From Ignavibacteria bacterium (GTDB lineage: Bacteria > Bacteroidota > Ignavibacteria > Kapaibacteriales > UBA4661), in the NCBI GenBank assembly GCA_014654705.1, contig JACVZY010000106.1, positions 67,043-131,042 on the forward strand: a stretch of DNA of 64,000 nucleotides. The letters are read 5' to 3'. Position 1 is the stretch's first letter, and each line of letters opens with the position of its first letter. The position numbers and the translations under genes were made by a program. The notes beneath the pieces are model-generated. The model saw only the letters and a program-made list of their open reading frames with translations. It ran no database searches and was not told the DNA's origin. Shown piece by piece: positions 1 through 64,000 of the stretch.

Positions 1-71
1 CGAAGCCGCTTGACAAGCTACCAACTACACCAAACGGCTTCACTTCCAACATTCTTTTCGGAGCATACATT

Positions 72-332
72 ATGCAAAGCCAACCAACAATTCACAACAA
101 CAACATCGGAAAACCGCTCTATGAGCAGAATGCCGGAACCATTTACGAAATCCCGAACTACGAAATTGAGCGTGATGAAGACAACCCAAGGTTTTTGTTC
201 GATGACATTCCCACGAGGCTGCTACTGCATTGTGCCAACGGAACACTGGATTTGCAGGCTATCGCAAAACAGCAACTTGCAAACAGAGGATTAGACGAAA
301 ATGGCAAGTGGGTAGGCTTCAAACTCAAGTAA
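72..332 (+). CDS. Hypothetical protein, 86 aa
   Basis: I do not recognise this protein. It is acidic to neutral, with no membrane segment. The ATG at 72 follows a GGAG ribosome-binding site at 61-64 at suitable distance, and a good intrinsic terminator follows the stop directly. The gene is on the plus strand, convergent with the leftward tail genes, so it marks the end of the late operon and may belong to a rightward unit that begins left of the window. A possible upstream gene could end with TGA at 11-13, but too little is visible to call it. Confidence 0.6.
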   Translation: MQSQPTIHNNNIGKPLYEQNAGTIYEIPNYEIERDEDNPRFLFDDIPTRLLLHCANGTLDLQAIAKQQLANRGLDENGKWVGFKLK

Positions 333-340
333 TGACAAGT

Positions 341-369
341 GCCCCGCTCAAAAAGCGGGGCTTTTTGTT
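341..369 (+). terminator. Intrinsic terminator, plus strand
   Basis: A GCCCCGC/GCGGGGC hairpin (341-347 with 355-361) is followed by a T-rich run. It ends the 72-332 gene. The minus strand has no T-run after the hairpin, so leftward tail transcripts are probably not stopped here. Confidence 0.85.
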
Positions 370-920
370 TACTGCAAAATCGCCACCGCAATCGCTGCGT
401 ATATGATATTAAGCGTTTGCGGACTTGCCGATTCATTGAAAAACCGCAGCGCAAGCCGCATTTCGTCGTCTTTGACAAAGTAGAAATCATCTTCCATCAC
501 CATTTCGAGGTATGCAGTATTTGTCTCCGCGTCGGTCTTTTGCAGCACCGCAAAGATGGGCATTTCCGCGTCTCGTGTTCCGCGACGACAGGCGAGGATA
601 AAGCGTCCGATGTTCGGGTTTGGTTCAAACTGCACCAATACTCGCACGTAATAGGTTGCACCGCGACTTTTCAGAACAAACGGGGCAGTAGCAGTCACTT
701 CGTCGAGTGGCGAATCGTCAACGACAGGAACGTGCAGATTATGGTCGTGCCACGTTTTTGCAGCAACGGTAGCGGATTGTACCGCATCCGACGAGTAGGA
801 ATATACCAAGCGCGTCAGTGCCCCGGTATAAGAGGTCGAAGTATTGCGCTTCGGTGGCGTGTATTTTGCCTCGTGTTTGGGCTGCGTTGTGCGGCGCTTT
901 TCGGCTTGCTGTGTAGGCAT
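369..920 (-). CDS. Probable phage tail-end protein, 183 aa
   Basis: This is the last gene of the leftward tail operon, 2 nt after the stop of the 617-aa tail protein. The N-terminus is basic and rich in Thr, Ser and Lys, and the body is predicted beta-rich. It has no signal peptide or clear family match that I can name. Position downstream of the tape measure and two distal-tail genes suggests a baseplate or tail-tip accessory protein. That function is inferred from context only. Confidence 0.55.
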   Translation of the reverse strand: MPTQQAEKRRTTQPKHEAKYTPPKRNTSTSYTGALTRLVYSYSSDAVQSATVAAKTWHDHNLHVPVVDDSPLDEVTATAPFVLKSRGATYYVRVLVQFEPNPNIGRFILACRRGTRDAEMPIFAVLQKTDAETNTAYLEMVMEDDFYFVKDDEMRLALRFFNESASPQTLNIIYAAIAVAILQ

Positions 921-922
921 GA

Positions 923-2776
923 TTAGTCAGGAATGGTAAGAAATTCAACGTCCGCGTGACCTGTCTTGTAGTCGGCTTCGCATTTGAGCAGGAGTGCTTT
1001 ATTGCCGAGCGGCGCAAACTCCGGCACAATGGACATATCAAGCGGGTAAATATCGCCCACGTACAATCCGTTGAGGTCAGGACGCAGCTTGATTCTGCCT
1101 GTCAAGAGCGACATATACCGATGCCCAAACCGCTTCTGTGCTGCCATACAAACCGCATTCGGCAAGCCGCTTTTCTCCTGTGTTTTGATAGCATACCCCG
1201 TCCAGAGATACGCATCATTCGCCGTCGCGCTTAAAAGGTCGGGCTTTGTTGTGTAATTGTCCACCGCGATTGGATATGCCGTGAGACCGTCGTGCATTAA
1301 CACCGCTTCGTGGATGCGAGAAAAACCGTCAGAAACGAGCGGATTCAAGTGATACAGCGCATTGACATTGAAACCATCTGCTTGCAAATACACTCCGCCT
1401 TCATCGGCAGTTTCGGCGCTGGCTGTGGGAAGATTGTGCAAGAAAAAATGGAACGCAAAATCAATCTCGCTCTGGCTGCCTGTTTGAGACTGAATTGCGG
1501 AAGTTTGGTCGGACTCGCTTGGCATTCGGATTTCGTCGCTCTTGGCTGCTCGAATCGTATTACCGCCTTGCTCAAGGTCAAAATCGTAATCAATAAACTC
1601 CGTGAGTGCAATCGTGTCGTGAACCGGCTGAACATTCTGCAATACCGCACCAAAGCGCAGCGTCAGCGTACTTGTCCGACAAGCGTTCAGCGTCGGAACA
1701 AGCACCAATTTGAGGTAAAAATTTTCGGCAAAATCATTGAACCAGTCCCACATATTGGCGAACATATCGCCATTGCCCCACCCGTGGTCTTTGTCGTTGG
1801 ACAGCAGCCCGCCTATTGTCTCACTGTCGGCACTCTTACGGATTTGAGCAATAAAACTGAGGTCTGCAAATGGTATGGCTGCGCTTGGTGTATTGGCGAC
1901 AATATCCGATTGCGCATAGAAAGTATGCGGTATGGCAATATCAAATGCAAAGGTAGCGGCATTGTCACGTGAGAGCTTCCGATACCATTTTTGCAGTTCA
2001 TCACGAACAAAAAACAGGAAATTTTGCAGCGAAATAATCTTGAACACGTGACCATTACTGAAAAGACGTGTCCAAAGAACATCCGAGCTATCTTTAACGA
2101 ATGCGTCATACAGCGAAATTACGCCCGTCGCTGCAAGCGAAGGCGGCAAAAAGACAGTCAAAGCAACTAATGAAGCTACGTTTACCGATTCAGAAATAGC
2201 ACGAATGACGTGAACAATCGTAATATCTACCGTCAATTTAACGCTGTCGCGCTCCTTTTTGCCTTTGTACTTTGAGGTCGGAACGCGCTTCTGTACGCCC
2301 TCAAAGATGCGCGTAAAATCGTCGTATCCGAGAGCATCATCACCGAAGTCCGTTGACAAAATCCAAAAATTCGCCAATGGTACTTTGGGACCAAGTTTCT
2401 CAATAAGCGCAAGGACGGCATAAATCAAGTAGGCGATAATCTGTGCCAACAGTCCATACGCGCCTCCCGAAGTAGTCGGTGGCACAAAAGGCGGAATGCT
2501 ATCGGTTTCGGTGGCATACTCCACAATCCACGTTTTTAGTTCACTGGGCAGCGCTGAGAAATTGAGCTTTATCGTCAGTTCCGGTGTATTGTACAGCGAA
2601 ATGGGCAGCGTTTCAAAGGCTGTGGTGGCTTTGAAATCGCTGGTAAGAAAAGCATTTGGCGGAAAATTCTTGATGGTAGGAGACGAAAGCGGCACGGTGT
2701 CAGACGGAATAAATCGTAGCTCATACCGCCAGCCGCTATCTGCTTTCCAACGATGCTGATAAATGACGTTTTTCAT
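923..2776 (-). CDS. Probable distal tail protein, 617 aa
   Basis: A large protein encoded two genes after the tape measure, where tail-tip or baseplate hub proteins usually sit. It starts at the ATG of an ATGA overlap (2773-2776) with the preceding tail gene, implying coupled translation. Hydrophobic stretches near residues 110-130 and 205-225 break an otherwise beta-rich sequence and could be buried or membrane-active. No peptidase or lysozyme motif was recognised. The distal-tail role is inferred from order, not from a family match. Confidence 0.6.
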   Translation of the reverse strand: MKNVIYQHRWKADSGWRYELRFIPSDTVPLSSPTIKNFPPNAFLTSDFKATTAFETLPISLYNTPELTIKLNFSALPSELKTWIVEYATETDSIPPFVPPTTSGGAYGLLAQIIAYLIYAVLALIEKLGPKVPLANFWILSTDFGDDALGYDDFTRIFEGVQKRVPTSKYKGKKERDSVKLTVDITIVHVIRAISESVNVASLVALTVFLPPSLAATGVISLYDAFVKDSSDVLWTRLFSNGHVFKIISLQNFLFFVRDELQKWYRKLSRDNAATFAFDIAIPHTFYAQSDIVANTPSAAIPFADLSFIAQIRKSADSETIGGLLSNDKDHGWGNGDMFANMWDWFNDFAENFYLKLVLVPTLNACRTSTLTLRFGAVLQNVQPVHDTIALTEFIDYDFDLEQGGNTIRAAKSDEIRMPSESDQTSAIQSQTGSQSEIDFAFHFFLHNLPTASAETADEGGVYLQADGFNVNALYHLNPLVSDGFSRIHEAVLMHDGLTAYPIAVDNYTTKPDLLSATANDAYLWTGYAIKTQEKSGLPNAVCMAAQKRFGHRYMSLLTGRIKLRPDLNGLYVGDIYPLDMSIVPEFAPLGNKALLLKCEADYKTGHADVEFLTIPD

Positions 2777-3210
2777 AGTAATTCTTGCCGTAAAAATTTC
2801 ACTGAGTATTCCATAAGACCGCCCGCAGGCTCACTTTTCGAGTGTTCGTTTGGTTCGACTTTCAAGGGGAAGGTGATGTCATATTCCGACAGAAAACCCG
2901 CATCCTGCCAGCGCTGCGTCGTACAGCCCAAAATCCATACGTGTTTTTTGCGGAGCAACTTGCGCAGCTTGGCGTAATCAGACGAGGTTTGCCCGGTACG
3001 TGTGTCGTTTTCGCGTACAGCGAATTGCAGAAAGCGCACCCTAATCACCATGCGCTCCACGCGGCTTGTTTCAACGTAACCGCCCAGATACTCAGTGGTC
3101 TCGCCTTCGTTCTCAAAGTCGGGGTCGGCTATGAGAACGTTATAGGTTTCGCCTGTAACTGGCGGCGTTTCAGTGTTTGACGATGCCAAAGTGATAGTGA
3201 AAAATGCCAT
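2773..3210 (-). CDS. Probable distal tail protein, 145 aa
   Basis: This gene directly follows the tape measure with a TAATG stop/start overlap at 3208-3212, and overlaps the next tail gene by 4 nt. Size and position match the small tail-tip connector found after the tape measure in siphoviruses. The sequence is soluble and beta-rich, without a recognisable catalytic motif. Function is inferred from context. Confidence 0.6.
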   Translation of the reverse strand: MAFFTITLASSNTETPPVTGETYNVLIADPDFENEGETTEYLGGYVETSRVERMVIRVRFLQFAVRENDTRTGQTSSDYAKLRKLLRKKHVWILGCTTQRWQDAGFLSEYDITFPLKVEPNEHSKSEPAGGLMEYSVKFLRQELL

Positions 3211-6200
3211 TAGTATGTCCTCCGTTTCCGTTCTTTTTCGATAAGCACTGCAACACGGTCTCCGCGAACACTCATCTCTCCGCGCAAAGGCTTATCGCTG
3301 TGTGGCTCGAAATTGAGTGCCCGTTCTACACGTTCCAAACGGTTTGTCGTGCGGTCGAGGGCACGTTCCAAAGCTTCGGTACTGAGTGTTTGTGACTGTT
3401 GCTTCATCATAGCAGCATTACCCACAGGCGGCAATACGAGGCTTTGATTGGGCATTCCGGCAACGAAATTTTGTGCTGAAAGTGCAATCGGTTTCATCAC
3501 AGGTGCAAGCATCGTCTGAGCCTGTGCGCCAGCGCTTTGAACGCTGACGACCACATACCGCACCGTTTCCTTGATTTCCTGCTGAATCTGCGGACGGTAG
3601 TAATCAAGCGGGTTTCCGCCAGCAAACATGAATTGAAATAAGTCTTTGTGCTGGAGACTGAGTTTCTTCGGTACAATGGTTTCGTGGTCGGCAACGCGGA
3701 TAAGGTATTTGTCCGGGTCGCTTCCCATGTTTGGTAGCGTCATTGTGCGCCGTCCGCGCTGCGTACCGTCAAAATCTATCACACCGTCCTTGAAACCGAG
3801 AGCTGATTTTGCTACTGCAATAAGCCCTTGGAACGCGGCAATCGCCAAGCCGGAGGCAACAGCACCACCAATGGGACCAAGTTGCGCGAAGGACTGCCCG
3901 AAAATTTGTGCAACCAAGAGCGGCACAATAGCCTGTAACTGGTCAAGAGCCACTTTGAGCAGCGCCGTTCCTGCGTCCTCACCCTGCAGAATAAGTTGCG
4001 TAAATTGCGCTCCGGCAGTGACCACAAGCTGCTCATAGAGCTTGCTTTGCGTCTCTATCCGTGATTTTTCCAAGTTTGTACTCAGGTCACGAGCAGCATT
4101 GTACTCAGCATCTATGCGCTTTGCATCTTCCAAACGTCCTTCTTGCTCTGCTTTCAATTTTTCAGTGAGAAGCTGTTCTGCCTTTAGTCGTGCATTGTTG
4201 AGCGCTGAGTACGTTGTTCCCAAGCGGTTTGCTGTGCCGTCGAGCAATTTTTGTTGCTCGGTGAAGGTCGCTTTTACCGCTTCCACAAGCCCAAGGCGAA
4301 GGCGGTTCAGCGCTGCTGCCGGATTGAACTTTTTAAGCGATTCATTCATTTTCGCAATGCCCGCTTCGATGTTGAACGCTTTCGATAAGTCCACCGTCGC
4401 TCCAGCGCCTTGCTTTTCAATATCAATGCGTTTTTGCTTCAATGCCTCCAGCTTTTCGAGGTATTCCACGTAGGAAATCTCGCGCTTGTTGAGCGATTTC
4501 AGGAGGTCTTGCTCTTCCTTTTTCAGGTTGTTCAAGTCCTCCTGTTGTTTCTGTTCAGCTTCCCGCGCACTGGTATCGCTAAAGGCTGCCAGCAGCTTTT
4601 CGCGGATGTTGTACGACAGCGAGACAGCAACGTTAGTACGGCGCAAATACTCAGTTTCAAGTTGGAAACGCTGCTCTTGATACTGCAATTCGGCATCCAA
4701 GCGGGCGCGGCTATTGTTGCCGATGGTTGCAAGTTCTGCGTCGCGCTTGCGTTTCAAGCCAAGCAGCGACAACTGCAATTCCCGCTCGGAAGCATTTTCG
4801 ATAAGCTGAATACGCGCTTCTTCTGCCTCAAACTCGGTTTTAAGCTGCTCCTGCCGTAAAAGGTCAATGTATTTTTGCTTGATACGATTGCGCTGTGCCT
4901 CTGCCTGTGGCGTTTTGCCGACAATAGACAGCAATTCAAGTTCTTGCTGCTTTTCCAATTCCTGACGCTTGAGTTCACCGCGCTTGGTTGCCGATTCCAC
5001 GTCTTTCGCCCGCACCAAATCTGCCTGAGAGCGTACAGCGTCCAGTTCGGTCTTGAGTTCATCGCTACGCTTTTTGCGTTTAATTTCCTCAAGCAGATTT
5101 GCCCGGTCAAGCTCGTACTGCTGGTTGATAAGAAGACGTTTATTGAGAAGTTCGCGCTCAAACTCTGTCCCATTTTCGAGAATACGCTTGCGCTCGGATT
5201 CGACACGCTCTTCGGTCTTTTTACGGGCTTCACCGACCTCTGCGTCACGCTGCACACGCAATTTTGCAGCTTCCGCTTCGAGTTTATCCGCCTCGCTATC
5301 ATTGCCGTTGTCGCGCTGACGAGTAGCAGCTTCATCTTTGGCATTGATTTCCGCCGCGAAACGCTGCTGAATAGCCTTGATTTCTGCCTCCGAAGCTGTC
5401 TGAATGCCACGCAATTCTGCTGAAAGTTTTTCATTGCGTTTGCCAATTTGCTCATCCACAAGCCGCAATTCCGCAGCATTGGCATCTTCTAACGACTTTA
5501 CTTTGCGCTGGTTTTCGTCGTCAATCGCGCTCTGGCGCAGCTTGGCGATACGTTTTTCGTTCTCTTCTTTCAGCTTTGCAAGGTCGTCTTGGTCTTTTTT
5601 CTCGTCTTTTTTGGCACCGTCTTTTTTGCCAATGGCATCAAGAATTGCTTCAATTTCTTTGGCTTGCTTTGCCGTCAACGCCTTATTATTGGCTGCGTTC
5701 AGGAGACGCTGCTCAATGGCTTTTTTCTCTTCATCCACTTGCTTTTTGAGCAGAGAACTTTCATTTTTCCGAAGGTCGGTGGCAGAGATTCTCAGGCTCT
5801 CATAACCGTCCTTGATAGCAGCAACGCGGTCTTGCGTGTTTTTCGCATTTGCTGCTTGGTCAAGCGCTGCAAGCTCGTCGGCAGCCTTTTTGCGCAAAGC
5901 TGCTTCTTGTTCGGTGGCAAATTTCTTCAGTCGAATCCCTTGGTCAACTGTCAAGCCTTCAACCGACTGAATCTTTTGCAAAGCATCTATTTCCGCCAGC
6001 AAACGAGCATTGATGACGCGCTTTTGGTCATCATTGGTCACGCCTTGCTTCTTTTTCACTTCATCAAGCTGCTTGCTGTATTCTGCCGACACTTTGCCCA
6101 GACTATCCTGAACACCTTGTATTGCCTTGTCTAACGAGATTTCCGCAGCTTTTTGATTGAAGCCATTCGAGAATGCCGCACCAGCATTACCACCGATGTT

Positions 6201-8195
6201 GCCCAATTTTGCAACAGCCTGTGCAAAATTCCCTGATGCAAGCGCATTACCGACTTCGCTGACGGTATTTCGGAACGACTGGAACATTGTAATTATGCCG
6301 GAGACGACCGCCCGCACGGTTTCAATCGAAGCCCGCAAGAAATCAAATGCTCGTGTCAGGAAAGAGACCGACTCGCCCGCATTTTGCGTAGCGGACTTTG
6401 TTTCGTTGGTTGCGCCAACAAACTGCCGAATCCATCCTACAACGGCACTCACAACGCCCACCACCGCTTGAAATGCCGCGACAAAAACGTCCGTAATCAC
6501 TCCGGCAACGGTTTTGATGAGTGCAATAATTTCGGACAAAAGCGGCGCGAGGTCTTTCCAAAGCTGCTGAAATTTCTGTCCGGCATCGTTCACAAATGCC
6601 AAAAACGACGCTACAAGGTCGTCAATGAATTTCTTGAACGGTTCGATATTGTTGTAAGCAAAGATGAACGCAGCCACGAGCGCCGCGACTGCTGCAATCG
6701 TTATACCGATTGGTCCCGTGATGGCAGCAAAGGCACTTTGCGCAAAACCGCCCAACGTTCCCATCACACCTTGCAAGCCTCCGAAACCCTTTACGGCTGT
6801 GACCAGTCCGTTTTTGATACCATCGAAAGCGCCTTCGGGAATGATAGCCTTGATACCAGCCAAGCCAGTGAGCGTCGGTGCAAGCTGATTCACCGCTCCA
6901 ATCGCAGCACTGAAACCGCTCCCAAGTCTTTGCTGAATGGAGATAAACACATCCTCTACCTGTGCTTTCAAGCGCTTCATAATTGCTTCGCTTGTTCCCA
7001 GACGAGCATTTGCCTGTGCCACAGCACCGTCAGCGCCCGCAGCACCTTCCCCAACCGCTTTTTCAATTCCCGCTTTGAAATCTTTGTACGTCTTGACGTT
7101 ATCCAGCAGAATACCCGCAGCAGCGCTGTTTTCCGTGCCGAAGATGGTCATGAGTGTGGCGTTTCGCTCCGCCGCGCTGCCCAAGCCGTCCATTCCCCCT
7201 TTTACCTTTGCCAACGCTGCATCCAAGCCTTTTGTCGTGAGCAGTTCGCCCAATTCCTTCGAGGAGGTTCCCATTTTCTTGAGTGATTCTTCTGCCGGAC
7301 CGCTTGCTTTTTGCAATAAACCCAGCACATTTCGGAGCGCAATACCTGCCTCCGAGCCAGTTTTACCACCGACAGCCAGCACCTGAATCGCTGCTGTCGT
7401 GGAAGAAACATCTAGTCCTGCACCCTTTGCCGCAACGCCCACCTGAAGCATAGACTGCGCCACCTGTGGAATCTCGGCAGCACCGACCTTAGCGGATGCT
7501 GCCAGAGCGTTCATTACGTCTGTACTTGCAGCAGCGTCTTTATTTGCGTCGCCAGTGACCAAGCCAAGCTGAAGCATTGTGTCCACAATAGCATTCATGC
7601 TTGTTTGCGCATCATCCCCCGACGCTGCTGAGAGCGTGTTGATGTTCGTTGCCATGAGCGTGAGCGCATCGGCATTGTCTGCCACCTGGGGACCAAGTTT
7701 TGAGAGAACGCCCTGAAAACTCTTTAACTGGTCACTGGCGCTGCCACCAAATTGTTTGGCAAGGTCGCGCCCTCTGTCTCCCAATTTATTCAGCGCTTCG
7801 CCGGATTGACCTGTTACAGCTCCCACGGCTGCCAGCGTTGACTCGTATTCATTGCCGACGTTGACCACATCGTTTAGTGCGCCTGTGGCTGCCAGAACGC
7901 TCTCGCGCAATTGATTGGCATTGAATATCTTGGAAAATGCCGTCTTTGCGCCTCCAAGCGACTGCTCTATACCATCCGAAACTGCTTCCCCGATATTCTC
8001 TCCGGCTTGTTTCGCGCTGCGCTGCGCTCCGGCAAAGCCCTCTTTGATGGCGTTCCCGTCAATGCTGATGCTAATATTCGACAATGACTTCCCCGTTTCC
8101 ACGCCAAACTGACGGGCTTGGTCAATAGCCTGACGTATCGCGCCTACGAAGCCCGATATATCAAGTGTCAGTTGTCCCGTCAGCGCTTGTGCCAT
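3210..8195 (-). CDS. Tail tape measure protein, 1,661 aa
   Basis: This protein sets tail length and spans the tail lumen, later helping DNA passage into the cell. The N-terminal third resembles TP901-type tape measure proteins: Ala/Gly-rich helices with segments such as LAATGALNDVV and VGGKTGSEAGIALRNVLGLLQ. Hydrophobic segments lie around residues 490-520 and 560-590. A very long Lys/Glu/Gln-rich coiled coil covers about residues 660-1,270, and a hydrophobic Ala/Gly patch lies near 1,400-1,460. By the usual rule of about 1.5 angstrom per residue the tail would be roughly 250 nm, a rough inference. Its ATG lies inside the frameshifted end of the upstream tail chaperone gene, as in lambda G/T-H. 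Confidence 0.95.
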   Translation of the reverse strand: MAQALTGQLTLDISGFVGAIRQAIDQARQFGVETGKSLSNISISIDGNAIKEGFAGAQRSAKQAGENIGEAVSDGIEQSLGGAKTAFSKIFNANQLRESVLAATGALNDVVNVGNEYESTLAAVGAVTGQSGEALNKLGDRGRDLAKQFGGSASDQLKSFQGVLSKLGPQVADNADALTLMATNINTLSAASGDDAQTSMNAIVDTMLQLGLVTGDANKDAAASTDVMNALAASAKVGAAEIPQVAQSMLQVGVAAKGAGLDVSSTTAAIQVLAVGGKTGSEAGIALRNVLGLLQKASGPAEESLKKMGTSSKELGELLTTKGLDAALAKVKGGMDGLGSAAERNATLMTIFGTENSAAAGILLDNVKTYKDFKAGIEKAVGEGAAGADGAVAQANARLGTSEAIMKRLKAQVEDVFISIQQRLGSGFSAAIGAVNQLAPTLTGLAGIKAIIPEGAFDGIKNGLVTAVKGFGGLQGVMGTLGGFAQSAFAAITGPIGITIAAVAALVAAFIFAYNNIEPFKKFIDDLVASFLAFVNDAGQKFQQLWKDLAPLLSEIIALIKTVAGVITDVFVAAFQAVVGVVSAVVGWIRQFVGATNETKSATQNAGESVSFLTRAFDFLRASIETVRAVVSGIITMFQSFRNTVSEVGNALASGNFAQAVAKLGNIGGNAGAAFSNGFNQKAAEISLDKAIQGVQDSLGKVSAEYSKQLDEVKKKQGVTNDDQKRVINARLLAEIDALQKIQSVEGLTVDQGIRLKKFATEQEAALRKKAADELAALDQAANAKNTQDRVAAIKDGYESLRISATDLRKNESSLLKKQVDEEKKAIEQRLLNAANNKALTAKQAKEIEAILDAIGKKDGAKKDEKKDQDDLAKLKEENEKRIAKLRQSAIDDENQRKVKSLEDANAAELRLVDEQIGKRNEKLSAELRGIQTASEAEIKAIQQRFAAEINAKDEAATRQRDNGNDSEADKLEAEAAKLRVQRDAEVGEARKKTEERVESERKRILENGTEFERELLNKRLLINQQYELDRANLLEEIKRKKRSDELKTELDAVRSQADLVRAKDVESATKRGELKRQELEKQQELELLSIVGKTPQAEAQRNRIKQKYIDLLRQEQLKTEFEAEEARIQLIENASERELQLSLLGLKRKRDAELATIGNNSRARLDAELQYQEQRFQLETEYLRRTNVAVSLSYNIREKLLAAFSDTSAREAEQKQQEDLNNLKKEEQDLLKSLNKREISYVEYLEKLEALKQKRIDIEKQGAGATVDLSKAFNIEAGIAKMNESLKKFNPAAALNRLRLGLVEAVKATFTEQQKLLDGTANRLGTTYSALNNARLKAEQLLTEKLKAEQEGRLEDAKRIDAEYNAARDLSTNLEKSRIETQSKLYEQLVVTAGAQFTQLILQGEDAGTALLKVALDQLQAIVPLLVAQIFGQSFAQLGPIGGAVASGLAIAAFQGLIAVAKSALGFKDGVIDFDGTQRGRRTMTLPNMGSDPDKYLIRVADHETIVPKKLSLQHKDLFQFMFAGGNPLDYYRPQIQQEIKETVRYVVVSVQSAGAQAQTMLAPVMKPIALSAQNFVAGMPNQSLVLPPVGNAAMMKQQSQTLSTEALERALDRTTNRLERVERALNFEPHSDKPLRGEMSVRGDRVAVLIEKERKRRTY

Positions 8196-8807
8196 CGTCT
8201 AAGTTCCGTAAAATGGTCGTTTCTGCGTAGCTGAGAAGTATCCAGAGCGGTGTGTCCAGTGCTTGCTCGTGCAATAGCGGATTACCGTCTGTGAGCATAT
8301 AAATCAAGAAGAAAAGCGGGTGCGGTGGCTCTTCTTCTACGGTTGGGATGTAGCCTTTTTCTTCTTTGAGGTAACGGAGGCTGTCTCTGTCAAGTTGTCG
8401 GCTTTCTTCATCGGAGTGAAAGCAATGCCAGTACCGCTCAGGGAGTCCCCGATACCAACGAAAAAACCCGTCATCACCTCTTTGATTTGTGCGGTCGAGA
8501 GGTCTTCCATATCCTCAAGGCGCTGCTCCACCGTCGTCGGCGTGAAGCGCTCTTCTCCCTCCGGCACAAGCAAAATTGCCATCGCACGGAACAGCAAACC
8601 TTTCTTCAGCAATGCTGAAATAATTTCTTGAATCGCAGTCCAGCCCAAGTCCTGCGAATCATCGCCACCGTCCATAAGAGCATTGATGAACGGCAGCACT
8701 TCCTCAAGCGTTGCCAACATCATTTTGTACTGCCGACCTGTGATATTGTCGCCCGTCACCAGACGGTATTTTCTGCCATTGATAATGAACATCATTGGTG
8801 TTTCCAT
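8161..8807 (-). CDS. Tail chaperone frameshift product (GT-like), 215 aa predicted
   Basis: A second reading frame stays open from the slippery site at 8355-8361 to a TGA at 8161-8163, with no start codon of its own at its beginning. A -1 slip on G_AAA_AAG adds 64 residues (starting GYIPTVEEEP) to the 151 residues read in frame zero. The extension overlaps the first 35 nt of the tape measure gene. This copies the lambda G/GT arrangement, where the longer form is made in a small fraction of translation events. The open frame and slip site are seen directly; frameshifting itself is inferred. Confidence 0.75.
8337..8807 (-). CDS. Tail assembly chaperone, short (G-like) product
   Basis: This 156-aa soluble protein sits between the major tail protein and the tape measure gene, the fixed position of siphovirus tail assembly chaperones. 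I chose the METPMM start at 8807. The C-terminus ends in a Lys-rich run (about residues 145-152) read across the slippery A-run, then stops at 8337-8339. By analogy with lambda gpG it would bind the tape measure and recruit tail-tube subunits. Chaperone identity rests on position, size and the frameshift signal, since the sequences of such proteins are poorly conserved. Confidence 0.7.
   Translation of the reverse strand: METPMMFIINGRKYRLVTGDNITGRQYKMMLATLEEVLPFINALMDGGDDSQDLGWTAIQEIISALLKKGLLFRAMAILLVPEGEERFTPTTVEQRLEDMEDLSTAQIKEVMTGFFVGIGDSLSGTGIAFTPMKKADNLTETASVTSKKKKATSQP
8355..8361 (-). promoter_or_regulatory. Probable -1 ribosomal frameshift site (GAAAAAG)
   Basis: In frame zero the minus strand reads AAG AAA AAG GCT here. 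Tandem slippage by -1 re-pairs AAA/AAG as GAA/AAA, and the next codon becomes GGC. The site lies about 20 nt before the frame-zero stop. I did not identify a clear downstream pseudoknot. Confidence 0.7.
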
Positions 8808-8870
8808 GAAAAGAAGCCGCTCCCACCTGTGATTGACCACAAGTAGGAGCGACAAAGTGAAAGATTGTGC

Positions 8871-9404
8871 TTAGAATTCAGCAGCCTTGTAGTATTTGCC
8901 CTTGAGTTGGGTAATTGCTACGGGCAGCGACGTTGCCGAGCCGGAAAGTGTCGCGCTGATAACGAGGTCATCCGGCACATCACGAATCTCGAACTTGAAA
9001 CCGCGCTCTGTGCCTTTGCCGGAGCGCTCGGAGCGTTCCGAAACTTTGGCAATGCCATAGAGCGTGTATTCGTGCTTGCCGTTGGGCTTTTTCTTCGCGG
9101 TATCTTCTTTGATGATTTGGTAGTATTTGTCCAAATCAGACAAAAATTCGTCGGTGATAAGGTCATTCGTGAGGAATGTACCTTCAAACGATACCTGCTC
9201 CGTACTCGAAAGCGTGAATTTCTCTTCGCCTTCTCCTTCTACTTCGGTCTTGCTGCCCGTGGGAACGCGCTTGGATTCTTTAATCCAAAAGCCTTCTTCC
9301 CACGTACCTGTTGCTGTATAAGTACCGTCATCCACGTTTGCTTGCGGGATTTCACGATACCACCACTTGCCGGAGCCGTGATTAAACGGTGTTCCTCTAG
9401 CCAT
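8871..9404 (-). CDS. Probable major tail tube protein, 177 aa
   Basis: This soluble, beta-rich protein is encoded just before the tail chaperone pair and after the tail terminator, the usual place of the siphovirus tail-tube subunit. The Gly-rich N-terminus (MARGTPFNHGSG) is followed by alternating charged and aromatic strands. It would polymerise around the tape measure. The family match was not strong by eye, so the call relies on size and gene order. Confidence 0.72.
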   Translation of the reverse strand: MARGTPFNHGSGKWWYREIPQANVDDGTYTATGTWEEGFWIKESKRVPTGSKTEVEGEGEEKFTLSSTEQVSFEGTFLTNDLITDEFLSDLDKYYQIIKEDTAKKKPNGKHEYTLYGIAKVSERSERSGKGTERGFKFEIRDVPDDLVISATLSGSATSLPVAITQLKGKYYKAAEF

Positions 9405-9434
9405 TATTACTCTCCATTCGTTGTGAAAAAACTG

Positions 9435-9908
9435 TTAATAAGTGTATAAGTCATAGACAATTATGCCCCGAATGAGCAGTATCGCCTTCGTGTCGGTCGT
9501 GCGGTCAATATCTTGTGCTGAGGCTGTCGGATAGGAAATTTTCGGTATTGCCCGTTCTGTGCCGTCCTCAAACTCATCCATCAGCACACCACGAATGGTG
9601 CGCTCTACAAGGTCAAGAACACGCCAACCTTCCGCCTCCAGCGCACGAGGATTCGCAGCGCTTTTCAGTGCAGTGTAGCCGATGGACATTACAAATTCAC
9701 GCTGCACGAGATACGGTTCAATGGGCATACCGCCTTCATCAGTCTCGGCAGTTTTCACTTCGCCCGCTTGCAAGCAATAGACGTAGGGAAATTTGTACGA
9801 ATCCCACTTGTTTTCATCAAATGCTTGCAGCACCGTGAAGCCTATAAGGTCGTTTTGCAAGGCAGTTTCAAACTGCTCTTGGAAATGCTCAAAGCGATTG
9901 TTTGCCAT
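9435..9908 (-). CDS. Probable tail terminator protein, 157 aa
   Basis: The small acidic protein lies between the Mu-gpG-like connector and the tube gene, where lambda-U-like tail terminators are found. The sequence has an N-terminal helix (residues 1-25) and an alpha/beta body with the segment VERTIRGVLMDEFEDG. It would cap the tail tube and join it to the head. The role is inferred from gene order and size. Confidence 0.6.
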   Translation of the reverse strand: MANNRFEHFQEQFETALQNDLIGFTVLQAFDENKWDSYKFPYVYCLQAGEVKTAETDEGGMPIEPYLVQREFVMSIGYTALKSAANPRALEAEGWRVLDLVERTIRGVLMDEFEDGTERAIPKISYPTASAQDIDRTTDTKAILLIRGIIVYDLYTY

Positions 9909-9911
9909 TTT

Positions 9912-10448
9912 CTACCCGTTGAATACTCGTGAAAGTTCTTTCATAATGTCGTTCATCAGCACTGGCAAGCCTTTTGCTTCAAATTGCACCTGTGCCGGCT
10001 CAAGAAATGGTCGTTTCGGAATACGAACACCGCCATTTTTGATAACCGCCAGCGCAAGCGATTTGTAGTACGGGCTGCCTGTTTTGTAGTACATTGCCCA
10101 GAAATACTTGTGCATTTTGCCCTTCGTGGCAATAAAGCCGCCTTCTTCGTGGATGCGGGCATACTGCAACGCTGTTCCGTAGCGCACCGTTGCTGCATTT
10201 GCCGTCACATCTACCGTGAAGATGCCGCCTTTGCCATTTTGCCCGAATGAGCGGTACAGCGCACCACTGTTGATTGCAAGCTGCTTTGAGCGCGAGGGAG
10301 CAACGAGAGATTCGGACTGCCGGGGCGAAAAATTCATTTGCTGCCCGATAAATCCTTGCATCAGCACGGGAAAACGCTGCATCCCCGTTTTCAGGATACG
10401 CGGCATTTCCCGCTCTACGCGCTCTAGTTGCTCCACAAGACTGCTCAT
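9912..10448 (-). CDS. Mu gpG/HK97 gp10-like virion morphogenesis protein, 178 aa
   Basis: The N-terminal helix (residues 1-40) is followed by a body with RYGTALQYARIHEEGG and a late RPFLEP motif. Both are typical of Mu gpG/HK97 gp10-type proteins that act at the head-tail joint during tail completion. The gene is 3 nt upstream of the tail-terminator gene and 12 nt after the connector gene, within the leftward head-tail operon. Confidence 0.75.
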   Translation of the reverse strand: MSSLVEQLERVEREMPRILKTGMQRFPVLMQGFIGQQMNFSPRQSESLVAPSRSKQLAINSGALYRSFGQNGKGGIFTVDVTANAATVRYGTALQYARIHEEGGFIATKGKMHKYFWAMYYKTGSPYYKSLALAVIKNGGVRIPKRPFLEPAQVQFEAKGLPVLMNDIMKELSRVFNG

Positions 10449-10460
10449 CGTTGCTTTCGT

Positions 10461-11048
10461 TTACAGTGTGGGAAGTTTGTATGGTCCCAAGACGGTCTTT
10501 TTTCGCCTGTCAAGGCTTGTGAAAACTCGCGTGAGGTTGCCGCCTTGAAGCGATTGCGTAACGCTTTGCTGCCCCAGACGGTTCTCGCCTTTGCCGCTTT
10601 CCTTCCAAGCGATAGCCAGCAATTCCACGAAAAGCTGCTTGATATCCTCCGGCAGCGCTACTTCGGTGTATCCAACGCGCATTTTCACAATGCGGCTGCC
10701 CGAAACCGTGCCGGAAAACGACAAGAAAAGAACGCCCGGTATGCGGTCAATGGCAAATTGCTGTCCCGTTACTGGTGTCGGTGTGGCAAAAGCATCTGCT
10801 TGGGAAGATTGCGACAAAAACACCACAGGAACGCGGTTGTATGACAACTTTACCTGCTTTTCTTCGCCAAGTATCGTATGCAATACTTCGGTCTCTAGGA
10901 GCGGCTGTCCGCAATAGTTGGTGCAATGCTCAATGATTGCTTGAAGCCACTCGTCGAGTGCTTGCGTTTGTTCCTCGCTGACATCAGCGGTTTCCGCATA
11001 ACGCAGATACCGCTGTTGCAGCAAGGGATAACGAGGTGTGTACGGCAT
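10461..11048 (-). CDS. Head-tail connector, gp6-like, 195 aa
   Basis: The protein resembles HK97 gp6-like adaptor proteins: a helical N-terminus (about residues 1-55) followed by a beta-rich body and a helix near residues 130-150. The gene follows the capsid and two tiny ORFs and precedes the gpG-like gene. The product would form the ring docked beneath the portal. Confidence 0.68.
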   Translation of the reverse strand: MPYTPRYPLLQQRYLRYAETADVSEEQTQALDEWLQAIIEHCTNYCGQPLLETEVLHTILGEEKQVKLSYNRVPVVFLSQSSQADAFATPTPVTGQQFAIDRIPGVLFLSFSGTVSGSRIVKMRVGYTEVALPEDIKQLFVELLAIAWKESGKGENRLGQQSVTQSLQGGNLTRVFTSLDRRKKTVLGPYKLPTL

Positions 11049-11051
11049 AGC

Positions 11052-11216
11052 TTATTTCTCCGCTTTTGCCTGTTTTGGTTTGCCATCATTGACCTTTTCC
11101 GCAAAGCCGCCTTTTACCAGCTTTTCAGCTTCTTCGGACGATTTGCCAGCAATTTCGCCTACGTTGTAGGGCGGAACTGCTTTCAGGTACTTAACGATGA
11201 CCAAATCGGTATTCAT
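11052..11216 (-). CDS. Small head-region protein, 54 aa
   Basis: This short gene reads MNTDLVIVKYLKAVPPYNVG and ends in a Lys/Ala tail (KPKQAKAEK). It resembles the small Lys-rich proteins with a PYN/GE motif often found between capsid and connector genes of HK97-type phages. The stop at 11,052 is 3 nt before the connector start. The function is unknown. Confidence 0.7.
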   Translation of the reverse strand: MNTDLVIVKYLKAVPPYNVGEIAGKSSEEAEKLVKGGFAEKVNDGKPKQAKAEK

Positions 11217-11261
11217 AGGTAAATCCTATTGAGATGATTGATTCTGTTGATTACTGTTCAG

Positions 11262-11300
11262 TTAGGCTCTTGGCAAGCAAAGTACTAAGAGCCTAAGAAT
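11262..11300. repeat. Inverted repeat after the small ORF
   Basis: The arms TTAGGCTCTT and AAGAGCCTAA flank a 15-nt loop and cover the stop codon of the 55-aa ORF. No T-run follows on either strand, so this is not a classic terminator. It could be an RNA processing or stability hairpin that lowers expression after the capsid gene. Confidence 0.6.
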
Positions 11301-11460
11301 TACTTACGGTGTCGGCTTCTCTCATGGACTCCAAAAGCTCGGCTTCTGCCTTAGCTTCGTAGAGCAGTATTAACATTTGCTCCGCAATTTCTTGTTGGAA
11401 TTCCATTGGGTATGAATGAACCACCGGGAGCGCCACCAAAATTTCTTGTTGGAATTCCAT
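11293..11460 (-). CDS. Small hypothetical protein with duplicated start, 55 aa
   Basis: The gene begins 18 nt after the capsid stop with an AAGGA ribosome-binding site. The peptide MEFQQEI appears twice, at residues 1-7 and 19-25, because a 21-bp DNA segment is duplicated. Either ATG (11,460 or 11,406) is in frame, so the shorter version may be the original gene. The C-terminal half is a Glu/Ala helix. The function is unknown. Confidence 0.6.
   Translation of the reverse strand: MEFQQEILVALPVVHSYPMEFQQEIAEQMLILLYEAKAEAELLESMREADTVSNS
11386..11460 (-). repeat. Direct repeat of 21 bp, two copies
   Basis: The same 21 bp occur at 11,386-11,406 and 11,440-11,460, with a period of 54 bp (18 codons, so in frame). 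Each copy carries the MEFQQEI start segment of the small ORF. Confidence 0.9.
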
Positions 11461-11478
11461 GGGTAAATCCTTTGAAAA

Positions 11479-12762
11479 TTACGCGCCCCACTCCACTTGA
11501 TTTTGAATGACCATGGACTTGCGATAACGCACGTTGAAGTCGTGACGAGCTACAACACGCACCACAGCTTGCAGACTGGACACGCCGGAAACGATTGTTC
11601 CTGTGCCGTCGTCATACGCAGCATCCAAAATCACATCGAATTCCATTGACTTCGATTCGCCAATGAGAAGCTGCGAGAAGTCCGCAAGGTAGATTTCGGT
11701 GCCGAGACCGCTCAAGCCCAAATCTTCCGGCAACTGCGTCGAAACGCGGTAGGGAACATTACGAAGGGTGCGATTGGAAACCATTTCGCGCTCAAACACG
11801 GGGTTGCCAAGACCATCCGAAATGGTCATCAAATACGCTTCGGTGCGCGGTGAAATAATCCATCCCAAGCGGCGATTTGGCATATTGGCACGACGCATTT
11901 GCAGCATCATCGTAGCAAAAACGCTGCGAATGTCCTGCAAGGACGGATTATTGCCATACGGGTCGGCGATAACGTGTGCCGGAAAGACGCGGTTCCGCAT
12001 ACCGATTGGCGTGTCCGATGTGCCGTCACCGCGAATGAATGCGATATCCTCACGGGTTGCCATCGCTGCTGCGAGGTCGTCGCGGACAATCACATCCACC
12101 GAGTAATCGGCGTTGTCCAGAAGGCGGTACGACATCGGTACAAGACCGACAAGCTCTTTCTCTGCCAACTTCACATCTTGATTGAAGCCCGGCTGCGAAG
12201 GAACAATCGCGCCTGTCTCACTCTTGTAGTGCACGATTGCGCCAACGTCCTGCGCATTGAAGGTGAGATTTCCGCCCGGCATCGGCAGCACTTGTGCGCC
12301 CAAGGAACGCACAACGGCTTCCGAGCGAAGCAGCGCAATAATCTCCGTCGCAAACACTTCGTTCACGAGGAAACCAGCACTGGCAGGATTGCTCACCGTC
12401 ATAGACTTTTGTTGCCGCGCTGCGCCGTCCGTCATCAGTTGCTTGATGCGACCATCAATCTCACTGTTCGTTTCGGCGTATGCAGCCTCGACCATTGCCT
12501 CCAGCGTTTTACCTTCGCGCTTTGCTTTTACCGCATGGCGCATACAACGCGCCATCATCAAACCTTCCGATTTCTCGGTGTAGGCTTTGTATGGTGCGTA
12601 GGGGTCTTGCTGTTTTACCTGCACTGTTTGAGGGGGAACGGACTTGCGCCCTTCTTCCACACCCTCTTTGTGCCCTTTTTCATATCCGGCATCCTCACCT
12701 GCTTTGCGCTCATCTTGGCGCAATTTTTCGAGGTCGTCTGCCGACATCTTGATTACACTCAT
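11479..12762 (-). CDS. Major capsid protein, HK97 gp5 family, 427 aa
   Basis: This is the main head shell protein. An N-terminal charged helical region (about residues 1-115) looks like the scaffolding delta domain. After it comes a typical HK97-fold body: SNPASAGFLVNEVFATEII, then GAIVPSQ, an E-loop/P-domain-like region and IRGDGTSDTPIGM near residue 265. The gene overlaps the prohead protease gene by 4 nt (12,759-12,762). Proteolytic removal of the N-terminal region by that protease is expected from the family. Confidence 0.95.
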   Translation of the reverse strand: MSVIKMSADDLEKLRQDERKAGEDAGYEKGHKEGVEEGRKSVPPQTVQVKQQDPYAPYKAYTEKSEGLMMARCMRHAVKAKREGKTLEAMVEAAYAETNSEIDGRIKQLMTDGAARQQKSMTVSNPASAGFLVNEVFATEIIALLRSEAVVRSLGAQVLPMPGGNLTFNAQDVGAIVHYKSETGAIVPSQPGFNQDVKLAEKELVGLVPMSYRLLDNADYSVDVIVRDDLAAAMATREDIAFIRGDGTSDTPIGMRNRVFPAHVIADPYGNNPSLQDIRSVFATMMLQMRRANMPNRRLGWIISPRTEAYLMTISDGLGNPVFEREMVSNRTLRNVPYRVSTQLPEDLGLSGLGTEIYLADFSQLLIGESKSMEFDVILDAAYDDGTGTIVSGVSSLQAVVRVVARHDFNVRYRKSMVIQNQVEWGA

Positions 12763-13925
12763 TTCGTGTCTCCGTTTTGTGATAAATAGGTGGATAAATC
12801 AATTTCCGTATCTGTGTCGTCGTCGCTCGTGCCTTCGCCGTCTTGAGCAGCTTTCAGCGCTTCCAGTTCCTCTTCGAGTTTGGCAATTTTAACTTTGAGA
12901 CCAATCACAGATGGGTCTTCAGATTTTTGCTTACCGGATTCGCCCTTTGGCTTACCAGATTCGCTCTTCTGCTTACCGGATTCGCCGCTTAATTGCTCAC
13001 CGTCAGTCGTACCAGCATCACTGGTGGTATCTGCCTCTGCCATGACCTCCGAGAGCAGCGTTACCATCTGCTGTGCGTTGTCAAGGCTTGTTTGGGCAAG
13101 GGTGAGTGCTTGGCGCACACGCTCCTTGTTTTTCGCGTTCAGAACGCTGCCTGCTTTCTGTTTTCCGCCTTCAGCAGACTTGTTTTCTGCGCCGGATGTA
13201 TCTTCAGAATTCATCTGTTTTCCTTGTTGATGTGAAAAGATAGTTGCTGCTTTTTGTGTGAAATGCCGCGCAAACTCTTTTGCAACGTGTTCATCGAACA
13301 GGCGGAAAATGGCGCTGTCTCCCTGAAGCACATTTTTTTCCAATGCCTCGTGCAGCGCTGCTCCGAAGCTATTTTGAATAAGCGCAGTCGGGTTTGCGGG
13401 GATATTGACAATCGAGTATTCGAGGAGTTCCCATTTGGTATATTCGCGCACGGTTTCACCAAACCACGACGGATAGAGCTTTTCGTCATCATTCGGTGTA
13501 CGGTCGAACCAGCCTGTCGGTATAAATCCGATACTGGTTGCATTCAGAAAGCCCCCTTTCAGCAACTTCAGCACGTCCGCAGCGAGGCTTGTAAGCGTAT
13601 GAATCTGTGTTACTCCGACAAGACCATTACTTTCAGCGTAAATGTCAAGATTCTTCCCAATCGGCAACTCGCTGAACGAGTTATGATTGAAAAGCACAAC
13701 AGGATTACCCTTGTAATTGTTCAAATCAGCACCAGAAGGCTGCACGATGTCGTTGTAACGGTCAAGTGCATTGGTTGTGATAATGAACTTGTAAATGTCG
13801 TCGGATTGCTGAATAATCTGCGTAGCACGACTGACAATCAGACCTGATTTATCGCCAAAAGCAGCGACAGGATTTGCTGGATGTTGCTTATAGCGCAATA
13901 CGAAATCGCTATTTTGGTTGCTCAT
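12759..13925 (-). CDS. Prohead protease, HK97 family, with long charged tail, 388 aa
   Basis: This serine protease matures the capsid shell. The catalytic domain spans about residues 20-190 and shows VVLFNHNSFSELPIGK (His81) and LNATSIGF (Ser131), followed by WELLEYSIVNIPANP, all standard for the family. The rest is a low-complexity tail containing repeated ESGKQKSE/ESGKPKGE units near residues 320-345 and a Glu-rich coiled coil. Such tails can act as scaffold. Nearest upstream is a terminator, so the protease and capsid may have their own promoter, though none was identified. Confidence 0.92.
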   Translation of the reverse strand: MSNQNSDFVLRYKQHPANPVAAFGDKSGLIVSRATQIIQQSDDIYKFIITTNALDRYNDIVQPSGADLNNYKGNPVVLFNHNSFSELPIGKNLDIYAESNGLVGVTQIHTLTSLAADVLKLLKGGFLNATSIGFIPTGWFDRTPNDDEKLYPSWFGETVREYTKWELLEYSIVNIPANPTALIQNSFGAALHEALEKNVLQGDSAIFRLFDEHVAKEFARHFTQKAATIFSHQQGKQMNSEDTSGAENKSAEGGKQKAGSVLNAKNKERVRQALTLAQTSLDNAQQMVTLLSEVMAEADTTSDAGTTDGEQLSGESGKQKSESGKPKGESGKQKSEDPSVIGLKVKIAKLEEELEALKAAQDGEGTSDDDTDTEIDLSTYLSQNGDTK

Positions 13926-13941
13926 GGGTAGAAATAAAAAA

Positions 13942-13973
13942 GGGCGTACCGCTCCGTTTGGAGTGGTACGCCC
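13942..13973 (-). terminator. Intrinsic terminator, minus strand
   Basis: The 14-bp arms 13,942-13,955 and 13,960-13,973 pair almost fully. On the minus strand the hairpin is followed by TTTTTTATTT. It lies between the 165-aa AT-rich ORF and the prohead protease and would stop transcripts from the portal side unless they are antiterminated. Confidence 0.85.
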
Positions 13974-14022
13974 GTGCTGTGATACGTTTATTTACGCTAT
14001 CGGTGCGTTGGCGTTAGAAATT

Positions 14023-14520
14023 TTACTTTTTGGATTTTGTTTTAGACTCTAAATCAATCAGATTGTAAGTGACATAAACATTAAACTGTGTCGGACTTTG
14101 CTTTCTTCTTCCCGCACCCTCAATGTTATTTTTACACTTTGGGTAAGGATATTGTTTCTTCGCATATTTAATAAGTGCCTTCTCTAATTCATCCATCAAC
14201 CATTCTTCTTTAGGTTGATAGATTACGCGACCTGCTTCAAAATCCTTATAGCCATTAAATCTATTGATATCAGCATCGTTAAGTCCAACCTTACTCTCAA
14301 ATAGCTTCTCAAATTCTGGCAGTGGGTCAGGAGCAACAAAATTATTTGCAGTCTTTCCCACTTTGAAATCTTCTACGTAAGGGGAAGCTGCTATTAAATC
14401 TAGTTTGTCTCTAGCTGTTTTGAATGCCTCACGAAGTTTATCTCTTTCTTCATTATGAATACTTTCTTCCAAGTAATCAGAATAATTGGGGAAATATTTT
14501 AGTTTTCTTTTTGTAGCCAT
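14023..14520 (-). CDS. Hypothetical protein in late operon, AT-rich, 165 aa
   Basis: I do not recognise it. The protein is highly charged (Lys/Glu-rich), soluble and probably helical in the middle, with a basic C-terminus. The gene is visibly more AT-rich than the portal and capsid genes around it and is followed directly by an intrinsic terminator. That pattern suits a recently acquired moron gene inserted between the portal and protease genes. A structural or decoy role cannot be told from sequence. Confidence 0.65.
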   Translation of the reverse strand: MATKRKLKYFPNYSDYLEESIHNEERDKLREAFKTARDKLDLIAASPYVEDFKVGKTANNFVAPDPLPEFEKLFESKVGLNDADINRFNGYKDFEAGRVIYQPKEEWLMDELEKALIKYAKKQYPYPKCKNNIEGAGRRKQSPTQFNVYVTYNLIDLESKTKSKK

Positions 14521-14550
14521 AATAACTGAGGGAATTTGAGGATATTTAGT

Positions 14551-14757
14551 TTACACCCTCAAAATCTCCGCAATTTTTTCGATTTTTCCAACATCTTTTG
14601 TTCGGTTAAGTGCATCACGTACTTGATTTCTGCGACGCTTCATTTGCTCTTCAGCATTATTGTCCGCAGCGTTGGGCTGCATACCGCCATCGAAACGATT
14701 ACGCTGCAAATACCTTGGGTCATTGCTCGTTATGGAGCGATTATTGTAGTTGTTCAT
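14551..14757 (-). CDS. Small hypothetical protein, 68 aa
   Basis: A polar, Asn/Arg-rich peptide with a basic helical C-terminus. It overlaps the upstream gene by 4 nt (14,754-14,757, ATGA), supporting real translation. The function is unknown; position suggests a head-assembly accessory protein. Confidence 0.6.
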   Translation of the reverse strand: MNNYNNRSITSNDPRYLQRNRFDGGMQPNAADNNAEEQMKRRRNQVRDALNRTKDVGKIEKIAEILRV

Positions 14758-15179
14758 GGCTCATTTTGTTCTTTCGGCACAATGCCGAGTGTGATAATTC
14801 CAAGTTCTTCGTCAATACTTACTTCAATAGCTCGTTTGTCATCGCCTTCGATCTGTACCGTTGCCGAATTTCGTGCTTTCAGCAATGCTGAAACTGTTTC
14901 CACAGCCAAATATGCCTTGTCTCGAAAAATATTCATAAACAGTCCCACCATCACCAGCGTATTGTACTCAGCGATAATAGCTCTGTTATCGTTGACAAAC
15001 GTTACCCATACCGCGTGAAGGTCGTTCAGTTCGCCAAAAATATGAACTACAACGGATTCGCCCAGCACTCCAACGATAGCCGAATAACCATTACGCTCTT
15101 GTCCACGTTCAAACGCTAAGGTCTTTAACGCGAGAGGAAGCTGCTCGAAAGCAATGTCTATTGTGCCGCATGGTATCAT
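14754..15179 (-). CDS. Hypothetical protein in head operon, 141 aa
   Basis: I chose the MIPCGTIDIAF start at 15,179 because it forms an ATGA overlap with the portal stop at 15,176. The sequence alternates beta strands and a helix and contains no membrane segment. It sits directly after the portal/Mu-F fusion gene. The function is unknown. Confidence 0.65.
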   Translation of the reverse strand: MIPCGTIDIAFEQLPLALKTLAFERGQERNGYSAIVGVLGESVVVHIFGELNDLHAVWVTFVNDNRAIIAEYNTLVMVGLFMNIFRDKAYLAVETVSALLKARNSATVQIEGDDKRAIEVSIDEELGIITLGIVPKEQNEP

Positions 15180-17218
15180 TCTATTACATCTGGAAAAAGT
15201 GTACACCGACAGCCCACCGCATTTTTCGCGCTAAGACCTGCTCCGGCAGGATGTTTCGTTTTCTCACCACCAACAACAAAAAAGCCGTTTTCGTCAGGTT
15301 TCTGCCCATCTGCTTTTATATGGTCATCGCGGACGCTACCGTCGCGCATGGTGAGCCACCTGTACGATTGCCCAACCTCATCCCACGTCTCGCGCTGAGT
15401 CCGTGAGGTGAGGAACGTAGCCGTTGTGCGGGCGATACGTTCCGAGCGATACTCAGGGAATTGCCTGAAATACTCGCTCACAATCGCCTGTAATTCCTCT
15501 GTGCTGGCTTGCGTGTTGGCAGCAATTTTCGCTTGCAATTCCTCTTTCGCTGTGCCGAAGATGCCTGTAATCAAGTCCGTGCTTTCCTGCGAAGCAACCG
15601 CCATGCGCTCATCGAAAGTTGCCGAAAGGTCTTCCGGCTCTGCATTTGCATCGCCAAGGGCAGCAGCAGTAATGGTCTCAATGTGTTTCTGCATTGCTTC
15701 CTGTACCCGCTTCGACATGGACGCTGCCCATTCTTCCGGCACAAACAAGCCTTTTTCCAAGTTGTCCAGCGTTGTCGTTTCGAGTTCGTCCATGACGCTG
15801 TTTAGCTCACCTTTCACGGCATCGGTGAACGTTCCGGCTTTTTCGTCATAGCTTTTCCAGTACGCCAAGAGCGAGGCTTCTTCCGGCGCGTTATCGCCCC
15901 AGTTGAGTGATAGCTGGTTTGGCGAAGGTTGGTGCTTTTTAGGAAGCTGCTTTTTTGGTTTGTCCGGCTCTGGCGCTGGTGCGATTGTAGGAGCGGGAAC
16001 GGGAGGCGGCACAAGTGCTTCAAGAAACGTAAGGTTTTTCGGGGCAAGCGGCTTATCACCATATTCTACTGACTCCTTGCCACGCTCTTTGCGGGCATCA
16101 TTCACGGTTTTAATGCCATACATAATTTCGTGCTGCTCGCGCTTTAATTCCATCTCAGGGTCAATGACGCGATACGGCTCGTGTTCTACCAGCAGTCCGG
16201 CTTCAAATTGTGCGAAATGGCGCGTAAGCTCTTCATCTAGGTAGTCCAGTATCGGGTCAATGGTATTCGTGTAGAAATGCCGTTCCAAGACCTCTGCGGT
16301 CGAGCGGTTTGCCAGATTGCCTGTTATCAAGCCAAGCGGAACGCCCATGATAGACGTGATTTGCTCCTGCGTAGAGAGCGTAACCTTACCAAAATCTACC
16401 TTCACCGACTCGCTCTTCATCTCCTCAAATTCCATCCCATCGGTAAGCAAACCGCGCAGCTTCATGTTCGGATTGTTGGTGTTCCATTCATTTTTGAATG
16501 CTTGCCAGTCACCGTCAAAATCTCCGGCAATCTTTGCTACAAATGGCGGTCGTGCATCATTGTCAAAGAACCGAGCCAGATACTGCCCTAAGTTGCTGTC
16601 CAGCGACAACTGGTCTTTCAGTGCTTGAATGATGCCGCGTCCATAGACTTGATACTCGTCGGCATCGGAAGCGTAGAGGTCGCGCAAGTGAATCATTTCG
16701 TTTGCCGGAACAAGAATGCTTTCGCCCGGGTTTTGCACCTCGTATCCCGCAACCAGACTTGTAGAATCCAGAATAATCTTTACACGGGAAGGGCGCAACA
16801 CCCACATACTTGTCGGCTTTCCGGCAACAATAGGTGTGTGAATGAACGCATTTCCATTGATGTCCAGCCAGTATGCCGTCAACTTGCGTATCTGTGAGCG
16901 CGTGTAGTACGCATTTGGCTTCCAAAGCAAGCGTACAAGCCAGTGGTCAAGCGGTACTTCCTTCTTATCGCTTTGCGTCCGCTCACTGTACACCTTCTCC
17001 CACGACGACGAAATAGATTGCGCCCGGCGCTGCAAACAAGCATAGGTGATGCCGATAGCAGCTTGTTCCTGCACAGAACGCTTCACGCCGCTTGCCCGCA
17101 TGGAACGCGCCATCAGCCCTAAAATCTCCATGATGTTTGCATACGACGGCTTGGAAGCAGCTTGCGAGGCTGCTTTTTGCTGTCCGAAGGGGAGATATGA
17201 GCGAAAGCGTTCTAACAT
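15176..17218 (-). CDS. Portal protein fused to Mu-F-like head morphogenesis domain, 680 aa
   Basis: The N-terminal about 400 residues match HK97/SPP1-type portal proteins: YTRSQIRKLTAYWLDINGNAF, the WVLRPSRVKI segment and a GRGIIQALKDQL helix. After a Pro/Lys-rich linker (about 400-430) and a helical region, the last 110 residues look like a Mu gpF/SPP1 gp7 minor head domain, with RTTATFLTSRTQRETW and a final GCRC. The portal forms the DNA entry ring at one capsid vertex, and the gpF-like part usually acts in early assembly. Many phages encode the two separately, so this is a natural fusion. The start abuts the terminase stop. Confidence 0.92.
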   Translation of the reverse strand: MLERFRSYLPFGQQKAASQAASKPSYANIMEILGLMARSMRASGVKRSVQEQAAIGITYACLQRRAQSISSSWEKVYSERTQSDKKEVPLDHWLVRLLWKPNAYYTRSQIRKLTAYWLDINGNAFIHTPIVAGKPTSMWVLRPSRVKIILDSTSLVAGYEVQNPGESILVPANEMIHLRDLYASDADEYQVYGRGIIQALKDQLSLDSNLGQYLARFFDNDARPPFVAKIAGDFDGDWQAFKNEWNTNNPNMKLRGLLTDGMEFEEMKSESVKVDFGKVTLSTQEQITSIMGVPLGLITGNLANRSTAEVLERHFYTNTIDPILDYLDEELTRHFAQFEAGLLVEHEPYRVIDPEMELKREQHEIMYGIKTVNDARKERGKESVEYGDKPLAPKNLTFLEALVPPPVPAPTIAPAPEPDKPKKQLPKKHQPSPNQLSLNWGDNAPEEASLLAYWKSYDEKAGTFTDAVKGELNSVMDELETTTLDNLEKGLFVPEEWAASMSKRVQEAMQKHIETITAAALGDANAEPEDLSATFDERMAVASQESTDLITGIFGTAKEELQAKIAANTQASTEELQAIVSEYFRQFPEYRSERIARTTATFLTSRTQRETWDEVGQSYRWLTMRDGSVRDDHIKADGQKPDENGFFVVGGEKTKHPAGAGLSAKNAVGCRCTLFPDVIE

Positions 17219-18609
17219 TACGAGTATATTCCAGGTCGTTTAATTCGTTGAAAGCCGTTTGCCGACGCATCTACTTGGTCATCTTCTATGTCGCCAACAC
17301 CAGTAAAATCGTTGATTTCGTCTAAATATGCCGACAGCCACGGGGCTTCATTGGGCAGCAAAACCCGTCCGGCGTTCCATGCTTCAGCAAATGGCATTGC
17401 GCGGACGTACTTGTCTGCTGAGGGCTGTAAACGCTTGATACGAATTTTCCGCTCTTCAAGCATATCGCAAACAGCTTTCTGCGGACCATTCGCCTCCAAA
17501 TGTATTCTAACCGGGTATCGCGCTTGGATGCGCTTGAGGCGCTCCGTTGTTGCGGTAATGTCCGATTGCCAGCGCTCGACATGAACCACGTAGTACATAT
17601 CGCCATCCACCGCATACACAACAACCGAACTCCAATGGGCGCGAGTGGATTCTGTATATGCCAAATCGCCACCAACGCTGTACGATACTTTTTCCGGCAA
17701 TTTTTCATAGAACGTCGCATCACCAAATACCTTCGCTTGACGCGGACGGGGCAGCCCTTGGTAGAGCGAAGCAAACGTGTAGGGCTTCTTTGCTCTGATT
17801 TGCTCCAAATACTCACGACTGTATCGCTCCGGCAGCAATGCCTCGCCTTCCATCCGTCCAAGCGGGTCAGGGGAATGATTCACACCACTAGCGTCTTTGC
17901 AGTCTGCAAGCGCTGGGAGACGGATAAACTCAAATTCAGGTCGCTCTTTCATTATCCGTCCAGCGAGGTCATCCTCGTGCCAGCGTGTGAGAACGACTAT
18001 TGCGCTGGCATTCGGGGCGTACCGCGTCTCGAAAACGTCCTCAAACCAGCCCCATTGCTTATCTCGTTTCTGGCGAGATTCAGCATCTTCGCGGTTTTTA
18101 GTTGGGTCGTCAATGATACCAACATCCAAACCTTGCCCGGTGAGTGGTCCGCCAATACCTGTTGCCAAAATTCCACCGCCTTCGCTGACGCGCCATTCCG
18201 AGAGATTGTGCATTTGCTTGTCGGGCTTTAATCCTGCTTGTAGGCTGTATCGCTGCGCTTTGAGTGCTTTCGAGTGCGCTTGCTTGATGGCGTAGCTGAC
18301 ATAACCTACTGTACGATGCGGCTGCTGCCTGAGAATCCAAGCGATTGCGTGAAGGACAGTTTCGGTTTTGAAGTGTCTTGGTGGTACTTCAATTACCAGC
18401 TTCACACTTTCCGTCAAAACCCGCTCCAATGCTTGCACAATCGGCGCAAGGTGAAGCGGGGATTGCCATGCCGGAGAGATGTATGGAATGAAGTCCATAA
18501 GCCCGACAAGCGTTATCCAATCCGGCGCTTGCTGCTCTTCACGAATGCGCTGCCTGCGGCGTAGTTCCAATTCAGCAGCAGCGCGAATGTCAATGGTTGC
18601 TTGTTTCAT
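17218..18609 (-). CDS. Terminase large subunit, 463 aa
   Basis: This packaging motor ATPase and nuclease shows a Walker-A-like VPPRHFKT at residues 75-82 and Walker B VGIIDDP at 163-169. The RNase-H-type nuclease domain begins near VGGDLAY at about residue 297, with further acidic residues near the C-terminus (DIEDDQVDA). Length is normal for the family. The gene overlaps the small terminase by 4 nt and the portal by 1 nt, so packaging genes are translationally coupled. Confidence 0.95.
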   Translation of the reverse strand: MKQATIDIRAAAELELRRRQRIREEQQAPDWITLVGLMDFIPYISPAWQSPLHLAPIVQALERVLTESVKLVIEVPPRHFKTETVLHAIAWILRQQPHRTVGYVSYAIKQAHSKALKAQRYSLQAGLKPDKQMHNLSEWRVSEGGGILATGIGGPLTGQGLDVGIIDDPTKNREDAESRQKRDKQWGWFEDVFETRYAPNASAIVVLTRWHEDDLAGRIMKERPEFEFIRLPALADCKDASGVNHSPDPLGRMEGEALLPERYSREYLEQIRAKKPYTFASLYQGLPRPRQAKVFGDATFYEKLPEKVSYSVGGDLAYTESTRAHWSSVVVYAVDGDMYYVVHVERWQSDITATTERLKRIQARYPVRIHLEANGPQKAVCDMLEERKIRIKRLQPSADKYVRAMPFAEAWNAGRVLLPNEAPWLSAYLDEINDFTGVGDIEDDQVDASANGFQRIKRPGIYS

Positions 18610-19223
18610 TTGCCTTTTACCAGTGCTTCAAGTTCCGCATCAGTTTTGCTCTTGAGGTCTATATCAGGAGTATTTCCAAAGAACTGGGGCAGGAGCGATT
18701 GCAAGCTAAACCGTACAATTCCTTCGGAAGCAAACACGCTTTGCTGCTCAGTAATCATCTCAATGAGCGATTGTTTGCCGTCTTTATCAACCTTATACTT
18801 CTTGCGAACCTTCTCCAACGATGGTTTTTCCAACATTTTGAGAGCAGCTTCCAAAGCAGCTTTGGCTATCTTGCCAACGATTTCGACTTGAGCCTCTTTC
18901 TGTGCTTCCAGTTTCGCGGTGTCAAGTTCATGCTGGACAAATGCGTCGTACTCGTTTGCTCGTCTTGCCCAATCATTGTCTTTTACCCATCCGCGAAACG
19001 TGCCGTTTGCTCGTTTCTTCTTTTGCGCTTTTTGGTCTTTTTTTGCGCTCTTTTGTGCCTTTTTTGTGCTCTTTTGTGCCTTTTTCTTTTCGTCGTACAC
19101 CTCAAAAGCCGCATCTACACTGCGATTCGTGCCTAAGTCCCGATACGCTAAAAATGCGCCATATTGATTGTCAGTTTCCCACGTTTGACGCTCCCAGATA
19201 TGTCCGATGTACTCACTCGGCAC
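18606..19223 (-). CDS. Probable terminase small subunit, 205 aa
   Basis: It precedes the large terminase with a 4-nt overlap. The N-terminus contains AFLAYRDLGTNRSVDAAFEV and then TFRGWVKDNDWARRANEYD, a split helix-turn-helix pattern seen in terminase small subunits of this kind. Between the two halves lies an insert (about residues 45-72) made of Lys/Ala/Gln repeats. The C-terminal region is helical and probably oligomeric. It would recognise packaging-start DNA for the large subunit. Confidence 0.75.
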   Translation of the reverse strand: MPSEYIGHIWERQTWETDNQYGAFLAYRDLGTNRSVDAAFEVYDEKKKAQKSTKKAQKSAKKDQKAQKKKRANGTFRGWVKDNDWARRANEYDAFVQHELDTAKLEAQKEAQVEIVGKIAKAALEAALKMLEKPSLEKVRKKYKVDKDGKQSLIEMITEQQSVFASEGIVRFSLQSLLPQFFGNTPDIDLKSKTDAELEALVKGK

Positions 19224-20544
19224 ATTGGAACTCCTCTGGGTTGATTATTTCGCCATTGCGCTTCAGAACAAGCGGGATAGCTGCCGTTTCACAATAAGAA
19301 ATCATTCTGCGCACAACAGCATCGCAGAAAAGCGTTTCCTGCTCTATCGTGTAGCAATACCGAGCGTTTTGCACCGAGGCTAACAGCGTCGAGCCGCTTC
19401 CAGCGAAGAGGTCAAGGATAAGGTCGCCTGCTTCGGAGCTATTGAGCAGCGCCCTTTGCACCAAGACTACGGGCTTTTGCGTCGGGTGAATGTACGTGCT
19501 GTTATGTTCCGTCGAGATTTCCCAAACGTTGGTTTCGTTCTTGGGACCAAACCAGCGTTTTGAAACGGTCGGCATACCTTTCCCGCCCACAATGCACGGC
19601 TCGTACTGACGGTGATAGTGCGCCCACGACATCGTAAACGTCTGTTTTACCCACACGAGCGGTATAGAATCAAATGACACGCCGTTTGCGCGGAACGCTT
19701 CTGTCAAGGTCACATAGTATTTGGCTGCGTACCAGACGTAGTAGTGCGCATCAGTAATCAGGCTGTCTTTCGCATTTCGCAGCACCGCATTCAAGAATTG
19801 AGCGTAGTCGTCATCGGACATTTCATCTTTCCATGCAGTGCAATACACCTCGCTCCAGTCTTTGCCCGCTTTCTCAGAGCCGCCGCGACCTTCGTTGTTG
19901 AATTCGGTGTAAGCGATGTTGTACGGTGGGTCAGTAAAGAGCATGGCTGCTTTCTTGCCCTGCATGAGCAGCGCTACGTCTCCACCATTCGTGGAATCAC
20001 CGCACATAAGGCGGCTTGTCATACCATTGAGCGTAAACTCGTACACATCACCCGTTTTGGTGATTGCCACGCTTTTTAGCTCCGGCACGGGCGTTTCGAC
20101 AGGTTCTTGTGCAGCTTCGTCAGTTGCCATCAGCGCCGTCAGTTCATCGCTAGAGAAAAATTGCTCCATACTCACGCCTTCGGCTTCGAGAGCCTGCAAT
20201 ACTACAGGGTCGAGGTCAATACTCACCTGTGCGATGCGGTTATCAGCAAGAGCAAGTTCTTTCGCTTTGCGGTCGGTGGTAATGTCCAAATCGGTACGCA
20301 TCACCGCGACAAGCTCATTGCCCGTCGTTTTCACGACGCGGACGTTAGAAATACCACATTCCGCAGCATATTCCGCAGTGAGGTTTCCGGCGATGATAAC
20401 ACCGTTTTTGTCCAAAACGATTGACCTGCCAGCACCGTACTCACGCAACGAATTTGCCAGCATTGAGCGTCCGCGCTCAGTGTGGCGATTGGCGTTTTGT
20501 TCGTGCTGCTTCAGGTCGGCGATATTGAGCGTGTCTTTAGCCAT
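19213..20544 (-). CDS. ParB-like/DNA methyltransferase, beta class, 443 aa
   Basis: The N-terminal about 100 residues form a ParB/Srx-like domain (LKQHEQNANRH, IVLDKNGVIIAGNLTAEYA). The methyltransferase domain has DPPY at residues 205-208 and the SAM-binding LDLFAGSGST at 377-386. The motif order DPPY first, then FxGxG, marks the beta group of N6-adenine or N4-cytosine enzymes. No partner restriction gene is adjacent, so it is probably an orphan phage methylase for self-protection or packaging control. It overlaps small terminase and the preceding 133-aa gene. Confidence 0.93.
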   Translation of the reverse strand: MAKDTLNIADLKQHEQNANRHTERGRSMLANSLREYGAGRSIVLDKNGVIIAGNLTAEYAAECGISNVRVVKTTGNELVAVMRTDLDITTDRKAKELALADNRIAQVSIDLDPVVLQALEAEGVSMEQFFSSDELTALMATDEAAQEPVETPVPELKSVAITKTGDVYEFTLNGMTSRLMCGDSTNGGDVALLMQGKKAAMLFTDPPYNIAYTEFNNEGRGGSEKAGKDWSEVYCTAWKDEMSDDDYAQFLNAVLRNAKDSLITDAHYYVWYAAKYYVTLTEAFRANGVSFDSIPLVWVKQTFTMSWAHYHRQYEPCIVGGKGMPTVSKRWFGPKNETNVWEISTEHNSTYIHPTQKPVVLVQRALLNSSEAGDLILDLFAGSGSTLLASVQNARYCYTIEQETLFCDAVVRRMISYCETAAIPLVLKRNGEIINPEEFQCAE

Positions 20545-20938
20545 TGGTTTCTACTGTTTCTGTTTTCGTATCAGTTGTTGCGGATGCAGGAACGGTTCCA
20601 ACTTCCTCGCCACGGTACGGTGCAGGAACGGTTCCAACTTCCTCGCCACGATAGACTGCATCTGCAATCTGAAGCGGGAATCTTTCAAAGACGTTTTTCA
20701 CCATCTCTTTCGCAATATCTTCCTCCAAGTCATTGCATTTCACAACAGCAAGGGCAATGTCTTTATCCTTCGCAGCATCACGGAAAGCGATTTGCAACGA
20801 CTTGGATTTGACTTTTTTCGTCTTGGGAGTACCATCCGCCTTGTACAGCGGTTTGCCGTCGTCGTCTAATACTGGCTCGTCGCTGTCTTGCGTGAAGAGT
20901 GCGGTAACGGAGAATTCGAGATTTTCGAGGAATTTCAT
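20537..20938 (-). CDS. Hypothetical protein with tandem 12-aa repeat, 133 aa
   Basis: I do not recognise it. The protein is charged, with a predicted alpha/beta core (residues 1-95). It ends in two tandem copies of YRGEEVGTVPA plus a Thr-rich tail. The gene overlaps the methyltransferase start by 8 nt and follows the large fibre gene. The repeat copies may vary in number between related phages. Confidence 0.6.
   Translation of the reverse strand: MKFLENLEFSVTALFTQDSDEPVLDDDGKPLYKADGTPKTKKVKSKSLQIAFRDAAKDKDIALAVVKCNDLEEDIAKEMVKNVFERFPLQIADAVYRGEEVGTVPAPYRGEEVGTVPASATTDTKTETVETNG
20585..20656. repeat. Tandem repeat, 36-bp unit, two copies
   Basis: Units at 20,585-20,620 and 20,621-20,656 share their first 30 bases exactly. 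The period is a multiple of three, so the encoded 12-residue unit stays in frame. Confidence 0.92.
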
Positions 20939-20950
20939 GGTTGTAAAATG

Positions 20951-23900
20951 TTAAGTCGCTAAACTGTAATTGATTAAAAGTGTCCTTATTGCGTTCACGA
21001 GAGCTTGTGTACTTGCTGGGTCGGTGGCAGCGCCGGGCAGACTTTGCTTGAATTGCGCCGCACCACCAAAAAACGAAATCTTTGAGTTCATATCGCCCAA
21101 TACAAATGCTCTTGTTTCACTTAACAACGACAGGTCATAAGCAGCGCCAAGCTGTGGAAACAAAAACACTCGGTTGCCGCGTATCTGAATTTCCGGCGCA
21201 TCAAATCCAAGTGTGTTGCTCGTGGTTAATCCCACTTCAGCCCACAGCGGAGTTCCGATGCCTAGTGTTCTCCCGATTTGCGGAAGGACTCTGAGACTTG
21301 TGTTGTTCACATCTACCGTTGTTCCGATGGAGAGCGTATTTGTTGGTTCCCATGCCGTACCGTTATGCCGCAGCGTGTTATTCAGTGTTCCAGGTGGCAA
21401 ACCCATATTCGGTACATCCACACGGAATTGACCGCTTCCAACATTTACAACTGTCGTATTCGTGCCATTTATCAGCGTGATTGCGCCTGTGGTGCTGTTG
21501 AACGAGGTAACACCTACTGCAATGCTCGGCGTTGTCCATTGCCCAAGTCCGTTAAGGTACTGAGTAGAAACACCGCTCAGAACTGGCATTGCACCTGCAT
21601 TTGCCAGTGAAGCCAGTGCCAGCGAAACGGTATTGCTTGTTACACTTAGTCCATTGCCGGAGAAACCCGCCAGTGAAGCGCTTCCTGCCGTTGCATCAAC
21701 CCGGAAGGTGCCACCGCCGAGGTTCGTAATTGTCGTGTTCGTGCCGTTTACGAGATTGATTGCGCCTACTGTGCTGTTGAACGAGGTAACACCACCGCCA
21801 CCCATTCCGCCCGGTATGTTAATCTCGTAGCCGATACCCGGTACAACGCTGACACCTGCTCCCGTGAAATTGAGAATAGATGCCTGACCAATAACAGCAC
21901 CGTCCTTGCGAACCTCTATGGTCGTTCCGCCACTACCACCCAAACTAGACAGGTCAAAGTTCGCAACACTGGCACTCAGCAAAATGCCACCCTGATAGAC
22001 AGGAACAGGCAAGCTCAAGGTCTTGGTTGTCGAATTCCATCCACTATTGAGCGTCGTCGAAAGACCAATCGGCGTGATGACGACGCTTCCCGTCGTTGGC
22101 GTTACCGACAGCACAGCGCCGTTGCCTGTTGATACACTATTGACAGCGCCTCCACCGCTCGGAATGAAGCCCCAGAAGCCGTCACCACGCAGGAACGTTG
22201 CTGAATTGCCAGAGAACGCGGGCATTGCGCCTGCGCTGCTGGTCGTAGCAAGAGCGAGGGAAACAGTCGTCGGCGTAACCGTCAGCCCGTTTCCACTTGT
22301 GCCAGTAAGACTGCCACCACCACCGCTTGTTGCAGAAATCGTGATAGCTGTCGCACCCGCGCCAAGACTGGTTTGGGAAATGGTCACGTTGCTTCCGGCA
22401 ACAAAGCGAAGAATGCCGTTATCCGTGATAAAATCTTGTGAAAGAACATTGCCGAAAGGCGCGTCAGCAACTTGCGTTCTCCATTGCGTGAAGCTGCTTG
22501 CGCTTGGCGCTGCCCACTGTCCGTCTGCGCGAAGAAACTGTGAAGTGTTAAACGTCAGTCCCGGCATTGCGCCCGGTGCTCCAAACGCAGCGAGAGCGAG
22601 AGAAACGCTATTGCTCGTTACTGTCAGTCCGTTTCCTGACGTTCCTGCCAAGCCGCCTCCGAATGCGGGCAGCGTCAGCGCTACCAAACTGAGCGAAACG
22701 TGTCCTTGCGCATCACGGCTTGCTGCCAGCGTGTTCAGCGTAGAACCAACGATGCTGGGCGTAAAACTTTGTGTTGAAAATGTCGGATGCGTGTACGTTG
22801 GCGCTGTGAGCGAGAAGGTATCGCCGGAAATTGTTCCAGTGATGTTCCCACCCGACGAAGTGAATGCAATTTCTTCCCAATTCCCGCCGTTTGCCGTTGC
22901 CTTTAGCCAGCGTCGTTCCGATAGTGGCGTTTGGGAATTTGTGCCGGAAACGCGAAGCCGAGCAATCGAAAAGCTGGCAGGTGGCGTTGTGGAATACGTC
23001 GCCGTAATTTCTCCGTACACCAGCGAAAAACCGTTGCTTACCCCGGTGTAGCGTATGTAACTGTATGCTGTTCCGCTTACGATTGGGAATGTTTTGATTT
23101 CATTCTGCGCCCATGTCAGTCCCGAAGCGGTTGCCAGCGTTGTCCACGAAGTGCCATTGTTTGAACCTTCAATAGTGAGGCTTGCTGGCGAGTGTTGAAC
23201 GGGAACGCTTGGAAATTGCATTGCCACCGACTGAAATACTCGTGCTGTGGGGTATTGCAATTGCACCCAACCAGCGTTTGCGTTATTGAGCCACCAGTTA
23301 CCGCCATTAAGTTGCCCGTTGAATGCCAGATATGCCGAGCCGTTGTCGGAGGCTGTTGCAATGTACGTTTGTCCCGAAATGACCGTCGTGTTGGCATTCA
23401 TCACAGCGCCCGCTCGAGGGAAATTCTCTGATGGTCCCGTGCCACCTGTGGTGTAGGTGTCGCTGACGTTTAGGCGGTAATCGGTGTAAAACGCTGCGTT
23501 CACAAATGGGAACGTGCGGTTTTCGCCGCTCGACCATGCCGGAGCGTTGGCAATCGTGCTGAGTGTTTGCCACAACGCACCATCAAATGCTTGGAACTGC
23601 CACGACTTTGGCGCGTTTTGCCAGTTACTGAGGTCATTCGGAACAGCAATTTCGTACTGGTCAATCGCCACCGCATTGGAAAACGTGAGTTGTATTCCGC
23701 CCGTTGTGCCATTGAACATAGCACTCTCGGCACTGGTCAAACCAAGCGTCAGCGCCTTGTGCGCTGGTTGCAATTCCGAGCCAAGCGGGGTAACGGTGTA
23801 GGTGTCTTGTCCGAATGTTCCCGTGTAAGCAGTCATTTCCCGACCTGTGCGAGGGAAGGGGATTGTTTGGTTTTGAAAGAACGCTTGTGTGGGCAGTTTT

Positions 23901-24094
23901 CTAAGTAGTCCGTTTTGCGTAGTGTCTGCCAGATTCAATGTACCGCCACCTGTCACTTGCCCAACAATCCATTTTGTACCGTCTGATACAATCGTGGAGC
24001 CGACAGGGATATTCCCAGCATGGGAAATGCCGGAGAGAGCGATTTCCTCAAGGATGTGTCGCCCATCGTCGGTAATTTGGATTGGCAGTGTCAT
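20951..24094 (-). CDS. Large tail fibre or side-tail protein, 1,047 aa
   Basis: A probable receptor-binding or fibre protein. The N-terminal anchor region (residues 1-60) contains a GNIPVGSTIVSDGTKWI motif related to one in two other fibre-like genes here. Residues about 80-370 contain two discoidin (F5/8 type C)-like carbohydrate-binding modules (PKSWQFQAFDG, ASLTIEGSNNG). The second half is repetitive: SGNGL[ST]VT followed by a VSLALA unit occurs three times, and VTSFNST.GAI.L.NGTNTT twice. These are typical of trimeric beta fibres. The start ATG abuts the preceding stop. Confidence 0.82.
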   Translation of the reverse strand: MTLPIQITDDGRHILEEIALSGISHAGNIPVGSTIVSDGTKWIVGQVTGGGTLNLADTTQNGLLRKLPTQAFFQNQTIPFPRTGREMTAYTGTFGQDTYTVTPLGSELQPAHKALTLGLTSAESAMFNGTTGGIQLTFSNAVAIDQYEIAVPNDLSNWQNAPKSWQFQAFDGALWQTLSTIANAPAWSSGENRTFPFVNAAFYTDYRLNVSDTYTTGGTGPSENFPRAGAVMNANTTVISGQTYIATASDNGSAYLAFNGQLNGGNWWLNNANAGWVQLQYPTARVFQSVAMQFPSVPVQHSPASLTIEGSNNGTSWTTLATASGLTWAQNEIKTFPIVSGTAYSYIRYTGVSNGFSLVYGEITATYSTTPPASFSIARLRVSGTNSQTPLSERRWLKATANGGNWEEIAFTSSGGNITGTISGDTFSLTAPTYTHPTFSTQSFTPSIVGSTLNTLAASRDAQGHVSLSLVALTLPAFGGGLAGTSGNGLTVTSNSVSLALAAFGAPGAMPGLTFNTSQFLRADGQWAAPSASSFTQWRTQVADAPFGNVLSQDFITDNGILRFVAGSNVTISQTSLGAGATAITISATSGGGGSLTGTSGNGLTVTPTTVSLALATTSSAGAMPAFSGNSATFLRGDGFWGFIPSGGGAVNSVSTGNGAVLSVTPTTGSVVITPIGLSTTLNSGWNSTTKTLSLPVPVYQGGILLSASVANFDLSSLGGSGGTTIEVRKDGAVIGQASILNFTGAGVSVVPGIGYEINIPGGMGGGGVTSFNSTVGAINLVNGTNTTITNLGGGTFRVDATAGSASLAGFSGNGLSVTSNTVSLALASLANAGAMPVLSGVSTQYLNGLGQWTTPSIAVGVTSFNSTTGAITLINGTNTTVVNVGSGQFRVDVPNMGLPPGTLNNTLRHNGTAWEPTNTLSIGTTVDVNNTSLRVLPQIGRTLGIGTPLWAEVGLTTSNTLGFDAPEIQIRGNRVFLFPQLGAAYDLSLLSETRAFVLGDMNSKISFFGGAAQFKQSLPGAATDPASTQALVNAIRTLLINYSLAT

Positions 24095-24397
24095 TTACGC
24101 CTGTAAAATGATTGCCTTTGCAGCCCCATTTGGCGTTGCGCCACGTGCTAGACCTTTGATTGCAAGCTCACCACGTTCAGTCAAGACCGCAATCGTACAA
24201 TTCGGCAGAGTGCAATATTTTTGCAACGTGTTCAAATTGAGATAAACGTCTTCATCAATGGCAGGCAATACAATTCTTCCTTCTGTGACCTTGGGTACAC
24301 CGCACCACATTTCTTTTCCGGCTACATCCAATGCAATCAGTGTGAAATCGCCGCAGCCATGTGCTTCGGCAAAATCTGTAATCTCATTGAGTGTCAT
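24095..24397 (-). CDS. Hypothetical protein, 100 aa
   Basis: A small alpha/beta protein with four Cys residues, no signal peptide and no recognised domain. It overlaps the upstream Cys-rich ORF by 4 nt and ends directly before the large fibre gene. It may be a fibre accessory or chaperone, which is only a positional guess. Confidence 0.6.
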   Translation of the reverse strand: MTLNEITDFAEAHGCGDFTLIALDVAGKEMWCGVPKVTEGRIVLPAIDEDVYLNLNTLQKYCTLPNCTIAVLTERGELAIKGLARGATPNGAAKAIILQA

Positions 24398-24612
24398 AAC
24401 TTGATATTCAAATTGAGTTTTAGTTCATCGTCGAGATTTGTTTCGAGATTTACTGTGTCTGCGACCTTTACAACAGTTGCCAGAATGCCGCGAAAAGGTA
24501 CTTTCTCTTCGGGTACTGCTGTTGCCAGCGGGTTTATCTCCGGCGCTTTGCATGGTGCTTCGCAGCCGCGAAAGCAGACGCACTTGTCTATGGGGCAGAA
24601 TACGTTCATACC
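24394..24612 (-). CDS. Small Cys-rich hypothetical protein, 72 aa
   Basis: I chose the MNVFCPIDKC start, which overlaps the preceding membrane protein gene by 7 nt. The first 21 residues contain five Cys, suggesting a metal-binding or disulphide-rich cap. The C-terminal half is acidic. No family is recognised. Confidence 0.5.
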   Translation of the reverse strand, partial: GMNVFCPIDKCVCFRGCEAPCKAPEINPLATAVPEEKVPFRGILATVVKVADTVNLETNLDDELKLNLNIKL

Positions 24613-25301
24613 ACCACAACAGAAACGACTACGATAATGAGAATCACAGCCGCAGGCATTGCACCTGTACGCCGTGCGATTTCTTGTAGGTCGGGTTGGT
24701 CTTTCAGGAGCAGTGCCACAAATTGCTGCAAACCGAATTGGAGCGTTGTCAATACAAGTGGATTCGCGCCAAGCCCAAGTAACCCTGCAACAGGAGTCAG
24801 GAAAAGCGACAAGACCGTCAACGCTGCTCCGGCAATCCACTGCGGAGAGATTTTCTTATCGGCGAGATTGAACAGAAAAATGTACGACACGCCAAAGAGT
24901 GTGTCGGAAAGTCCTACCGGCAGCGACAAACCAATTTTAGCCGCGACCTGCGCAAGGACAAATACTAAACCTGCAATCGTTGTTCGCAAGTTGGTTTTGA
25001 TGAAGTTCCAGACCATAATGATAAGAGCCTCCACGCCCTGTTGTTGAATAATTTCGAGAATGTTTTTTCGTTCTGTGATTTTACCAGCCTCCACGAGGAG
25101 TGCGATTTCCTCAGCGCTGTATTTGCCTTGTTCGTACAAGCGCTGGTATGCGTTCAATTCCGCCTCCGCCAAGCGCTCATGGTACAGTTTGACTGCGCTC
25201 ACGACTGACTGAGGGAGAACGGCGCGTTTCGGTGTCATGTCCGGCGCTGGTGGCTTCGGACTGATGAGCGAGACGTTTTCTATGCGAGGAGTTTCGTTCA
25301 T
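24606..25301 (-). CDS. Membrane protein in the lysis region, 231 aa
   Basis: The soluble N-terminal half (about residues 1-90) precedes four hydrophobic segments (about 100-125, 130-150, 155-175, 215-231). The last segment is a run of Ile/Val at the extreme C-terminus. The gene overlaps the endolysin gene by 4 nt, so it is a candidate holin or holin-like protein, but four TM helices and the large size are atypical. Confidence 0.55.
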   Translation of the reverse strand: MNETPRIENVSLISPKPPAPDMTPKRAVLPQSVVSAVKLYHERLAEAELNAYQRLYEQGKYSAEEIALLVEAGKITERKNILEIIQQQGVEALIIMVWNFIKTNLRTTIAGLVFVLAQVAAKIGLSLPVGLSDTLFGVSYIFLFNLADKKISPQWIAGAALTVLSLFLTPVAGLLGLGANPLVLTTLQFGLQQFVALLLKDQPDLQEIARRTGAMPAAVILIIVVVSVVVV

Positions 25302-25846
25302 TGATTGTGCTTGAAAAGTATATCTGCAATCGCCTGAGCAACCGCATCCATCTTGGCGAGATAGGTTTGAATTTCGCGCGGATTAGAAATGAAGCACACC
25401 TCAAGCAAGAGCGACCGAGGTAAGCGGTCAAGCCATGCCAAACCACGCGAACCGTGTTGGCTCTCCGTGCGTCCTTTCCACCCTGCATCACCTCGAAGCG
25501 GAGAGCCAAGCACGTCCGCAACTGCCTTTGCAAGTTTCTGTGCGAGCGCTTTCTCGGACGCATCAGAAAACGCTTCTACGCCTTGCGCTGCCTCAACACC
25601 AGCGTTGAAGTGAATATCCAGTTTCAAGCCGTCACATTTCGCAGCCTCTTCTATCGCTGTATTCCGCTCGTTATTCTGTGTTCCCGTACCGTCCGAGCGC
25701 ACCGTTGCGCCCATCCACGTCAGTTTCTCAACAACGAGATTGCGGAGCCCTCGCGTGAGGTCTGCCTCACGCAGATTCAGTTTCGCATTCACGGCTCCGG
25801 GGTCTGAATTGGAGTGTCCGGCTGAGATGTAGAGTGTTTTGCTCAT
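25298..25846 (-). CDS. Endolysin, N-acetylmuramoyl-L-alanine amidase (Amidase_3), 182 aa
   Basis: This enzyme cuts the amide bond between MurNAc and L-Ala in peptidoglycan to release phage. The single catalytic domain fills the protein: ISAGHSNSDPGA (His11), LREADL (Glu27), DIHFNA (His79) and LLLEVCFISN (Glu149) give the zinc ligands and catalytic Glu of AmiC-type amidases. No signal peptide is present, so export depends on a holin. It lies between two membrane-protein genes in the lysis cassette. Confidence 0.93.
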   Translation of the reverse strand: MSKTLYISAGHSNSDPGAVNAKLNLREADLTRGLRNLVVEKLTWMGATVRSDGTGTQNNERNTAIEEAAKCDGLKLDIHFNAGVEAAQGVEAFSDASEKALAQKLAKAVADVLGSPLRGDAGWKGRTESQHGSRGLAWLDRLPRSLLLEVCFISNPREIQTYLAKMDAVAQAIADILFKHNQ

Positions 25847-25847
25847 G

Positions 25848-26450
25848 TTAGTCTGAAAATTTTTGCTCTTGCTGCCGGTTCATATTTTCCTCCAGCATTT
25901 TTAGAGCGTTGGAAACGGTAATAACTTTTGCTTCAGCTTCTTCGAGACGTTTGCGGTAGTCATCGCGCTCTTTTAAGAGCATTGCTTCACTTGCACCCAT
26001 CTTCTGCATCATTTCATGGATGCGCGTAAGAAGTTCTTCTTTTTCTTTAACCAGTTCTTCGATGCGCTCTTCGCGGCTTTCTATTTGCTTCTCTGCCGAT
26101 TCGATGCGCTTTTCAAGGCGTTGTACTTCTTTCTCAAGTCGCTGAATCTCTTTTTCGTGACTGGCATCTTTTTCCAGAAGCTGCTTCTGGTAGTTCTCAA
26201 TCAACACTTTGTTTCCGTCTGTGATGTTGGTGACTAGCGCCTTGCTGCCATCGGTGATATTTTCGACCAATACTTTGCTTGCCTCTGCCACTGCCTTTGT
26301 TGCTTTCCCGCTCGTGTCGTCTTCAGTAACTTTTTTCTGCGAAAAAGCCGCGAACATTGGCAAAACATATTTTACAAACAGCGCTCCTACAACGCCCAAA
26401 AGTGAAACACCGATACCACCTGCAAGCCAGTCTTTAACCTGCTCATTCAT
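25848..26450 (-). CDS. TM plus coiled-coil protein, spanin- or holin-like, 200 aa
   Basis: I chose the MNEQVKDWLAGG start, which overlaps the upstream gene by 8 nt. A single TM segment (about residues 10-32) is followed by a long Glu/Lys coiled coil to residue 190. This topology resembles inner-membrane spanins or the phage Bhla/holin-coiled-coil type. It lies directly before the amidase. Two ENITDG/TNITDG-like repeats sit near residues 60-80. Confidence 0.6.
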   Translation of the reverse strand: MNEQVKDWLAGGIGVSLLGVVGALFVKYVLPMFAAFSQKKVTEDDTSGKATKAVAEASKVLVENITDGSKALVTNITDGNKVLIENYQKQLLEKDASHEKEIQRLEKEVQRLEKRIESAEKQIESREERIEELVKEKEELLTRIHEMMQKMGASEAMLLKERDDYRKRLEEAEAKVITVSNALKMLEENMNRQQEQKFSD

Positions 26451-26949
26451 CTCTTGCCTCCTTCTGGGACTCAGTACGCCCCATAATTCCGGCAATGTTC
26501 ATCAGATTGCATATCTCACAAAACAGCATGAGCAGAATGTCCTGAACTTGGTCTTGAATCATTGCCGACTCCATTTGGAAAGCGCCGCGCAAATACGCGA
26601 TAACGTAGATGTACAGCGACCAGAGCGATGCAATCAAGCCACCAAGTGCAAAAACTTTACGCCATGTCAAATTGTCATCTTTGTGCCGTGCCCACGATGC
26701 GCTGGCAGAGAGTCCGAACCACATCACAACGTCAAACGGGATGCTGGCAATAAAGAACCACCACAGCCCGGCGCTCATACGGTCGTTGACGATTATCCAT
26801 TTTGTCTTTGCGCCGGAGATGAACACAAGCGCATACATCAGTTCCAATGCCCGAAAATCTCCCGCGAAAAGCAGCTTTACAGCGCGATACAGCAGTTGCC
26901 TAAGAAACTGCCGTATGCGAACAATATGTCGCATCGCGGAGAATGGCAT
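26443..26949 (-). CDS. Membrane protein in the lysis region, 168 aa
   Basis: The protein has two or three hydrophobic segments (around residues 60-82 and 98-120, with a weaker one near 140-155) and a basic N-terminus. It lies between the SNase-like gene and the coiled-coil protein, overlapping both neighbours by a few bases. It may be a holin or an exclusion factor; sequence alone does not decide. Confidence 0.55.
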   Translation of the reverse strand: MPFSAMRHIVRIRQFLRQLLYRAVKLLFAGDFRALELMYALVFISGAKTKWIIVNDRMSAGLWWFFIASIPFDVVMWFGLSASASWARHKDDNLTWRKVFALGGLIASLWSLYIYVIAYLRGAFQMESAMIQDQVQDILLMLFCEICNLMNIAGIMGRTESQKEARDE

Positions 26950-27518
26950 TATCGTCGTGAGTCATGTCCTTTTCGCCACATAGCATCCGTGAAATCACTA
27001 CCATCGGGGAGAGTCACATAGCGCAACAGACGGTAGTATCTATCAAGGTTGTCTTGGGTTTTGTCGCCTCTGTGGAGTTTCACTTGCTGTCGCAATAGTA
27101 GTTTCCGTGCATCCTCCGCAGCTTCACGAGCCTTCTCTTTAACCTGTTTTTCGGTATAATTCCACTCATCCGCTTGTCGGCGGAAATGTTTACCTGCGGT
27201 TTTCTCAAAGGTGTCTATGCCCAGAACCCGCACGGAAATTGAATCGTCACACGTGAGACAGGTGACGCAAATAAATGTGTCGCCATCAATCACACGAGTT
27301 ACAAGGACGCTAATCGTGTCGCTTTGCGTGACTGCGTGATTGCGCACAAAATTGCGCTTTGCTTCTTGTTTGGACAGGGTAGAGGTTGTTTGCGCTTGTG
27401 GGGTTTCAACTTCATCATGTGCAAATGCGGGCATACACGATGCAACTACGAGCAGCGCGAGAATCGCGAGCCACATCACAACGTTGTCGAGTCTGGGAGT
27501 TACGGTAAATGTTTTCAT
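26949..27518 (-). CDS. SNase-like thermonuclease with signal/TM segment, 189 aa
   Basis: A staphylococcal-nuclease-like OB-fold enzyme. The motifs VIDGDTF (Asp78, Asp80), VRVLGIDTFE (Arg97, Asp102, Glu105) and DRYYRLLRYVTLPDG match the calcium-binding and catalytic core. A hydrophobic segment (residues 13-32) ending in ASC or AFA suggests export by signal peptide or lipidation. Cys86, Cys87-region and Cys90 sit in an unusual CVTCLTC insert. The gene is placed in the lysis block and could degrade host DNA at lysis or incoming DNA in the periplasm. Confidence 0.88.
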   Translation of the reverse strand: MKTFTVTPRLDNVVMWLAILALLVVASCMPAFAHDEVETPQAQTTSTLSKQEAKRNFVRNHAVTQSDTISVLVTRVIDGDTFICVTCLTCDDSISVRVLGIDTFEKTAGKHFRRQADEWNYTEKQVKEKAREAAEDARKLLLRQQVKLHRGDKTQDNLDRYYRLLRYVTLPDGSDFTDAMWRKGHDSRR

Positions 27519-27548
27519 TGGAGAGTTTTATTGGTGAAAAAATGATTT

Positions 27549-28982
27549 TTACTGGATGTAGTATGCTGGGGAACTGAGTCCTGAGATTGTCGAACCATCC
27601 ACAGTGTTTGTGTCTGCATTGATTACGACCATTCCCGTCAGTGCATTGTTGAAAACGTACACAAAATCTGCATCCGCCACACAGCCATTTGCGGCGAATC
27701 CCGGTGGAATAGCAACACTGCCAGACGTAGTGAGTGCAAACAGATTCCCGCCAAACGTTACCCAGAATTTGCCTCGTGAGAATGCGATGTTGTTCGGGTT
27801 GCTGCCTGCGGTGAGGCTGCCCGTTCCAACCGTTGCCAAGGTCGCAGGGTCAATAATGCGAATAGTGCCGCTTGTTGTGTTCTGAACTGCAATCGTGGTG
27901 TCGCCTGCTTGGATAGCAAGCAAGTTGGCGTTTGTGCCTGCAAACAAATTGCTACGCACGAGCGCTTCGGTGGTAACGTTGTAGCGCACGACGTTGTGCG
28001 GTGTCGGGGATGCAGAATACGTCCCCGTTATCCATACTTCGCCGTTGAACAAGGTTGAGTCCTGCGGATAAATAACATTCGCCACTTTGTTGCCCGGAGT
28101 CCACACGTCCGGCGAACCGTTGTCGTAGGTGCCGAACTGGATGTGCGTTGAACCAACCAACAAGAGTTTGTTGCCTACAGCATGAACAGCGAATATTTGC
28201 CCACCAATGGCGGGCGAAATCGTTGTGCGCAGTACGTCGTTATCATCGTACACAAACACTCTGCCATCTTGCGAAGGGAAGAATGCACGTCCGTTGTGAT
28301 ACGTCGGCGTGTAAACGTTTACCGTTACGCCTGCGTACAGTTCTGTGTTAAGCGTCCGAGTGCCCTTCTGGATTGAACGCAAACGGTTCGTGGCGTTGAT
28401 TTGCGGCACGTAAACCTTCGTTGCGCTGGTGGTTGCCGACGACGAAGAAACTGCAATCGTGAAGTTTTGACCTGTGATATTTGCACTCGACACAACCACA
28501 TTCCGATTTACAGGCGTAGTGAAATGCCCCGCTTTTGTCGGTGTGAGTGTGTATGTGCCATCCACCACAGCTGGGAACGAGAAGTTGCCACTGCCGTCAG
28601 TAGTTGTGTTGTAGGTGGTTGTTCCGACCAGTGCCAGTGCCACGTTGTCGTTGCCTGTGCCTGTAATTTGACCTGAAACCTCATACGTCGGTGGTGCTGC
28701 CATAACTCCTGCTGCGATAGCCTGCGTGATAAAATTCTGAATCCATGTTTGTTGGTCAGCAGCGGAGTTCGTTGCCGGGGGCGCAACGTATGCCATCGGT
28801 ATAAATGAACCACCGGGCGAAGCGCCAATATCCAGCCACGTCGAAGCATTTTTCCGCCACTGCACTGTCCCGGTCGTGGTGTTTTCTATAACTGAGCCAA
28901 CAGGCATCTTGCCTGCGGCTACACGAGCGTCACGTGCGGCAGTAGTATATTTTTCAAATTCAACGTTGCTGCTAAATTTCAT
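27549..28982 (-). CDS. Fibre-like protein with Ig-like and beta-propeller domains, 477 aa
   Basis: Residues 1-60 form a fibre-type entry motif (GKMPVGSVIENTTTGTVQW). Residues about 95-180 resemble a carboxypeptidase-regulatory/SdrB-like Ig fold (VSGQITGTGNDN, GNFSFPAVVDGTYTLTPTKAG). The remaining about 270 residues have repeated strands of a YVTN-type propeller (VGNKLLLVGS, TTIAVQNTTSGTIRIIDP). Such domains bind sugars or proteins on cells. It has no signal peptide, as expected for a virion protein. Virion location is inferred. Confidence 0.75.
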   Translation of the reverse strand: MKFSSNVEFEKYTTAARDARVAAGKMPVGSVIENTTTGTVQWRKNASTWLDIGASPGGSFIPMAYVAPPATNSAADQQTWIQNFITQAIAAGVMAAPPTYEVSGQITGTGNDNVALALVGTTTYNTTTDGSGNFSFPAVVDGTYTLTPTKAGHFTTPVNRNVVVSSANITGQNFTIAVSSSSATTSATKVYVPQINATNRLRSIQKGTRTLNTELYAGVTVNVYTPTYHNGRAFFPSQDGRVFVYDDNDVLRTTISPAIGGQIFAVHAVGNKLLLVGSTHIQFGTYDNGSPDVWTPGNKVANVIYPQDSTLFNGEVWITGTYSASPTPHNVVRYNVTTEALVRSNLFAGTNANLLAIQAGDTTIAVQNTTSGTIRIIDPATLATVGTGSLTAGSNPNNIAFSRGKFWVTFGGNLFALTTSGSVAIPPGFAANGCVADADFVYVFNNALTGMVVINADTNTVDGSTISGLSSPAYYIQ

Positions 28983-29013
28983 GGCGGTAATTCGATAGTA
29001 AAGGAGAGAAACA

Positions 29014-29040
29014 AACCCCGCACTGAGTTAGTGCGGGGTT
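29014..29040 (-). terminator. Intrinsic terminator, minus strand
   Basis: A 10-bp hairpin (AACCCCGCAC/GTGCGGGGTT) with a 7-nt loop is followed on the minus strand by TTGTTTCTC. It ends the 29,049-29,474 unit and lies upstream of the 477-aa fibre gene. Confidence 0.75.
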
Positions 29041-29048
29041 GAGTATTC

Positions 29049-29474
29049 TTACGGCAATGCAACAATGCTGAACGGCAAGTCAGCGTAATCGCTGAGGGTA
29101 TAAATTTTCAGATTGTTGTTGTCAATGACCTCCCAGCCCGCAACAATCGGGTAGTTGTCAGTGTTCACCAACGTAACCGAATTGATTTTTGTCGTCCCCA
29201 AATTGTGAGTGACTGTCGTCTCATTTGCCGCCACAGGACCCAATGCACCCGAAAATGCCTTCACAGAGTTCGGGGTAATATCGCTCAAGTGAGCAAACGG
29301 CTCCGGCGCTCCACCATTAGTGCGAACACCGACGAAGCGGTTTTGGGTAACATCGTACCCGAAAATACCTGCCGTTGATTTTCCGGCAGTGACCAATGCA
29401 GCGAGAACGGCTGCAATACGAGCAGTAGTGGCGGAAGCCAACTGCTGCAAAAATTCAATCAATTTGACTGGCAT
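29049..29474 (-). CDS. Virion decoration or fibre protein, 141 aa
   Basis: The N-terminal helix is Ala-rich (residues 5-32), followed by a beta-rich domain. The C-terminal part has a VTHNLGTTKINSVTL strand pattern shared with the neighbouring 29,493-30,029 gene, a motif typical of small Ig-like tips in phage tail proteins. It ends at a terminator, so this gene and the next upstream gene may form a separate unit. Confidence 0.62.
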   Translation of the reverse strand: MPVKLIEFLQQLASATTARIAAVLAALVTAGKSTAGIFGYDVTQNRFVGVRTNGGAPEPFAHLSDITPNSVKAFSGALGPVAANETTVTHNLGTTKINSVTLVNTDNYPIVAGWEVIDNNNLKIYTLSDYADLPFSIVALP

Positions 29475-29492
29475 GACTATATCTCCAAGATA

Positions 29493-30029
29493 TTAGTGTA
29501 AAATAAGTTTACCCGTTTTGGGTGTGATAAATTCAATCGTAATGTTGTTCAGGTCAGGGAATTGCGGGTCGGCATCAAATTCATCTCCATTGTCATCCAC
29601 GACTGTTACTTGCGGAATACGCCCTAAATTGTGCGTGTAGTTCCAAGTTGTCGAAGGGATAGTGAATGGGATTTCCATGTCGTCAAGCGCATCTACGTCA
29701 AGTCTGCCGTCTTTGTCCTTGTCAAAAACAGAGTCACTAAGTTTCGTTGCCATTGCTGCTTGCAGAACTTGAATTTCAGCAGCAAGCTCGGCAGGGGTAT
29801 CTAATGCGGCAGGGTTTCCATTGATTGGTGAATTTGCGTCAATCGAACCGACAGGTGGCGCTCCACCGCTCAGAAAATCGTTCCATTGCGTACCATCGGA
29901 TTCATATAAACGCCCATCGGCACGTAAACGCAGTATCCATCCGTCGTTCTTGGATGACGGAACAGGCAGCGACGCAACAGGAACCAGATTGAGAGCCTGA
30001 GCGGATATTGGACTGATGGGAGCGTTCAT
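29493..30029 (-). CDS. Tail fibre or tail-tip accessory protein, 178 aa
   Basis: I chose the MNAPISPISAQ start just downstream of the early-operon terminator. The N-terminal half has a KNDGWILRLRADGRLYESDG segment. The C-terminal domain has NYTHNLGRIPQVTVVDDNGD, the same Asn-Leu-Gly strand motif as in the next gene. Such domains occur at the ends of tail proteins. No signal peptide is present. Confidence 0.62.
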   Translation of the reverse strand: MNAPISPISAQALNLVPVASLPVPSSKNDGWILRLRADGRLYESDGTQWNDFLSGGAPPVGSIDANSPINGNPAALDTPAELAAEIQVLQAAMATKLSDSVFDKDKDGRLDVDALDDMEIPFTIPSTTWNYTHNLGRIPQVTVVDDNGDEFDADPQFPDLNNITIEFITPKTGKLILH

Positions 30030-30042
30030 GCGATTCTCTTCG

Positions 30043-30092
30043 TAAAAAAACAAAAAGCCATGCTGTGAAAAATCAAATTTACAGCATGGCTT
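30043..30092 (-). terminator. Strong intrinsic terminator closing the early operon
   Basis: Arms 30,055-30,066 and 30,081-30,092 pair over 12 bp. On the minus strand the hairpin is followed by TTTGTTTTTTT to about 30,043. It separates early (replication) genes from the fibre/lysis block. Confidence 0.88.
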
Positions 30093-30104
30093 AAACAGTC
30101 TGGA

Positions 30105-30133
30105 CACGAGTTAGTTGCGGCAACTAACTCGTG
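30105..30133. repeat. Perfect 13-bp inverted repeat overlapping a stop codon
   Basis: CACGAGTTAGTTG (30,105-30,117) and its exact complement (30,121-30,133) flank a 3-nt loop. It covers the end of the DnaA-domain-like gene. Without a T-run it is not a terminator by itself, but it stacks directly upstream of one. Confidence 0.85.
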
Positions 30134-30417
30134 CGTTCCGCAAATTTCTGATGCGCGAGATGATAGGTATTTCGATAGCGATAATCCGATGTAAGAAGCT
30201 GCTCGTGAGCCTTCAATGCCTTTCCCACTGCTTGCCGTGTACGCTGCGTTTCTGCTGCAATCTGCTGGTGCGTCAGCCCGCTTTCTTTGAGAAGTTGAAT
30301 TGCGATATACCGGGCAAACAACCCGTGCTGGTGACGTGTATTGAGAAAAATATGGTCACTTTTCAGTCCCGTAACGAGGCTGACGCAGGTTAAAACAGTG
30401 TTCATGGTCGTATTCAT
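30124..30417 (-). CDS. DnaA domain IV-like HTH protein, 97 aa
   Basis: The sequence reads like an isolated DnaA C-terminal DNA-binding domain: TGLKSDHIF, ARYIAIQLLKESGLTHQQIAAE, then RTRQAVGKALKAHEQLL (residues 16-75). Domain IV of DnaA binds DnaA boxes; the ATPase part is absent. It is the last gene of the early operon. It could compete with host DnaA or act as a phage regulator; both ideas are inference. Confidence 0.65.
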   Translation of the reverse strand: MNTTMNTVLTCVSLVTGLKSDHIFLNTRHQHGLFARYIAIQLLKESGLTHQQIAAETQRTRQAVGKALKAHEQLLTSDYRYRNTYHLAHQKFAERTS

Positions 30418-30465
30418 ACAAGCGTGGGAAAATTGTTGTTGTCAGGATTATACGCCTTCAATGTT

Positions 30466-30609
30466 TTACTTACGCTTTGTCAAAAAACGTAGCAAACCAG
30501 CCATGCCCAGCAAAGGTAAACCAACTGTTATCACGAATGCCACAGCAAAGCTGAGAAGATAGGCTCCAATCATGCCGATAAAGGTTAGAATATCATCCGT
30601 ATTATTCAT
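30466..30609 (-). CDS. Small membrane protein, 47 aa
   Basis: This short ORF encodes MNNTDDILTFIGMIGAYLLS and continues to a basic TKRK end, with hydrophobic segments at about residues 8-28 and 27-43. It lies between the DnaA-like gene and the DUF5131 gene on the same strand. Small phage membrane proteins of this sort may act in exclusion or lysis; no family is recognised. Confidence 0.65.
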   Translation of the reverse strand: MNNTDDILTFIGMIGAYLLSFAVAFVITVGLPLLGMAGLLRFLTKRK

Positions 30610-30649
30610 TTTGGTTGTTTAATGTGAGTGAAGAAAGGGGAATTGTTGT

Positions 30650-31429
30650 TTATTCTTCCGGGCATCCAGTTGATGGATTCACGGGAGGAAATTCACGTAT
30701 TTGCAAGGACAGAGGAAATTCGTCTATATTCCCTCCGTGCCTGTCAGACATTTTGAGTGTTTTTGCCAGATGTGTACCCATCTGTTTTACAAACACAGAG
30801 TTTCCAACACTCTTGACAGCATCCGCGATTTGTTCCATCCACTCAACTTTGCAGGGACGATAACGATATATGCCGTTTTCGTTTCCGCTTTCGCCACCAA
30901 TGATTGCCCAGTCGATAGCAAGCAAATCCAATAGGTCAAGGTTCATACCTATTTGTTCATGCAATGGCTCAAAAGAAATGAACCGAATTTTTGCAGGTAC
31001 TCTCAACAACGGGTCCAGCCTTGACATTCCTTTGTTGCTGCCGATACTTGTTCCAAGCCAGACGTTGCCCCAGCCCCCGCCCCAATCCGAGGGCAAGTTT
31101 TCAAGTATTCGCTCGGGGCGCTTTGTCAGGATTTGAAATGTGTGCTGCGGGCATTGGCGAATTATATCCCATGCCTCACTACGGAAGCCGTCACAGTTTT
31201 CGTGGAAAAAGTCGGTCAATGAGGAGGTGAATATTTTAGATGGCTCTTTGAGTTTGAGAGGAAGATTAAATACCGTTTTAGTTTTTGTCACCACTCTTGG
31301 ATTGTATCGTGTGTCGTCGAAGCTGTCTCTGTACATATAACAGAATTTGCAGTCTTCATCAACTTTGGTGCAGCCTCTGGCAATATTCCATGTGGCATCT
31401 GTCCATTGGATGTTTGATTTTTGCGCCAT
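30650..31429 (-). CDS. Phage Gp37/Gp68 family protein (DUF5131), 259 aa
   Basis: The sequence matches the phage Gp37/Gp68 family, with its SNIQWTDATWNIARGCTKV start, a CxxxxxxCxxC cluster (Cys20, Cys27, Cys30) resembling a radical-SAM cluster site, FHENC, FQILTKRPERI, NVWLGTSIGS and DWAIIGGESG. The biochemical role of the family is not established. The gene sits in the early region after small ORFs. Its last residues, VNPSTGCPEE, are nearly the same as the end of the neighbouring 88-aa protein. Confidence 0.9.
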   Translation of the reverse strand: MAQKSNIQWTDATWNIARGCTKVDEDCKFCYMYRDSFDDTRYNPRVVTKTKTVFNLPLKLKEPSKIFTSSLTDFFHENCDGFRSEAWDIIRQCPQHTFQILTKRPERILENLPSDWGGGWGNVWLGTSIGSNKGMSRLDPLLRVPAKIRFISFEPLHEQIGMNLDLLDLLAIDWAIIGGESGNENGIYRYRPCKVEWMEQIADAVKSVGNSVFVKQMGTHLAKTLKMSDRHGGNIDEFPLSLQIREFPPVNPSTGCPEE

Positions 31430-31469
31430 TTTCTTTGGAATTTGATTGGTTTGCAGTAGTAATTATTAT

Positions 31470-31736
31470 CTATTCTTCCGGGCATCCCGTTGTCGGATTC
31501 ACAAAGTGAACCCAACCCCTGCGGTCGCAAACGCGAATCGCATTGGTTTGCAGACCAAACTTCTCGTAAAAACCGCGACAGACTACATCCTTGTTGGCTA
31601 TCGTGGCTTTATGGCAAACGAAGTATCTATCTTCCTCCAAACATTCGGCAATGATTTCTTTCATGCGTTCCTTGCTTACGATGCGATTCTTGGAGAACAG
31701 GCATTCATTGCATTTTTGCTCACAGACTTTTAGCAT
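31470..31736 (-). CDS. Cys-rich small protein with shared C-terminal tail, 88 aa
   Basis: The protein begins with MLKVCEQKCNEC, a cluster of three Cys, and has three further Cys (CHKA, VVCRGF, RVCDRR), so metal binding is plausible. The final VNPTTGCPEE repeats the end of the adjacent DUF5131 protein. It overlaps the upstream gene by 7 nt. No family is recognised. Confidence 0.65.
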   Translation of the reverse strand: MLKVCEQKCNECLFSKNRIVSKERMKEIIAECLEEDRYFVCHKATIANKDVVCRGFYEKFGLQTNAIRVCDRRGWVHFVNPTTGCPEE

Positions 31737-31957
31737 ATATCCTCCAGTCTTAAATACTCTGTACCGCTGTCACGTTTAGGCTTGAAAAGCCGTTCAGGGT
31801 AGTAATCATCTGTGGCGATGTAGAGTTTGAACATCTTTCTTTCTAGTTTGATAAGCGAAAAGCGACTCCATTTCGCACAGCCATTCGTCATGCGTTCACG
31901 AACAGCATACCAGCCAGTGCGCCACGGGACTCTGGTTGTCCAGTTTTGTTTTCTCAT
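31730..31957 (-). CDS. Hypothetical early protein, 75 aa
   Basis: A basic, Trp- and Arg-rich small protein overlapping its upstream neighbour by 4 nt (ATGA at 31,954-31,957), which supports translation. It has no membrane segment and no domain I recognise. Confidence 0.6.
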   Translation of the reverse strand: MRKQNWTTRVPWRTGWYAVRERMTNGCAKWSRFSLIKLERKMFKLYIATDDYYPERLFKPKRDSGTEYLRLEDIC

Positions 31958-32103
31958 TGCTGCCTCGTTTCTTCTTGGTATCTGATAATTCCTTCTTTAA
32001 TGAGAACAATGCAAAAGTCTAAATCAGCAACTTGCTCAAGGAGCTTTGCTTTTTCTGCTTCCCATTCCTCTAACTTTTTGATGAGAGCTTCTAATTTTGT
32101 CAT
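31954..32103 (-). CDS. Small coiled-coil protein, 49 aa
   Basis: I chose the MTKLEALIKKLEEWE start because it forms an ATGA overlap with the upstream stop at 32,100. The first 30 residues are an amphipathic Leu/Lys/Glu helix. The function is unknown. Confidence 0.6.
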   Translation of the reverse strand: MTKLEALIKKLEEWEAEKAKLLEQVADLDFCIVLIKEGIIRYQEETRQQ

Positions 32104-32558
32104 GGCTGTACCTCTGCTAATAATTGCTGTAGTTGACATTCCCGCTCATGTAATTTCGCCATTGCTGACTGATATGCGCCTGTATCCTCAGCGTTCGGCT
32201 CGAAAACTGTTGGGATATAATTACGTTTGTACTCAGCTAACCGGTTCGAAATTTTCGTGATTTGCGCCTTCGTAGAAATAATTGCGCCTAGCCCGCCGCC
32301 AAATTTTTTCTTGGAATTTTTGTCGTAGAACGCCATTACAGCCGAGATGTAATGGCGTGGGAACTGACATCGAAACCAAGCAACGCGCCAATTGATAACC
32401 CATTCCCTGCGTTCCCAGAGAGAGCGAGGCAAATCGTATTCGTAGAGATATTCAACATCCAACTTTTTTGGTGTGCGCTTTTCTATGCGAATGTGTACCC
32501 ATTGTTCGACATTGAGTTCAGCTTGAGCTTGAGCGTACTCTGAATTTGTTACCGTCAT
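32100..32558 (-). CDS. Hypothetical early protein, 152 aa
   Basis: It begins with an acidic helix, followed by a Trp/Arg-rich middle (residues 45-70) and a C-terminal helical part from about residue 95. Starts and stops overlap by 4 nt with both neighbours. Probably involved in replication or host takeover given its place; no domain was recognised. Confidence 0.6.
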   Translation of the reverse strand: MTVTNSEYAQAQAELNVEQWVHIRIEKRTPKKLDVEYLYEYDLPRSLWERREWVINWRVAWFRCQFPRHYISAVMAFYDKNSKKKFGGGLGAIISTKAQITKISNRLAEYKRNYIPTVFEPNAEDTGAYQSAMAKLHERECQLQQLLAEVQP

Positions 32559-32860
32559 GGCTGCGCCTCCACTTTTGTCCGTTTACATGGCTCGTTACGC
32601 GATATACCGCAGGCTGTGCAGTAGAAAAAGTGTAATACTGCTCCACACTGCTTCTGTACAGGATTTGCAGCCAGTTCATCATACACCGTCTTTGTCTCCT
32701 CGGGCGAAAGTCGTTTCATCGAACCGCTTTTCAGCACCTTGTACAGAGCGCCTGTGCGAGAGAACATGATTTTGCCAGCGTTGGGAGACCCCGCTTCGCT
32801 GAATGGGCGCTTGCGCTGCCCGGGCTTGAGTTTTGGTTCGTCATGGGTTTTGGTTTCCAT
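32555..32860 (-). CDS. Hypothetical protein with Cys cluster, 101 aa
   Basis: I chose METKTHDEPK as start. The N-terminus is Lys/Pro-rich; the C-terminus has Cys in the pattern C..FFYCTACG...C, close to a zinc-ribbon half. It overlaps the VRR-NUC gene by 20 nt and the next gene by 4 nt. It might bind DNA or assist the nuclease; unproven. Confidence 0.55.
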   Translation of the reverse strand: METKTHDEPKLKPGQRKRPFSEAGSPNAGKIMFSRTGALYKVLKSGSMKRLSPEETKTVYDELAANPVQKQCGAVLHFFYCTACGISRNEPCKRTKVEAQP

Positions 32861-33155
32861 TTCTATGTTGCTTTCTGGAATGATTGAGAAAATTGATTGC
32901 TTCTTCAACGTTGTGGAGTATCACCTTTTGACCGCGCCACTGCTCGTGCCACTTTGCTTCAACGAGAGTGAGTTTTTGCCCTGACAATGGCTGTTTATCG
33001 TCCTTAAGTTCCGCAATGAAGTTGTAGCCCCTGTCACCGATAAGAATATCTGGACAGCCTTTCCCAACGCCGCTCAAAATCTGCACCGACGCACCGCATT
33101 TGCGCAGCGCTGCGACGATGGCGTTTTGATTGCCGTCTATGCGTTTTGCTCCCAT
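32841..33155 (-). CDS. VRR-NUC domain nuclease, 104 aa
   Basis: A compact PD-(D/E)xK-type nuclease. GKGCPDILIGDRGYNFIAEL carries the metal-binding Asp, and FIAELKD provides the ExK pair. Such stand-alone VRR-NUC proteins in phages are thought to act as structure-specific (Holliday-junction-like) nucleases. It is coupled to the helicase gene by a TAATG overlap at 33,153-33,157, in line with a role in replication or recombination. Confidence 0.88.
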   Translation of the reverse strand: MGAKRIDGNQNAIVAALRKCGASVQILSGVGKGCPDILIGDRGYNFIAELKDDKQPLSGQKLTLVEAKWHEQWRGQKVILHNVEEAINFLNHSRKQHRNGNQNP

Positions 33156-34540
33156 TAGAACGCCTCTCCGTAATCGCCCTCGTCCACCGTGTAATCTGGG
33201 TAACTTGGAAGGTTGTCGTGGAAAAGCGTCAGTTCTTTGCGATAGTTCACAATGACTTCGCCGATAGTACCGTTGCGGTGTTTCAGCACACAGAGCTTCG
33301 CCTTACCGACTGCCGGAGTGCCATCGCTGAACATAACATCACCATAGCGCTCTGGGCGGTCAATGCCTATCATCACATCTGCTTCGGCTTCGATATTACC
33401 GCTCTCCATGAAGTCCGACATAAGCGGTTTCTTGTCAGCGCGGCTGTCCACCTCGCGTTTCAGTTGCGAAAGCGCTATGACGGGAACGTCCAGCATCTTC
33501 GCCGTGTTTTTCAGCATTCGTGCTATCTCGGTGATGAAATGCCGCTCTTCAAGCCGGAAATTTGTCTTTTGGAACTTTTGCAGGTAATCACAGTAAATCG
33601 CCTTGCAGCCAAACTCGGACACGTAACGGCGCGCCTTTGCAGCAAATTCCGCAGCGTTCAGATTTGGCTTGTCGTCAATGTAGAGCTTCCTGTTTTGCAT
33701 CTCCTCGACACCCGCAACGATGCGGTCTATTTGGTTTTGGCTTGGGCGAGATTTCAAAAATTCGTAGGAATCAAGATTCAAGCCTGTAATCATTTTCAGA
33801 AACCGAGTTCCAAGCGCTTTAGCGGACATTTCGATAGAGAAAATTCCAACTGGAGCGTCGGAAAAAACCATGTTGTTTGCCATCGAAAGCATGAGTGCCG
33901 ATTTACCGACACTCGGTCGTGCGCCGACGATAATAAGGTCGGCAGGTTTGAAGCCGCCGAGCATAAAGTCTAGGTCGCTAAGTCCTGTAGGTATTCCCGT
34001 GATGTGACTGCCCGCTTCCAACATTGCGTCCACGTGTGCAAAGACCTCTGCGGCAAGCTGGCGCGGCTTGCGCAGCGTTGGCGTAACCAGTCCCGAACCC
34101 AGTTTCAGTGCGTGGTCTTGAAACTCTACCATTGTTTGCAATGGGTCGAGCGTTTCATCTAATGCCGCGTCGTAGTAGGTAGAACAAACCTTCGCCAGTT
34201 CACGGGCAATGGATTTTTCGAGGACAATCGCAACGTACTGGTCAATGTTGGCAGCGCTCGGCGTGTGGCTGTACATCGCCACCAAACGCGACGCGCCACC
34301 GACCTGTGCGATTTGTCCGTTGTTTTGAAGATTTTGTGTTACCGTGACCATGTCCAGAGGCTGTCCGGCGCGGTACATCGTGAGCATCGTATCGAAAATG
34401 ATGCGGTGTGTTTCGTGGTAAAAATGCTCGGTGGTCAGCTTCTCGGAAGCGACCATGAGCGCCGATTCGGAGAGCATACACGCGCCCAGAACGGCGGTTT
34501 CAGCATCTGTCGAAAACGGTAGCGGCTTTGATGCAATCAT
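33155..34540 (-). CDS. Replicative DNA helicase, DnaB-like, 461 aa
   Basis: This RecA-fold hexameric helicase has an N-terminal helical domain (residues 1-115) and a motor domain from about 175. Walker A is GARPSVGKS at 206-214, Walker B CKAIYCDYLQKF near residue 315, followed by LSQLKREVDSR (sensor) near 375. Length is normal for DnaB. The gene starts 4 nt before the end of the DUF4373 initiator gene, copying the initiator-helicase pairing of many phages. Confidence 0.95.
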   Translation of the reverse strand: MIASKPLPFSTDAETAVLGACMLSESALMVASEKLTTEHFYHETHRIIFDTMLTMYRAGQPLDMVTVTQNLQNNGQIAQVGGASRLVAMYSHTPSAANIDQYVAIVLEKSIARELAKVCSTYYDAALDETLDPLQTMVEFQDHALKLGSGLVTPTLRKPRQLAAEVFAHVDAMLEAGSHITGIPTGLSDLDFMLGGFKPADLIIVGARPSVGKSALMLSMANNMVFSDAPVGIFSIEMSAKALGTRFLKMITGLNLDSYEFLKSRPSQNQIDRIVAGVEEMQNRKLYIDDKPNLNAAEFAAKARRYVSEFGCKAIYCDYLQKFQKTNFRLEERHFITEIARMLKNTAKMLDVPVIALSQLKREVDSRADKKPLMSDFMESGNIEAEADVMIGIDRPERYGDVMFSDGTPAVGKAKLCVLKHRNGTIGEVIVNYRKELTLFHDNLPSYPDYTVDEGDYGEAF

Positions 34541-35466
34541 GTTGTTTGAGGAATTGGTTTGGCAATGACGGGTTTAGGTGTCCAGCCGGCAGGGGCTTGG
34601 ACAAGGTTTGCGGCTTTCGGCGCTTGCGCAGAAGCGGCTTTCGGATTACTTCGGGTGTAAATTTGTGAAGATTTCGCCCACTTTTCGACTGCGACGTACA
34701 CGCTTGTGTAGTTCTCGCAGCCCTTGTAACCGTCGCGTCCTTCGGCAGCCTCCTTCGCGGCTTGGAGACCGTAGAGCATCACGAGACGCGAGGCTTCATC
34801 AACGGTGAGTTGCCGCTTGAGGCTGCTCAGTGTCGGCAGCGCGGCGCAGAACTTTACCAGTGCGAGGGCTTCTGCTCGGTGTGGGTCGTCGTCGTTGGGT
34901 TTTTCTGGCGGCGGCGCAACCGCGCTTTCTTTTTCGGGGAGGGCTTCTGGGAGTGGGGTTTGATTCGCAGAATCCGATATAGATATATCTTTACTATACT
35001 CTACTATACTATGCGATTTTCCGTGCGGAAAACTATTGTTTGGCGGAGTTTCCTGCGGGTTTTCCGTGCGGAAAACTCCTTTTCTGGTACGTTCTCCGGC
35101 GCGAAACTCAAGTAAATCCCTCAAAAGGTGGTGTAAAAGCGGGGAAAACACGTGCGTAGTTTTACCGTTGGAAAACTCTGTTTCCTGTGAGTTTTCCATA
35201 CGGAAAACTCCGACTTTGCACCCATATTCAACCACTTCTTGGAGCGTTTCGCTGTCCGTTCCAAAGTCTGCGGAAATGAGTTCCATTTGAATTTCATTCC
35301 ATTCTATGCGCATATATTCGGCACCCGTCAAAAATTCAAGCAACATCACAGTTATTCCATAGCCTACAATGCCAAAGCGCTGCCGGAGCGCCTTCACAGC
35401 GAGTTCATTGCGAAAGTCGCGTGTGTGCTTGAAATGCTCGGCGTTAGTTTTGAGTGGTCGTGCCAT
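34537..35466 (-). CDS. DUF4373-type replication initiator-like protein, 309 aa
   Basis: I chose the MARPLKTNAEHFKH start at 35,466. The N-terminal domain (about residues 10-90) with ALRQRFGIVGYGITVMLLEF matches the DUF4373/Lin1244 winged-helix family found in phage replication modules. The middle (about 90-150) is low-complexity, encoded by palindromic repeats. The C-terminal part (about 195-260) is helical, like DnaD-type domains. It overlaps the DnaB-like helicase gene and likely marks and opens the phage origin that appears to lie within it. Confidence 0.78.
   Translation of the reverse strand: MARPLKTNAEHFKHTRDFRNELAVKALRQRFGIVGYGITVMLLEFLTGAEYMRIEWNEIQMELISADFGTDSETLQEVVEYGCKVGVFRMENSQETEFSNGKTTHVFSPLLHHLLRDLLEFRAGERTRKGVFRTENPQETPPNNSFPHGKSHSIVEYSKDISISDSANQTPLPEALPEKESAVAPPPEKPNDDDPHRAEALALVKFCAALPTLSSLKRQLTVDEASRLVMLYGLQAAKEAAEGRDGYKGCENYTSVYVAVEKWAKSSQIYTRSNPKAASAQAPKAANLVQAPAGWTPKPVIAKPIPQTT
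34976..35208. other. Candidate phage replication origin (iterons plus AT-rich stretch)
   Basis: Three 16-18 bp palindromes of the form GTTTTCCGTGCGGAAAAC lie at 35,015-35,032 (outer base varies), 35,059-35,076 and 35,191-35,208. A degenerate copy (13 of 18 bases) is at 35,159-35,176. A strongly AT-rich tract with three ACTATACT-like repeats follows at 34,976-35,012. All lie inside the initiator gene, as the lambda origin lies inside gene O. The repeats are seen; origin activity is inferred. Confidence 0.65.
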
Positions 35467-35980
35467 GCTGATAGCAGTAATTATGCGACCACAAGACGGC
35501 ATGATTGCTGAAACGTGCTGTCTCCTGCAATAAGCCGTCGTAGTGGGCGCGGTTGATAAGATTGTGCGCAAGAGTGTCTTGCGTTGCGTCGTTGAGGTAC
35601 TGCGGGAGCGGCTTCTTAATGATTCCGAATATCTCGCCACAATACCGTGTGCGTCGTGTCAGTTCTGAGATATGCAGCACCTCGTCCACACCAAACACAC
35701 ACGCCCAGAATACCTCTTCCGAAATGCGCTCCGAAGGTACTTCCATCTCAGGCTGCGAACATTGTTTCGCAGCCTGCACAGGCTCTTCCACGAGCGTTTC
35801 CGGCTCTTTTGTGAGCGTTTCTGGAATAGGTGATACCGAAGGCAGTGGAGTTTCAATCTCGATGGTTGCATTTGGCTGCTGTTTTTGAGGAGCGTACTTT
35901 GTACGGAAGCCATGCAAGCGTTCATCCAAGCGGTTTTTCGCTTGTTCTTCAATGTTGAATAGTGCAAGAGTGGCTCCCAT
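35444..35980 (-). CDS. Hypothetical early protein, 178 aa
   Basis: I chose the MGATLALFNIEEQ start, which has a GAAGAA site upstream and sits 28 nt after the SSB stop. The middle (residues 35-75) is Pro/Glu/Thr-rich and flexible; the C-terminal 90 residues look folded, with several aromatic and Cys residues (AHYDGLL, WSHNYCYQH). It overlaps the initiator gene by 23 nt. No family is recognised. Confidence 0.55.
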   Translation of the reverse strand: MGATLALFNIEEQAKNRLDERLHGFRTKYAPQKQQPNATIEIETPLPSVSPIPETLTKEPETLVEEPVQAAKQCSQPEMEVPSERISEEVFWACVFGVDEVLHISELTRRTRYCGEIFGIIKKPLPQYLNDATQDTLAHNLINRAHYDGLLQETARFSNHAVLWSHNYCYQHGTTTQN

Positions 35981-36008
35981 TGATAGTTCTTCGATTGGTG
36001 TTACCGGG

Positions 36009-36764
36009 TTAAAACGGAATGTCTTCGTCTGTTGGTGGAGGGACGGCTTCTGCTTCACTAATTCGTGAAGTGCCTCGCGGGACGTTGACATTGCCCGTTG
36101 CGGTCGGAAACGGGACATAATCAGCCGCCGCGCTCCTTTCAGGCAACGCTGCTACGGGTTTTCTGCCCCATTCAATGTCTTCTTCTTTGGGCAGAGGTGG
36201 CGCAATCATACGTTGCTTGTCCATTGTACTTTCTACGAGTTCTTTGCGGTCGTAGCGTGAGGGCAGCTTTGCTTGCACCTCCGCCAAGACCGTTTCGCGG
36301 AACCAGTTTGTGCGCTCGGTGTAGTCAACGACCACATCGCCGGACTTGAGCTTGTACTCCTCCGGCTTCGGCATCTGCTCTGGCTTATACTTCCACTGGA
36401 GGTACATTTCATTGTGATAAACTTGCATCTTTGCTTTGTCGCCTTTCTCCACCATCTTCAAACCGACCACGCCAAACTGAGCGTGTTCTACACCCGCAAG
36501 GCAATTCAAAATCGTCTGCGCATACCCACCTGTAAAAGAGGTCTGAAAAATGAAATCTTCGTTGCTCGTGTGGTCAATAAACTTTAACGAGAGCTTCGGT
36601 GCGGGCTTGTTGTTGTAGGTGGCGTTGATGTAGTCAATGCCTACCAAAAAGCCGCTTATGCTCTGCGCTGCGAACGCTTCTTGTTCTTGGCGTTTCACGT
36701 TAAAATGCGCAGTGTCCTTTTCAACGGAGACATACGTCGGGGTTTTAACATCATTGAATCCCAT
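36009..36764 (-). CDS. SSB-like single-stranded DNA-binding protein, 251 aa
   Basis: The C-terminus ends DEDIPF, the acidic tip by which bacterial SSB recruits partners. The N-terminal about 130 residues are beta-rich and could be an OB fold (GFLVGIDYINATYNN, LKMVEKGDKAKMQVYHNEM). A Pro-rich linker joins the two. Such phage proteins coat ssDNA at forks. It is encoded upstream of initiator and helicase genes. The OB assignment is by pattern only; the tail is clear. Confidence 0.75.
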   Translation of the reverse strand: MGFNDVKTPTYVSVEKDTAHFNVKRQEQEAFAAQSISGFLVGIDYINATYNNKPAPKLSLKFIDHTSNEDFIFQTSFTGGYAQTILNCLAGVEHAQFGVVGLKMVEKGDKAKMQVYHNEMYLQWKYKPEQMPKPEEYKLKSGDVVVDYTERTNWFRETVLAEVQAKLPSRYDRKELVESTMDKQRMIAPPLPKEEDIEWGRKPVAALPERSAAADYVPFPTATGNVNVPRGTSRISEAEAVPPPTDEDIPF

Positions 36765-36834
36765 GGTTTACCTCAAAAAAATTAAGTGTACAAAAAGTTG
36801 TTAGTAGTGTACTAATGGTGCGGCTTTGCGCCGC

Positions 36835-37242
36835 CTATTCAACAAATAATGGTTCTGTATCGGCATCAATAACACATTCTGGTATCGTTGAAAAGATGAT
36901 ACCGCTCGTAGATTCCAAAAAGCGTTTCAAGAAGTCGTCAAGTTCTTCTTTCGTCTTTTCAACAGCTTTCACCATCTCAAATTCCGTCGCAAGATGACCA
37001 CGCTGCTGGAGGCTATACACCAGCGCTACCTCACCCAGACCACGCACACAGTCGTTCAGTTCATCGGAAAGGTGCGTATGACTTTCGATTTCTATTGAAT
37101 CTTTCACCAAATCGTAGTATTTTCGTTGTGCCTTCTCAAGGTTCAGTTTTACTTGTTCCGGCGAGAATCGCACCAACCGAAGTTTCGACCGTGACTGCTT
37201 GATATAGTTTTGCGCAGTCATTTTTCTTACAACAGTGGACAT
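36835..37242 (-). CDS. Hypothetical early protein, 135 aa
   Basis: A charged, mainly helical protein with a basic N-terminus (residues 1-30) and an acidic C-terminus. It lies between the tRNA cluster and the SSB gene. No domain was recognised. The upstream hairpin at 37,273-37,303 may separate its transcript from the tRNAs. Confidence 0.6.
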   Translation of the reverse strand: MSTVVRKMTAQNYIKQSRSKLRLVRFSPEQVKLNLEKAQRKYYDLVKDSIEIESHTHLSDELNDCVRGLGEVALVYSLQQRGHLATEFEMVKAVEKTKEELDDFLKRFLESTSGIIFSTIPECVIDADTEPLFVE

Positions 37243-37272
37243 AGAATACCTTTCAGCTAAAGGTTTGGAATT

Positions 37273-37307
37273 GCCGCCTGACTATTACCAGTAGTCAGGC
37301 GGCTTTT
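37273..37307 (+). terminator. Terminator-like hairpin, plus orientation
   Basis: Twelve-base arms (37,273-37,284 and 37,292-37,303) pair perfectly and are followed on the plus strand by TTTTGTTT. No plus-strand gene precedes it. On the minus strand it falls between the tRNAs and the next gene without a T-run, so it may instead be a tRNA-processing hairpin or a block to antisense reading. Confidence 0.6.
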
Positions 37308-37312
37308 GTTTG

Positions 37313-37385
37313 CAGCGACAGAGAGACTCGAACTCTCATTCCTCAGCCGTAAATGGGGAGGTTCTACCGATTGAACTATATCGCT
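37313..37385 (-). tRNA. tRNA-like gene, apparent anticodon UUA (ochre), weak anticodon stem
   Basis: This 73-nt gene has a full cloverleaf frame: 7-bp acceptor (AGCGATA/TGTCGCT with one G-U), GTTC/GAAC D-stem, GAGAG/CTCTC T-stem and a TTCGAGT T-loop. The loop positions 32-38 read ATTTACG, so the anticodon is UUA, which pairs with the stop codon UAA. The anticodon stem TCCCC/GCTGA has two mismatches and base 37 is C, both unusual. It may be a decayed tRNA or an aberrant suppressor-like gene. Confidence 0.55.
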
Positions 37386-37452
37386 GACCTGCGGTTTCGC
37401 ACATACTTTCGACGGACGCAGCCCCGCCGCTTAACACCCTGTGCTGGTGTTG

Positions 37453-37570
37453 TTCCAGAGGCAGGAATCGAACCTGCATGAGGAGCTTTATCCATTGAAC
37501 GTTACTCTGGCTTTTGCTTTATCCAACCCGGGGCTTTCCCGGACGCGGTAACCAGTTCCGCCACTCTGGA
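37453..37570 (-). pseudogene. tRNA-like remnants, scrambled or interrupted
   Basis: At 37,453-37,511 a 59-nt element has a good acceptor 3' side, T-arm (GCAGG/CCTGC, loop TTCGATT) and a D-arm-like part, but no room for an anticodon arm. Upstream at about 37,530-37,570 another 5' half has acceptor TCCAGAG and a GCGG/CCGC D-stem. That acceptor pairs perfectly with the 3' side at 37,454-37,460. A 10-bp direct repeat (GCTTTATCCA at 37,485 and 37,516) marks a likely duplication. Together they look like one class II tRNA broken by insertion, or two decayed tRNAs. Confidence 0.45.
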
Positions 37571-37758
37571 AGTCAAATAAACGCCCGTCTTTCCGGGCTG
37601 TCAGGCTTTGTACATAGCCAGTTGTTTGTAGTGGTAGAGCTATTCTCGCGGACGCACATTTGGGCTTCAAAGAGAGGTGTACATAGCTCTCAGTTTGATA
37701 GATTCTTGCGTCTAAACCTATCTCCATACCCACGCTCCAACGAATGCCCTTCGGGATG
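37571..37758. other. Spacer within the tRNA cluster, no clear gene
   Basis: It contains two copies of TGTACATAGC (at 37,610-37,619 and 37,679-37,688), each next to a short hairpin, which hints at further decayed tRNA arms. An 81-codon minus-strand frame (37,488-37,733) crosses it but overlaps the tRNA-like sequence, so I did not call it. Confidence 0.4.
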
Positions 37759-37831
37759 TAGCGGGTGGAGGAGTTGAACCTCCTATCTTCGGCTTATGAG
37801 ACCGACGAGATGACCGTTTCTCTAACCCGCT
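37759..37831 (-). tRNA. tRNA-Met (CAT), elongator type
   Basis: A complete 73-nt cloverleaf: acceptor AGCGGGT/ACCCGCT, discriminator A, D-stem GAGA/TCTC, anticodon stem TCGGT/GCCGA with loop CTCATAA, T-stem GGAGG/CCTCC with loop TTCAACT. First base pair A-T is not the initiator type, so it is elongator-like; a lysidine-modified Ile-CAT tRNA is possible. CCA is not encoded. It is the first gene of the phage tRNA cluster on the minus strand. Confidence 0.9.
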
Positions 37832-37895
37832 AAAAAACTCCCCTACAAGTTGTGTCTGTGTGTTCAGGAAGGTATTTATGCTGCATACCTTGATG

Positions 37896-38237
37896 TTACC
37901 CCCATGCGCCTTCTGTCAACGTCTCTTCTTTCATTCTTTCGACCACTCCGCGTAAGTAATTAAGCCGCTTCTGGCGCTGATTGATGCGGTCTTGGTGATA
38001 GAGCCATTCTCTGCTACCAAACTTGTAGGTATCTCGTAGCCTGTATATCTCTTGAATATCTATCTCAGCTTCCGAAATACGCTTCAGAAAGGTGTTGATA
38101 ATCCCGGGGCAAATCATAGTCTGTGAGGAAAAGGTTGTGAGAAAAAGGCGCGGCTTGTAGGTATGCCCAAACAAAGATTTATGTGGTACAGCATAGATTT
38201 CACGCACACAAACCCCATCGCCGCGCTTGTTGTTCAT
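37896..38237 (-). CDS. Hypothetical early protein, 113 aa
   Basis: I chose the MNNKRGDGVC start, 14 nt after the preceding 48-aa ORF. An alternative start is the internal Met at 38,117. The N-terminal half is beta-like and basic; the C-terminal about 60 residues form a helical region (INTFLKRISEAEIDIQEIY, RQKRLNYLRGVVERM). No family is recognised. Confidence 0.5.
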   Translation of the reverse strand: MNNKRGDGVCVREIYAVPHKSLFGHTYKPRLFLTTFSSQTMICPGIINTFLKRISEAEIDIQEIYRLRDTYKFGSREWLYHQDRINQRQKRLNYLRGVVERMKEETLTEGAWG

Positions 38238-38251
38238 ATCGCCAAAGGTGG

Positions 38252-38398
38252 CTAATCGTAGTGGTCGATAATGCGCCGGATTGCCCGCTCGTTCAGCTTT
38301 TGCTGCACAAAATCTACCAGCCTCCAGAATAGTTTGTTGAGCAGCAGCGCTGCTGCAATGGCAACGAGGCAAAGCGTCAAGATTTGAAGCGGTTTCAT
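38252..38398 (-). CDS. Small membrane protein, 48 aa
   Basis: The frame overlaps the excisionase-like gene by 4 nt (ATGA at 38,395-38,398). It encodes one TM helix (residues 5-24, LQILTLCLVAIAAALLL) followed by a basic amphipathic helix. Likely an early inner-membrane protein such as an exclusion factor; function unproven. Confidence 0.65.
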   Translation of the reverse strand: MKPLQILTLCLVAIAAALLLNKLFWRLVDFVQQKLNERAIRRIIDHYD

Positions 38399-38727
38399 GC
38401 GCGTTTCCTTTTCATGGCGTAGTTGGCGGCTTGCATTTCGATTTCTCTGCCGGCAGCGCGGCGATTATTGAAAAGCCAAGCGTCAAGGTCGGACTTGCGG
38501 AATTTTAAGCCACCACACTTAAAGGAGGCAATTTCACCATAGCAGCTTTTCGTGTAGAGCGTCTGCTTTGCGATGTTCAGGTATTTTGCGGCTTCGTCAA
38601 CACCAAAAACCATATCTTGCTCTATTTGTTCGGCGGCGCGTTCCCGTACCAGTTTGCGTACTTCATCTTCGATGAGCGACTGCAAGAGCGCTTCAGGAAT
38701 GGAGATTTGGAGAGTAACGTTTTGCAT
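38395..38727 (-). CDS. Excisionase-like HTH_17 DNA-binding protein, 110 aa
   Basis: The centre (about residues 42-95) matches MerR/excisionase-type winged helix: VDEAAKYLNIAKQTLYTKS, then FKCGGLKFRKSDLDAWLFNN. Such small proteins act as recombination directionality factors or regulators. A helical N-terminus (LIEDEVRKLVRERAAEQIEQD) may allow dimerisation. It is expressed in the early operon from the repressor-controlled promoter, which fits excision upon induction. Confidence 0.78.
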   Translation of the reverse strand: MQNVTLQISIPEALLQSLIEDEVRKLVRERAAEQIEQDMVFGVDEAAKYLNIAKQTLYTKSCYGEIASFKCGGLKFRKSDLDAWLFNNRRAAGREIEMQAANYAMKRKRA

Positions 38728-38730
38728 GGT

Positions 38731-38919
38731 TTATAGCTCCAAGACTGTTTCGCGTTTGGAAACCTTGATTTTCAGTCGTTGCAACCCACATTCTTCATCG
38801 TACTGGGGGAATGTCAGATTTGCCGTCATGCCCAGCGCCCGCACGTCTATCAGCGCTTTGTTGAGTTTGGTGATAGCCTCTTTGAGGTTATCAAGAACTT
38901 CTGCTTGTGTGGGTTTCAT
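38731..38919 (-). CDS. Hypothetical early protein, 62 aa
   Basis: A small protein with an amphipathic N-terminal helix (EVLDNLKEAITKLNKALIDV) and a Lys-rich C-terminus. Its start overlaps the RHH gene by 4 nt and its stop is 3 nt before the excisionase-like start. The function is unknown. Confidence 0.6.
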   Translation of the reverse strand: MKPTQAEVLDNLKEAITKLNKALIDVRALGMTANLTFPQYDEECGLQRLKIKVSKRETVLEL

Positions 38920-39161
38920 GGCACTATCACTCCCGTTTGGTACGCTTCTTGTTGGGACACTACGGAAGATTCGAGGTCATTTTCATTCGAGAGGCGTTCA
39001 AAAAAGTCTATGAGCGCTACTTCGATAAATTCTGACTGGCTGAGATTGTACTTTGCTGCCGTCTGCTTGACTTTTTCTGTCAGTCGGATTGGCAAATAAA
39101 AAGACGTGGAATCTTTGCGTTCCGCCTCTTTTTTCTCTTTGAGAAGTTTTAACTTTTCCAT
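38916..39161 (-). CDS. Ribbon-helix-helix protein, first gene of the early operon, 81 aa
   Basis: Residues about 17-57 (TSFYLPIRLTEKVKQTAAKY, then LSQSEFIEVALIDFFERL) fit an Arc/CopG-type ribbon-helix-helix DNA-binding fold. It is the first gene transcribed from the leftward promoter at 39.2 kb and lies opposite the repressor, the position of a Cro-like antirepressor. It probably binds DNA as a dimer and may repress the repressor gene. That role is inferred from position. Confidence 0.7.
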   Translation of the reverse strand: MEKLKLLKEKKEAERKDSTSFYLPIRLTEKVKQTAAKYNLSQSEFIEVALIDFFERLSNENDLESSVVSQQEAYQTGVIVP

Positions 39162-39201
39162 AGTTTTTTTAGTATGATTTCTGTTAGACTATCTGGGTAC
39201 A

Positions 39202-39230
39202 AATATAAGTAGAATTATTCTTCATGTCAA
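39202..39230 (-). promoter_or_regulatory. Leftward early promoter
   Basis: On the minus strand TTGACA (39,225-39,230) and TATATT (39,202-39,207) are separated by exactly 17 bp. The -10 also reads TATATTTG, the Bacteroidota-type -7 box. Operator O1 fills the spacer and O2 touches the -35, so repressor binding would block it. Confidence 0.85.
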
Positions 39231-39261
39231 GAATAATTCTACAATATTGAAGAATTATTCT
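39211..39261. promoter_or_regulatory. Three repressor operators (O1-O3)
   Basis: The 11-bp palindrome AGAATWATTCT occurs at 39,211-39,221, 39,230-39,240 and 39,251-39,261. Centres are 19 and 21 bp apart, about two helical turns, so dimers could bind side by side. O3 ends 3 bp before the repressor ATG, which suggests autorepression. Confidence 0.85.
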
Positions 39262-39264
39262 ACA

Positions 39265-39690
39265 ATGGCTAAAAAAATAATTAATCTTGAAATCGGAGCA
39301 AGACTTCGAGAAGCTAGAGAGAAACTAGGCTTTCAGCAATCTCAAATTGCTGAGAAGGCTGGTGTGAAAAGTTATGTCATTCGAGATTATGAACTAGGTG
39401 CGTCAGGGATTTCATCAGAGGTCTTGCAGGTGTTACTCAATGAGTTTGGCATTAATTTGAATTGGCTTCTTTCGGGTGAAGGTGAGATGTATGCGAAGAA
39501 TGAGACAGGAACGAAGCTCAAAAAGGCACGTCAGGGTATAGGAAAAGAACATGAACCAGAGTTAGTGGGTAATCTCTCGGATATGCCGGAGTTTAATCAA
39601 CGAGTTATTGATGTAGCAGATTTGGAAACACTTGAGTCTCTTATCACAAAAATCAAAGGACAAACCAATGCAAACCCAAAAGGAACGTAG
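39265..39690 (+). CDS. Phage repressor, HTH (XRE/cI-like) protein, 141 aa
   Basis: Residues about 9-65 are a lambda-repressor-type helix-turn-helix (ARLREAREKLGFQQSQIAEK, GVKSYVIRDYELGASG), followed by a helix and a Gly/Lys linker. No S24 peptidase domain follows in this frame. Instead a separate peptidase ORF overlaps the end by 23 nt in the +1 frame. I chose the ATG at 39,265; the TTG at 39,247 would include operator sequence. It should bind O1-O3 and silence the leftward early promoter. Confidence 0.88.
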   Translation: MAKKIINLEIGARLREAREKLGFQQSQIAEKAGVKSYVIRDYELGASGISSEVLQVLLNEFGINLNWLLSGEGEMYAKNETGTKLKKARQGIGKEHEPELVGNLSDMPEFNQRVIDVADLETLESLITKIKGQTNANPKGT

Positions 39691-40138
39691 AGCAATAGGC
39701 AATGCAGAAATACTAGATTTTGATATTGCCTCCATGCCGATTATATGCAGTGTCCCATGCGGAACGCCCGAAGAATCGTTTAACGATATTCCCCCGGAAG
39801 AGCGTGAAACCGTTGGAGACTATATTTCGCAGCACCCGAAAATGACCTACGTTTTTCGTGTGAAGGGTGATTCGATGATAGGCGCTGGGCTAGAAAACGG
39901 CGACTTGGTCTTTGTTGATTCCCAGCTTGATGCGCAGGACGGCGATATTGTCCTTGCGGATATTGACGGCGAAATGACCGTGAAGACCTACCGACTGAAA
40001 GTAAAGTTATGGTCCCAAGAACCGATTCTCGTGCCGGAAAACCCTCGTTACGAACCCATTCGATTTGCCGACTACGCCACAGTAGAAATCAAAGGGGTGG
40101 TGATTGGTCGTTATCACGGCATCACGAGGCGTAAATAG
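39668..40138 (+). CDS. S24 (LexA/UmuD-like) autopeptidase, 156 aa
   Basis: The sequence resembles UmuD: a Cys31-Gly32 cleavage site (SVPCGTPEESF), the serine motif VKGDSM (Ser69) and Lys106 in DGEMTVKTYRL. The Ser-Lys spacing of 37 equals that of E. coli UmuD. I chose the ATG at 39,668 with an AAAGGA site. It overlaps the repressor gene in another frame. It may be the self-cleaving half of a two-protein repressor that responds to RecA filaments; a mutagenesis (UmuD) role is possible but no umuC is nearby. Confidence 0.85.
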   Translation: MQTQKERRAIGNAEILDFDIASMPIICSVPCGTPEESFNDIPPEERETVGDYISQHPKMTYVFRVKGDSMIGAGLENGDLVFVDSQLDAQDGDIVLADIDGEMTVKTYRLKVKLWSQEPILVPENPRYEPIRFADYATVEIKGVVIGRYHGITRRK

Positions 40139-40198
40139 AAAATCCACCACCTTTTGAGGCAAAAAACGAAAAAAAGTGAAAAAAAGTGAAAAAAGTTT

Positions 40199-40234
40199 GC
40201 CCTTGCGTTGAATGACGCAAGGGCTTATTTTTTC
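40199..40234 (+). terminator. Intrinsic terminator after the repressor operon
   Basis: GCCCTTGCGT and ACGCAAGGGC (40,199-40,208 and 40,215-40,224) form a hairpin with a 6-nt loop, followed by TTATTTTTTC. It ends the HTH/S24 transcript. Confidence 0.9.
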
Positions 40235-40426
40235 ACAACTTATCGTAAAAAATTCGGCAAAATTCAATGTTGCAACAACGATTGTAACGGGTTTTTCGTT
40301 ACATCCGACACTAGCGCTCGCTTTCTTGATTTTGTATATTACGGGAAGAATAATTAACACGGTGTGTAATAACACATCGCGTGGTTGTATGTCATGTATT
40401 TTTTCACTCTTTATTAACGGATACTT
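40235..40426 (+). other. Upstream region of the first cargo gene
   Basis: It holds no ORF. Nearest to the gene lies the 35-bp promoter module at 40,326-40,360, and TATATTAC is the best -10 candidate. Apart from that I see nothing distinctive. Confidence 0.5.
40326..40360 (+). promoter_or_regulatory. Shared promoter/operator module, copy A
   Basis: It matches copy B at 41,365-41,399 at 29 of 35 positions. TTGATT and GTATATTA may be the -35 and -10-like parts. At 40,347-40,355 it contains AGAATAATT, nine of the eleven bases of the repressor operator. Confidence 0.65.
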
Positions 40427-40873
40427 ATGCGACACGGATTACTGGTTTTCTCTTGTATAGCTCTGAGCTTTATTTCAAGCGCTTGTCTCCCACATATAAC
40501 TCAGATGACGACAAATTGTGGAGTAAAATCCAATGCCGAGATTCTTTCATCACTCTCAGCACTTTGTATTCGAGAAGGCATGAATATGAAGGTAAGTGAT
40601 GCAAACATCGGCTTTCTTCAGGTAGAAAGTACACCAAGTACAATGCTTGGGATACGCCAAACCTACGTTTGGCAATTTAATGTCAAAAACGGCACAGTTG
40701 TAGGCACGGCAAAAGCTCTAACGGAGACACTGAACGGTTTTGGTATGGTAATTGGCTCATCGGAAGTTGGCTATAACGACAAAGTACATAAAGACCACAA
40801 ATGGTATTGGAATGTGCGGAATTCTCTGGAATCTATGTGCGACGGGAAATTGGTGTTCACAGAACAGAATTGA
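40427..40873 (+). CDS. Secreted lipoprotein, 148 aa
   Basis: The N-terminus MRHGLLVFSCIALSFISSAC has a signal peptide with a lipobox Cys at residue 20. The mature protein is polar with Cys at about 31, 47 and 139. No domain is recognised. As a lysogenic cargo gene it sits next to the switch behind a promoter resembling a repressor operator. Surface exclusion of other phages is plausible but unproven. Confidence 0.65.
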   Translation: MRHGLLVFSCIALSFISSACLPHITQMTTNCGVKSNAEILSSLSALCIREGMNMKVSDANIGFLQVESTPSTMLGIRQTYVWQFNVKNGTVVGTAKALTETLNGFGMVIGSSEVGYNDKVHKDHKWYWNVRNSLESMCDGKLVFTEQN

Positions 40874-40928
40874 ATTGAATTGACAAAACAAACAAATAAT
40901 CACAAAAGTTTTCAAGGAATTATACCAA

Positions 40929-41345
40929 ATGAATCTTATTAGTTATTACGACCACCATCATTTTTATGCTTTTTTTGACCGATGGAAGACTTATCAATGG
41001 TTTTGTCTTAATCAAGAGCAAAAAGACTGTTTTGATAGACATGAGCAATTTACTTTACTTGAAAATCAACATCCTAGAATAGAGAAAGAATCAATTTCAC
41101 CAATTTTTGATACTGAATTTGAGGTTCCCATCTTCAAAAGCACCTCTTGCATTCTACCGACAGTAGAAGGTGAAAATCCTGAATTTATTATTGGCTACTA
41201 TACGACAGACGATATATTCCCCGAAATTTTTATTCCCAAACAGGATATTTATTTCACGCCCAATTTTAAATCCTTTTTCAAAATTATTGAGGTAGCACCT
41301 CAGCAAGAGACTGGAATTTTATATTGGAAGTTTAAGAGAGTGTGA
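40929..41345 (+). CDS. Hypothetical cargo protein, 138 aa
   Basis: An AT-rich gene encoding a soluble protein rich in aromatic residues (Phe, Tyr, Trp), with no signal peptide. It lies 55 nt after the lipoprotein gene. No family is recognised. Base composition differs from the late phage genes, suggesting separate acquisition. Confidence 0.55.
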   Translation: MNLISYYDHHHFYAFFDRWKTYQWFCLNQEQKDCFDRHEQFTLLENQHPRIEKESISPIFDTEFEVPIFKSTSCILPTVEGENPEFIIGYYTTDDIFPEIFIPKQDIYFTPNFKSFFKIIEVAPQQETGILYWKFKRV

Positions 41346-41364
41346 CGGAGTATAGCTCCCCTTT

Positions 41365-41399
41365 TTGATTGAGTATATTATGCCAAGAATAATCAACAC
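41365..41399 (+). promoter_or_regulatory. Shared promoter/operator module, copy B
   Basis: Copy B lies 15 nt upstream of the restriction-like gene start and keeps the GTATATTA box. It contains AAGAATAAT, eight bases of the repressor operator. Only six positions differ from copy A. Confidence 0.65.
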
Positions 41400-41414
41400 T
41401 AAAAGCACTGGATT

Positions 41415-42515
41415 ATGAACCGCACCGAAATCGAAAAAAAAGTTGAGAGCAACGTCAACGGACTTGTCACCCACATCCAAGCATATTCCTCCAAATGCCA
41501 AACGGAGGAAGCCGCCAAGCACGCCCTTGTTCTGCCATTTTTACAATTCGTTTTAGGATGGGATATTTTCAATCCGCTCGAAGTTATCCCCGAATTTACT
41601 GCCGATGCGGGCATCAAACGAGGCGAAAAAGTTGACTATGCCGTGATGAAGAAAGGCAAAATTGCCTTCATTATTGAGTGCAAAATGCCGGGTGCGAAGC
41701 TCGAAAGCGCTCACGCCTCGCAATTGTACCGCTATTTCGGGACGCTGCTGCCATGCCGTATTGCCATCCTCACTGATGGTGTGCGCTATCTCTTTTACAC
41801 CGACACCGAAAATCCGAATGTTCTCGACAGCACACCGTTTTTCTCAGTTGATTTCACCAAGCCGGAGACGATTATGATTGAAGAATTGTCGCAATTCACT
41901 CGTGAGACCTTCGATGTGGATGACGTAACCCGTACCGCTACACAACTCATGCACGCAGAAAACGTAAAAGCATACCTTGTCCGGCAGCTTGACAGCCCCA
42001 GTGATGAGTTCGTCAAGCTACTTATCAATGCGTCGGATGCGAACGCAAAATTCAGCCCTAAAAATGCTGAAATCATGCGCTCCATCGTGAAAAAGGCGCT
42101 TGAAAACGTTGTACAAAGCCGCGTTCACCAAGTTCTAAAAACCGCACAGATAGCGGGTGCGCAAAATGGCACCATTTCCGAGAATGGACAGGCTGCCGGG
42201 GGCAAGGAAATTGTAACCACCGTCGAGGAGTGGGAGGGTTTCTACACCGTGCGGACACTTTTACACGACATTGTGCACCCGGAGCGGGTGCAGTTCAAAG
42301 ACACGGTGTCATACTTCAATGTGCTGCTCGACGGCAGCCCACGCCAGCAGATATGCCGCTTCTACTTCAACAATCCCCGAAAGTTCCTGGGCTTGTTTTC
42401 CGAGAAAGGCGAAGTCAAGAAGGAAGTTGGCGGCATTGCTGATTTATACCTCCACAAGCGCGATTTTGCAGCCGCAGTGCTGATGTACGATAAAAAACCA
42501 TCTTATCCCATGTAA
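41415..42515 (+). CDS. Type I restriction R-subunit-like nuclease (HSDR_N), 366 aa
   Basis: The N-terminal domain is PD-(D/E)xK-like: Asp74 in EKVDYAV and Glu88-x-Lys90 in AFIIECK. It resembles the N-terminal part of HsdR but lacks the helicase motor. The C-terminal domain (from about residue 270: TVEEWEGFYTVRTLLHDIVH, then CRFYFNNPRKF) is of the kind found with stand-alone members of this family. No HsdM or HsdS is nearby. Likely a defence or DNA-processing protein of the lysogen. Confidence 0.82.
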   Translation: MNRTEIEKKVESNVNGLVTHIQAYSSKCQTEEAAKHALVLPFLQFVLGWDIFNPLEVIPEFTADAGIKRGEKVDYAVMKKGKIAFIIECKMPGAKLESAHASQLYRYFGTLLPCRIAILTDGVRYLFYTDTENPNVLDSTPFFSVDFTKPETIMIEELSQFTRETFDVDDVTRTATQLMHAENVKAYLVRQLDSPSDEFVKLLINASDANAKFSPKNAEIMRSIVKKALENVVQSRVHQVLKTAQIAGAQNGTISENGQAAGGKEIVTTVEEWEGFYTVRTLLHDIVHPERVQFKDTVSYFNVLLDGSPRQQICRFYFNNPRKFLGLFSEKGEVKKEVGGIADLYLHKRDFAAAVLMYDKKPSYPM

Positions 42516-42520
42516 GCTCT

Positions 42521-43330
42521 ATGAAGCAGATGAAATACCTCGTTATTCTTTTCCTCTTAGCATTTGGCGCTTCTGCTTGTCAAACTGTTAGCTCTACGTC
42601 AAAAATCACGACAGACACTCTGCGGTACGGCAGCATCCATCTTGAAACAGGTATTCCCCGTGATGCAGATAGCACAGACGATTACCTAATGATTCGCCCT
42701 CAGTACGCCGTGAGTTACAACAATAAACGAAATGTTCCGAACTGGGTGTCGTGGAATCTCAATGCAAGTTGGTACGGTGATGCACCGCGTTATTCAGGTA
42801 ATTTCATTACCGATGTGTCACTGCCATCTCATTTTGTTCGCGTCACGCATGGCGATTATACCAACAGCGGTTTTGACCGGGGACATCTTGTGCGTAGTGA
42901 GGAACGAACACGTAACGACGAGGACAATCGAAGTACATTCCTGATGACCAATATTATTCCACAGGCACCCGAATTAAACCGTCTTGGTTGGCTGAGGTTC
43001 GAGGAAGAGTGTGAGCGTCTTTGCAAGCAAGGGAACAAGGAACTGTACGTCATCTCTGGCGGTGTCTTTAAGTCTGGTGCGACGATTAACAACAAAGTGG
43101 CAATACCCGATTCTTGCTGGAAAATTGTTGTAGTACTGGAGCGTGGTCAAACATTGTCGAATATCACTGCAACAACACAGGTACTTGCCGTAATGATGCC
43201 AAACACAGCAGAGGCAATAAACGACTGGAAACCATATACCACAACAGTAGCAAAGGTTGAAGTCAGTACGGGATATTCGTTTTTTCGTGCGGTACCAGAT
43301 GCGGTAAGAACAATGCTAAAAAATCAGTAG
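42521..43330 (+). CDS. DNA/RNA non-specific endonuclease, lipoprotein (NUC family), 269 aa
   Basis: A lipid-anchored nuclease. Signal peptide ends in the lipobox GASAC (Cys20). The catalytic motif DRGH is at 119-122 and the metal-binding Asn region is MTNIIPQAPELNRLGW near 142-157, as in the NUC1/Serratia nuclease family. It probably degrades extracellular or incoming DNA in the periplasm. It starts 5 nt after the restriction-like gene, so the two are likely one operon. Confidence 0.92.
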   Translation: MKQMKYLVILFLLAFGASACQTVSSTSKITTDTLRYGSIHLETGIPRDADSTDDYLMIRPQYAVSYNNKRNVPNWVSWNLNASWYGDAPRYSGNFITDVSLPSHFVRVTHGDYTNSGFDRGHLVRSEERTRNDEDNRSTFLMTNIIPQAPELNRLGWLRFEEECERLCKQGNKELYVISGGVFKSGATINNKVAIPDSCWKIVVVLERGQTLSNITATTQVLAVMMPNTAEAINDWKPYTTTVAKVEVSTGYSFFRAVPDAVRTMLKNQ

Positions 43331-43383
43331 AAAAGCAGCAATTCACGACAACCAATTTTCTCCATTCAGTTTATTCATCCATT

Positions 43384-44340
43384 ATGCGCCTACTTTTCCT
43401 TGTTGTTTTCCTCTACACAACACCACTATTTGCCCAAGACGTTCTCATCAATAAATATCGCAATGGTGGACAAAACCTTATTGATACGGTTGAGGTGCTG
43501 GTGGTACGAGATAATTTTGACCTTCGAGGTTATGTCTTACGAGATTTTGCAACATCCACTAATAGTTTCAATGCTGATTCTGTAAGTTCCGGCAGTTACC
43601 GTTTTGCCAACACCTCGCTTTGGCAGCGAGTTCCTGCGGGAACGCTTTTAGTGTTATCACTGACAAATGGGATGGTGCAAAAATTAGGTGACACAGTAAT
43701 AAGTGTAGGCTTAAAAAATACCGCTTACTTCATAGAAACAGGTCGTTTTGACATTGCAGCAGATGATATGGTAATGATAAAACGCCCCAACGCAGCTATT
43801 ACTGGAACTGAGGGAAATGTCCACGCTTTTTGTACGGGACCAATTGTGTCTGCAAATATCTCAGGGATAGTGCCTTTGTTAAGTACCTTTCAAGTTGCAG
43901 CTGCCACGACTAACCCTTTTGCTGTACCGAGCAACCTTAAAGGAGACACAACTGATTACAACGGCAACCAAGCCGGAACAGCACCCCAAGCGCGTTTTGG
44001 CATTGCCAACAACCCTGCCAACCAGCGCTTTTTGGATTCACTCCGTCGTGTGCGAACATCTGTTCAGGATGACAAGCAAACGGGCATTTCCCGCGTCGTG
44101 ATTGCACCCCAGCCGACAAGCAGCGATTGTACTGTAAACTTTCGTCTGGATGCTGCCGGAGCAGTCAGCATTGCGCTTGTGGATATGCTTGGTAATCGCC
44201 GTGAAATCTATACGCAGAATCACAGTGCAGAAGACCAGAGCCTCCGCTTGTTGCTTTCGGATGTTGCTATTGGTACATATTTTTTGGCTATCAAAGCGGG
44301 GAACGTGGAATGGCGGGAGAAAGTGGTGATAGGTAAATAG
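43384..44340 (+). CDS. Secreted protein with probable T9SS sorting domain, 318 aa
   Basis: A signal peptide (residues 1-17, ending FAQ) is followed by a beta-rich domain (about 20-110) that resembles a lamin-tail-like fold. The C-terminal about 80 residues (VVIAPQPTSSDCTVNFRLD, ALVDMLGN, YFLAIKAGNVEWREKVVIGK) have the pattern of a type A type IX secretion C-terminal domain. It would be exported to the cell surface by the host T9SS. Carriage in a prophage island suggests lysogenic conversion of the surface. Confidence 0.75.
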   Translation: MRLLFLVVFLYTTPLFAQDVLINKYRNGGQNLIDTVEVLVVRDNFDLRGYVLRDFATSTNSFNADSVSSGSYRFANTSLWQRVPAGTLLVLSLTNGMVQKLGDTVISVGLKNTAYFIETGRFDIAADDMVMIKRPNAAITGTEGNVHAFCTGPIVSANISGIVPLLSTFQVAAATTNPFAVPSNLKGDTTDYNGNQAGTAPQARFGIANNPANQRFLDSLRRVRTSVQDDKQTGISRVVIAPQPTSSDCTVNFRLDAAGAVSIALVDMLGNRREIYTQNHSAEDQSLRLLLSDVAIGTYFLAIKAGNVEWREKVVIGK

Positions 44341-44409
44341 CTATTTACCTCTGCCTTATTGCAGATTCTAAATTTTAACCCTCTAATCAACTAACTATTT
44401 GAATTAGTT

Positions 44410-45366
44410 ATGGATAACCAAGAAAAACAAAAATCCAATAAAATACTTGCTGAACAGTACAATGATTTAGTGGTTCAACTCAATTCCGTAAAATCTACTC
44501 TTAAGACTATTCTTGGGGCAAATGGTACCTCCTATGACTCACGCGAATTAGCATTGTCTTACCAAAAAGAATGTAATACTCTACATAATTTGATTGCTTC
44601 TATTTGGACTCCATTACAAGGTAATGTCAGAGCAAACCAAGTGGGAAGCGACTTTAATGATTCAGAAGCCGCTCTTAAGGCGTTGTCTGAGAATGTTACA
44701 AGACTATTTGCAGATACTAATATTGAAAGCAATTTCTCCTCTAAACTTTCTGCGAATACTGAGATTGACAGAGCAGAATTTGAAAAAGCCCTTCAGCATC
44801 ATACAACCCAAAGTAGGTTCACATTACGGATTTTTGGACTTGCTTCTGTATGCTCTATTAGTCTTATCATAGTCTTTTTTATTGCTTTTCCTTCTTGTTC
44901 TTCGCCAACGGAAGAAAGAAATATCGGGCAAGTTTTAACCACACAGGGAATTGCAAATAGTAACCCAGAAAAGGCGCTTTCTAATTCAACCCAATGGCAG
45001 GATTCAGTTGCTTGGTGGTCAAAACTGATTCTAAACTTTGGCGGTAAATTCGCTCTACTTTTTGCAGTTGCATGGATGCTAAAATTTACTGGAGAGTTAC
45101 ATTCTCGTCATGTCGCGCAATCCATTATTTATCGGGACAGATTAACTGCTATAAGTACAATAGATGTCATTACTATTGGAGCGAATACTCAAACGAGAGA
45201 ACAAATTTTACTAAAAATGTCCGAAACGTACTTAAACTTAGAAAACAATGCTTTCATTAACCGAGAAAAAGAAAAAGTCCCTTCTGAAGAAGTTTTTACT
45301 AAAAAAGAATTGATAGGTTTGTTCAAAGAGATTACTGGCATAATCAAGAATAGTAAGCCAAATTAG
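44410..45366 (+). CDS. Two-TM membrane protein, 318 aa
   Basis: The N-terminal about 130 residues are helical and polar. Two TM segments (about 138-160 and 208-226) flank a Ser/Thr-rich extracytoplasmic loop, and a cytoplasmic C-terminal part follows. An AT-rich gene with no recognised domain. It lies 75 nt before the Mrr-like nuclease gene. The pairing of a membrane protein with a nuclease resembles layouts of some abortive-infection systems; that is inference. Confidence 0.65.
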   Translation: MDNQEKQKSNKILAEQYNDLVVQLNSVKSTLKTILGANGTSYDSRELALSYQKECNTLHNLIASIWTPLQGNVRANQVGSDFNDSEAALKALSENVTRLFADTNIESNFSSKLSANTEIDRAEFEKALQHHTTQSRFTLRIFGLASVCSISLIIVFFIAFPSCSSPTEERNIGQVLTTQGIANSNPEKALSNSTQWQDSVAWWSKLILNFGGKFALLFAVAWMLKFTGELHSRHVAQSIIYRDRLTAISTIDVITIGANTQTREQILLKMSETYLNLENNAFINREKEKVPSEEVFTKKELIGLFKEITGIIKNSKPN

Positions 45367-45440
45367 ATAGCCTTCTGGCATCCAGCTTTGGGAATTGGAA
45401 GCCACTTATATTCAGCAAAATAACCTAGAGCAAAAAGAAA

Positions 45441-46520
45441 ATGAATAGTATGGACAACAAAAACGCCCTCGTCAAAGCCCAAACCTCGCTTGAACGCTTG
45501 AAAGGCAGCGCTTCACGTGCTTTGGAATCCGCAAAGGAGAAGGCTTCAAACGTCGTGGAAGACAACATCATCGTTGAAAAAATCCGTGCGTGGGTTGCTT
45601 CCTTGTTTGTCAAAGCTGTGGAATCCTGCTCCACCGAAGAAGACCGTGCGGAACTTTTAGCATGGCTCTCGCTCACTCGCATTGACCTTGCTTCCGACCA
45701 GAGCGCTGCCGAGAAATTCCGCGCTGTTTCAAGCCGGATAGACGGTAAGAAAGCTGCAATGGCTCTTGGTCGCAGCGTTGGCGAAGCGTTCAACAACTAT
45801 AAAAACAGCAATCTCCCTCTCCCCGTCAAAATCGCCATTCCCGTAACGCTTGCTGCATCTACGGTCATAGGCGGCGCTGGAGTCGGTATTGTTGGATTTG
45901 GAACAGGTATTGGCGTGTCCGCACTCCTGCTTGTGTTTCTGGGCGCTGCTGGCGTTACATCAGTGATTGATGCCGTGCTGACGAACAAGGGCGCTGGTGA
46001 ATATGTTGCGTTCATCGGTGCAATGATAGCCCACGACGAGATATTGCGCCGCACAAAAGCAGATTTGCGCAAGGCAATGACGGAAAAACCAGCACCACCG
46101 CACCGTTACGACGTTCCCGAAGAACAAGCCGCATTGCAACAAGCATTACTGCAATTAAAGCCCTATGAATTTGAGCAGCACGTCATGTCATTTTTCCAAA
46201 GCGCCGGACTCACGGCATGGGTAACGAAGCAAAGCAACGATGCGGGTGTGGACGGTTTTGCGCGGCATCCCGAAGGCTTGATTGTAGTGCAATGCAAGCG
46301 AAATGCGCCGGAGAACACGGTAGGTCGTCCTATCGTGCAGCAATTCAAAGGCGTAATCGAAGAAAACGAAGCCCATCGCGGTTATATCGTCACCACCAGT
46401 ACCTTCACGAGCGAAGCCAGAGAGAGCGCTGCGCGGAATGGGAAATTGGTGTTGGTGGATATGGCTGTTTTGGAGGATTGGCATAAGATAGGGCTGCGAG
46501 AGGTCATTTGTAGTGTTTGA
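45441..46520 (+). CDS. Membrane-linked Mrr-like restriction endonuclease, 359 aa
   Basis: The C-terminal domain (about residues 240-355) is Mrr-type: Asp271 in GVDGFA and Gln284-x-Lys286 in IVVQCKRN, followed by VGRPIVQQFKGVI. This is the D-QxK nuclease pattern of modified-DNA restriction enzymes. The N-terminus is helical, with a strongly hydrophobic Gly/Val region (about 130-175) likely to span the membrane. A membrane-tied Mrr nuclease is uncommon and suggests acting on DNA at the entry site. Confidence 0.85.
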   Translation: MNSMDNKNALVKAQTSLERLKGSASRALESAKEKASNVVEDNIIVEKIRAWVASLFVKAVESCSTEEDRAELLAWLSLTRIDLASDQSAAEKFRAVSSRIDGKKAAMALGRSVGEAFNNYKNSNLPLPVKIAIPVTLAASTVIGGAGVGIVGFGTGIGVSALLLVFLGAAGVTSVIDAVLTNKGAGEYVAFIGAMIAHDEILRRTKADLRKAMTEKPAPPHRYDVPEEQAALQQALLQLKPYEFEQHVMSFFQSAGLTAWVTKQSNDAGVDGFARHPEGLIVVQCKRNAPENTVGRPIVQQFKGVIEENEAHRGYIVTTSTFTSEARESAARNGKLVLVDMAVLEDWHKIGLREVICSV

Positions 46521-46803
46521 AAACTTGAAGAAACTAATTCAACCTGTTTTATCCAGCATAAACGCAGGAATTTTCTATCAAAACCTTTTTAAGTTATGCA
46601 TACAAAAAATACGCGACACAGGTGGTTGGAGAGAACAATAATATATACACACTGCTACCCTTGATGTGTCTAAAATGCGATACAAACCTTACAACTTTTG
46701 GAACGTATCGCCAAAGGATTTCTAAGCGATAATCACAATATGATTTTTCTGTAAATATAGAGTAGTTTTTGAATGACCCTTTGGTAAAATTACTCAATTA
46801 CCA

Positions 46804-47886
46804 ATGGAAAAGGGTTTGAATATTGAATTATATAACCTTAAATTTGACCTGAATATGGATAATCTAGATACAATAAAGGATTGTATTGAAAAAATTACTG
46901 CTAAGAACGACAGTGACCTGTTTCTTTTTTGCGGAGAAATTTCAGATATTACTGCTGATATTTTCATTACAGAGTTAAGAAATAAGCCAATGAAAAAGAA
47001 AAATTGTTCCTTACTATTAACAACTTATGGAGGTGACCCTGATGCAGGTTATAGAATGGTCAGAACAATTAAAAGGTATTATCAAAAGTTTTTGCTTTAT
47101 GTTTACGGAAGTTGCAAAAGCACCGGAACATTAATTGCGCTTGGAAGCGATCAAATAATCATGAGTGATTTTGGAGAGTTTGGACCCTTAGATATACAGC
47201 TTACCAAAGATGATGAATTGCACAACACGTCTGGTTTAAGTTATCTGCAGAGTTTATTATCGCTTAACGAACAAATCTTCCGCTCATTTGAAAGCAATTT
47301 TCTAAATATCAAACAAAAAAGTGTACAGACGATTACAACCAAAACAGCGGCAGAGATTGCAACTAAACTTGCCGTTGGACTAATTAGCCCAATAAGTGCT
47401 CAACTAGACCCCGTCAAGTTTGGAGAGGTTCAAAGAGCCATCAAAATTGCAGACGCTTACGGGGCTAGGCTTTGCACAGATAGGAAAATGGTCTCAAGGT
47501 TAATTGCCGGCTATCCGTCTCATGGTTTTGTCATTGATTATGAAGAAGCCGTAACAATTTTTCCAAACGTAAGGTTTGTAGACCAAACAGAAGCTATTTT
47601 AGAGAGGAACTTGCTTGATAATGTTAGGAGTCAAAATGATGAACCTATTATTTATGACCTAACAAATCTCTTGCAAGAAAATATACAAGAAAATATACAA
47701 GAACATGAACAACCCGCAAATATACATTCAAATTCAGAAGCACCTGAGCAAGTAGAACCTATCCAATCTGAAGTTATTCAAAATCAACCTACTCAACAAC
47801 TTCTTAAAAAACAGCTAAATGGAAACGCTAAGACTCGTAAAACCCATCCCAAAAATCAAACAAGGGAATACAAAGAAAAACTTTGA
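46804..47886 (+). CDS. SDH/ClpP-like serine protease family protein, 360 aa
   Basis: This matches the SDH (serine dehydrogenase) proteinase family: LLTTYGGDPDAGYRMVRTIK, then YVYGSCKSTGTLIALGSDQI (likely Ser106) and GEFGPLDIQL. The fold is ClpP/crotonase-like. Residues about 288-345 are a Gln/Glu/Asn-rich low-complexity tail. The gene is AT-rich with its own 280-bp upstream region. Such proteases occur in defence islands; the substrate is unknown. Confidence 0.82.
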   Translation: MEKGLNIELYNLKFDLNMDNLDTIKDCIEKITAKNDSDLFLFCGEISDITADIFITELRNKPMKKKNCSLLLTTYGGDPDAGYRMVRTIKRYYQKFLLYVYGSCKSTGTLIALGSDQIIMSDFGEFGPLDIQLTKDDELHNTSGLSYLQSLLSLNEQIFRSFESNFLNIKQKSVQTITTKTAAEIATKLAVGLISPISAQLDPVKFGEVQRAIKIADAYGARLCTDRKMVSRLIAGYPSHGFVIDYEEAVTIFPNVRFVDQTEAILERNLLDNVRSQNDEPIIYDLTNLLQENIQENIQEHEQPANIHSNSEAPEQVEPIQSEVIQNQPTQQLLKKQLNGNAKTRKTHPKNQTREYKEKL

Positions 47887-47902
47887 TACTGCATCATCTA
47901 AT

Positions 47903-48040
47903 ATGATGAATGAAACGGACTCAAAGTTTTTGCATGAGATTTACCAAGAAATTGAAAAAAACAACTCTACCCAAGAACTACAGATATTTTTTGAAACAGG
48001 TTATATTCCTAGAATCGAAGCTACTGCTAAAAGGTCATAA
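47903..48040 (+). CDS. Possible small ORF, 45 aa
   Basis: The frame MMNETDSKFLHEIYQEIEKN has a protein-like, helical composition and begins 17 nt after the protease stop. No clear ribosome-binding site precedes it. It may be an operon partner or a chance frame. Confidence 0.3.
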   Translation: MMNETDSKFLHEIYQEIEKNNSTQELQIFFETGYIPRIEATAKRS

Positions 48041-48182
48041 ATCCTCCCTCTTGAGTATCTTATGGATTTCTTATGAACTGAACTGCTTTTGGTGTTTTAT
48101 TTTTAGACAAATGGCTATAATACATTTGTTTATGAATTAGGAAGGGATAAAACTCTTTGTTCTTGAATATAAAAGTTAAAGT

Positions 48183-48206
48183 CAGGGCAGCCTTGTGGCT
48201 GCCCTG
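48183..48206. terminator. Bidirectional terminator-like hairpin
   Basis: CAGGGCAGCC and GGCTGCCCTG (48,183-48,192 and 48,197-48,206) pair around TTGT. T-rich tracts follow at some distance on both strands. It lies between the converging SDH-side genes and the leftward 77-aa ORF. Confidence 0.65.
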
Positions 48207-48217
48207 CTGCATTTTTA

Positions 48218-48451
48218 TTACACAAGCTGCTTCGCCAGCTCTTCATACATCTTCCGTGCATTAAATTTCGCCAGAATCTCCTGCGCCTTGTAGAGTGCCA
48301 GTGTGTCAATCGGCTCAATAAACTGGTCATACGGTAAGTTCAAAAAGTCGTTGAGGGCGCTGGATACGACCTGTGCCTTGGTTGCGACGTTTTGCTGGGT
48401 CATTGCCTGGGCAATGATATTGGCATTGTGGATGTGCGATGGGGTTTGCAT
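48218..48451 (-). CDS. Hypothetical protein, 77 aa
   Basis: A helical protein with the segment TKAQVVSSALNDFLNLP, which might be a small DNA-binding helix pair, and an amphipathic C-terminal helix. It is on the minus strand inside a plus-strand island and ends at a hairpin. No family is recognised; an antitoxin-like role is possible. Confidence 0.5.
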   Translation of the reverse strand: MQTPSHIHNANIIAQAMTQQNVATKAQVVSSALNDFLNLPYDQFIEPIDTLALYKAQEILAKFNARKMYEELAKQLV

Positions 48452-48539
48452 ATTGCAAGTCTCCGAAATGTAGGTTTTGGAATTACGCCGCTTGTACTGG
48501 TTGGTAGCTCGTCAAGCGGCGTTCTTTGTTACAGCACAA

Positions 48540-48558
48540 ATATACAGTAAATGTATAT
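48540..48558. promoter_or_regulatory. Operator-like inverted repeat before the XRE gene
   Basis: ATATACA-GTAAA-TGTATAT is a 7-bp inverted repeat with a 5-nt spacer. It lies about 80 bp upstream of the XRE start and just upstream of a TATCTTTG -7 box near 48,597-48,604. Confidence 0.75.
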
Positions 48559-48638
48559 CTTGTGCAAGAAAAATTTTACAATGACTGTATTTTTTGTATC
48601 TTTGTGGAAAGTTTTTTCTCACGATTACTTGTTAAGCA

Positions 48639-48851
48639 ATGGACGGCGCACAAATGCGTGAAATACGCAAAAAAATGGGCTTGACACAAATACAGTTTGG
48701 CAGGCTTCTCGGTTTCTTGAATCCCAATACAATGATTTCCAACATGGAAAACGGGAAAGCACCTGTTACAAGCCAGACTGAGCGTTTGTGCAGATACATT
48801 GAAAAGTACGGCATATTACCGGAATATGTCAAAGAGATTACAGAAGGTTGA
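48639..48851 (+). CDS. XRE-family helix-turn-helix regulator, 70 aa
   Basis: A minimal lambda-repressor-type HTH: MREIRKKMGLTQIQFGRLLG and MISNMENGKAPVTSQ (residues 6-50). The upstream promoter reads TTTTTTGTATCTTTG, fitting the Bacteroidota -7 consensus. Identical inverted-repeat half-sites lie before this gene and before the HEPN gene, so it probably controls both. Confidence 0.85.
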   Translation: MDGAQMREIRKKMGLTQIQFGRLLGFLNPNTMISNMENGKAPVTSQTERLCRYIEKYGILPEYVKEITEG

Positions 48852-48868
48852 AAAACATCTTGCACCAA

Positions 48869-48887
48869 ATATACATTTTTTGTATAT
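48869..48887. promoter_or_regulatory. Operator-like inverted repeat before the HEPN gene
   Basis: ATATACA-TTTTT-TGTATAT repeats the half-sites found before the XRE gene, with the same 5-nt spacer. It extends to 10 bp arms (CAAATATACA/TGTATATTTG) and overlaps the -7 box TATATTTG. Confidence 0.8.
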
Positions 48888-48927
48888 TTGAATCAAGCAA
48901 AAGCACACAAACTTCAAAAACAAGACA

Positions 48928-49299
48928 ATGACAAGCGAGTTTTGGAACAGAGCGCAAGAAAACCTAAAGGCAGCAGAAATATTACTCGACAATGGACTTC
49001 TCAACGCAGCAGCCAACCGCGCTTATTATGCGGCGTACCATGCGGCTGCGGCACTGATTGAAGCAAAAGGACTGGAATACAACAGCGACCATAGGAAGGT
49101 ACAGGCAGTGTTTAACGGCGAAATCTTGCGTCGTTCCAAGAATCTGCCGGGCGAATTACGTGGCTATCTTGCTACGATGCACGACATTCGAGCGATTGCA
49201 GACTACACCAAAAAAGAGGTTTCTAAGCGAATGGCAAACGAGCAGGTCAAGAAAGCACAATATTTTCTCTCATGTATAGCGAAGGACTTGACACTATGA
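48928..49299 (+). CDS. HEPN-domain protein (UPF0332-like), 123 aa
   Basis: A four-helix HEPN-like protein: NRAYYAAYHAAAALIEAKGL near residues 31-50 and DIRAIADYTKKEVSKRMANE near 90-109, as in the UPF0332 family. The classical R-x4-6-H RNase motif is not evident. It is translated together with the following gene (ATGA overlap) and controlled by an operator-like palindrome. HEPN proteins often act in toxin-antitoxin pairs; here the partner is not a nucleotidyltransferase. Confidence 0.82.
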   Translation: MTSEFWNRAQENLKAAEILLDNGLLNAAANRAYYAAYHAAAALIEAKGLEYNSDHRKVQAVFNGEILRRSKNLPGELRGYLATMHDIRAIADYTKKEVSKRMANEQVKKAQYFLSCIAKDLTL

Positions 49300-49568
49300 C
49301 GATACTGAATATCAATCACAAGCAAGAGGAACTCATTCAACACCTCTTTGAGCAAGTACACGAGCGGTTTCCGCAAATCACTCGTGAGGAAATCGGCGTA
49401 AGTCCTGAAGATAAGGAGCATTTATGGGTGTACATTGACGCTCCCCTTACCGACGATGAAAGTGTAGAATTGATGAACTATGCGGGCGCACTAACAGCAG
49501 ATATTTTGATGGATACAGGGTACTGGATTTCATTAATGCCTCGTTTTTCAATGGAACACGCTTCATAA
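49296..49568 (+). CDS. HEPN partner protein of unknown family, 90 aa
   Basis: An acidic protein (about 15 percent Asp/Glu) with no membrane segment, overlapping the HEPN gene by 4 nt. Acidity and coupling fit an antitoxin-like or regulatory partner. It does not show the GSx10DxD motif of MNT nucleotidyltransferases. The end overlaps the converging integrase gene by 6 nt. I do not recognise a family. Confidence 0.6.
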   Translation: MTILNINHKQEELIQHLFEQVHERFPQITREEIGVSPEDKEHLWVYIDAPLTDDESVELMNYAGALTADILMDTGYWISLMPRFSMEHAS

Positions 49569-50624
49569 AGTCGGCAGCTTCTTCACAGCGTCATCTTTGG
49601 TCTTGTCAATGATTTTGGCGTAAATGAGCGTGTTGCGCAGTTCGGTATGCCCAAGCAACTTTGAAACCGTCATAATATCCACGCCGTTATTAAGAGCAAG
49701 TGTGGCAAAGGTATGACGCGAACTGTGAAAGGACAGGCTCTTTGTCATTCCGGCGCGTGCAAACCAGCGTTTGAGGTGTTTGTGCAAGTGTTGTTCGCTC
49801 AATAGCCCGAAAATAGGTTCGTCAGCTTTACCGCGTTGCACAGCGCCCAGAAACGCCAATGCACTTGCCGAAAGCGGCATATATTCTTGCGTTGAGGTCT
49901 TTTGCTGTTTGAAAAACATTCTATCGCCCTTAATCTGCCCCCACGTCAGCGCCCGAACATCGGATATACGCAGCCCGGTAAAACAGGCGAATAGGAATGC
50001 CCGTTTAACTTCCGGCGCATCACAGTCCGTAGCGTGAAGCATTTGTAATTCCTCAAATGTCAGATACTCACGGCGACTTTCTTTCGTTGTTTCCAGTGTA
50101 GCGTAAATGCAAGGATTCGTCGCAATAATCTTACGCTTTACAGCGATATTCAGCGCCGCCTTGATAGTTTCCATGTAGTGAACAAGCGTATTGTGGGCTA
50201 CTTTATCTCGCAAGTAATCCTGAAACGACTCCACCCACGACGAGACCACATTACGAAATGGGATAGGTTTTCCCTGCGTAAAGGCTTTGAGGTGGTAGTG
50301 CGTGTTTGTCCAGCGCTTGGCTCGTTTCTTTTCCTCGACGCACATGGAAAAAAACTGCATGAAATCGGCGCTCATCTTGGAGCGGTCAATCTCGCCGTGT
50401 GCTTCGGCTTGGACTTCGAGAACGCGCTTGGCGTATATCTTTTTCGCTAGTTCAAGTGTTTGATTGTCGGTATCTTTGTTGCCAGTAATGTACAGATGCA
50501 GATATTCCTTAACGCGCTTTCCGTTTTGGTGCGTATCAATGTACAGGTGAAACTGCCCGTTTTTCAGGGCTTTCTTTCGGAGGACGATATTCGCAGAAGC
50601 CGCGAGGGTAGATTTTTTCGCCAT
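49563..50624 (-). CDS. Tyrosine recombinase (phage integrase), 353 aa
   Basis: Catalytic residues of the tyrosine recombinase family are visible: Arg219 (TGLRISD), a Lys near 239-242, His300-x-x-Arg303 (HSSRHTF), His326 (LLGHTE) and Tyr335 (IYAKI). An N-terminal SAM-like core-binding domain occupies about residues 80-175. I chose the MAKKSTL start at 50,624, since an upstream extension would run into the att region. It sits next to attR and lies on the minus strand. It integrates and, with the excisionase-like protein, excises the phage at a tRNA-Pro-like target. Confidence 0.95.
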   Translation of the reverse strand: MAKKSTLAASANIVLRKKALKNGQFHLYIDTHQNGKRVKEYLHLYITGNKDTDNQTLELAKKIYAKRVLEVQAEAHGEIDRSKMSADFMQFFSMCVEEKKRAKRWTNTHYHLKAFTQGKPIPFRNVVSSWVESFQDYLRDKVAHNTLVHYMETIKAALNIAVKRKIIATNPCIYATLETTKESRREYLTFEELQMLHATDCDAPEVKRAFLFACFTGLRISDVRALTWGQIKGDRMFFKQQKTSTQEYMPLSASALAFLGAVQRGKADEPIFGLLSEQHLHKHLKRWFARAGMTKSLSFHSSRHTFATLALNNGVDIMTVSKLLGHTELRNTLIYAKIIDKTKDDAVKKLPTL

Positions 50625-50750
50625 AGGGGGACGTGCAAGGGACGGAAGAGAGAAAAATTCATCAAAATTTAGAAAAGTAAATTTACCCAAAAGCCGCATA
50701 AAACCACGTATATTTTTCGTCGTTTTCTCTGAATTTTTCGGGTGTATATT

Positions 50751-50775
50751 CGAGGTTCGAGTCCTCTCACCCCGA
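50751..50775 (+). other. attR: tRNA-Pro-like 3' fragment
   Basis: The segment holds a T-arm (GAGG TTCGAGT CCTC), 3' acceptor strand CACCCCG and discriminator A, but no 5' half upstream. These features match the 3' end of a tRNA-Pro. The crossover therefore likely lies within the preserved GAGGTTCGAGTCCTCTCACC region. The mate, an intact tRNA on the plus strand, is predicted beyond the left window edge. Confidence 0.85.
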
Positions 50776-50777
50776 CG

Positions 50778-50801
50778 AAAGCCTAGCAAATGCTAGGCTT
50801 T
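50778..50801 (+). terminator. tRNA terminator on the chromosomal side
   Basis: AAAGCCTAGCA and TGCTAGGCTTT (50,778-50,788 and 50,791-50,801) form a hairpin right after the tRNA fragment. It is probably the original terminator of the interrupted tRNA. Confidence 0.75.
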
Positions 50802-50834
50802 GTCGTTTCTAGCAAAGACTAGTAGGTCGTCATA

Positions 50835-52223
50835 TCACTGCATCACAAACCATGTTCGCATCGTGCCTTTGCCCTTGATGTCTATTTCTCCGCGCTCTTC
50901 CAGGTTGAAGCGTAGAGAATCTGAATGCTGAAGCGCCACAAAAACTGCTTCAGAAATATGCACTTTGCCTGCCTCACCGTGCGATTCCATGCGGCTCGCT
51001 GTGTTTACGGTATCTCCCCAGAGGTCATAGACAAATTTTTTCTGCCCTATCACGCCCGCTACCACAGCGCCCGTGTGAACGCCAATGCGCACTGCCAACT
51101 TAATACCGGACTCTTGTGCAAAACGTTCTACCTCACCAAGCATTGCCAAGCCAAGCGCCACGACTGCCTCAGCGTGGTCAGTACGCTCCTCCGGCACACC
51201 GCCCACGACCATATACGCATCGCCAATGGTTTTGATTTTTTCCAGACCATACTCTTCGGTCAAACGGTCAAAAATAGAAAACACCCAATTCAGCATCTGC
51301 ACGATTTCTACCGCCGAAGTCTCCGCCGAGAGTTTCGTAAAACCGACAATATCGGCAAACAGTATCGTGGCTTCGAGGTGCAAATCCGCAATAAGCGTTT
51401 CACCGGACTTCAAGCGCTCCGCTATCGGCGCAGGCAGTACGTTAAGCAAAAGCTCCTCCGAGCGGCGCTGCTCTTCTTCCAGAGCGTGAAGGGTTTGCAC
51501 AAGATTCGTATTGAGCGATTCCGCTTCTTCGTAGGCAACGGCAATTTCTTCATTGAGCGTTGCAATGCGAGTTCGCTCGCTCTCAATTTCCTTCCGTTGC
51601 AAAAACTCCCGCTTATAGGTGGCAAAATTCAAGTGCGTCGAAATGCCGGCAGCAATGGTACTCATCGAGCAAACAAGCCACGTCTGCGGATGATATATTT
51701 CGATATTACCCGTCCGGGCAATAATCGTCATCCCGACACCAAAATTGACGGCGAGCTGAATCCAGCCAAATGTGGGATTACAGACAAGCCCGATACTCCA
51801 AATGAGTACAATCGCAATATAAACCGCCACAGGATTCAGGTGCTGCATGGCGATTAAATAGAGGAGCGAGTTTGCAAGCGCCAAAATTACCAACGAATGA
51901 ACATAGACAAACACCACGTGGCGTGTGTTCATGCCTGCGGCGTGCTTTGGAACGAAGCGTTTCCCCGTCCAGAGCGAGCCAAGCAAAAAAATAATCATCA
52001 CACTATGCGCCACGAACGCTCCCAGACGCGCTGTGGGATTAAGGTTCACAACGTTAATAACATCCACCACCAAAATCATCATTGCATAGAGAACCGCCAG
52101 AAAGCGCATCACATCTTGTCCCCGTGAATAGCTGTACAAAAAGAATTCCTGCCAAAGCTCCGTGCGAAGCTCGGATGGAATCGTGCGGGTGTCGCGTCCG
52201 AAAAGGTGCTCTATTGCTTGCAT
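50835..52223 (-). CDS. Membrane adenylate cyclase, class III, 462 aa
   Basis: The N-terminal about 200 residues have six TM segments. A short coiled coil leads to the cyclase domain (about 270-450). Metal ligands are Asp291 (ILFADIVGFT) and Asp335 (KTIGDAY). Lys331 and Asp400 (YDLWGDT) specify adenine, and Asn407/Arg411 (TVNTASR) are transition-state residues. It makes cAMP from ATP at the inner membrane. I chose the ATG at 52,223 (a TTG at 52,268 is the alternative). It is the last gene of a leftward envelope-gene cluster. Confidence 0.9.
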   Translation of the reverse strand: MQAIEHLFGRDTRTIPSELRTELWQEFFLYSYSRGQDVMRFLAVLYAMMILVVDVINVVNLNPTARLGAFVAHSVMIIFLLGSLWTGKRFVPKHAAGMNTRHVVFVYVHSLVILALANSLLYLIAMQHLNPVAVYIAIVLIWSIGLVCNPTFGWIQLAVNFGVGMTIIARTGNIEIYHPQTWLVCSMSTIAAGISTHLNFATYKREFLQRKEIESERTRIATLNEEIAVAYEEAESLNTNLVQTLHALEEEQRRSEELLLNVLPAPIAERLKSGETLIADLHLEATILFADIVGFTKLSAETSAVEIVQMLNWVFSIFDRLTEEYGLEKIKTIGDAYMVVGGVPEERTDHAEAVVALGLAMLGEVERFAQESGIKLAVRIGVHTGAVVAGVIGQKKFVYDLWGDTVNTASRMESHGEAGKVHISEAVFVALQHSDSLRFNLEERGEIDIKGKGTMRTWFVMQ

Positions 52224-52268
52224 GGCATTGATTGGTTGTAAAATATACTTATTGAAGCTCTTCCCCAA

Positions 52269-55178
52269 CTACCGATAAAATCTATTGTCCTGCCGCGTGA
52301 GCTGCACATCACGTAATTGCCCCGTTTTGATACCCACACGGAAGAAGTAGCCCTGTACTGTCCCAAAAGGCTGCCAGCGAAAACTTAAATCCCAGCAATG
52401 CAGGTCTTTTTGCAGACTCAGTGTTGGCGAATTGACTTGTCCGGTGATAAGGTCAACATTGAAGGCAGTCGTGAAGCGCCATGTTTTTTCGATAACCAAA
52501 TTCAAATTTGCTGAAAGCAAGGCACTCAGCGCTGCCGGACCGTTCGGAATGGGCGACGGCGTATAGCTAAGTGTGCCGTTAATATCCGTGCTCCATTCCA
52601 AGCCAAAGGGCAGAAAACCAGGCGTGTTATCACCGAACACGTCCACTTGGTCGTAAGAATTATCAAGACGCTGCTGGAATCGTGCGCCCATACCCGCTTC
52701 CTCGCCTTGCGCTTGTTGTTGAGTGGTGGTGTCGGTTGGCGCAGCACTGCCGGATGCTTGCAAACCGCCTTGCAACTTGCTGTCGCGGGTATTTCCGGCA
52801 AGACGATAGGCGAGATTGAAATTCATGTTCGTAAGCCGCGCCAAGCCCTTACCCGCCTCTATGAGTGAGCGATTTACTTGCACAAGCGATACAGTCTCGC
52901 CCGTACGGACGGTATCTTGGTCATACACACTAAAATTAGCACTGCCGGAAAACTGAATAACATCGGCAAAGGTATTGCTAAAACTCACGCCAATCGGGCT
53001 CCACTTCATCGAGTCAGCAGCTAGATTTACACTGCCGCCCACGTTTACTTGCATGAGTTGAACAACTTTTTCCGCTGTGTCCTGTTGGATTTTCGCCTCG
53101 AAGTTATTGCCTAAAGACCAGTTTACATTAGCCTGCAAGGGTGAAGGAGTTCCGCCACCATCCAATGTATAGCGCGAGTAAACGACTTCTTGACCCTGCC
53201 CCTGCACCGCAGAGCTACCGGTTGTGACTGTGTAACGCCCCGCTAAATTCTGGTCATTCTGTAAATTCGGTTGGTAGCTGATACCAATAGACGGACGCAC
53301 GGTATGGCGCAGCGAGTTAATGCCAAGAACACGCGGATTAGCAATGCCGTACAGCGTTGTGCCTAAACTAATTCCTGCATTTATGTTGTATTCACGAAAG
53401 AAGCCGTTTTCCGTTTCATCTTGAAAACTCACAGTTCCGTTGCTGCTAACGGGTGTTCGTGAAGTGATGCGGCGAAAATACCAGTTTTCATTATAGGAAA
53501 TGTTGGGTTGCAGAACGAAATACCCCAATTTCGGTGCAATATTGATGCTGGGCGAATGGCTAATACGAGCAGTGAAAGGATTGGCGATTGCTTTAGAGCG
53601 CCGTAGCTCACGTTCAACCAATGTTTCGCCTTGAATAGAATCTGCAGGCTGCACAAGGTCTGCCCGCGCATTGACGGCATAGGTAAAAGCAATATCCGTT
53701 AGCCACGAATCCGACGGAATAAGCGTACTGAGCGCCGGAATAGCTCGCGTGAGGTCGCGTACCGGGAAAACTTGCGGAATATTCGTGCCACCACTCAAGC
53801 TATTGTCAATTTGCCCTGTCACAACGTTTTGCACCCGTTGGTAATTCAGACTAAGCGGCAAACCGTTGTCAAATTGGTGCGAAATGGAAAACTGCGAGTT
53901 AATCGTCTGCTGGGAGCGCTGCTGTATATTGAGTTGTGTTTGCTGATTATAGCCGTCCGAGCTAAGGTTTATTGAACCGCTCACCCGCGTCATCGGTGTA
54001 ATTTCCCAACTGTGTTGCCAACCAATGCGCCAATTTTCCGTCGCAGGTGCAGTAGCACTAAAGCCACCGATACCATACGAAATATCCAGATTCCCGCTCA
54101 AACGCCTCCCAAAAGCATATCTGCCTTTGAAGTTCGACAGCCAGCCGCCTTTGGTGTAGAACGAGCCGGTAAGCTGTGCATCCAGATTATCGTTGATAGC
54201 CCAGTAGTAACCGAGGTTTTCAAAGGCAATGCCGCGCCCTGTTGTCGAGCCGATAGCACTGGCAAAAAACACTTGCGGAATCAGAATACCGGAGCGCCGT
54301 CCGGTCTTGTTTTCCACGAACAAACCAAAGGGAATGGCAAAAACAGGAATGTCGCTGAAGTACACAATCATCGGGTCGGCGAAGATGCGGTCTTGCGCAA
54401 TGACCTTCATGCGTGGCGCTTTGAAGTAGAAGTGTGGGTGCGTCTTGTCGCAGGTCGTGTAGCAACCATCTTTGAGGAAGAAGGTGCTTTCGTCAATCCG
54501 CTTGACCTTTTCGCCAAAGAAAAAGCCCTCACCGAGCTTTGTCTCTGCAAGCGAGATTGTGCCACGCTTTGTGCGAAAGTTATAGCTGAGTTCTGCGCCG
54601 TAAAATGTTTCGCCCTTATCAACAAATTTCGGAATCCCAATGACGCGCCCCGCTGAATCCCGTGCGTTTGCAGCCCGCATATATCCTTGCTCAAAAAAGA
54701 GTTCGATAATTTCTGCCGAGAGCGTCTGCCCTTCATTTTTCACGTAGGCATTGGAGCGAAGACGCATTTTCCGTCCTTTGACCGAATAGGTGATAGAATC
54801 TTGTGCCGCAAAAGTAACAATGGTATCTATGCCGCTCCGGGCGCGGAGTGCAGAATCAGCTTTTGCGGCGGCACGGGTTTCGTCAGCACGAAGTTTGGCT
54901 TGCGCGGCGGAGTCAAGCGGAAGCGAAGCGTTGGTTGTTGATTGAAGCGTTGCATTGGTCTGAAGCGTTGCGGAAGAAGAGATATTTCCCCTCGTGTTAC
55001 CCGTAGCCGTCGTACCCGTAGCGCTTGTAACCATGCGCAAACTGGAACGAGGAGCGGGAGTTTTTTTTGCGGGCTGCTGTGCGTAAAGAGCGCCAATGCT
55101 AGCTGTAGTGGCAAATGTGCATATGATGAACATCACGACAAATGCACGAGGAAGCTGATTCATACACAAGATATTCAT
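52269..55178 (-). CDS. LptD/OstA-like outer-membrane LPS assembly protein, 969 aa
   Basis: A signal peptide (about residues 1-33) precedes a Ser/Thr/Ala-rich region (35-115), an OstA-like domain (about 120-290: RLRSNAYVKNEGQTLSAEII, KRGTISLAETKLGEGFFFGE) and a large beta-barrel-like C-terminus with many amphipathic strands. A Cys pair sits in GCYTTCDKTH. Such proteins insert lipopolysaccharide or related lipids into the outer membrane. The gene is longer than E. coli LptD. Start could also be the Met at 55,163. The end lies 45 nt before the cyclase start. Confidence 0.85.
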   Translation of the reverse strand: MNILCMNQLPRAFVVMFIICTFATTASIGALYAQQPAKKTPAPRSSLRMVTSATGTTATGNTRGNISSSATLQTNATLQSTTNASLPLDSAAQAKLRADETRAAAKADSALRARSGIDTIVTFAAQDSITYSVKGRKMRLRSNAYVKNEGQTLSAEIIELFFEQGYMRAANARDSAGRVIGIPKFVDKGETFYGAELSYNFRTKRGTISLAETKLGEGFFFGEKVKRIDESTFFLKDGCYTTCDKTHPHFYFKAPRMKVIAQDRIFADPMIVYFSDIPVFAIPFGLFVENKTGRRSGILIPQVFFASAIGSTTGRGIAFENLGYYWAINDNLDAQLTGSFYTKGGWLSNFKGRYAFGRRLSGNLDISYGIGGFSATAPATENWRIGWQHSWEITPMTRVSGSINLSSDGYNQQTQLNIQQRSQQTINSQFSISHQFDNGLPLSLNYQRVQNVVTGQIDNSLSGGTNIPQVFPVRDLTRAIPALSTLIPSDSWLTDIAFTYAVNARADLVQPADSIQGETLVERELRRSKAIANPFTARISHSPSINIAPKLGYFVLQPNISYNENWYFRRITSRTPVSSNGTVSFQDETENGFFREYNINAGISLGTTLYGIANPRVLGINSLRHTVRPSIGISYQPNLQNDQNLAGRYTVTTGSSAVQGQGQEVVYSRYTLDGGGTPSPLQANVNWSLGNNFEAKIQQDTAEKVVQLMQVNVGGSVNLAADSMKWSPIGVSFSNTFADVIQFSGSANFSVYDQDTVRTGETVSLVQVNRSLIEAGKGLARLTNMNFNLAYRLAGNTRDSKLQGGLQASGSAAPTDTTTQQQAQGEEAGMGARFQQRLDNSYDQVDVFGDNTPGFLPFGLEWSTDINGTLSYTPSPIPNGPAALSALLSANLNLVIEKTWRFTTAFNVDLITGQVNSPTLSLQKDLHCWDLSFRWQPFGTVQGYFFRVGIKTGQLRDVQLTRQDNRFYR

Positions 55179-55223
55179 ACATGACCCACACAGCTACAAT
55201 CAAGAGAGGAAGATATTCAGACG

Positions 55224-56063
55224 TTAGAGCTTACGACGCTTTGCTTCCAAGGGCGGAAGAAAGCTATACTTTTGGTCTTTCAAGTTCGCTTCCACATTCC
55301 GGCATTGTACGCTAAAGGTGGCTTTGATGGCAGGAAAAAGCACAAAAGCATCCTGGGGAATACTGATATTGTCACTGGTCGTAAAATTGCTGAATCGCGT
55401 GTGAACCAGTATTTCGCCATTTTTGTTTGTGCGCTTGAAGGAGGTGATATTTTCTGCTCTGTGGGAATAAACAACGCGCTCGGTAACACTATCTCGCACT
55501 CGCACAAAGACGTCTTCGCTATCGCTTGTGGCAGGTTCTGCCGTAAAGCCCGTAAAACCACCCGGCGCTTCGCCACGCAAGAAGCAGGCAATATCATTAT
55601 GCGAAAGCGGTACACCAAGCCGTGTTTGGAAATTTTTGGGGCTAGGAATACCTTGGTAAACGGTGTTCGCCAAAGCGTCGTAGTAATTCATAAAGTCCGG
55701 TGTGGAACCGACTTTGGCAACAGCAATGTTGAACGGTCCTGTAACAGTCAGCAAGAGCGAATCGCGCTTGTAGAGCGACCCCACAAACTGTGCCTGCTGT
55801 TTTTTTCCATCTACTTCTACCGCGAGACTTCCTTCTGCTCGCAGAGCATTAAGGGCATTGGAACGTTTCTCCATAGCCTGCTCGAGAACAAAATTGGCAG
55901 GTCGCTTGCCTTTGACAGTGGCTGTGGTAGTCGTGGACGACGACGCGCAGCCGTACGAAACAAGTACCAAAGCGCAAAGCCCGACCCCAATATGCTTGAG
56001 GGCAGAGAGGTGATGAAGATGGTGAACTTGTGCGGTTCGGACATTATTTTGTTGCTGTACCAT
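55224..56063 (-). CDS. DUF4292-like lipoprotein, 279 aa
   Basis: I chose the MVQQQNNV start, which overlaps the TPR gene by 20 nt. A lipobox Cys (SYGCASS, about residue 39) gives a lipid anchor. The mature domain (about 55-275) resembles the Bacteroidota DUF4292 family, related in fold to LolB-like proteins. Strand patterns such as RAEGSLAVEVDGKKQQAQF fit. It may take part in outer-membrane lipid handling together with the neighbouring LptD-like protein. Confidence 0.72.
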   Translation of the reverse strand: MVQQQNNVRTAQVHHLHHLSALKHIGVGLCALVLVSYGCASSSTTTTATVKGKRPANFVLEQAMEKRSNALNALRAEGSLAVEVDGKKQQAQFVGSLYKRDSLLLTVTGPFNIAVAKVGSTPDFMNYYDALANTVYQGIPSPKNFQTRLGVPLSHNDIACFLRGEAPGGFTGFTAEPATSDSEDVFVRVRDSVTERVVYSHRAENITSFKRTNKNGEILVHTRFSNFTTSDNISIPQDAFVLFPAIKATFSVQCRNVEANLKDQKYSFLPPLEAKRRKL

Positions 56064-57780
56064 TCGAGAGACGCTCCTTTGCAGAATGACGATTTGGTTC
56101 TTTGCGGAGTGCTTCGCGCCATGCTTGGACGGCTTTTTCCTTCTCACCAAGTTTGTGATAGGCATCGCCCAAATGCTCGTAAATTGTCGCGCTCACTTCG
56201 CCATTATCAATTGCTTGTAGAATATAAACTACTGCTTGTTTGTAATTGCCGCGTTGGTAGAGTATCCAGCCCATCGTGTCCAGATATGACGGGTTCTTGG
56301 GTTCAGCCTTGAGCGCAGTCTCTATCATGGATTGAGCGCGGTCAAGCTGCAAATTGCGCTCGGAAAGCGAGTACGCATAGTTGTTGTTCGCCAAGGCGTT
56401 ATTGGGGTCAATCTGCAACGCACGCTCGTAGGCGGCATCGGAAGCACGGAGGTTTCCGGTGGAATTCTGCAAAATAGCCAGTTGGTTCCACGCATCGAGG
56501 TTATTGGTGTCAATTTTTACCGCCTGCTGTAAAACGGTAATAGCCCGTGCGACACTATCGCTTTGAGAAAGCCCTAAGCCCCACAGAAAATACAACTGCC
56601 CGTTGTTTGGGAAGCGCTTTACCGCTTGCTCCGCCACGCGCACCATATCGCCGACGCGCTGCTTCTGGAAATAAAATGCACAAATCTGCAATGGCACCTC
56701 AGGAATAGAATCCGACAGCGTGAGCGCATGGTCAAAATACGCATTGCTGCGCACAGTGCGCTCCAAGTGCCCAGCCAGTAAGCCGCACATAATCTGCACT
56801 TGCCACGATGTTGCGTATGCCGCTTTGTTCTTGAGTTCGAGGCGTTCCAAAAACTTATCGGCGCACGTGCGCGCAATGAGCGATTGGTCGAAACTCGTCA
56901 GCAAGCCATTGGCATACCGCACAGCAAGCGTAATAGCGTCGTTGTCGGTAATAACTAACTCCGACGATTTGAAAAGTTCTAATCCCTGTTCGTATTTCTT
57001 CTGGAACATATACGCATCCATAAGCGTAAAGAGCACTGCTTGGTTCCCGGGCGAACTTTGTTGCAGTTTTTCCAGATATTCAAGCGATTTTGCACTATTG
57101 CCCTTCTGCGAATATAAATCCGCCAAGCGTGCCAGAATCATAGCATCGCTATCGTCGGACTCTTGCAAGAGTTGATTGTACAGGTCTATTGCCTTATCCA
57201 CATCCCGCAATTCATAGAGACGTGCCAGCATAAAACGGTTCATCGTCTCCGGCGTGCGCGAATCAAGGTATTGATAGACCGTAATTGCCTCATCCACGCG
57301 GAACTGCTGCACATAGAGTTCGCCAAGCAACTTATAGGCAAGCGTAAAACTGGAATCTTGCGTAATGGCGGTGCGGAGTTCTTCCAGTGCGAGATCTTGC
57401 TTATTCAGTTTCACATAGTTTTGTGCAATGGCAAAGTGAACAGCCGGAACATTATCATACCGAAGCGCCTGCTGAAACTCCAGAATTGCTTCCGCCGGAC
57501 GCTCCTGCATTTGGAGCGTTGCACCCTTGATGTAGTAATCACGGGCTTTTCCGGGCTGATACTGCAAAGAATCCGCAAGAACTGGCGGCAAAGACACCAC
57601 CGAGGCAGAGATAATACGGGCAGGCTGTTTTGCTGTGCTTTGCTGCACAGTGCTTTGCTGGTCTCGGCTGCGCTGCGACGTTTCTATTCCTCCCGAAGCA
57701 CATGAACTTAGACTAAGAAACACACAAGCCAGCAGTACCGACAACAGCGATGCAGCAACGCTTGAAAACGCACGGCGCAT
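56044..57780 (-). CDS. TPR-repeat lipoprotein, 578 aa
   Basis: I chose the MRRAFSS start. The signal peptide ends in a lipobox (LSSCASGG). About twelve tetratricopeptide repeats cover residues 80-560, for example AILEFQQALRYDNVPAVHFA and YAYSLSERNLQLDRAQSMIE. TPR lipoproteins scaffold outer-membrane assembly or secretion machinery. It overlaps the DUF4292-like gene, implying a shared role. The specific partner is unknown. Confidence 0.85.
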   Translation of the reverse strand: MRRAFSSVAASLLSVLLACVFLSLSSCASGGIETSQRSRDQQSTVQQSTAKQPARIISASVVSLPPVLADSLQYQPGKARDYYIKGATLQMQERPAEAILEFQQALRYDNVPAVHFAIAQNYVKLNKQDLALEELRTAITQDSSFTLAYKLLGELYVQQFRVDEAITVYQYLDSRTPETMNRFMLARLYELRDVDKAIDLYNQLLQESDDSDAMILARLADLYSQKGNSAKSLEYLEKLQQSSPGNQAVLFTLMDAYMFQKKYEQGLELFKSSELVITDNDAITLAVRYANGLLTSFDQSLIARTCADKFLERLELKNKAAYATSWQVQIMCGLLAGHLERTVRSNAYFDHALTLSDSIPEVPLQICAFYFQKQRVGDMVRVAEQAVKRFPNNGQLYFLWGLGLSQSDSVARAITVLQQAVKIDTNNLDAWNQLAILQNSTGNLRASDAAYERALQIDPNNALANNNYAYSLSERNLQLDRAQSMIETALKAEPKNPSYLDTMGWILYQRGNYKQAVVYILQAIDNGEVSATIYEHLGDAYHKLGEKEKAVQAWREALRKEPNRHSAKERLSNGTATK

Positions 57781-58094
57781 ACCGCTTTGTGTGTCGGATG
57801 GGTGGCAAAGAAAAACACGCGATGTCGAGACAGAACACATACAGGCAAGAAACCTTCGGAAGTGTGCAGAAAAACGTAATTGTACCGAAAGAAATTAAGA
57901 TACTAAGAAAATGTTGATTTACCGCAAATTTTTGGACGAGAGCGCTTCTTGCATCCTGTGGCACTGAGGGCATTCTCCGTAATTGTAATGGAATTTTGGG
58001 GATGGAGATGATGACTGGGATTCAACAATAGCCAATACCAATAAATTCCAGATAAGTATCAAGGTTTACGTCGTTGTCAGCCGGCAGACAAAAT
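57781..58094. other. Intergenic region, no gene found
   Basis: About 310 bp between the leftward TPR and RuvX genes. I see no ORF, repeat or structured RNA. The AT-rich stretches near 57,895-57,920 and 58,030-58,070 may hold the promoter of the TPR-LptD cluster. Confidence 0.5.
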
Positions 58095-58559
58095 TTATTC
58101 CAGTTCACGCAAAAATTCACGCAGAATAAGCGCCGCAGCGACTTCATCGGTGCGTCCTTTCTCGGCGCGGTGGCTTTTTTTTTTGCCAGAGCGAATCATT
58201 GTTTGCCGTGCCTCGCGGCTGGAATAGGCTTCATCCACCACAAACATCGGCAGAGTTGTGTGCGCACGAAGTTCTTCCATAAAGGCATGAATTTCCCGCA
58301 TCATTGCTGTTTCGGTGTCGTCGTGCTGAAAGGGCATCCCGATGATGATTGCACCCACTCGCTCACGCTCAAAAGCAGTTTGCAGCTCGCTCATCAGATT
58401 CAGCGTGCTGGCAAAAAAACCACGCGGCGAGGCAATAATGTGTAATTCATCGCAGACCGCAAAGCCGATACGCTTTTGCCCATAGTCAAGAGCACCAATG
58501 CGCTTTCCATGCAGCGCAGCGCGGAGTGCATGAGTGATTTCAACGGGTTTTGTCATCAT
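58095..58559 (-). CDS. ruvX: Putative Holliday junction resolvase RuvX/YqgF, 154 aa
   Basis: An RNase-H-fold protein. The motifs ALDYGQKRIGFAVCD (Asp25), IIIGMPFQHDDTET, VDEAYSSREA and DEVAAALILREFL (Asp near 138) match YqgF/RuvX. In E. coli it acts in 16S rRNA 5'-end maturation; a junction-resolving role has also been proposed. The gene is 4 nt after the membrane-protein gene stop, in the same leftward operon. Confidence 0.92.
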   Translation of the reverse strand: MMTKPVEITHALRAALHGKRIGALDYGQKRIGFAVCDELHIIASPRGFFASTLNLMSELQTAFERERVGAIIIGMPFQHDDTETAMMREIHAFMEELRAHTTLPMFVVDEAYSSREARQTMIRSGKKKSHRAEKGRTDEVAAALILREFLRELE

Positions 58560-58563
58560 GCTG

Positions 58564-59268
58564 TCACTGCTTTCGTGGTGGTAACGGCGGCTGCGGCAGA
58601 ATGAACATCAACACGATGTAGGAAATATCCAGCACAAAGACAAGTGATGCCAACGTGAGAAGTACCGTATTATGCGGGTCGGCAAGAAAGAAAAAGACGG
58701 TTACGCAAGCAGTACCGAACCACTTCAGGACTGCCGTAGTCTTGGAGAACGGCAGCTGCTCATATCGCTGAAGGTATTGGACGATGTAGAGCATCGAAAT
58801 TCCAAAGTTCAGAATATACGCCGAAAAACCGCCCAAGCGCCCGATGGGCTGCGCCATGCTCATAAAAGGAATATTGTCCAGTCCGGTCTCGGCAATGGCA
58901 TAAATAATGCAAAACCATATCACCAGCAAAATAGCCAGTATTGGGCGGTAATACTTACGAATAATTGGCGTTTGAATATCATTGCCGTTGTCTTTCAGCA
59001 TCAACCAAAAAATATACACGTCCAGAAAAAACCACGCCCGCGTTCCCCAGACAAATAGTAAACCTAAATTGATATGCTGTGCATATGTCCAGCTATACAA
59101 GAACTCCCACACCAAATTCCCACAGGCAATAAAAAACGGCATTTCGACAAAACCATATTTTTTTTCGTGCCTGATAACGCTGATGTATGTTCCCACCCAA
59201 CCTATCGTGGAGATAAGTACCAACGAGAGTTCGAGCCACGAGTAAATGTCTGTGTTGAGCCACTTCAT
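58564..59268 (-). CDS. Seven-TM protein resembling Pyr4/PaxB terpene cyclases, 234 aa
   Basis: Seven TM segments are visible across the chain. Two features recall the Pyr4/PaxB family of small integral-membrane meroterpenoid cyclases: GNLVWEFLYSWTY (residues 50-62, with the Trp-Glu pair) and a late TM Asp in VFVLDISYIVLM. It overlaps the MpaB-like oxygenase gene by 4 nt. The match is a reading of motifs by eye, so the cyclase function is tentative. It could also be a scaffold membrane protein of unknown function. Confidence 0.55.
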   Translation of the reverse strand: MKWLNTDIYSWLELSLVLISTIGWVGTYISVIRHEKKYGFVEMPFFIACGNLVWEFLYSWTYAQHINLGLLFVWGTRAWFFLDVYIFWLMLKDNGNDIQTPIIRKYYRPILAILLVIWFCIIYAIAETGLDNIPFMSMAQPIGRLGGFSAYILNFGISMLYIVQYLQRYEQLPFSKTTAVLKWFGTACVTVFFFLADPHNTVLLTLASLVFVLDISYIVLMFILPQPPLPPRKQ

Positions 59269-60542
59269 TTCTTATTTCTCCTAAAAAATGTGCGAAAACG
59301 AGAGGGTTTTTCGGCTACTTTGTCGGACAGTGAAAGCGGAACGTCGAAATCAACTTGTTTGTAGTCGTTATGCGCCAGCACGAGTCCTTGAATAAACTTT
59401 CGTCCGAGTTTGCTGACAAGCCATTGTATGAGCACTCCTTCTTGCTGAATCCACGTGAGCAGTTTGAAGAGGCATAGCACAAGAATATATTTCGCCATAT
59501 TCCAAAAGCCTTTCGGCGACTGTATTTGCAAGATACTCGAAAGAGTACGCCCGCCGACCTTGGTATCGTCAAGAAAGTACTTTACAATGAGCGGCGTAAT
59601 GCCGGTGAACATCCATTTGAATGGCGGCGGCATTATGTATTCGATAAAATCAATGCAGGTCTGGGCGAGTTCAGCATTTTCTTTGGTGGAGCCTGCTTGA
59701 TGCTTCAAAATAGCTTCCTGCAAAACAACGCTATCGTGATAGTCGCTTGCAATAAGGCTGTCATGCAAGCCCATGATGTGACCAATCACTTCCCAACAGT
59801 GCATATAACCATCAATTTCTTCCTCCGAAAGCGTGATGCCAATTCGCTTCAGACCATCCACGATAGACGACGAAAACGTAGTGAGCGTAACCGCCATATC
59901 CTCCTGATTGATAGGTGCACCGTATTGAGCAGTGTCCCAGCCTTTTTGCTTGGCATAGACGCGGATAGAAGCATGAATAAGCCGTATTTTTCGTGCCGTT
60001 ACAATACCCTTGCCTTGGGGGTCGAACCCGCCCTCCGCCAGAACATTCAGGACAAATTGCAAGGTCTCCATCACTCGCTTGATGAGGCGCGGCGGCAGAG
60101 GGATTTGCTTACCTTTATCATTACGTCGTACAGCCGCCGGAGCATCAAGACGCTTCGTTTCGTAGAGTACGTGCGCCCCGCGCCAGCAGACGTAACACTC
60201 CGGCAGAGATTTACACAAGAGCACAATGCAAATTTCTAGCCCGTAGGTAGTGAATACTTTTTGCCCCACTGCCGCACGAGCAGCATCAAACCAGGGCGGG
60301 AGGATATTTTCCGGGTCAAAATAATGTTCAAGCGCTGGGGGCAGGTCAGCGGATTGGACAGAATCATTGTACATCAGCGCTGTGAGCATCGCATTAAGCT
60401 CGGTCTGCTTTGTAGAGCCGATCACCGCTTGCATCAGCGTATCAGCTTCCACATCCATCACGTGGCGCTGTGTTTCAAGAAAGGCTTGTTCGATGAGCGC
60501 AGTTTGGAGAACGGCTCGATAGTGTTGTGTTGCTAGGCGCAT
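59265..60542 (-). CDS. MpaB/rubber-oxygenase-like (DUF2236) protein, 425 aa
   Basis: I chose MRLATQHYRAV as start. The core (about residues 100-290) matches the MpaB/latex-clearing-protein oxygenase family: KIRLIHASIRVYAKQKGWD, APINQEDMAVTLTTFSSSIV and HCWEVIGHIMGLHDSL contain the conserved His/Gln/Asp residues, and family members bind b-type haem. A C-terminal hydrophobic region (about 345-380) may attach to the membrane. It is coupled to the seven-TM gene, and lies after cheW. Confidence 0.82.
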   Translation of the reverse strand: MRLATQHYRAVLQTALIEQAFLETQRHVMDVEADTLMQAVIGSTKQTELNAMLTALMYNDSVQSADLPPALEHYFDPENILPPWFDAARAAVGQKVFTTYGLEICIVLLCKSLPECYVCWRGAHVLYETKRLDAPAAVRRNDKGKQIPLPPRLIKRVMETLQFVLNVLAEGGFDPQGKGIVTARKIRLIHASIRVYAKQKGWDTAQYGAPINQEDMAVTLTTFSSSIVDGLKRIGITLSEEEIDGYMHCWEVIGHIMGLHDSLIASDYHDSVVLQEAILKHQAGSTKENAELAQTCIDFIEYIMPPPFKWMFTGITPLIVKYFLDDTKVGGRTLSSILQIQSPKGFWNMAKYILVLCLFKLLTWIQQEGVLIQWLVSKLGRKFIQGLVLAHNDYKQVDFDVPLSLSDKVAEKPSRFRTFFRRNKK

Positions 60543-60600
60543 CGGTGTTGACTTGTAAAAGGATAATTCAAAGGATAATTCATCGGAGAATGGTATGTAT

Positions 60601-61104
60601 TTATGCGAGGGTCTGCATAGCGACCAATTCATCCTCACTCAAAAGTCGCTCGATGTTGAGCAAAATTTTCACATTCTCCCCAATTTTCCCCATACCTTGA
60701 ATATAGCGACCGCCGGAGCCTCTGGTCGTACGAGGCGGCTCGGAAACATTTTCTTCAGGTATATTCACCACCTCCAAGACTTCATCCACAATCAAACCAA
60801 TAGCCGTGCCGCTTACATCCACCACCACGATACAAGTACGGTCGTTGTGCGTAGTCTCCTGCATTCCAAAGCGCAAGCGCACGTCCATTACGGGAATAAT
60901 CTTACCACGAAGGTTGATAACACCCTTGAGGTACGAGTCTGTGTCAGGCACTTCGGTAATTTTCTGTACGCCGATAATTTCAGTAATATGACGAATCTCC
61001 ACGCCATATTCTTCCGCCGCGATGCGGAACGTCAAATAACGGTCTTTCTGCGTGTCCTCTTCTATTTCGAGGTCGTCCGCATCGAAGCTGTCGTACTGTG
61101 CCAT
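60601..61104 (-). CDS. cheW: CheW-like chemotaxis scaffold, 167 aa
   Basis: I chose the MAQYDSFDADD start at 61,104; the frame extends upstream but its N-terminus is not conserved-looking. The CheW domain covers residues about 22-165: RYLTFRIAAEEYGVEIRHIT, VINLRGKIIPVMDVRLRFG, and IGLIVDEVLEVVNIPEENV. It links receptors to CheA, though no other che gene is in this window, so it could also serve a Frz-like or single-protein system. Confidence 0.9.
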   Translation of the reverse strand: MAQYDSFDADDLEIEEDTQKDRYLTFRIAAEEYGVEIRHITEIIGVQKITEVPDTDSYLKGVINLRGKIIPVMDVRLRFGMQETTHNDRTCIVVVDVSGTAIGLIVDEVLEVVNIPEENVSEPPRTTRGSGGRYIQGMGKIGENVKILLNIERLLSEDELVAMQTLA

Positions 61105-61302
61105 AATGAAGGAGCAAAAAAGTGGAAAAATACAATACTGCTTGCAGTTTAATGCTGCTTGAGCGAAATGCCACTGGAGCCAAAAACTTACGAAAACTTT
61201 CGCACCCACACCACAACGAAGCGAAAAAAAACGCAAAAATTCTTCAGGGCTTGCGTATTTTCGTGCATCGTTCCCGTCAATTTTGCTTACCACTGCCGAA
61301 CT

Positions 61303-61773
61303 ATGACCAAAACAAACGCTTGCCGCATTCTCGACCAGCACTCAATTCCCTACGAAATCAGGGAATACGAGGTGAACGACGATGAACTGGATGCCGTTAC
61401 CGTCGCTCACAAAATTGGGCTGCCCCCCGAACAAGTCTTCAAAACGCTTGTTCTCACAGGCGACACGCACAAATACTTCGTTGCTGTCATTCCGGGCAAT
61501 GCCGAATTAGAATTGAAGCGCACTGCTCGCTCTACCGGCAATAAGTCCTGCGCAATGCTGCCGATGAAAGAATTACTCCCGCTCACAGGCTACATTCGCG
61601 GCGGTTGCTCGCCTATCGGCATGAAAAAACCTTTTCCCACTTTTCTGGACGAAACAATAGAACTCTTCGACCGCATCAGCATTAGCCCCGGCAAGCGCGG
61701 GATGCAGATTCTCCTTGCCCCGCACGACCTTCAGCGCGTTACGGGCGCACACATCGTGGAGTTGTGCGCATGA
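61303..61773 (+). CDS. ybaK: Cys-tRNA(Pro)/Cys-tRNA(Cys) deacylase, YbaK-like, 156 aa
   Basis: I chose the MTKTNACRI start. The editing domain contains QVFKTLVLTG (Lys47), IPGNAELELKRTAR and TGYIRGGCSPIGM, the hallmarks of YbaK. It hydrolyses Cys-tRNA(Pro) formed by mischarging. Length is typical. It overlaps the GT39-like gene by 4 nt on the plus strand and faces away from cheW. Confidence 0.92.
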   Translation: MTKTNACRILDQHSIPYEIREYEVNDDELDAVTVAHKIGLPPEQVFKTLVLTGDTHKYFVAVIPGNAELELKRTARSTGNKSCAMLPMKELLPLTGYIRGGCSPIGMKKPFPTFLDETIELFDRISISPGKRGMQILLAPHDLQRVTGAHIVELCA

Positions 61774-63386
61774 ACAGCATCAAAACCATCGTTATCCGTT
61801 ATCGCATTTCGCTCGCACTTCTTGTGCTAATGCTCATAGGTGCGGCATTACGTTTCGCAGACATTAGCACAGAATCACTCTGGGTAGATGAAATTTATTC
61901 CTTCCGGCAAGCAATGAAAAGCGTGGCGATGATTATTGCCAATGCCCCACAGGACGTTCATCCGCCTGTGTACTACGTGCTGCTGCACTTTTGGACGCTG
62001 CTTTTTGGTACAACCGAAGCTGGGTTGCGAAGTTTATCGGCGGTCTTTGGCGTGGCGGCACTGCCGCTTATGTACGTTTTGGGGCGAGAGATGTATTCGC
62101 AGCGCGTCGGGCTGTATGCAGCATTGTTACTGGCGTTGTCGCACTTCCATATCCACTATTCGCAAGAAGCACGGAACTACGCATATGCAGTTTTGGTGGT
62201 GATATTGGGAATGATAGGTTTTGTGCGCTATGTAAAGCAATTCGATAGCCAGAGCGAGCCAGTGCTTTCGTGGAAGTTGCTTGCGTTCTTTCTTCTCGGC
62301 AATACGCTCATTCTGTACTCTCACTTTTTCGCGCTTTTCGTGATTGCCGCCCAGAACGCATTGGTGCTGAGTTTTGCCCTCATGCGGCGGGATGTTTTTC
62401 GGCGAATGTGGAAATCGTGGCTTGCTCTGCAAAGCCTGTTATTGCTGCTGTTTGTGCCTTGGATGGAGATTTTGTACTTTCAAATTCGAGCTGTTAAAAG
62501 TGGCTTTTGGATTGACCCCCCAAATCTGATGACGCTCGCCGAAACCATCATTGAATATGCAGGTTCGTTTTCGGCGGCGGCGCTGATTTTGCCCTTGTGC
62601 GTCCTTGCGGTAGTGCAAGTGCGGGAGCGACTTGTCATCATTCACGACGACAATGCTCAGGGTAAGCCCAAAAGCGTCTTCATTGCTCATGTTCAGTTCG
62701 ATTATCGCATGGCGCTGCTGCTGCTGTGGCTTGTACTGCCGATTATGATTCCGTTTATACGGTCGCTCTATTCAACACCCATTTACTACGTGAAATACAC
62801 CATCCCTGCGCTTCCCGCTTTGCTTCTACTTGCGGCAAAAGGACTGGATACGTTTGACACGAAAGTGCGGTGGATGCGCGGGCTTGTCGGTATCATTATT
62901 GCCGTGCTCTGCGTTATCGCATGGCGCGACAACCGCAACGATTGGAATTCGCTCGAAAAAGAACCGTGGAAAGAATCGACACGCTTTCTGGACAGTACCG
63001 CAACAAAGAATGATGCAATTTTTGTACACGAATGGTACAGCAAATACAACTGCGAATACTACACCAAACGCCCCGATGTTACATTCCAAGCTATGCCGCC
63101 GGAACGCTTTGCCATCACGCCCTCGACCATTGAGCGCTTCTACGCACCGATTGCTGCCGGACGTGACCACCTCTGGCTTGTGCTTTCGCACCGCAGCGCC
63201 CAAACGCCAATGATACTGGAACGAATAGAGCGTGATTTTGCGCCGACGCTCGACACAATTTTTCCTTCGCGCTACCGCAAATACATGATTGCCGACTCCT
63301 TCCCTTATCAGACCAAAGGCATCTATCTGATGAAAACGTATTTGTCCAACGACATTCGCGTCATGCGCTTTGAACGAAGGAAGTGA
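61770..63386 (+). CDS. GT39-like membrane glycosyltransferase, 538 aa
   Basis: It has about 10-12 TM segments, with a catalytic-loop SLWVDEIYSFRQAM (Asp-Glu pair near residue 37) and HPPVYYVLLHFWTLLFG, then SQEARNYAYAV, all typical of GT39/ArnT/PMT-type transferases using polyprenyl-phosphate sugars. A C-terminal periplasmic domain (from about 390) is polar. It could modify lipid A, glycans or proteins. I chose the ATG at 61,770 over an upstream GTG. Confidence 0.88.
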   Translation: MNSIKTIVIRYRISLALLVLMLIGAALRFADISTESLWVDEIYSFRQAMKSVAMIIANAPQDVHPPVYYVLLHFWTLLFGTTEAGLRSLSAVFGVAALPLMYVLGREMYSQRVGLYAALLLALSHFHIHYSQEARNYAYAVLVVILGMIGFVRYVKQFDSQSEPVLSWKLLAFFLLGNTLILYSHFFALFVIAAQNALVLSFALMRRDVFRRMWKSWLALQSLLLLLFVPWMEILYFQIRAVKSGFWIDPPNLMTLAETIIEYAGSFSAAALILPLCVLAVVQVRERLVIIHDDNAQGKPKSVFIAHVQFDYRMALLLLWLVLPIMIPFIRSLYSTPIYYVKYTIPALPALLLLAAKGLDTFDTKVRWMRGLVGIIIAVLCVIAWRDNRNDWNSLEKEPWKESTRFLDSTATKNDAIFVHEWYSKYNCEYYTKRPDVTFQAMPPERFAITPSTIERFYAPIAAGRDHLWLVLSHRSAQTPMILERIERDFAPTLDTIFPSRYRKYMIADSFPYQTKGIYLMKTYLSNDIRVMRFERRK

Positions 63387-63438
63387 GAGCGACACAACAA
63401 ATTCATTCGTAATTTCTCATTCATCATTTGAAATTCTC

Positions 63439-63936
63439 ATGGTTGGTTTTGGTTATGACATTCACCGCCTCGCCGAGGGCGAAAGCCTGATTTTAGGTGG
63501 AATAGAAATATCGTCCCCTTTCGGTACTGTGGCACACAGCGACGGCGACGTGCTTCTCCACGCTTTGTGTGATGCGCTCTTAGGCGCGGCAGGCTTGGGA
63601 GATATTGGCGAGCACTTCCCCGACACCGAGGCGGAATACAGAGGCATTTCAAGCATTGAGCTTTTGCGCCGCGTGATGGATTTGCTGCGCAGCGAGAACT
63701 ATCGCCTTGTGAATGTTGATTGTACGCTCGTGCTGGAGAAACCTAAAATTTTACCCTACAAACCTGCCATGCGTGAGCGCATCGCAGAAGTCTGCGGTTT
63801 GCCCTTGCGACGTGTATCTCTCAAAGCAACAACAAGCGAGAAGCTAGGTTTCGTCGGCTCCGGCGAAGGTATTGAAGCCTACGCTGCGTGTCAAATTGAA
63901 GAAGCAGATGAAAAAACAGCAGGAACAGCGCTGTGA
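63439..63936 (+). CDS. ispF: 2-C-methyl-D-erythritol 2,4-cyclodiphosphate synthase (IspF), 165 aa
   Basis: The fifth enzyme of the MEP isoprenoid pathway. Metal ligands are Asp7, His9 (GYDIHRL) and His41 (HSDGDVLLHAL). The segment GDIGEHFPDT and a late KATTSEKLGFVGSGEGIEAYA are family hallmarks. I chose the MVGFGYDIH start. The host therefore makes isoprenoids through the MEP route, the precursor supply for quinones and carriers used by the GT39-like protein. Confidence 0.95.
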   Translation: MVGFGYDIHRLAEGESLILGGIEISSPFGTVAHSDGDVLLHALCDALLGAAGLGDIGEHFPDTEAEYRGISSIELLRRVMDLLRSENYRLVNVDCTLVLEKPKILPYKPAMRERIAEVCGLPLRRVSLKATTSEKLGFVGSGEGIEAYAACQIEEADEKTAGTAL

Positions 63937-64000
63937 GACGATTTGCGACCATAACTGCAACCATAACCGCACTCCTATTGCTGTGGAGCGCCTCTTACAC
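63933..64000 (+). CDS. Start of a secreted protein, cut by the window end
   Basis: A GTG start overlaps the ispF stop by 4 nt (GTGA). The 22 visible codons begin with MRRFATITATITALLLLWSA, a typical signal peptide. The mature part lies outside the window, so no function can be given. Confidence 0.6.
   Translation, partial: MRRFATITATITALLLLWSASY

What the first reader, a model, noticed from the sequence alone, without database searches (positions are those of the whole stretch)
34976..35208. Lambda-like replication origin buried in the initiator gene
Palindromic iterons (GTTTTCCGTGCGGAAAAC type, three clear copies and one degenerate) sit next to an AT-rich tract with ACTATACT repeats, inside the DUF4373 gene just before dnaB. 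The layout matches lambda ori in gene O. The iterons also explain the repeated VFR.EN peptides in the encoded low-complexity region. Seen: repeats and AT tract. Inferred: origin function and binding by the initiator.
Basis: partly seen in the sequence, partly recalled or inferred. Interest (0 to 1): 0.7.

Follow-up and report, generated by a model that had tools for sequence, protein, structure and literature searches.

The report
Phage origin hidden in initiator gene
A prophage in a Kapabacteria-type bacterium carries what is very probably its DNA-replication start site inside the gene for its own initiator protein, and the same hidden design (phage-specific binding sites followed by a 5-letter beat of 'AG') recurs in initiator genes of many unrelated phages, including one (Tuc2009) whose in-gene origin was found experimentally.

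Summary
The repeats are real. Four ~20-bp palindromes (AGTTTTCC-N4-GGAAAACT type) lie at 35015-35209 inside a 309-aa Lin1244_N initiator gene directly upstream of a prophage dnaB; good copies are essentially confined to this gene in the genome, and they sit in all three reading frames, so selection acts on DNA. The last palindrome abuts a tract (34977-35014) that is an array of 5-nt units with 'AG' every 5 nt on the coding strand. Iterons and tract have 0 changes where a 95%-identical homologue has 45 elsewhere. The surprise is generality: among 96 non-redundant viral Lin1244_N genes, period 5 exceeds synonymous-codon shuffles (p<0.01) in 58; other non-harmonic periods in 0-3 (period 11: 17); control genes 0/91. 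Phage-specific repeats concentrate just upstream of the tract. The same tract occurs in 28/35 Tuc2009-type genes and r1t; Tuc2009's in-gene ori is experimentally known. One GC-rich phage keeps the tract outside its shortened reading frame. 'Origin inside initiator gene' is a known kind (lambda, Tuc2009, TP901-1). This works like lambda ori but is not a lambda-O member: the initiator family is DnaD-related and the tract differs. I found no published description of the pentamer tract in the open literature searched.

The parts
34537..35466 (-). initiator gene, 309 aa: Lin1244_N winged-helix domain (res. 12-91), disordered linker (130-194), C-terminal helical domain (195-266; 'replisome organizer' phrog_13246 at 219-292)
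   Evidence: Pfam E=3.9e-12; PHROGs phrog_2562 E=9.8e-15; AF2 model
35190..35209 (-). iteron 1 AGTTTTCCGTATGGAAAACT; codes the first wing strand of the winged helix
35158..35177 (-). iteron 2 (degenerate) AGTTTTCCAACGGTAAAACT; codes the wing loop
35058..35077 (-). iteron 3 AGTTTTCCGCACGGAAAACC; in linker
35015..35034 (-). iteron 4 AGTTTTCCGCACGGAAAATC; in linker, abuts the tract
34977..35014 (-). low-GC tract with 5-nt phased units (coding strand GCATAGTATAGTAGAGTATAGTAAAGATATATCTATAT): predicted unwinding / helicase-loading element
   Evidence: lag-5 autocorrelation above synonymous shuffles (p<=0.012, four window sizes); best phased-AG array on the minus strand of the whole window, tied with one site at 57.7 kb; no change against L006
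33155..34540 (-). phage replicative helicase DnaB, overlapping the initiator stop by 4 nt
   Evidence: Pfam DnaB_C E=2e-71, DnaB N E=1.6e-29

Best explanation
It is the prophage's theta-type replication origin, buried in its initiator gene. Shown: iterons and tract are present, conserved as DNA, and match an architecture repeated across phage initiator genes. Inferred: the dimeric winged-helix domain binds the palindromic iterons and assembles a nucleoprotein complex; this opens the adjacent low-GC 5-nt array; one exposed strand (AG every 5 nt on the coding strand, CT every 5 nt on the other) is gripped in a phased, one-unit-per-5-nt manner, most likely by the initiator's DnaD-like C-terminal part, to orient loading of the phage DnaB encoded next door. 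The iterons give phage specificity; the tract is the shared landing strip.
For: Iterons essentially restricted to this gene and in all three frames. Against L006, 45 changes in 821 nt outside and 0 in 109 nt of iteron cores plus tract (Fisher P=0.007; third positions 0/36 against 29/274, P=0.034). Relatives at 52-59% identity keep iterons, and L009 has one at a new place. Family test: lag 5 in 58/96 genes and lag 10 in 58/96, other non-harmonic lags 0-3 except lag 11 (17), controls 0/91. Phased AG is on the coding strand in 122 of 132 genes, 8 ties. Repeats lie upstream of the tract, not downstream (24.3 nt covered against 11.2 expected; downstream 8.9 against 7.1; Wilcoxon p=2.9e-6). Tuc2009 family 28/35 and r1t positive; Tuc2009 and TP901-1 initiators bind repeat-rich regions in their own genes that serve as ori (PMC8965321; record note). 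L181 keeps repeat remnant plus tract beyond the initiator's stop. Family profile matches solved DnaD (2zc2 1.4e-5, 8ojj 3.5e-5). DnaD binds ssDNA with repeated TnnT (PMC10201434).
Against: No experiment on this phage. The tract of L008 (50% identical homologue) is not significantly 5-periodic, nor is that of paralogue L036. The known in-gene ori of TP901-1 lacks the period-5 tract, lambda O only hints at it (p=0.09) and A118 has period 8, so the tract is not universal. The window protein's own C-terminus does not match DnaB_2/DnaD by Pfam or hhalign. Many Tuc2009-type tracts lack strict TnnT, so the DnaD link is by analogy.
Confidence: 0.87

Rival explanations
1. Repressor or autoregulatory operators: the palindromes are binding sites for a transcription regulator (phage repressor, or the initiator repressing its own gene) rather than an origin.
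For: Palindromes of this size suit a dimeric winged-helix protein, and the model's domain resembles MarR/ArsR-type folds.
Against: They lie mid-gene, 257-452 nt after the start codon. The likely repressor operators are a different sequence (AGAATTATTCT type, about 39205-39265). Repeats adjoin a conserved tract in family members.
Confidence: 0.06
2. Protein-level explanation: peptide repeats in a low-complexity linker, or slippage of short tandem DNA, create the iterons and the 5-nt tract without DNA function.
For: Iterons 3-4 and the tract fall in a linker predicted disordered; phage initiators often show SKVKE-type low-complexity peptides.
Against: Iterons occur in three frames and iterons 1-2 code a structured wing. 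Period 5 exceeds nulls that keep the protein. L181 keeps the tract outside the reading frame. A consistent AG phase and strand across families is not expected of slippage.
Confidence: 0.03
3. The segment is an origin, but the tract acts only as an easily melted low-GC element (DNA unwinding element) with no sequence-specific reader; the 5-nt beat is incidental to flexibility or half-helical-turn phasing. (This rivals only the mechanism of the best explanation, so its confidence overlaps with it.)
For: The tract lies in the 40-nt windows richest in A+T of this gene, among the top 0.7% of the prophage; 5 bp is about half a helical turn.
Against: Constant AG core and strand in genes of 25-54% GC and in L181 (61% GC contig) suggest a reader.
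Confidence: 0.35

Closest known systems
Lactococcus phage Tuc2009 rep2009 (Rep_Org_C, PF06926) with in-gene ori
   Same: Origin inside the initiator gene; iterons followed by a 5-nt phased tract (GATAG GATAG GAGAG GTTAG...), lag 5 and lag 10 p=0.000
   Different: C-terminal family Rep_Org_C rather than the one here; iterons unrelated (CAACCAA type)
Lactococcus phage r1t ORF11 (Phg_2220_C)
   Same: Period-5 tract in mid-gene (ATAAG AATAG ATTAG; p=0.000)
   Different: Different C-terminal family
Bacteriophage lambda ori in gene O
   Same: Four ~18-bp palindromic iterons followed by a low-GC stretch within the initiator gene, helicase functions next door
   Different: Initiator Phage_rep_O (PF04492) not Lin1244_N; no significant period-5 tract (p=0.09); the phage here has its own DnaB instead of using host DnaB through P (lambda side: general knowledge)
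DnaA-trios / DnaD Recognition Element of Bacillus subtilis oriC
   Same: Short phased motif next to dsDNA boxes, read as ssDNA; DnaD recognises TnnT repeats (PMC10201434) and the initiator family is DnaD-related
   Different: Chromosomal and non-coding; 3-nt (DnaA-trio) rather than 5-nt unit; TnnT not kept in all phage tracts
Phage TP901-1 rep and Listeria A118 gp49 (PF07261)
   Same: Initiator genes with internal repeats; the TP901-1 in-gene ori is published (PMC8965321)
   Different: No period-5 tract; A118 has an 8-nt repeat

Membership tests
Phage origin embedded in its initiator gene (general kind) | Several iterons inside the initiator coding sequence | tested here: met
Phage origin embedded in its initiator gene (general kind) | Adjacent low-GC unwinding region | tested here: met
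   27.5% GC tract abutting iteron 4
Phage origin embedded in its initiator gene (general kind) | Initiator and helicase genes adjacent | tested here: met
Phage origin embedded in its initiator gene (general kind) | Initiator binds the iterons and the segment replicates autonomously | not testable with these tools
   needs binding and plasmid assays
Lambda O / ori-lambda family | Initiator with Phage_rep_O domain (PF04492) | tested here: not met
   only Lin1244_N found; lambda O control scores PF04492 5.7e-36
Lambda O / ori-lambda family | P-type helicase loader handing over host DnaB | tested here: not met
   the gene next door is a phage DnaB; no loader recognised among the scanned neighbours
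Lin1244_N initiator with iterons plus 5-nt tract (group defined here) | Lin1244_N domain above cut-off | tested here: met
   47.2 bits against 25
Lin1244_N initiator with iterons plus 5-nt tract (group defined here) | Period-5 tract beyond synonymous expectation, AG core on the coding strand | tested here: met
DnaD / DnaB_2 (PF07261) C-terminal domain | PF07261 match in the window protein | tested here: not met
   16 of 46 family members match, P0001 does not

The most novel reading that the evidence does not exclude
A widespread origin element, an array of 5-nt units with a near-invariant AG on the coding strand placed directly after phage-specific iterons, is shared by at least three phage initiator families and acts as a sequence-read single-strand landing site for DnaD-like initiators or the helicase, the phage counterpart of the DnaA-trio/DRE system. 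It would let origins be predicted from sequence in large numbers of uncultured phages.
Probability: 0.5. Interest if true: 0.8.

Novelty: new variant of a known kind. Interest (0 to 1): 0.62.

Why it matters
In-gene phage origins are known from a handful of phages. The shared tract gives a sequence signature that can locate origins, and their orientation, in uncultured phages and prophages of Bacteroidota and Firmicutes, and it poses a directly testable question: what reads a 5-nt beat? If it is the DnaD-like initiator, phages and Gram-positive chromosomes share a strand-selection principle for helicase loading. The window shows one stretch of DNA coding, in three frames, for both a protein's DNA-binding wing and (by inference) its own binding sites.

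Tried and rejected
Dispersed genomic palindrome or mobile repeat: rejected, nearly all good copies are in this gene. Repressor operators: a different sequence is found at the repressor. GC skew: uninformative. Host DnaA boxes: no exact match in the prophage, one in 64 kb at 57194. Other repeat clusters in the prophage (11.2, 18.9, 20.35 kb): simple duplications or tandem repeats without origin layout. A k=7 repeat count around tracts was too noisy in low-GC genes and was replaced by k=8 within 120 nt. Fold search of the full model gave only generic winged-helix matches, none with E<=0.001. The Kapabacteria paralogue query found no viral relatives. Lambda-family viral loci were nearly identical and so not an independent test. 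SPP1 record not held. Literature searches for the tract found nothing, but subscription papers, including the original Tuc2009, TP901-1 and r1t studies, could not be read.

Full report
Observation. The gene lies on the minus strand (35466-34537) and codes a 309-aa protein with a Lin1244_N (PF14297, the former DUF4373; that synonymy is from general knowledge) domain and a C-terminal match to phage replisome organizers, followed by a phage DnaB. It belongs to a prophage with portal, terminase, head, tape-measure, endolysin and repressor genes; named relatives come from Candidatus Kapaibacterium and Ignavibacteria bins. Four palindromic sites of AGTTTTCC-N4-GGAAAACT type lie at 35015-35209, one of them degenerate. 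They are far above chance in the window, in the genome and against synonymous-codon shuffles.

Frame independence. The four sites are read in all three frames (VFRMEN, EFSNGKT, VFRTEN, SFPHGKS). The protein repeat is therefore a by-product, and only two of the four give VFR.EN. In the structure model sites 1-2 code the wing of the winged helix, sites 3-4 and the tract code a disordered linker.

Conservation. Homologue L006 (95% protein identity) has 45 nucleotide changes in the gene, none in the 72 nt of iteron cores and 37 nt of tract (P=0.007). Homologues L008 and L009 (52-59% identity) keep sites at the first two positions; L009 has a well-matched site at a place where the window has none. 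In L008 the tract is not significantly period-5.

The tract. The lower strand reads TACTATACTCTACTATACT; the upper strand is TATAG TAGAG TATAG TAAAG, a 5-nt array. Lag-5 autocorrelation exceeds that of shuffles that keep the protein and codon usage. To see whether this is general I fetched 160 Lin1244_N loci from viral contigs, found the initiator in 155 and kept 96 non-redundant genes. Of lags 2-15, only 5, 10 and 15 (58, 58 and 28 genes at p<0.01) and, to a lesser degree, 11 (17 genes) stand out; all others give 0-3. Ninety-one control genes from the same loci give 0 at lags 5 and 10. Lag 11 probably reflects iteron spacing in a subgroup (inference).

Architecture. Phage-specific repeats such as GGGTTAATTCTCCGA, ACATTAAC, GTTTCCG...CGGAAAC or CCTAGTTTCCTCTGAAGAAA lie immediately before the tract, and repeat content is raised upstream but not downstream of it. 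Unit frequencies differ by group (TAAAG, GAAAG, TAGAG, G[AT]TAG) but share AG every 5 nt, on the coding strand in 122 of 132 genes.

Functional anchor. The Tuc2009 rep gene is annotated 'contains origin of replication', and a later paper states that Tuc2009 and TP901-1 initiators bind repeat-rich regions within their genes that serve as ori (PMC8965321). Tuc2009 rep shows repeats and then the 5-nt tract; 28 of 35 non-redundant relatives and r1t do too. TP901-1, A118 and lambda do not reach significance at lag 5, so the tract marks a large class, not all in-gene origins.

Natural experiment. In L181 (61% GC) the initiator reading frame stops at 3555; a repeat remnant and the tract CCTAAAGTAAAGAAAAGAAAAGGAAAGAAAAGGAAAG lie past the stop, before the next recognisable frame. 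Its periodicity exceeds all 2000 shuffles. I take this gap as non-coding; an overlapping frame through it cannot be strictly excluded.

Mechanism. The family profile matches solved DnaD structures, and 16 of 46 members carry PF07261. B. subtilis DnaD recognises repeated TnnT on one origin strand (PMC10201434). The model that the initiator's C-terminal part reads the opened tract and orients DnaB loading is therefore plausible but inferred; the window protein itself has no detectable PF07261 domain, and TnnT is not strict in Tuc2009-type tracts. A purely physical melting role for the tract remains a serious alternative for the mechanism, not for the origin assignment.

Novelty. Origins in initiator genes are a known kind. 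The Lin1244_N example and the shared 5-nt tract are, as far as the searched open literature shows, undescribed; subscription papers could not be checked.

Noticed in passing
G000 contigs C28 (L014, L017) and C99 (L036): The same host genome holds three more Lin1244_N initiators; the two on C28 have GTAACG/CGTTAC-type repeats followed by a clear AGTAGAG 5-nt tract, suggesting several resident prophages with different iteron specificity.
   Followed up: partly
window 39205-39265: Inverted AGAATTATTCT / AGAATAATTCT repeats just upstream of the repressor gene: probable repressor operators.
   Followed up: partly
window 30654-30682 and 31475-31503: A near-identical stretch (TTCTTCCGGGCATCC.GTTG..GGATTCAC) forms the 3' ends of two neighbouring phage genes, giving both proteins a VNP[ST]TGCPEE tail; function unknown.
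   Followed up: no
window 37312-37385: Predicted tRNA with a four-base anticodon (tacg), next to a tRNA-Met (37758-37831) inside the prophage.
   Followed up: no
L181 3555-3733: GC-rich phage in which repeat remnant and 5-nt tract lie outside the shortened initiator reading frame.
   Followed up: yes
L211:8609-9541 (Listeria phage A118 gp49): An 8-nt AATTAAAG repeat follows ACAACGAAAGGG repeats in the initiator gene, perhaps an alternative phasing of the same kind of element.
   Followed up: partly
window 20580-20650: A direct duplication (GTGCAGGAACGGTTCCAACTTCCTCGCCACGGTACG type) in the gene at 20537-20938.
   Followed up: no
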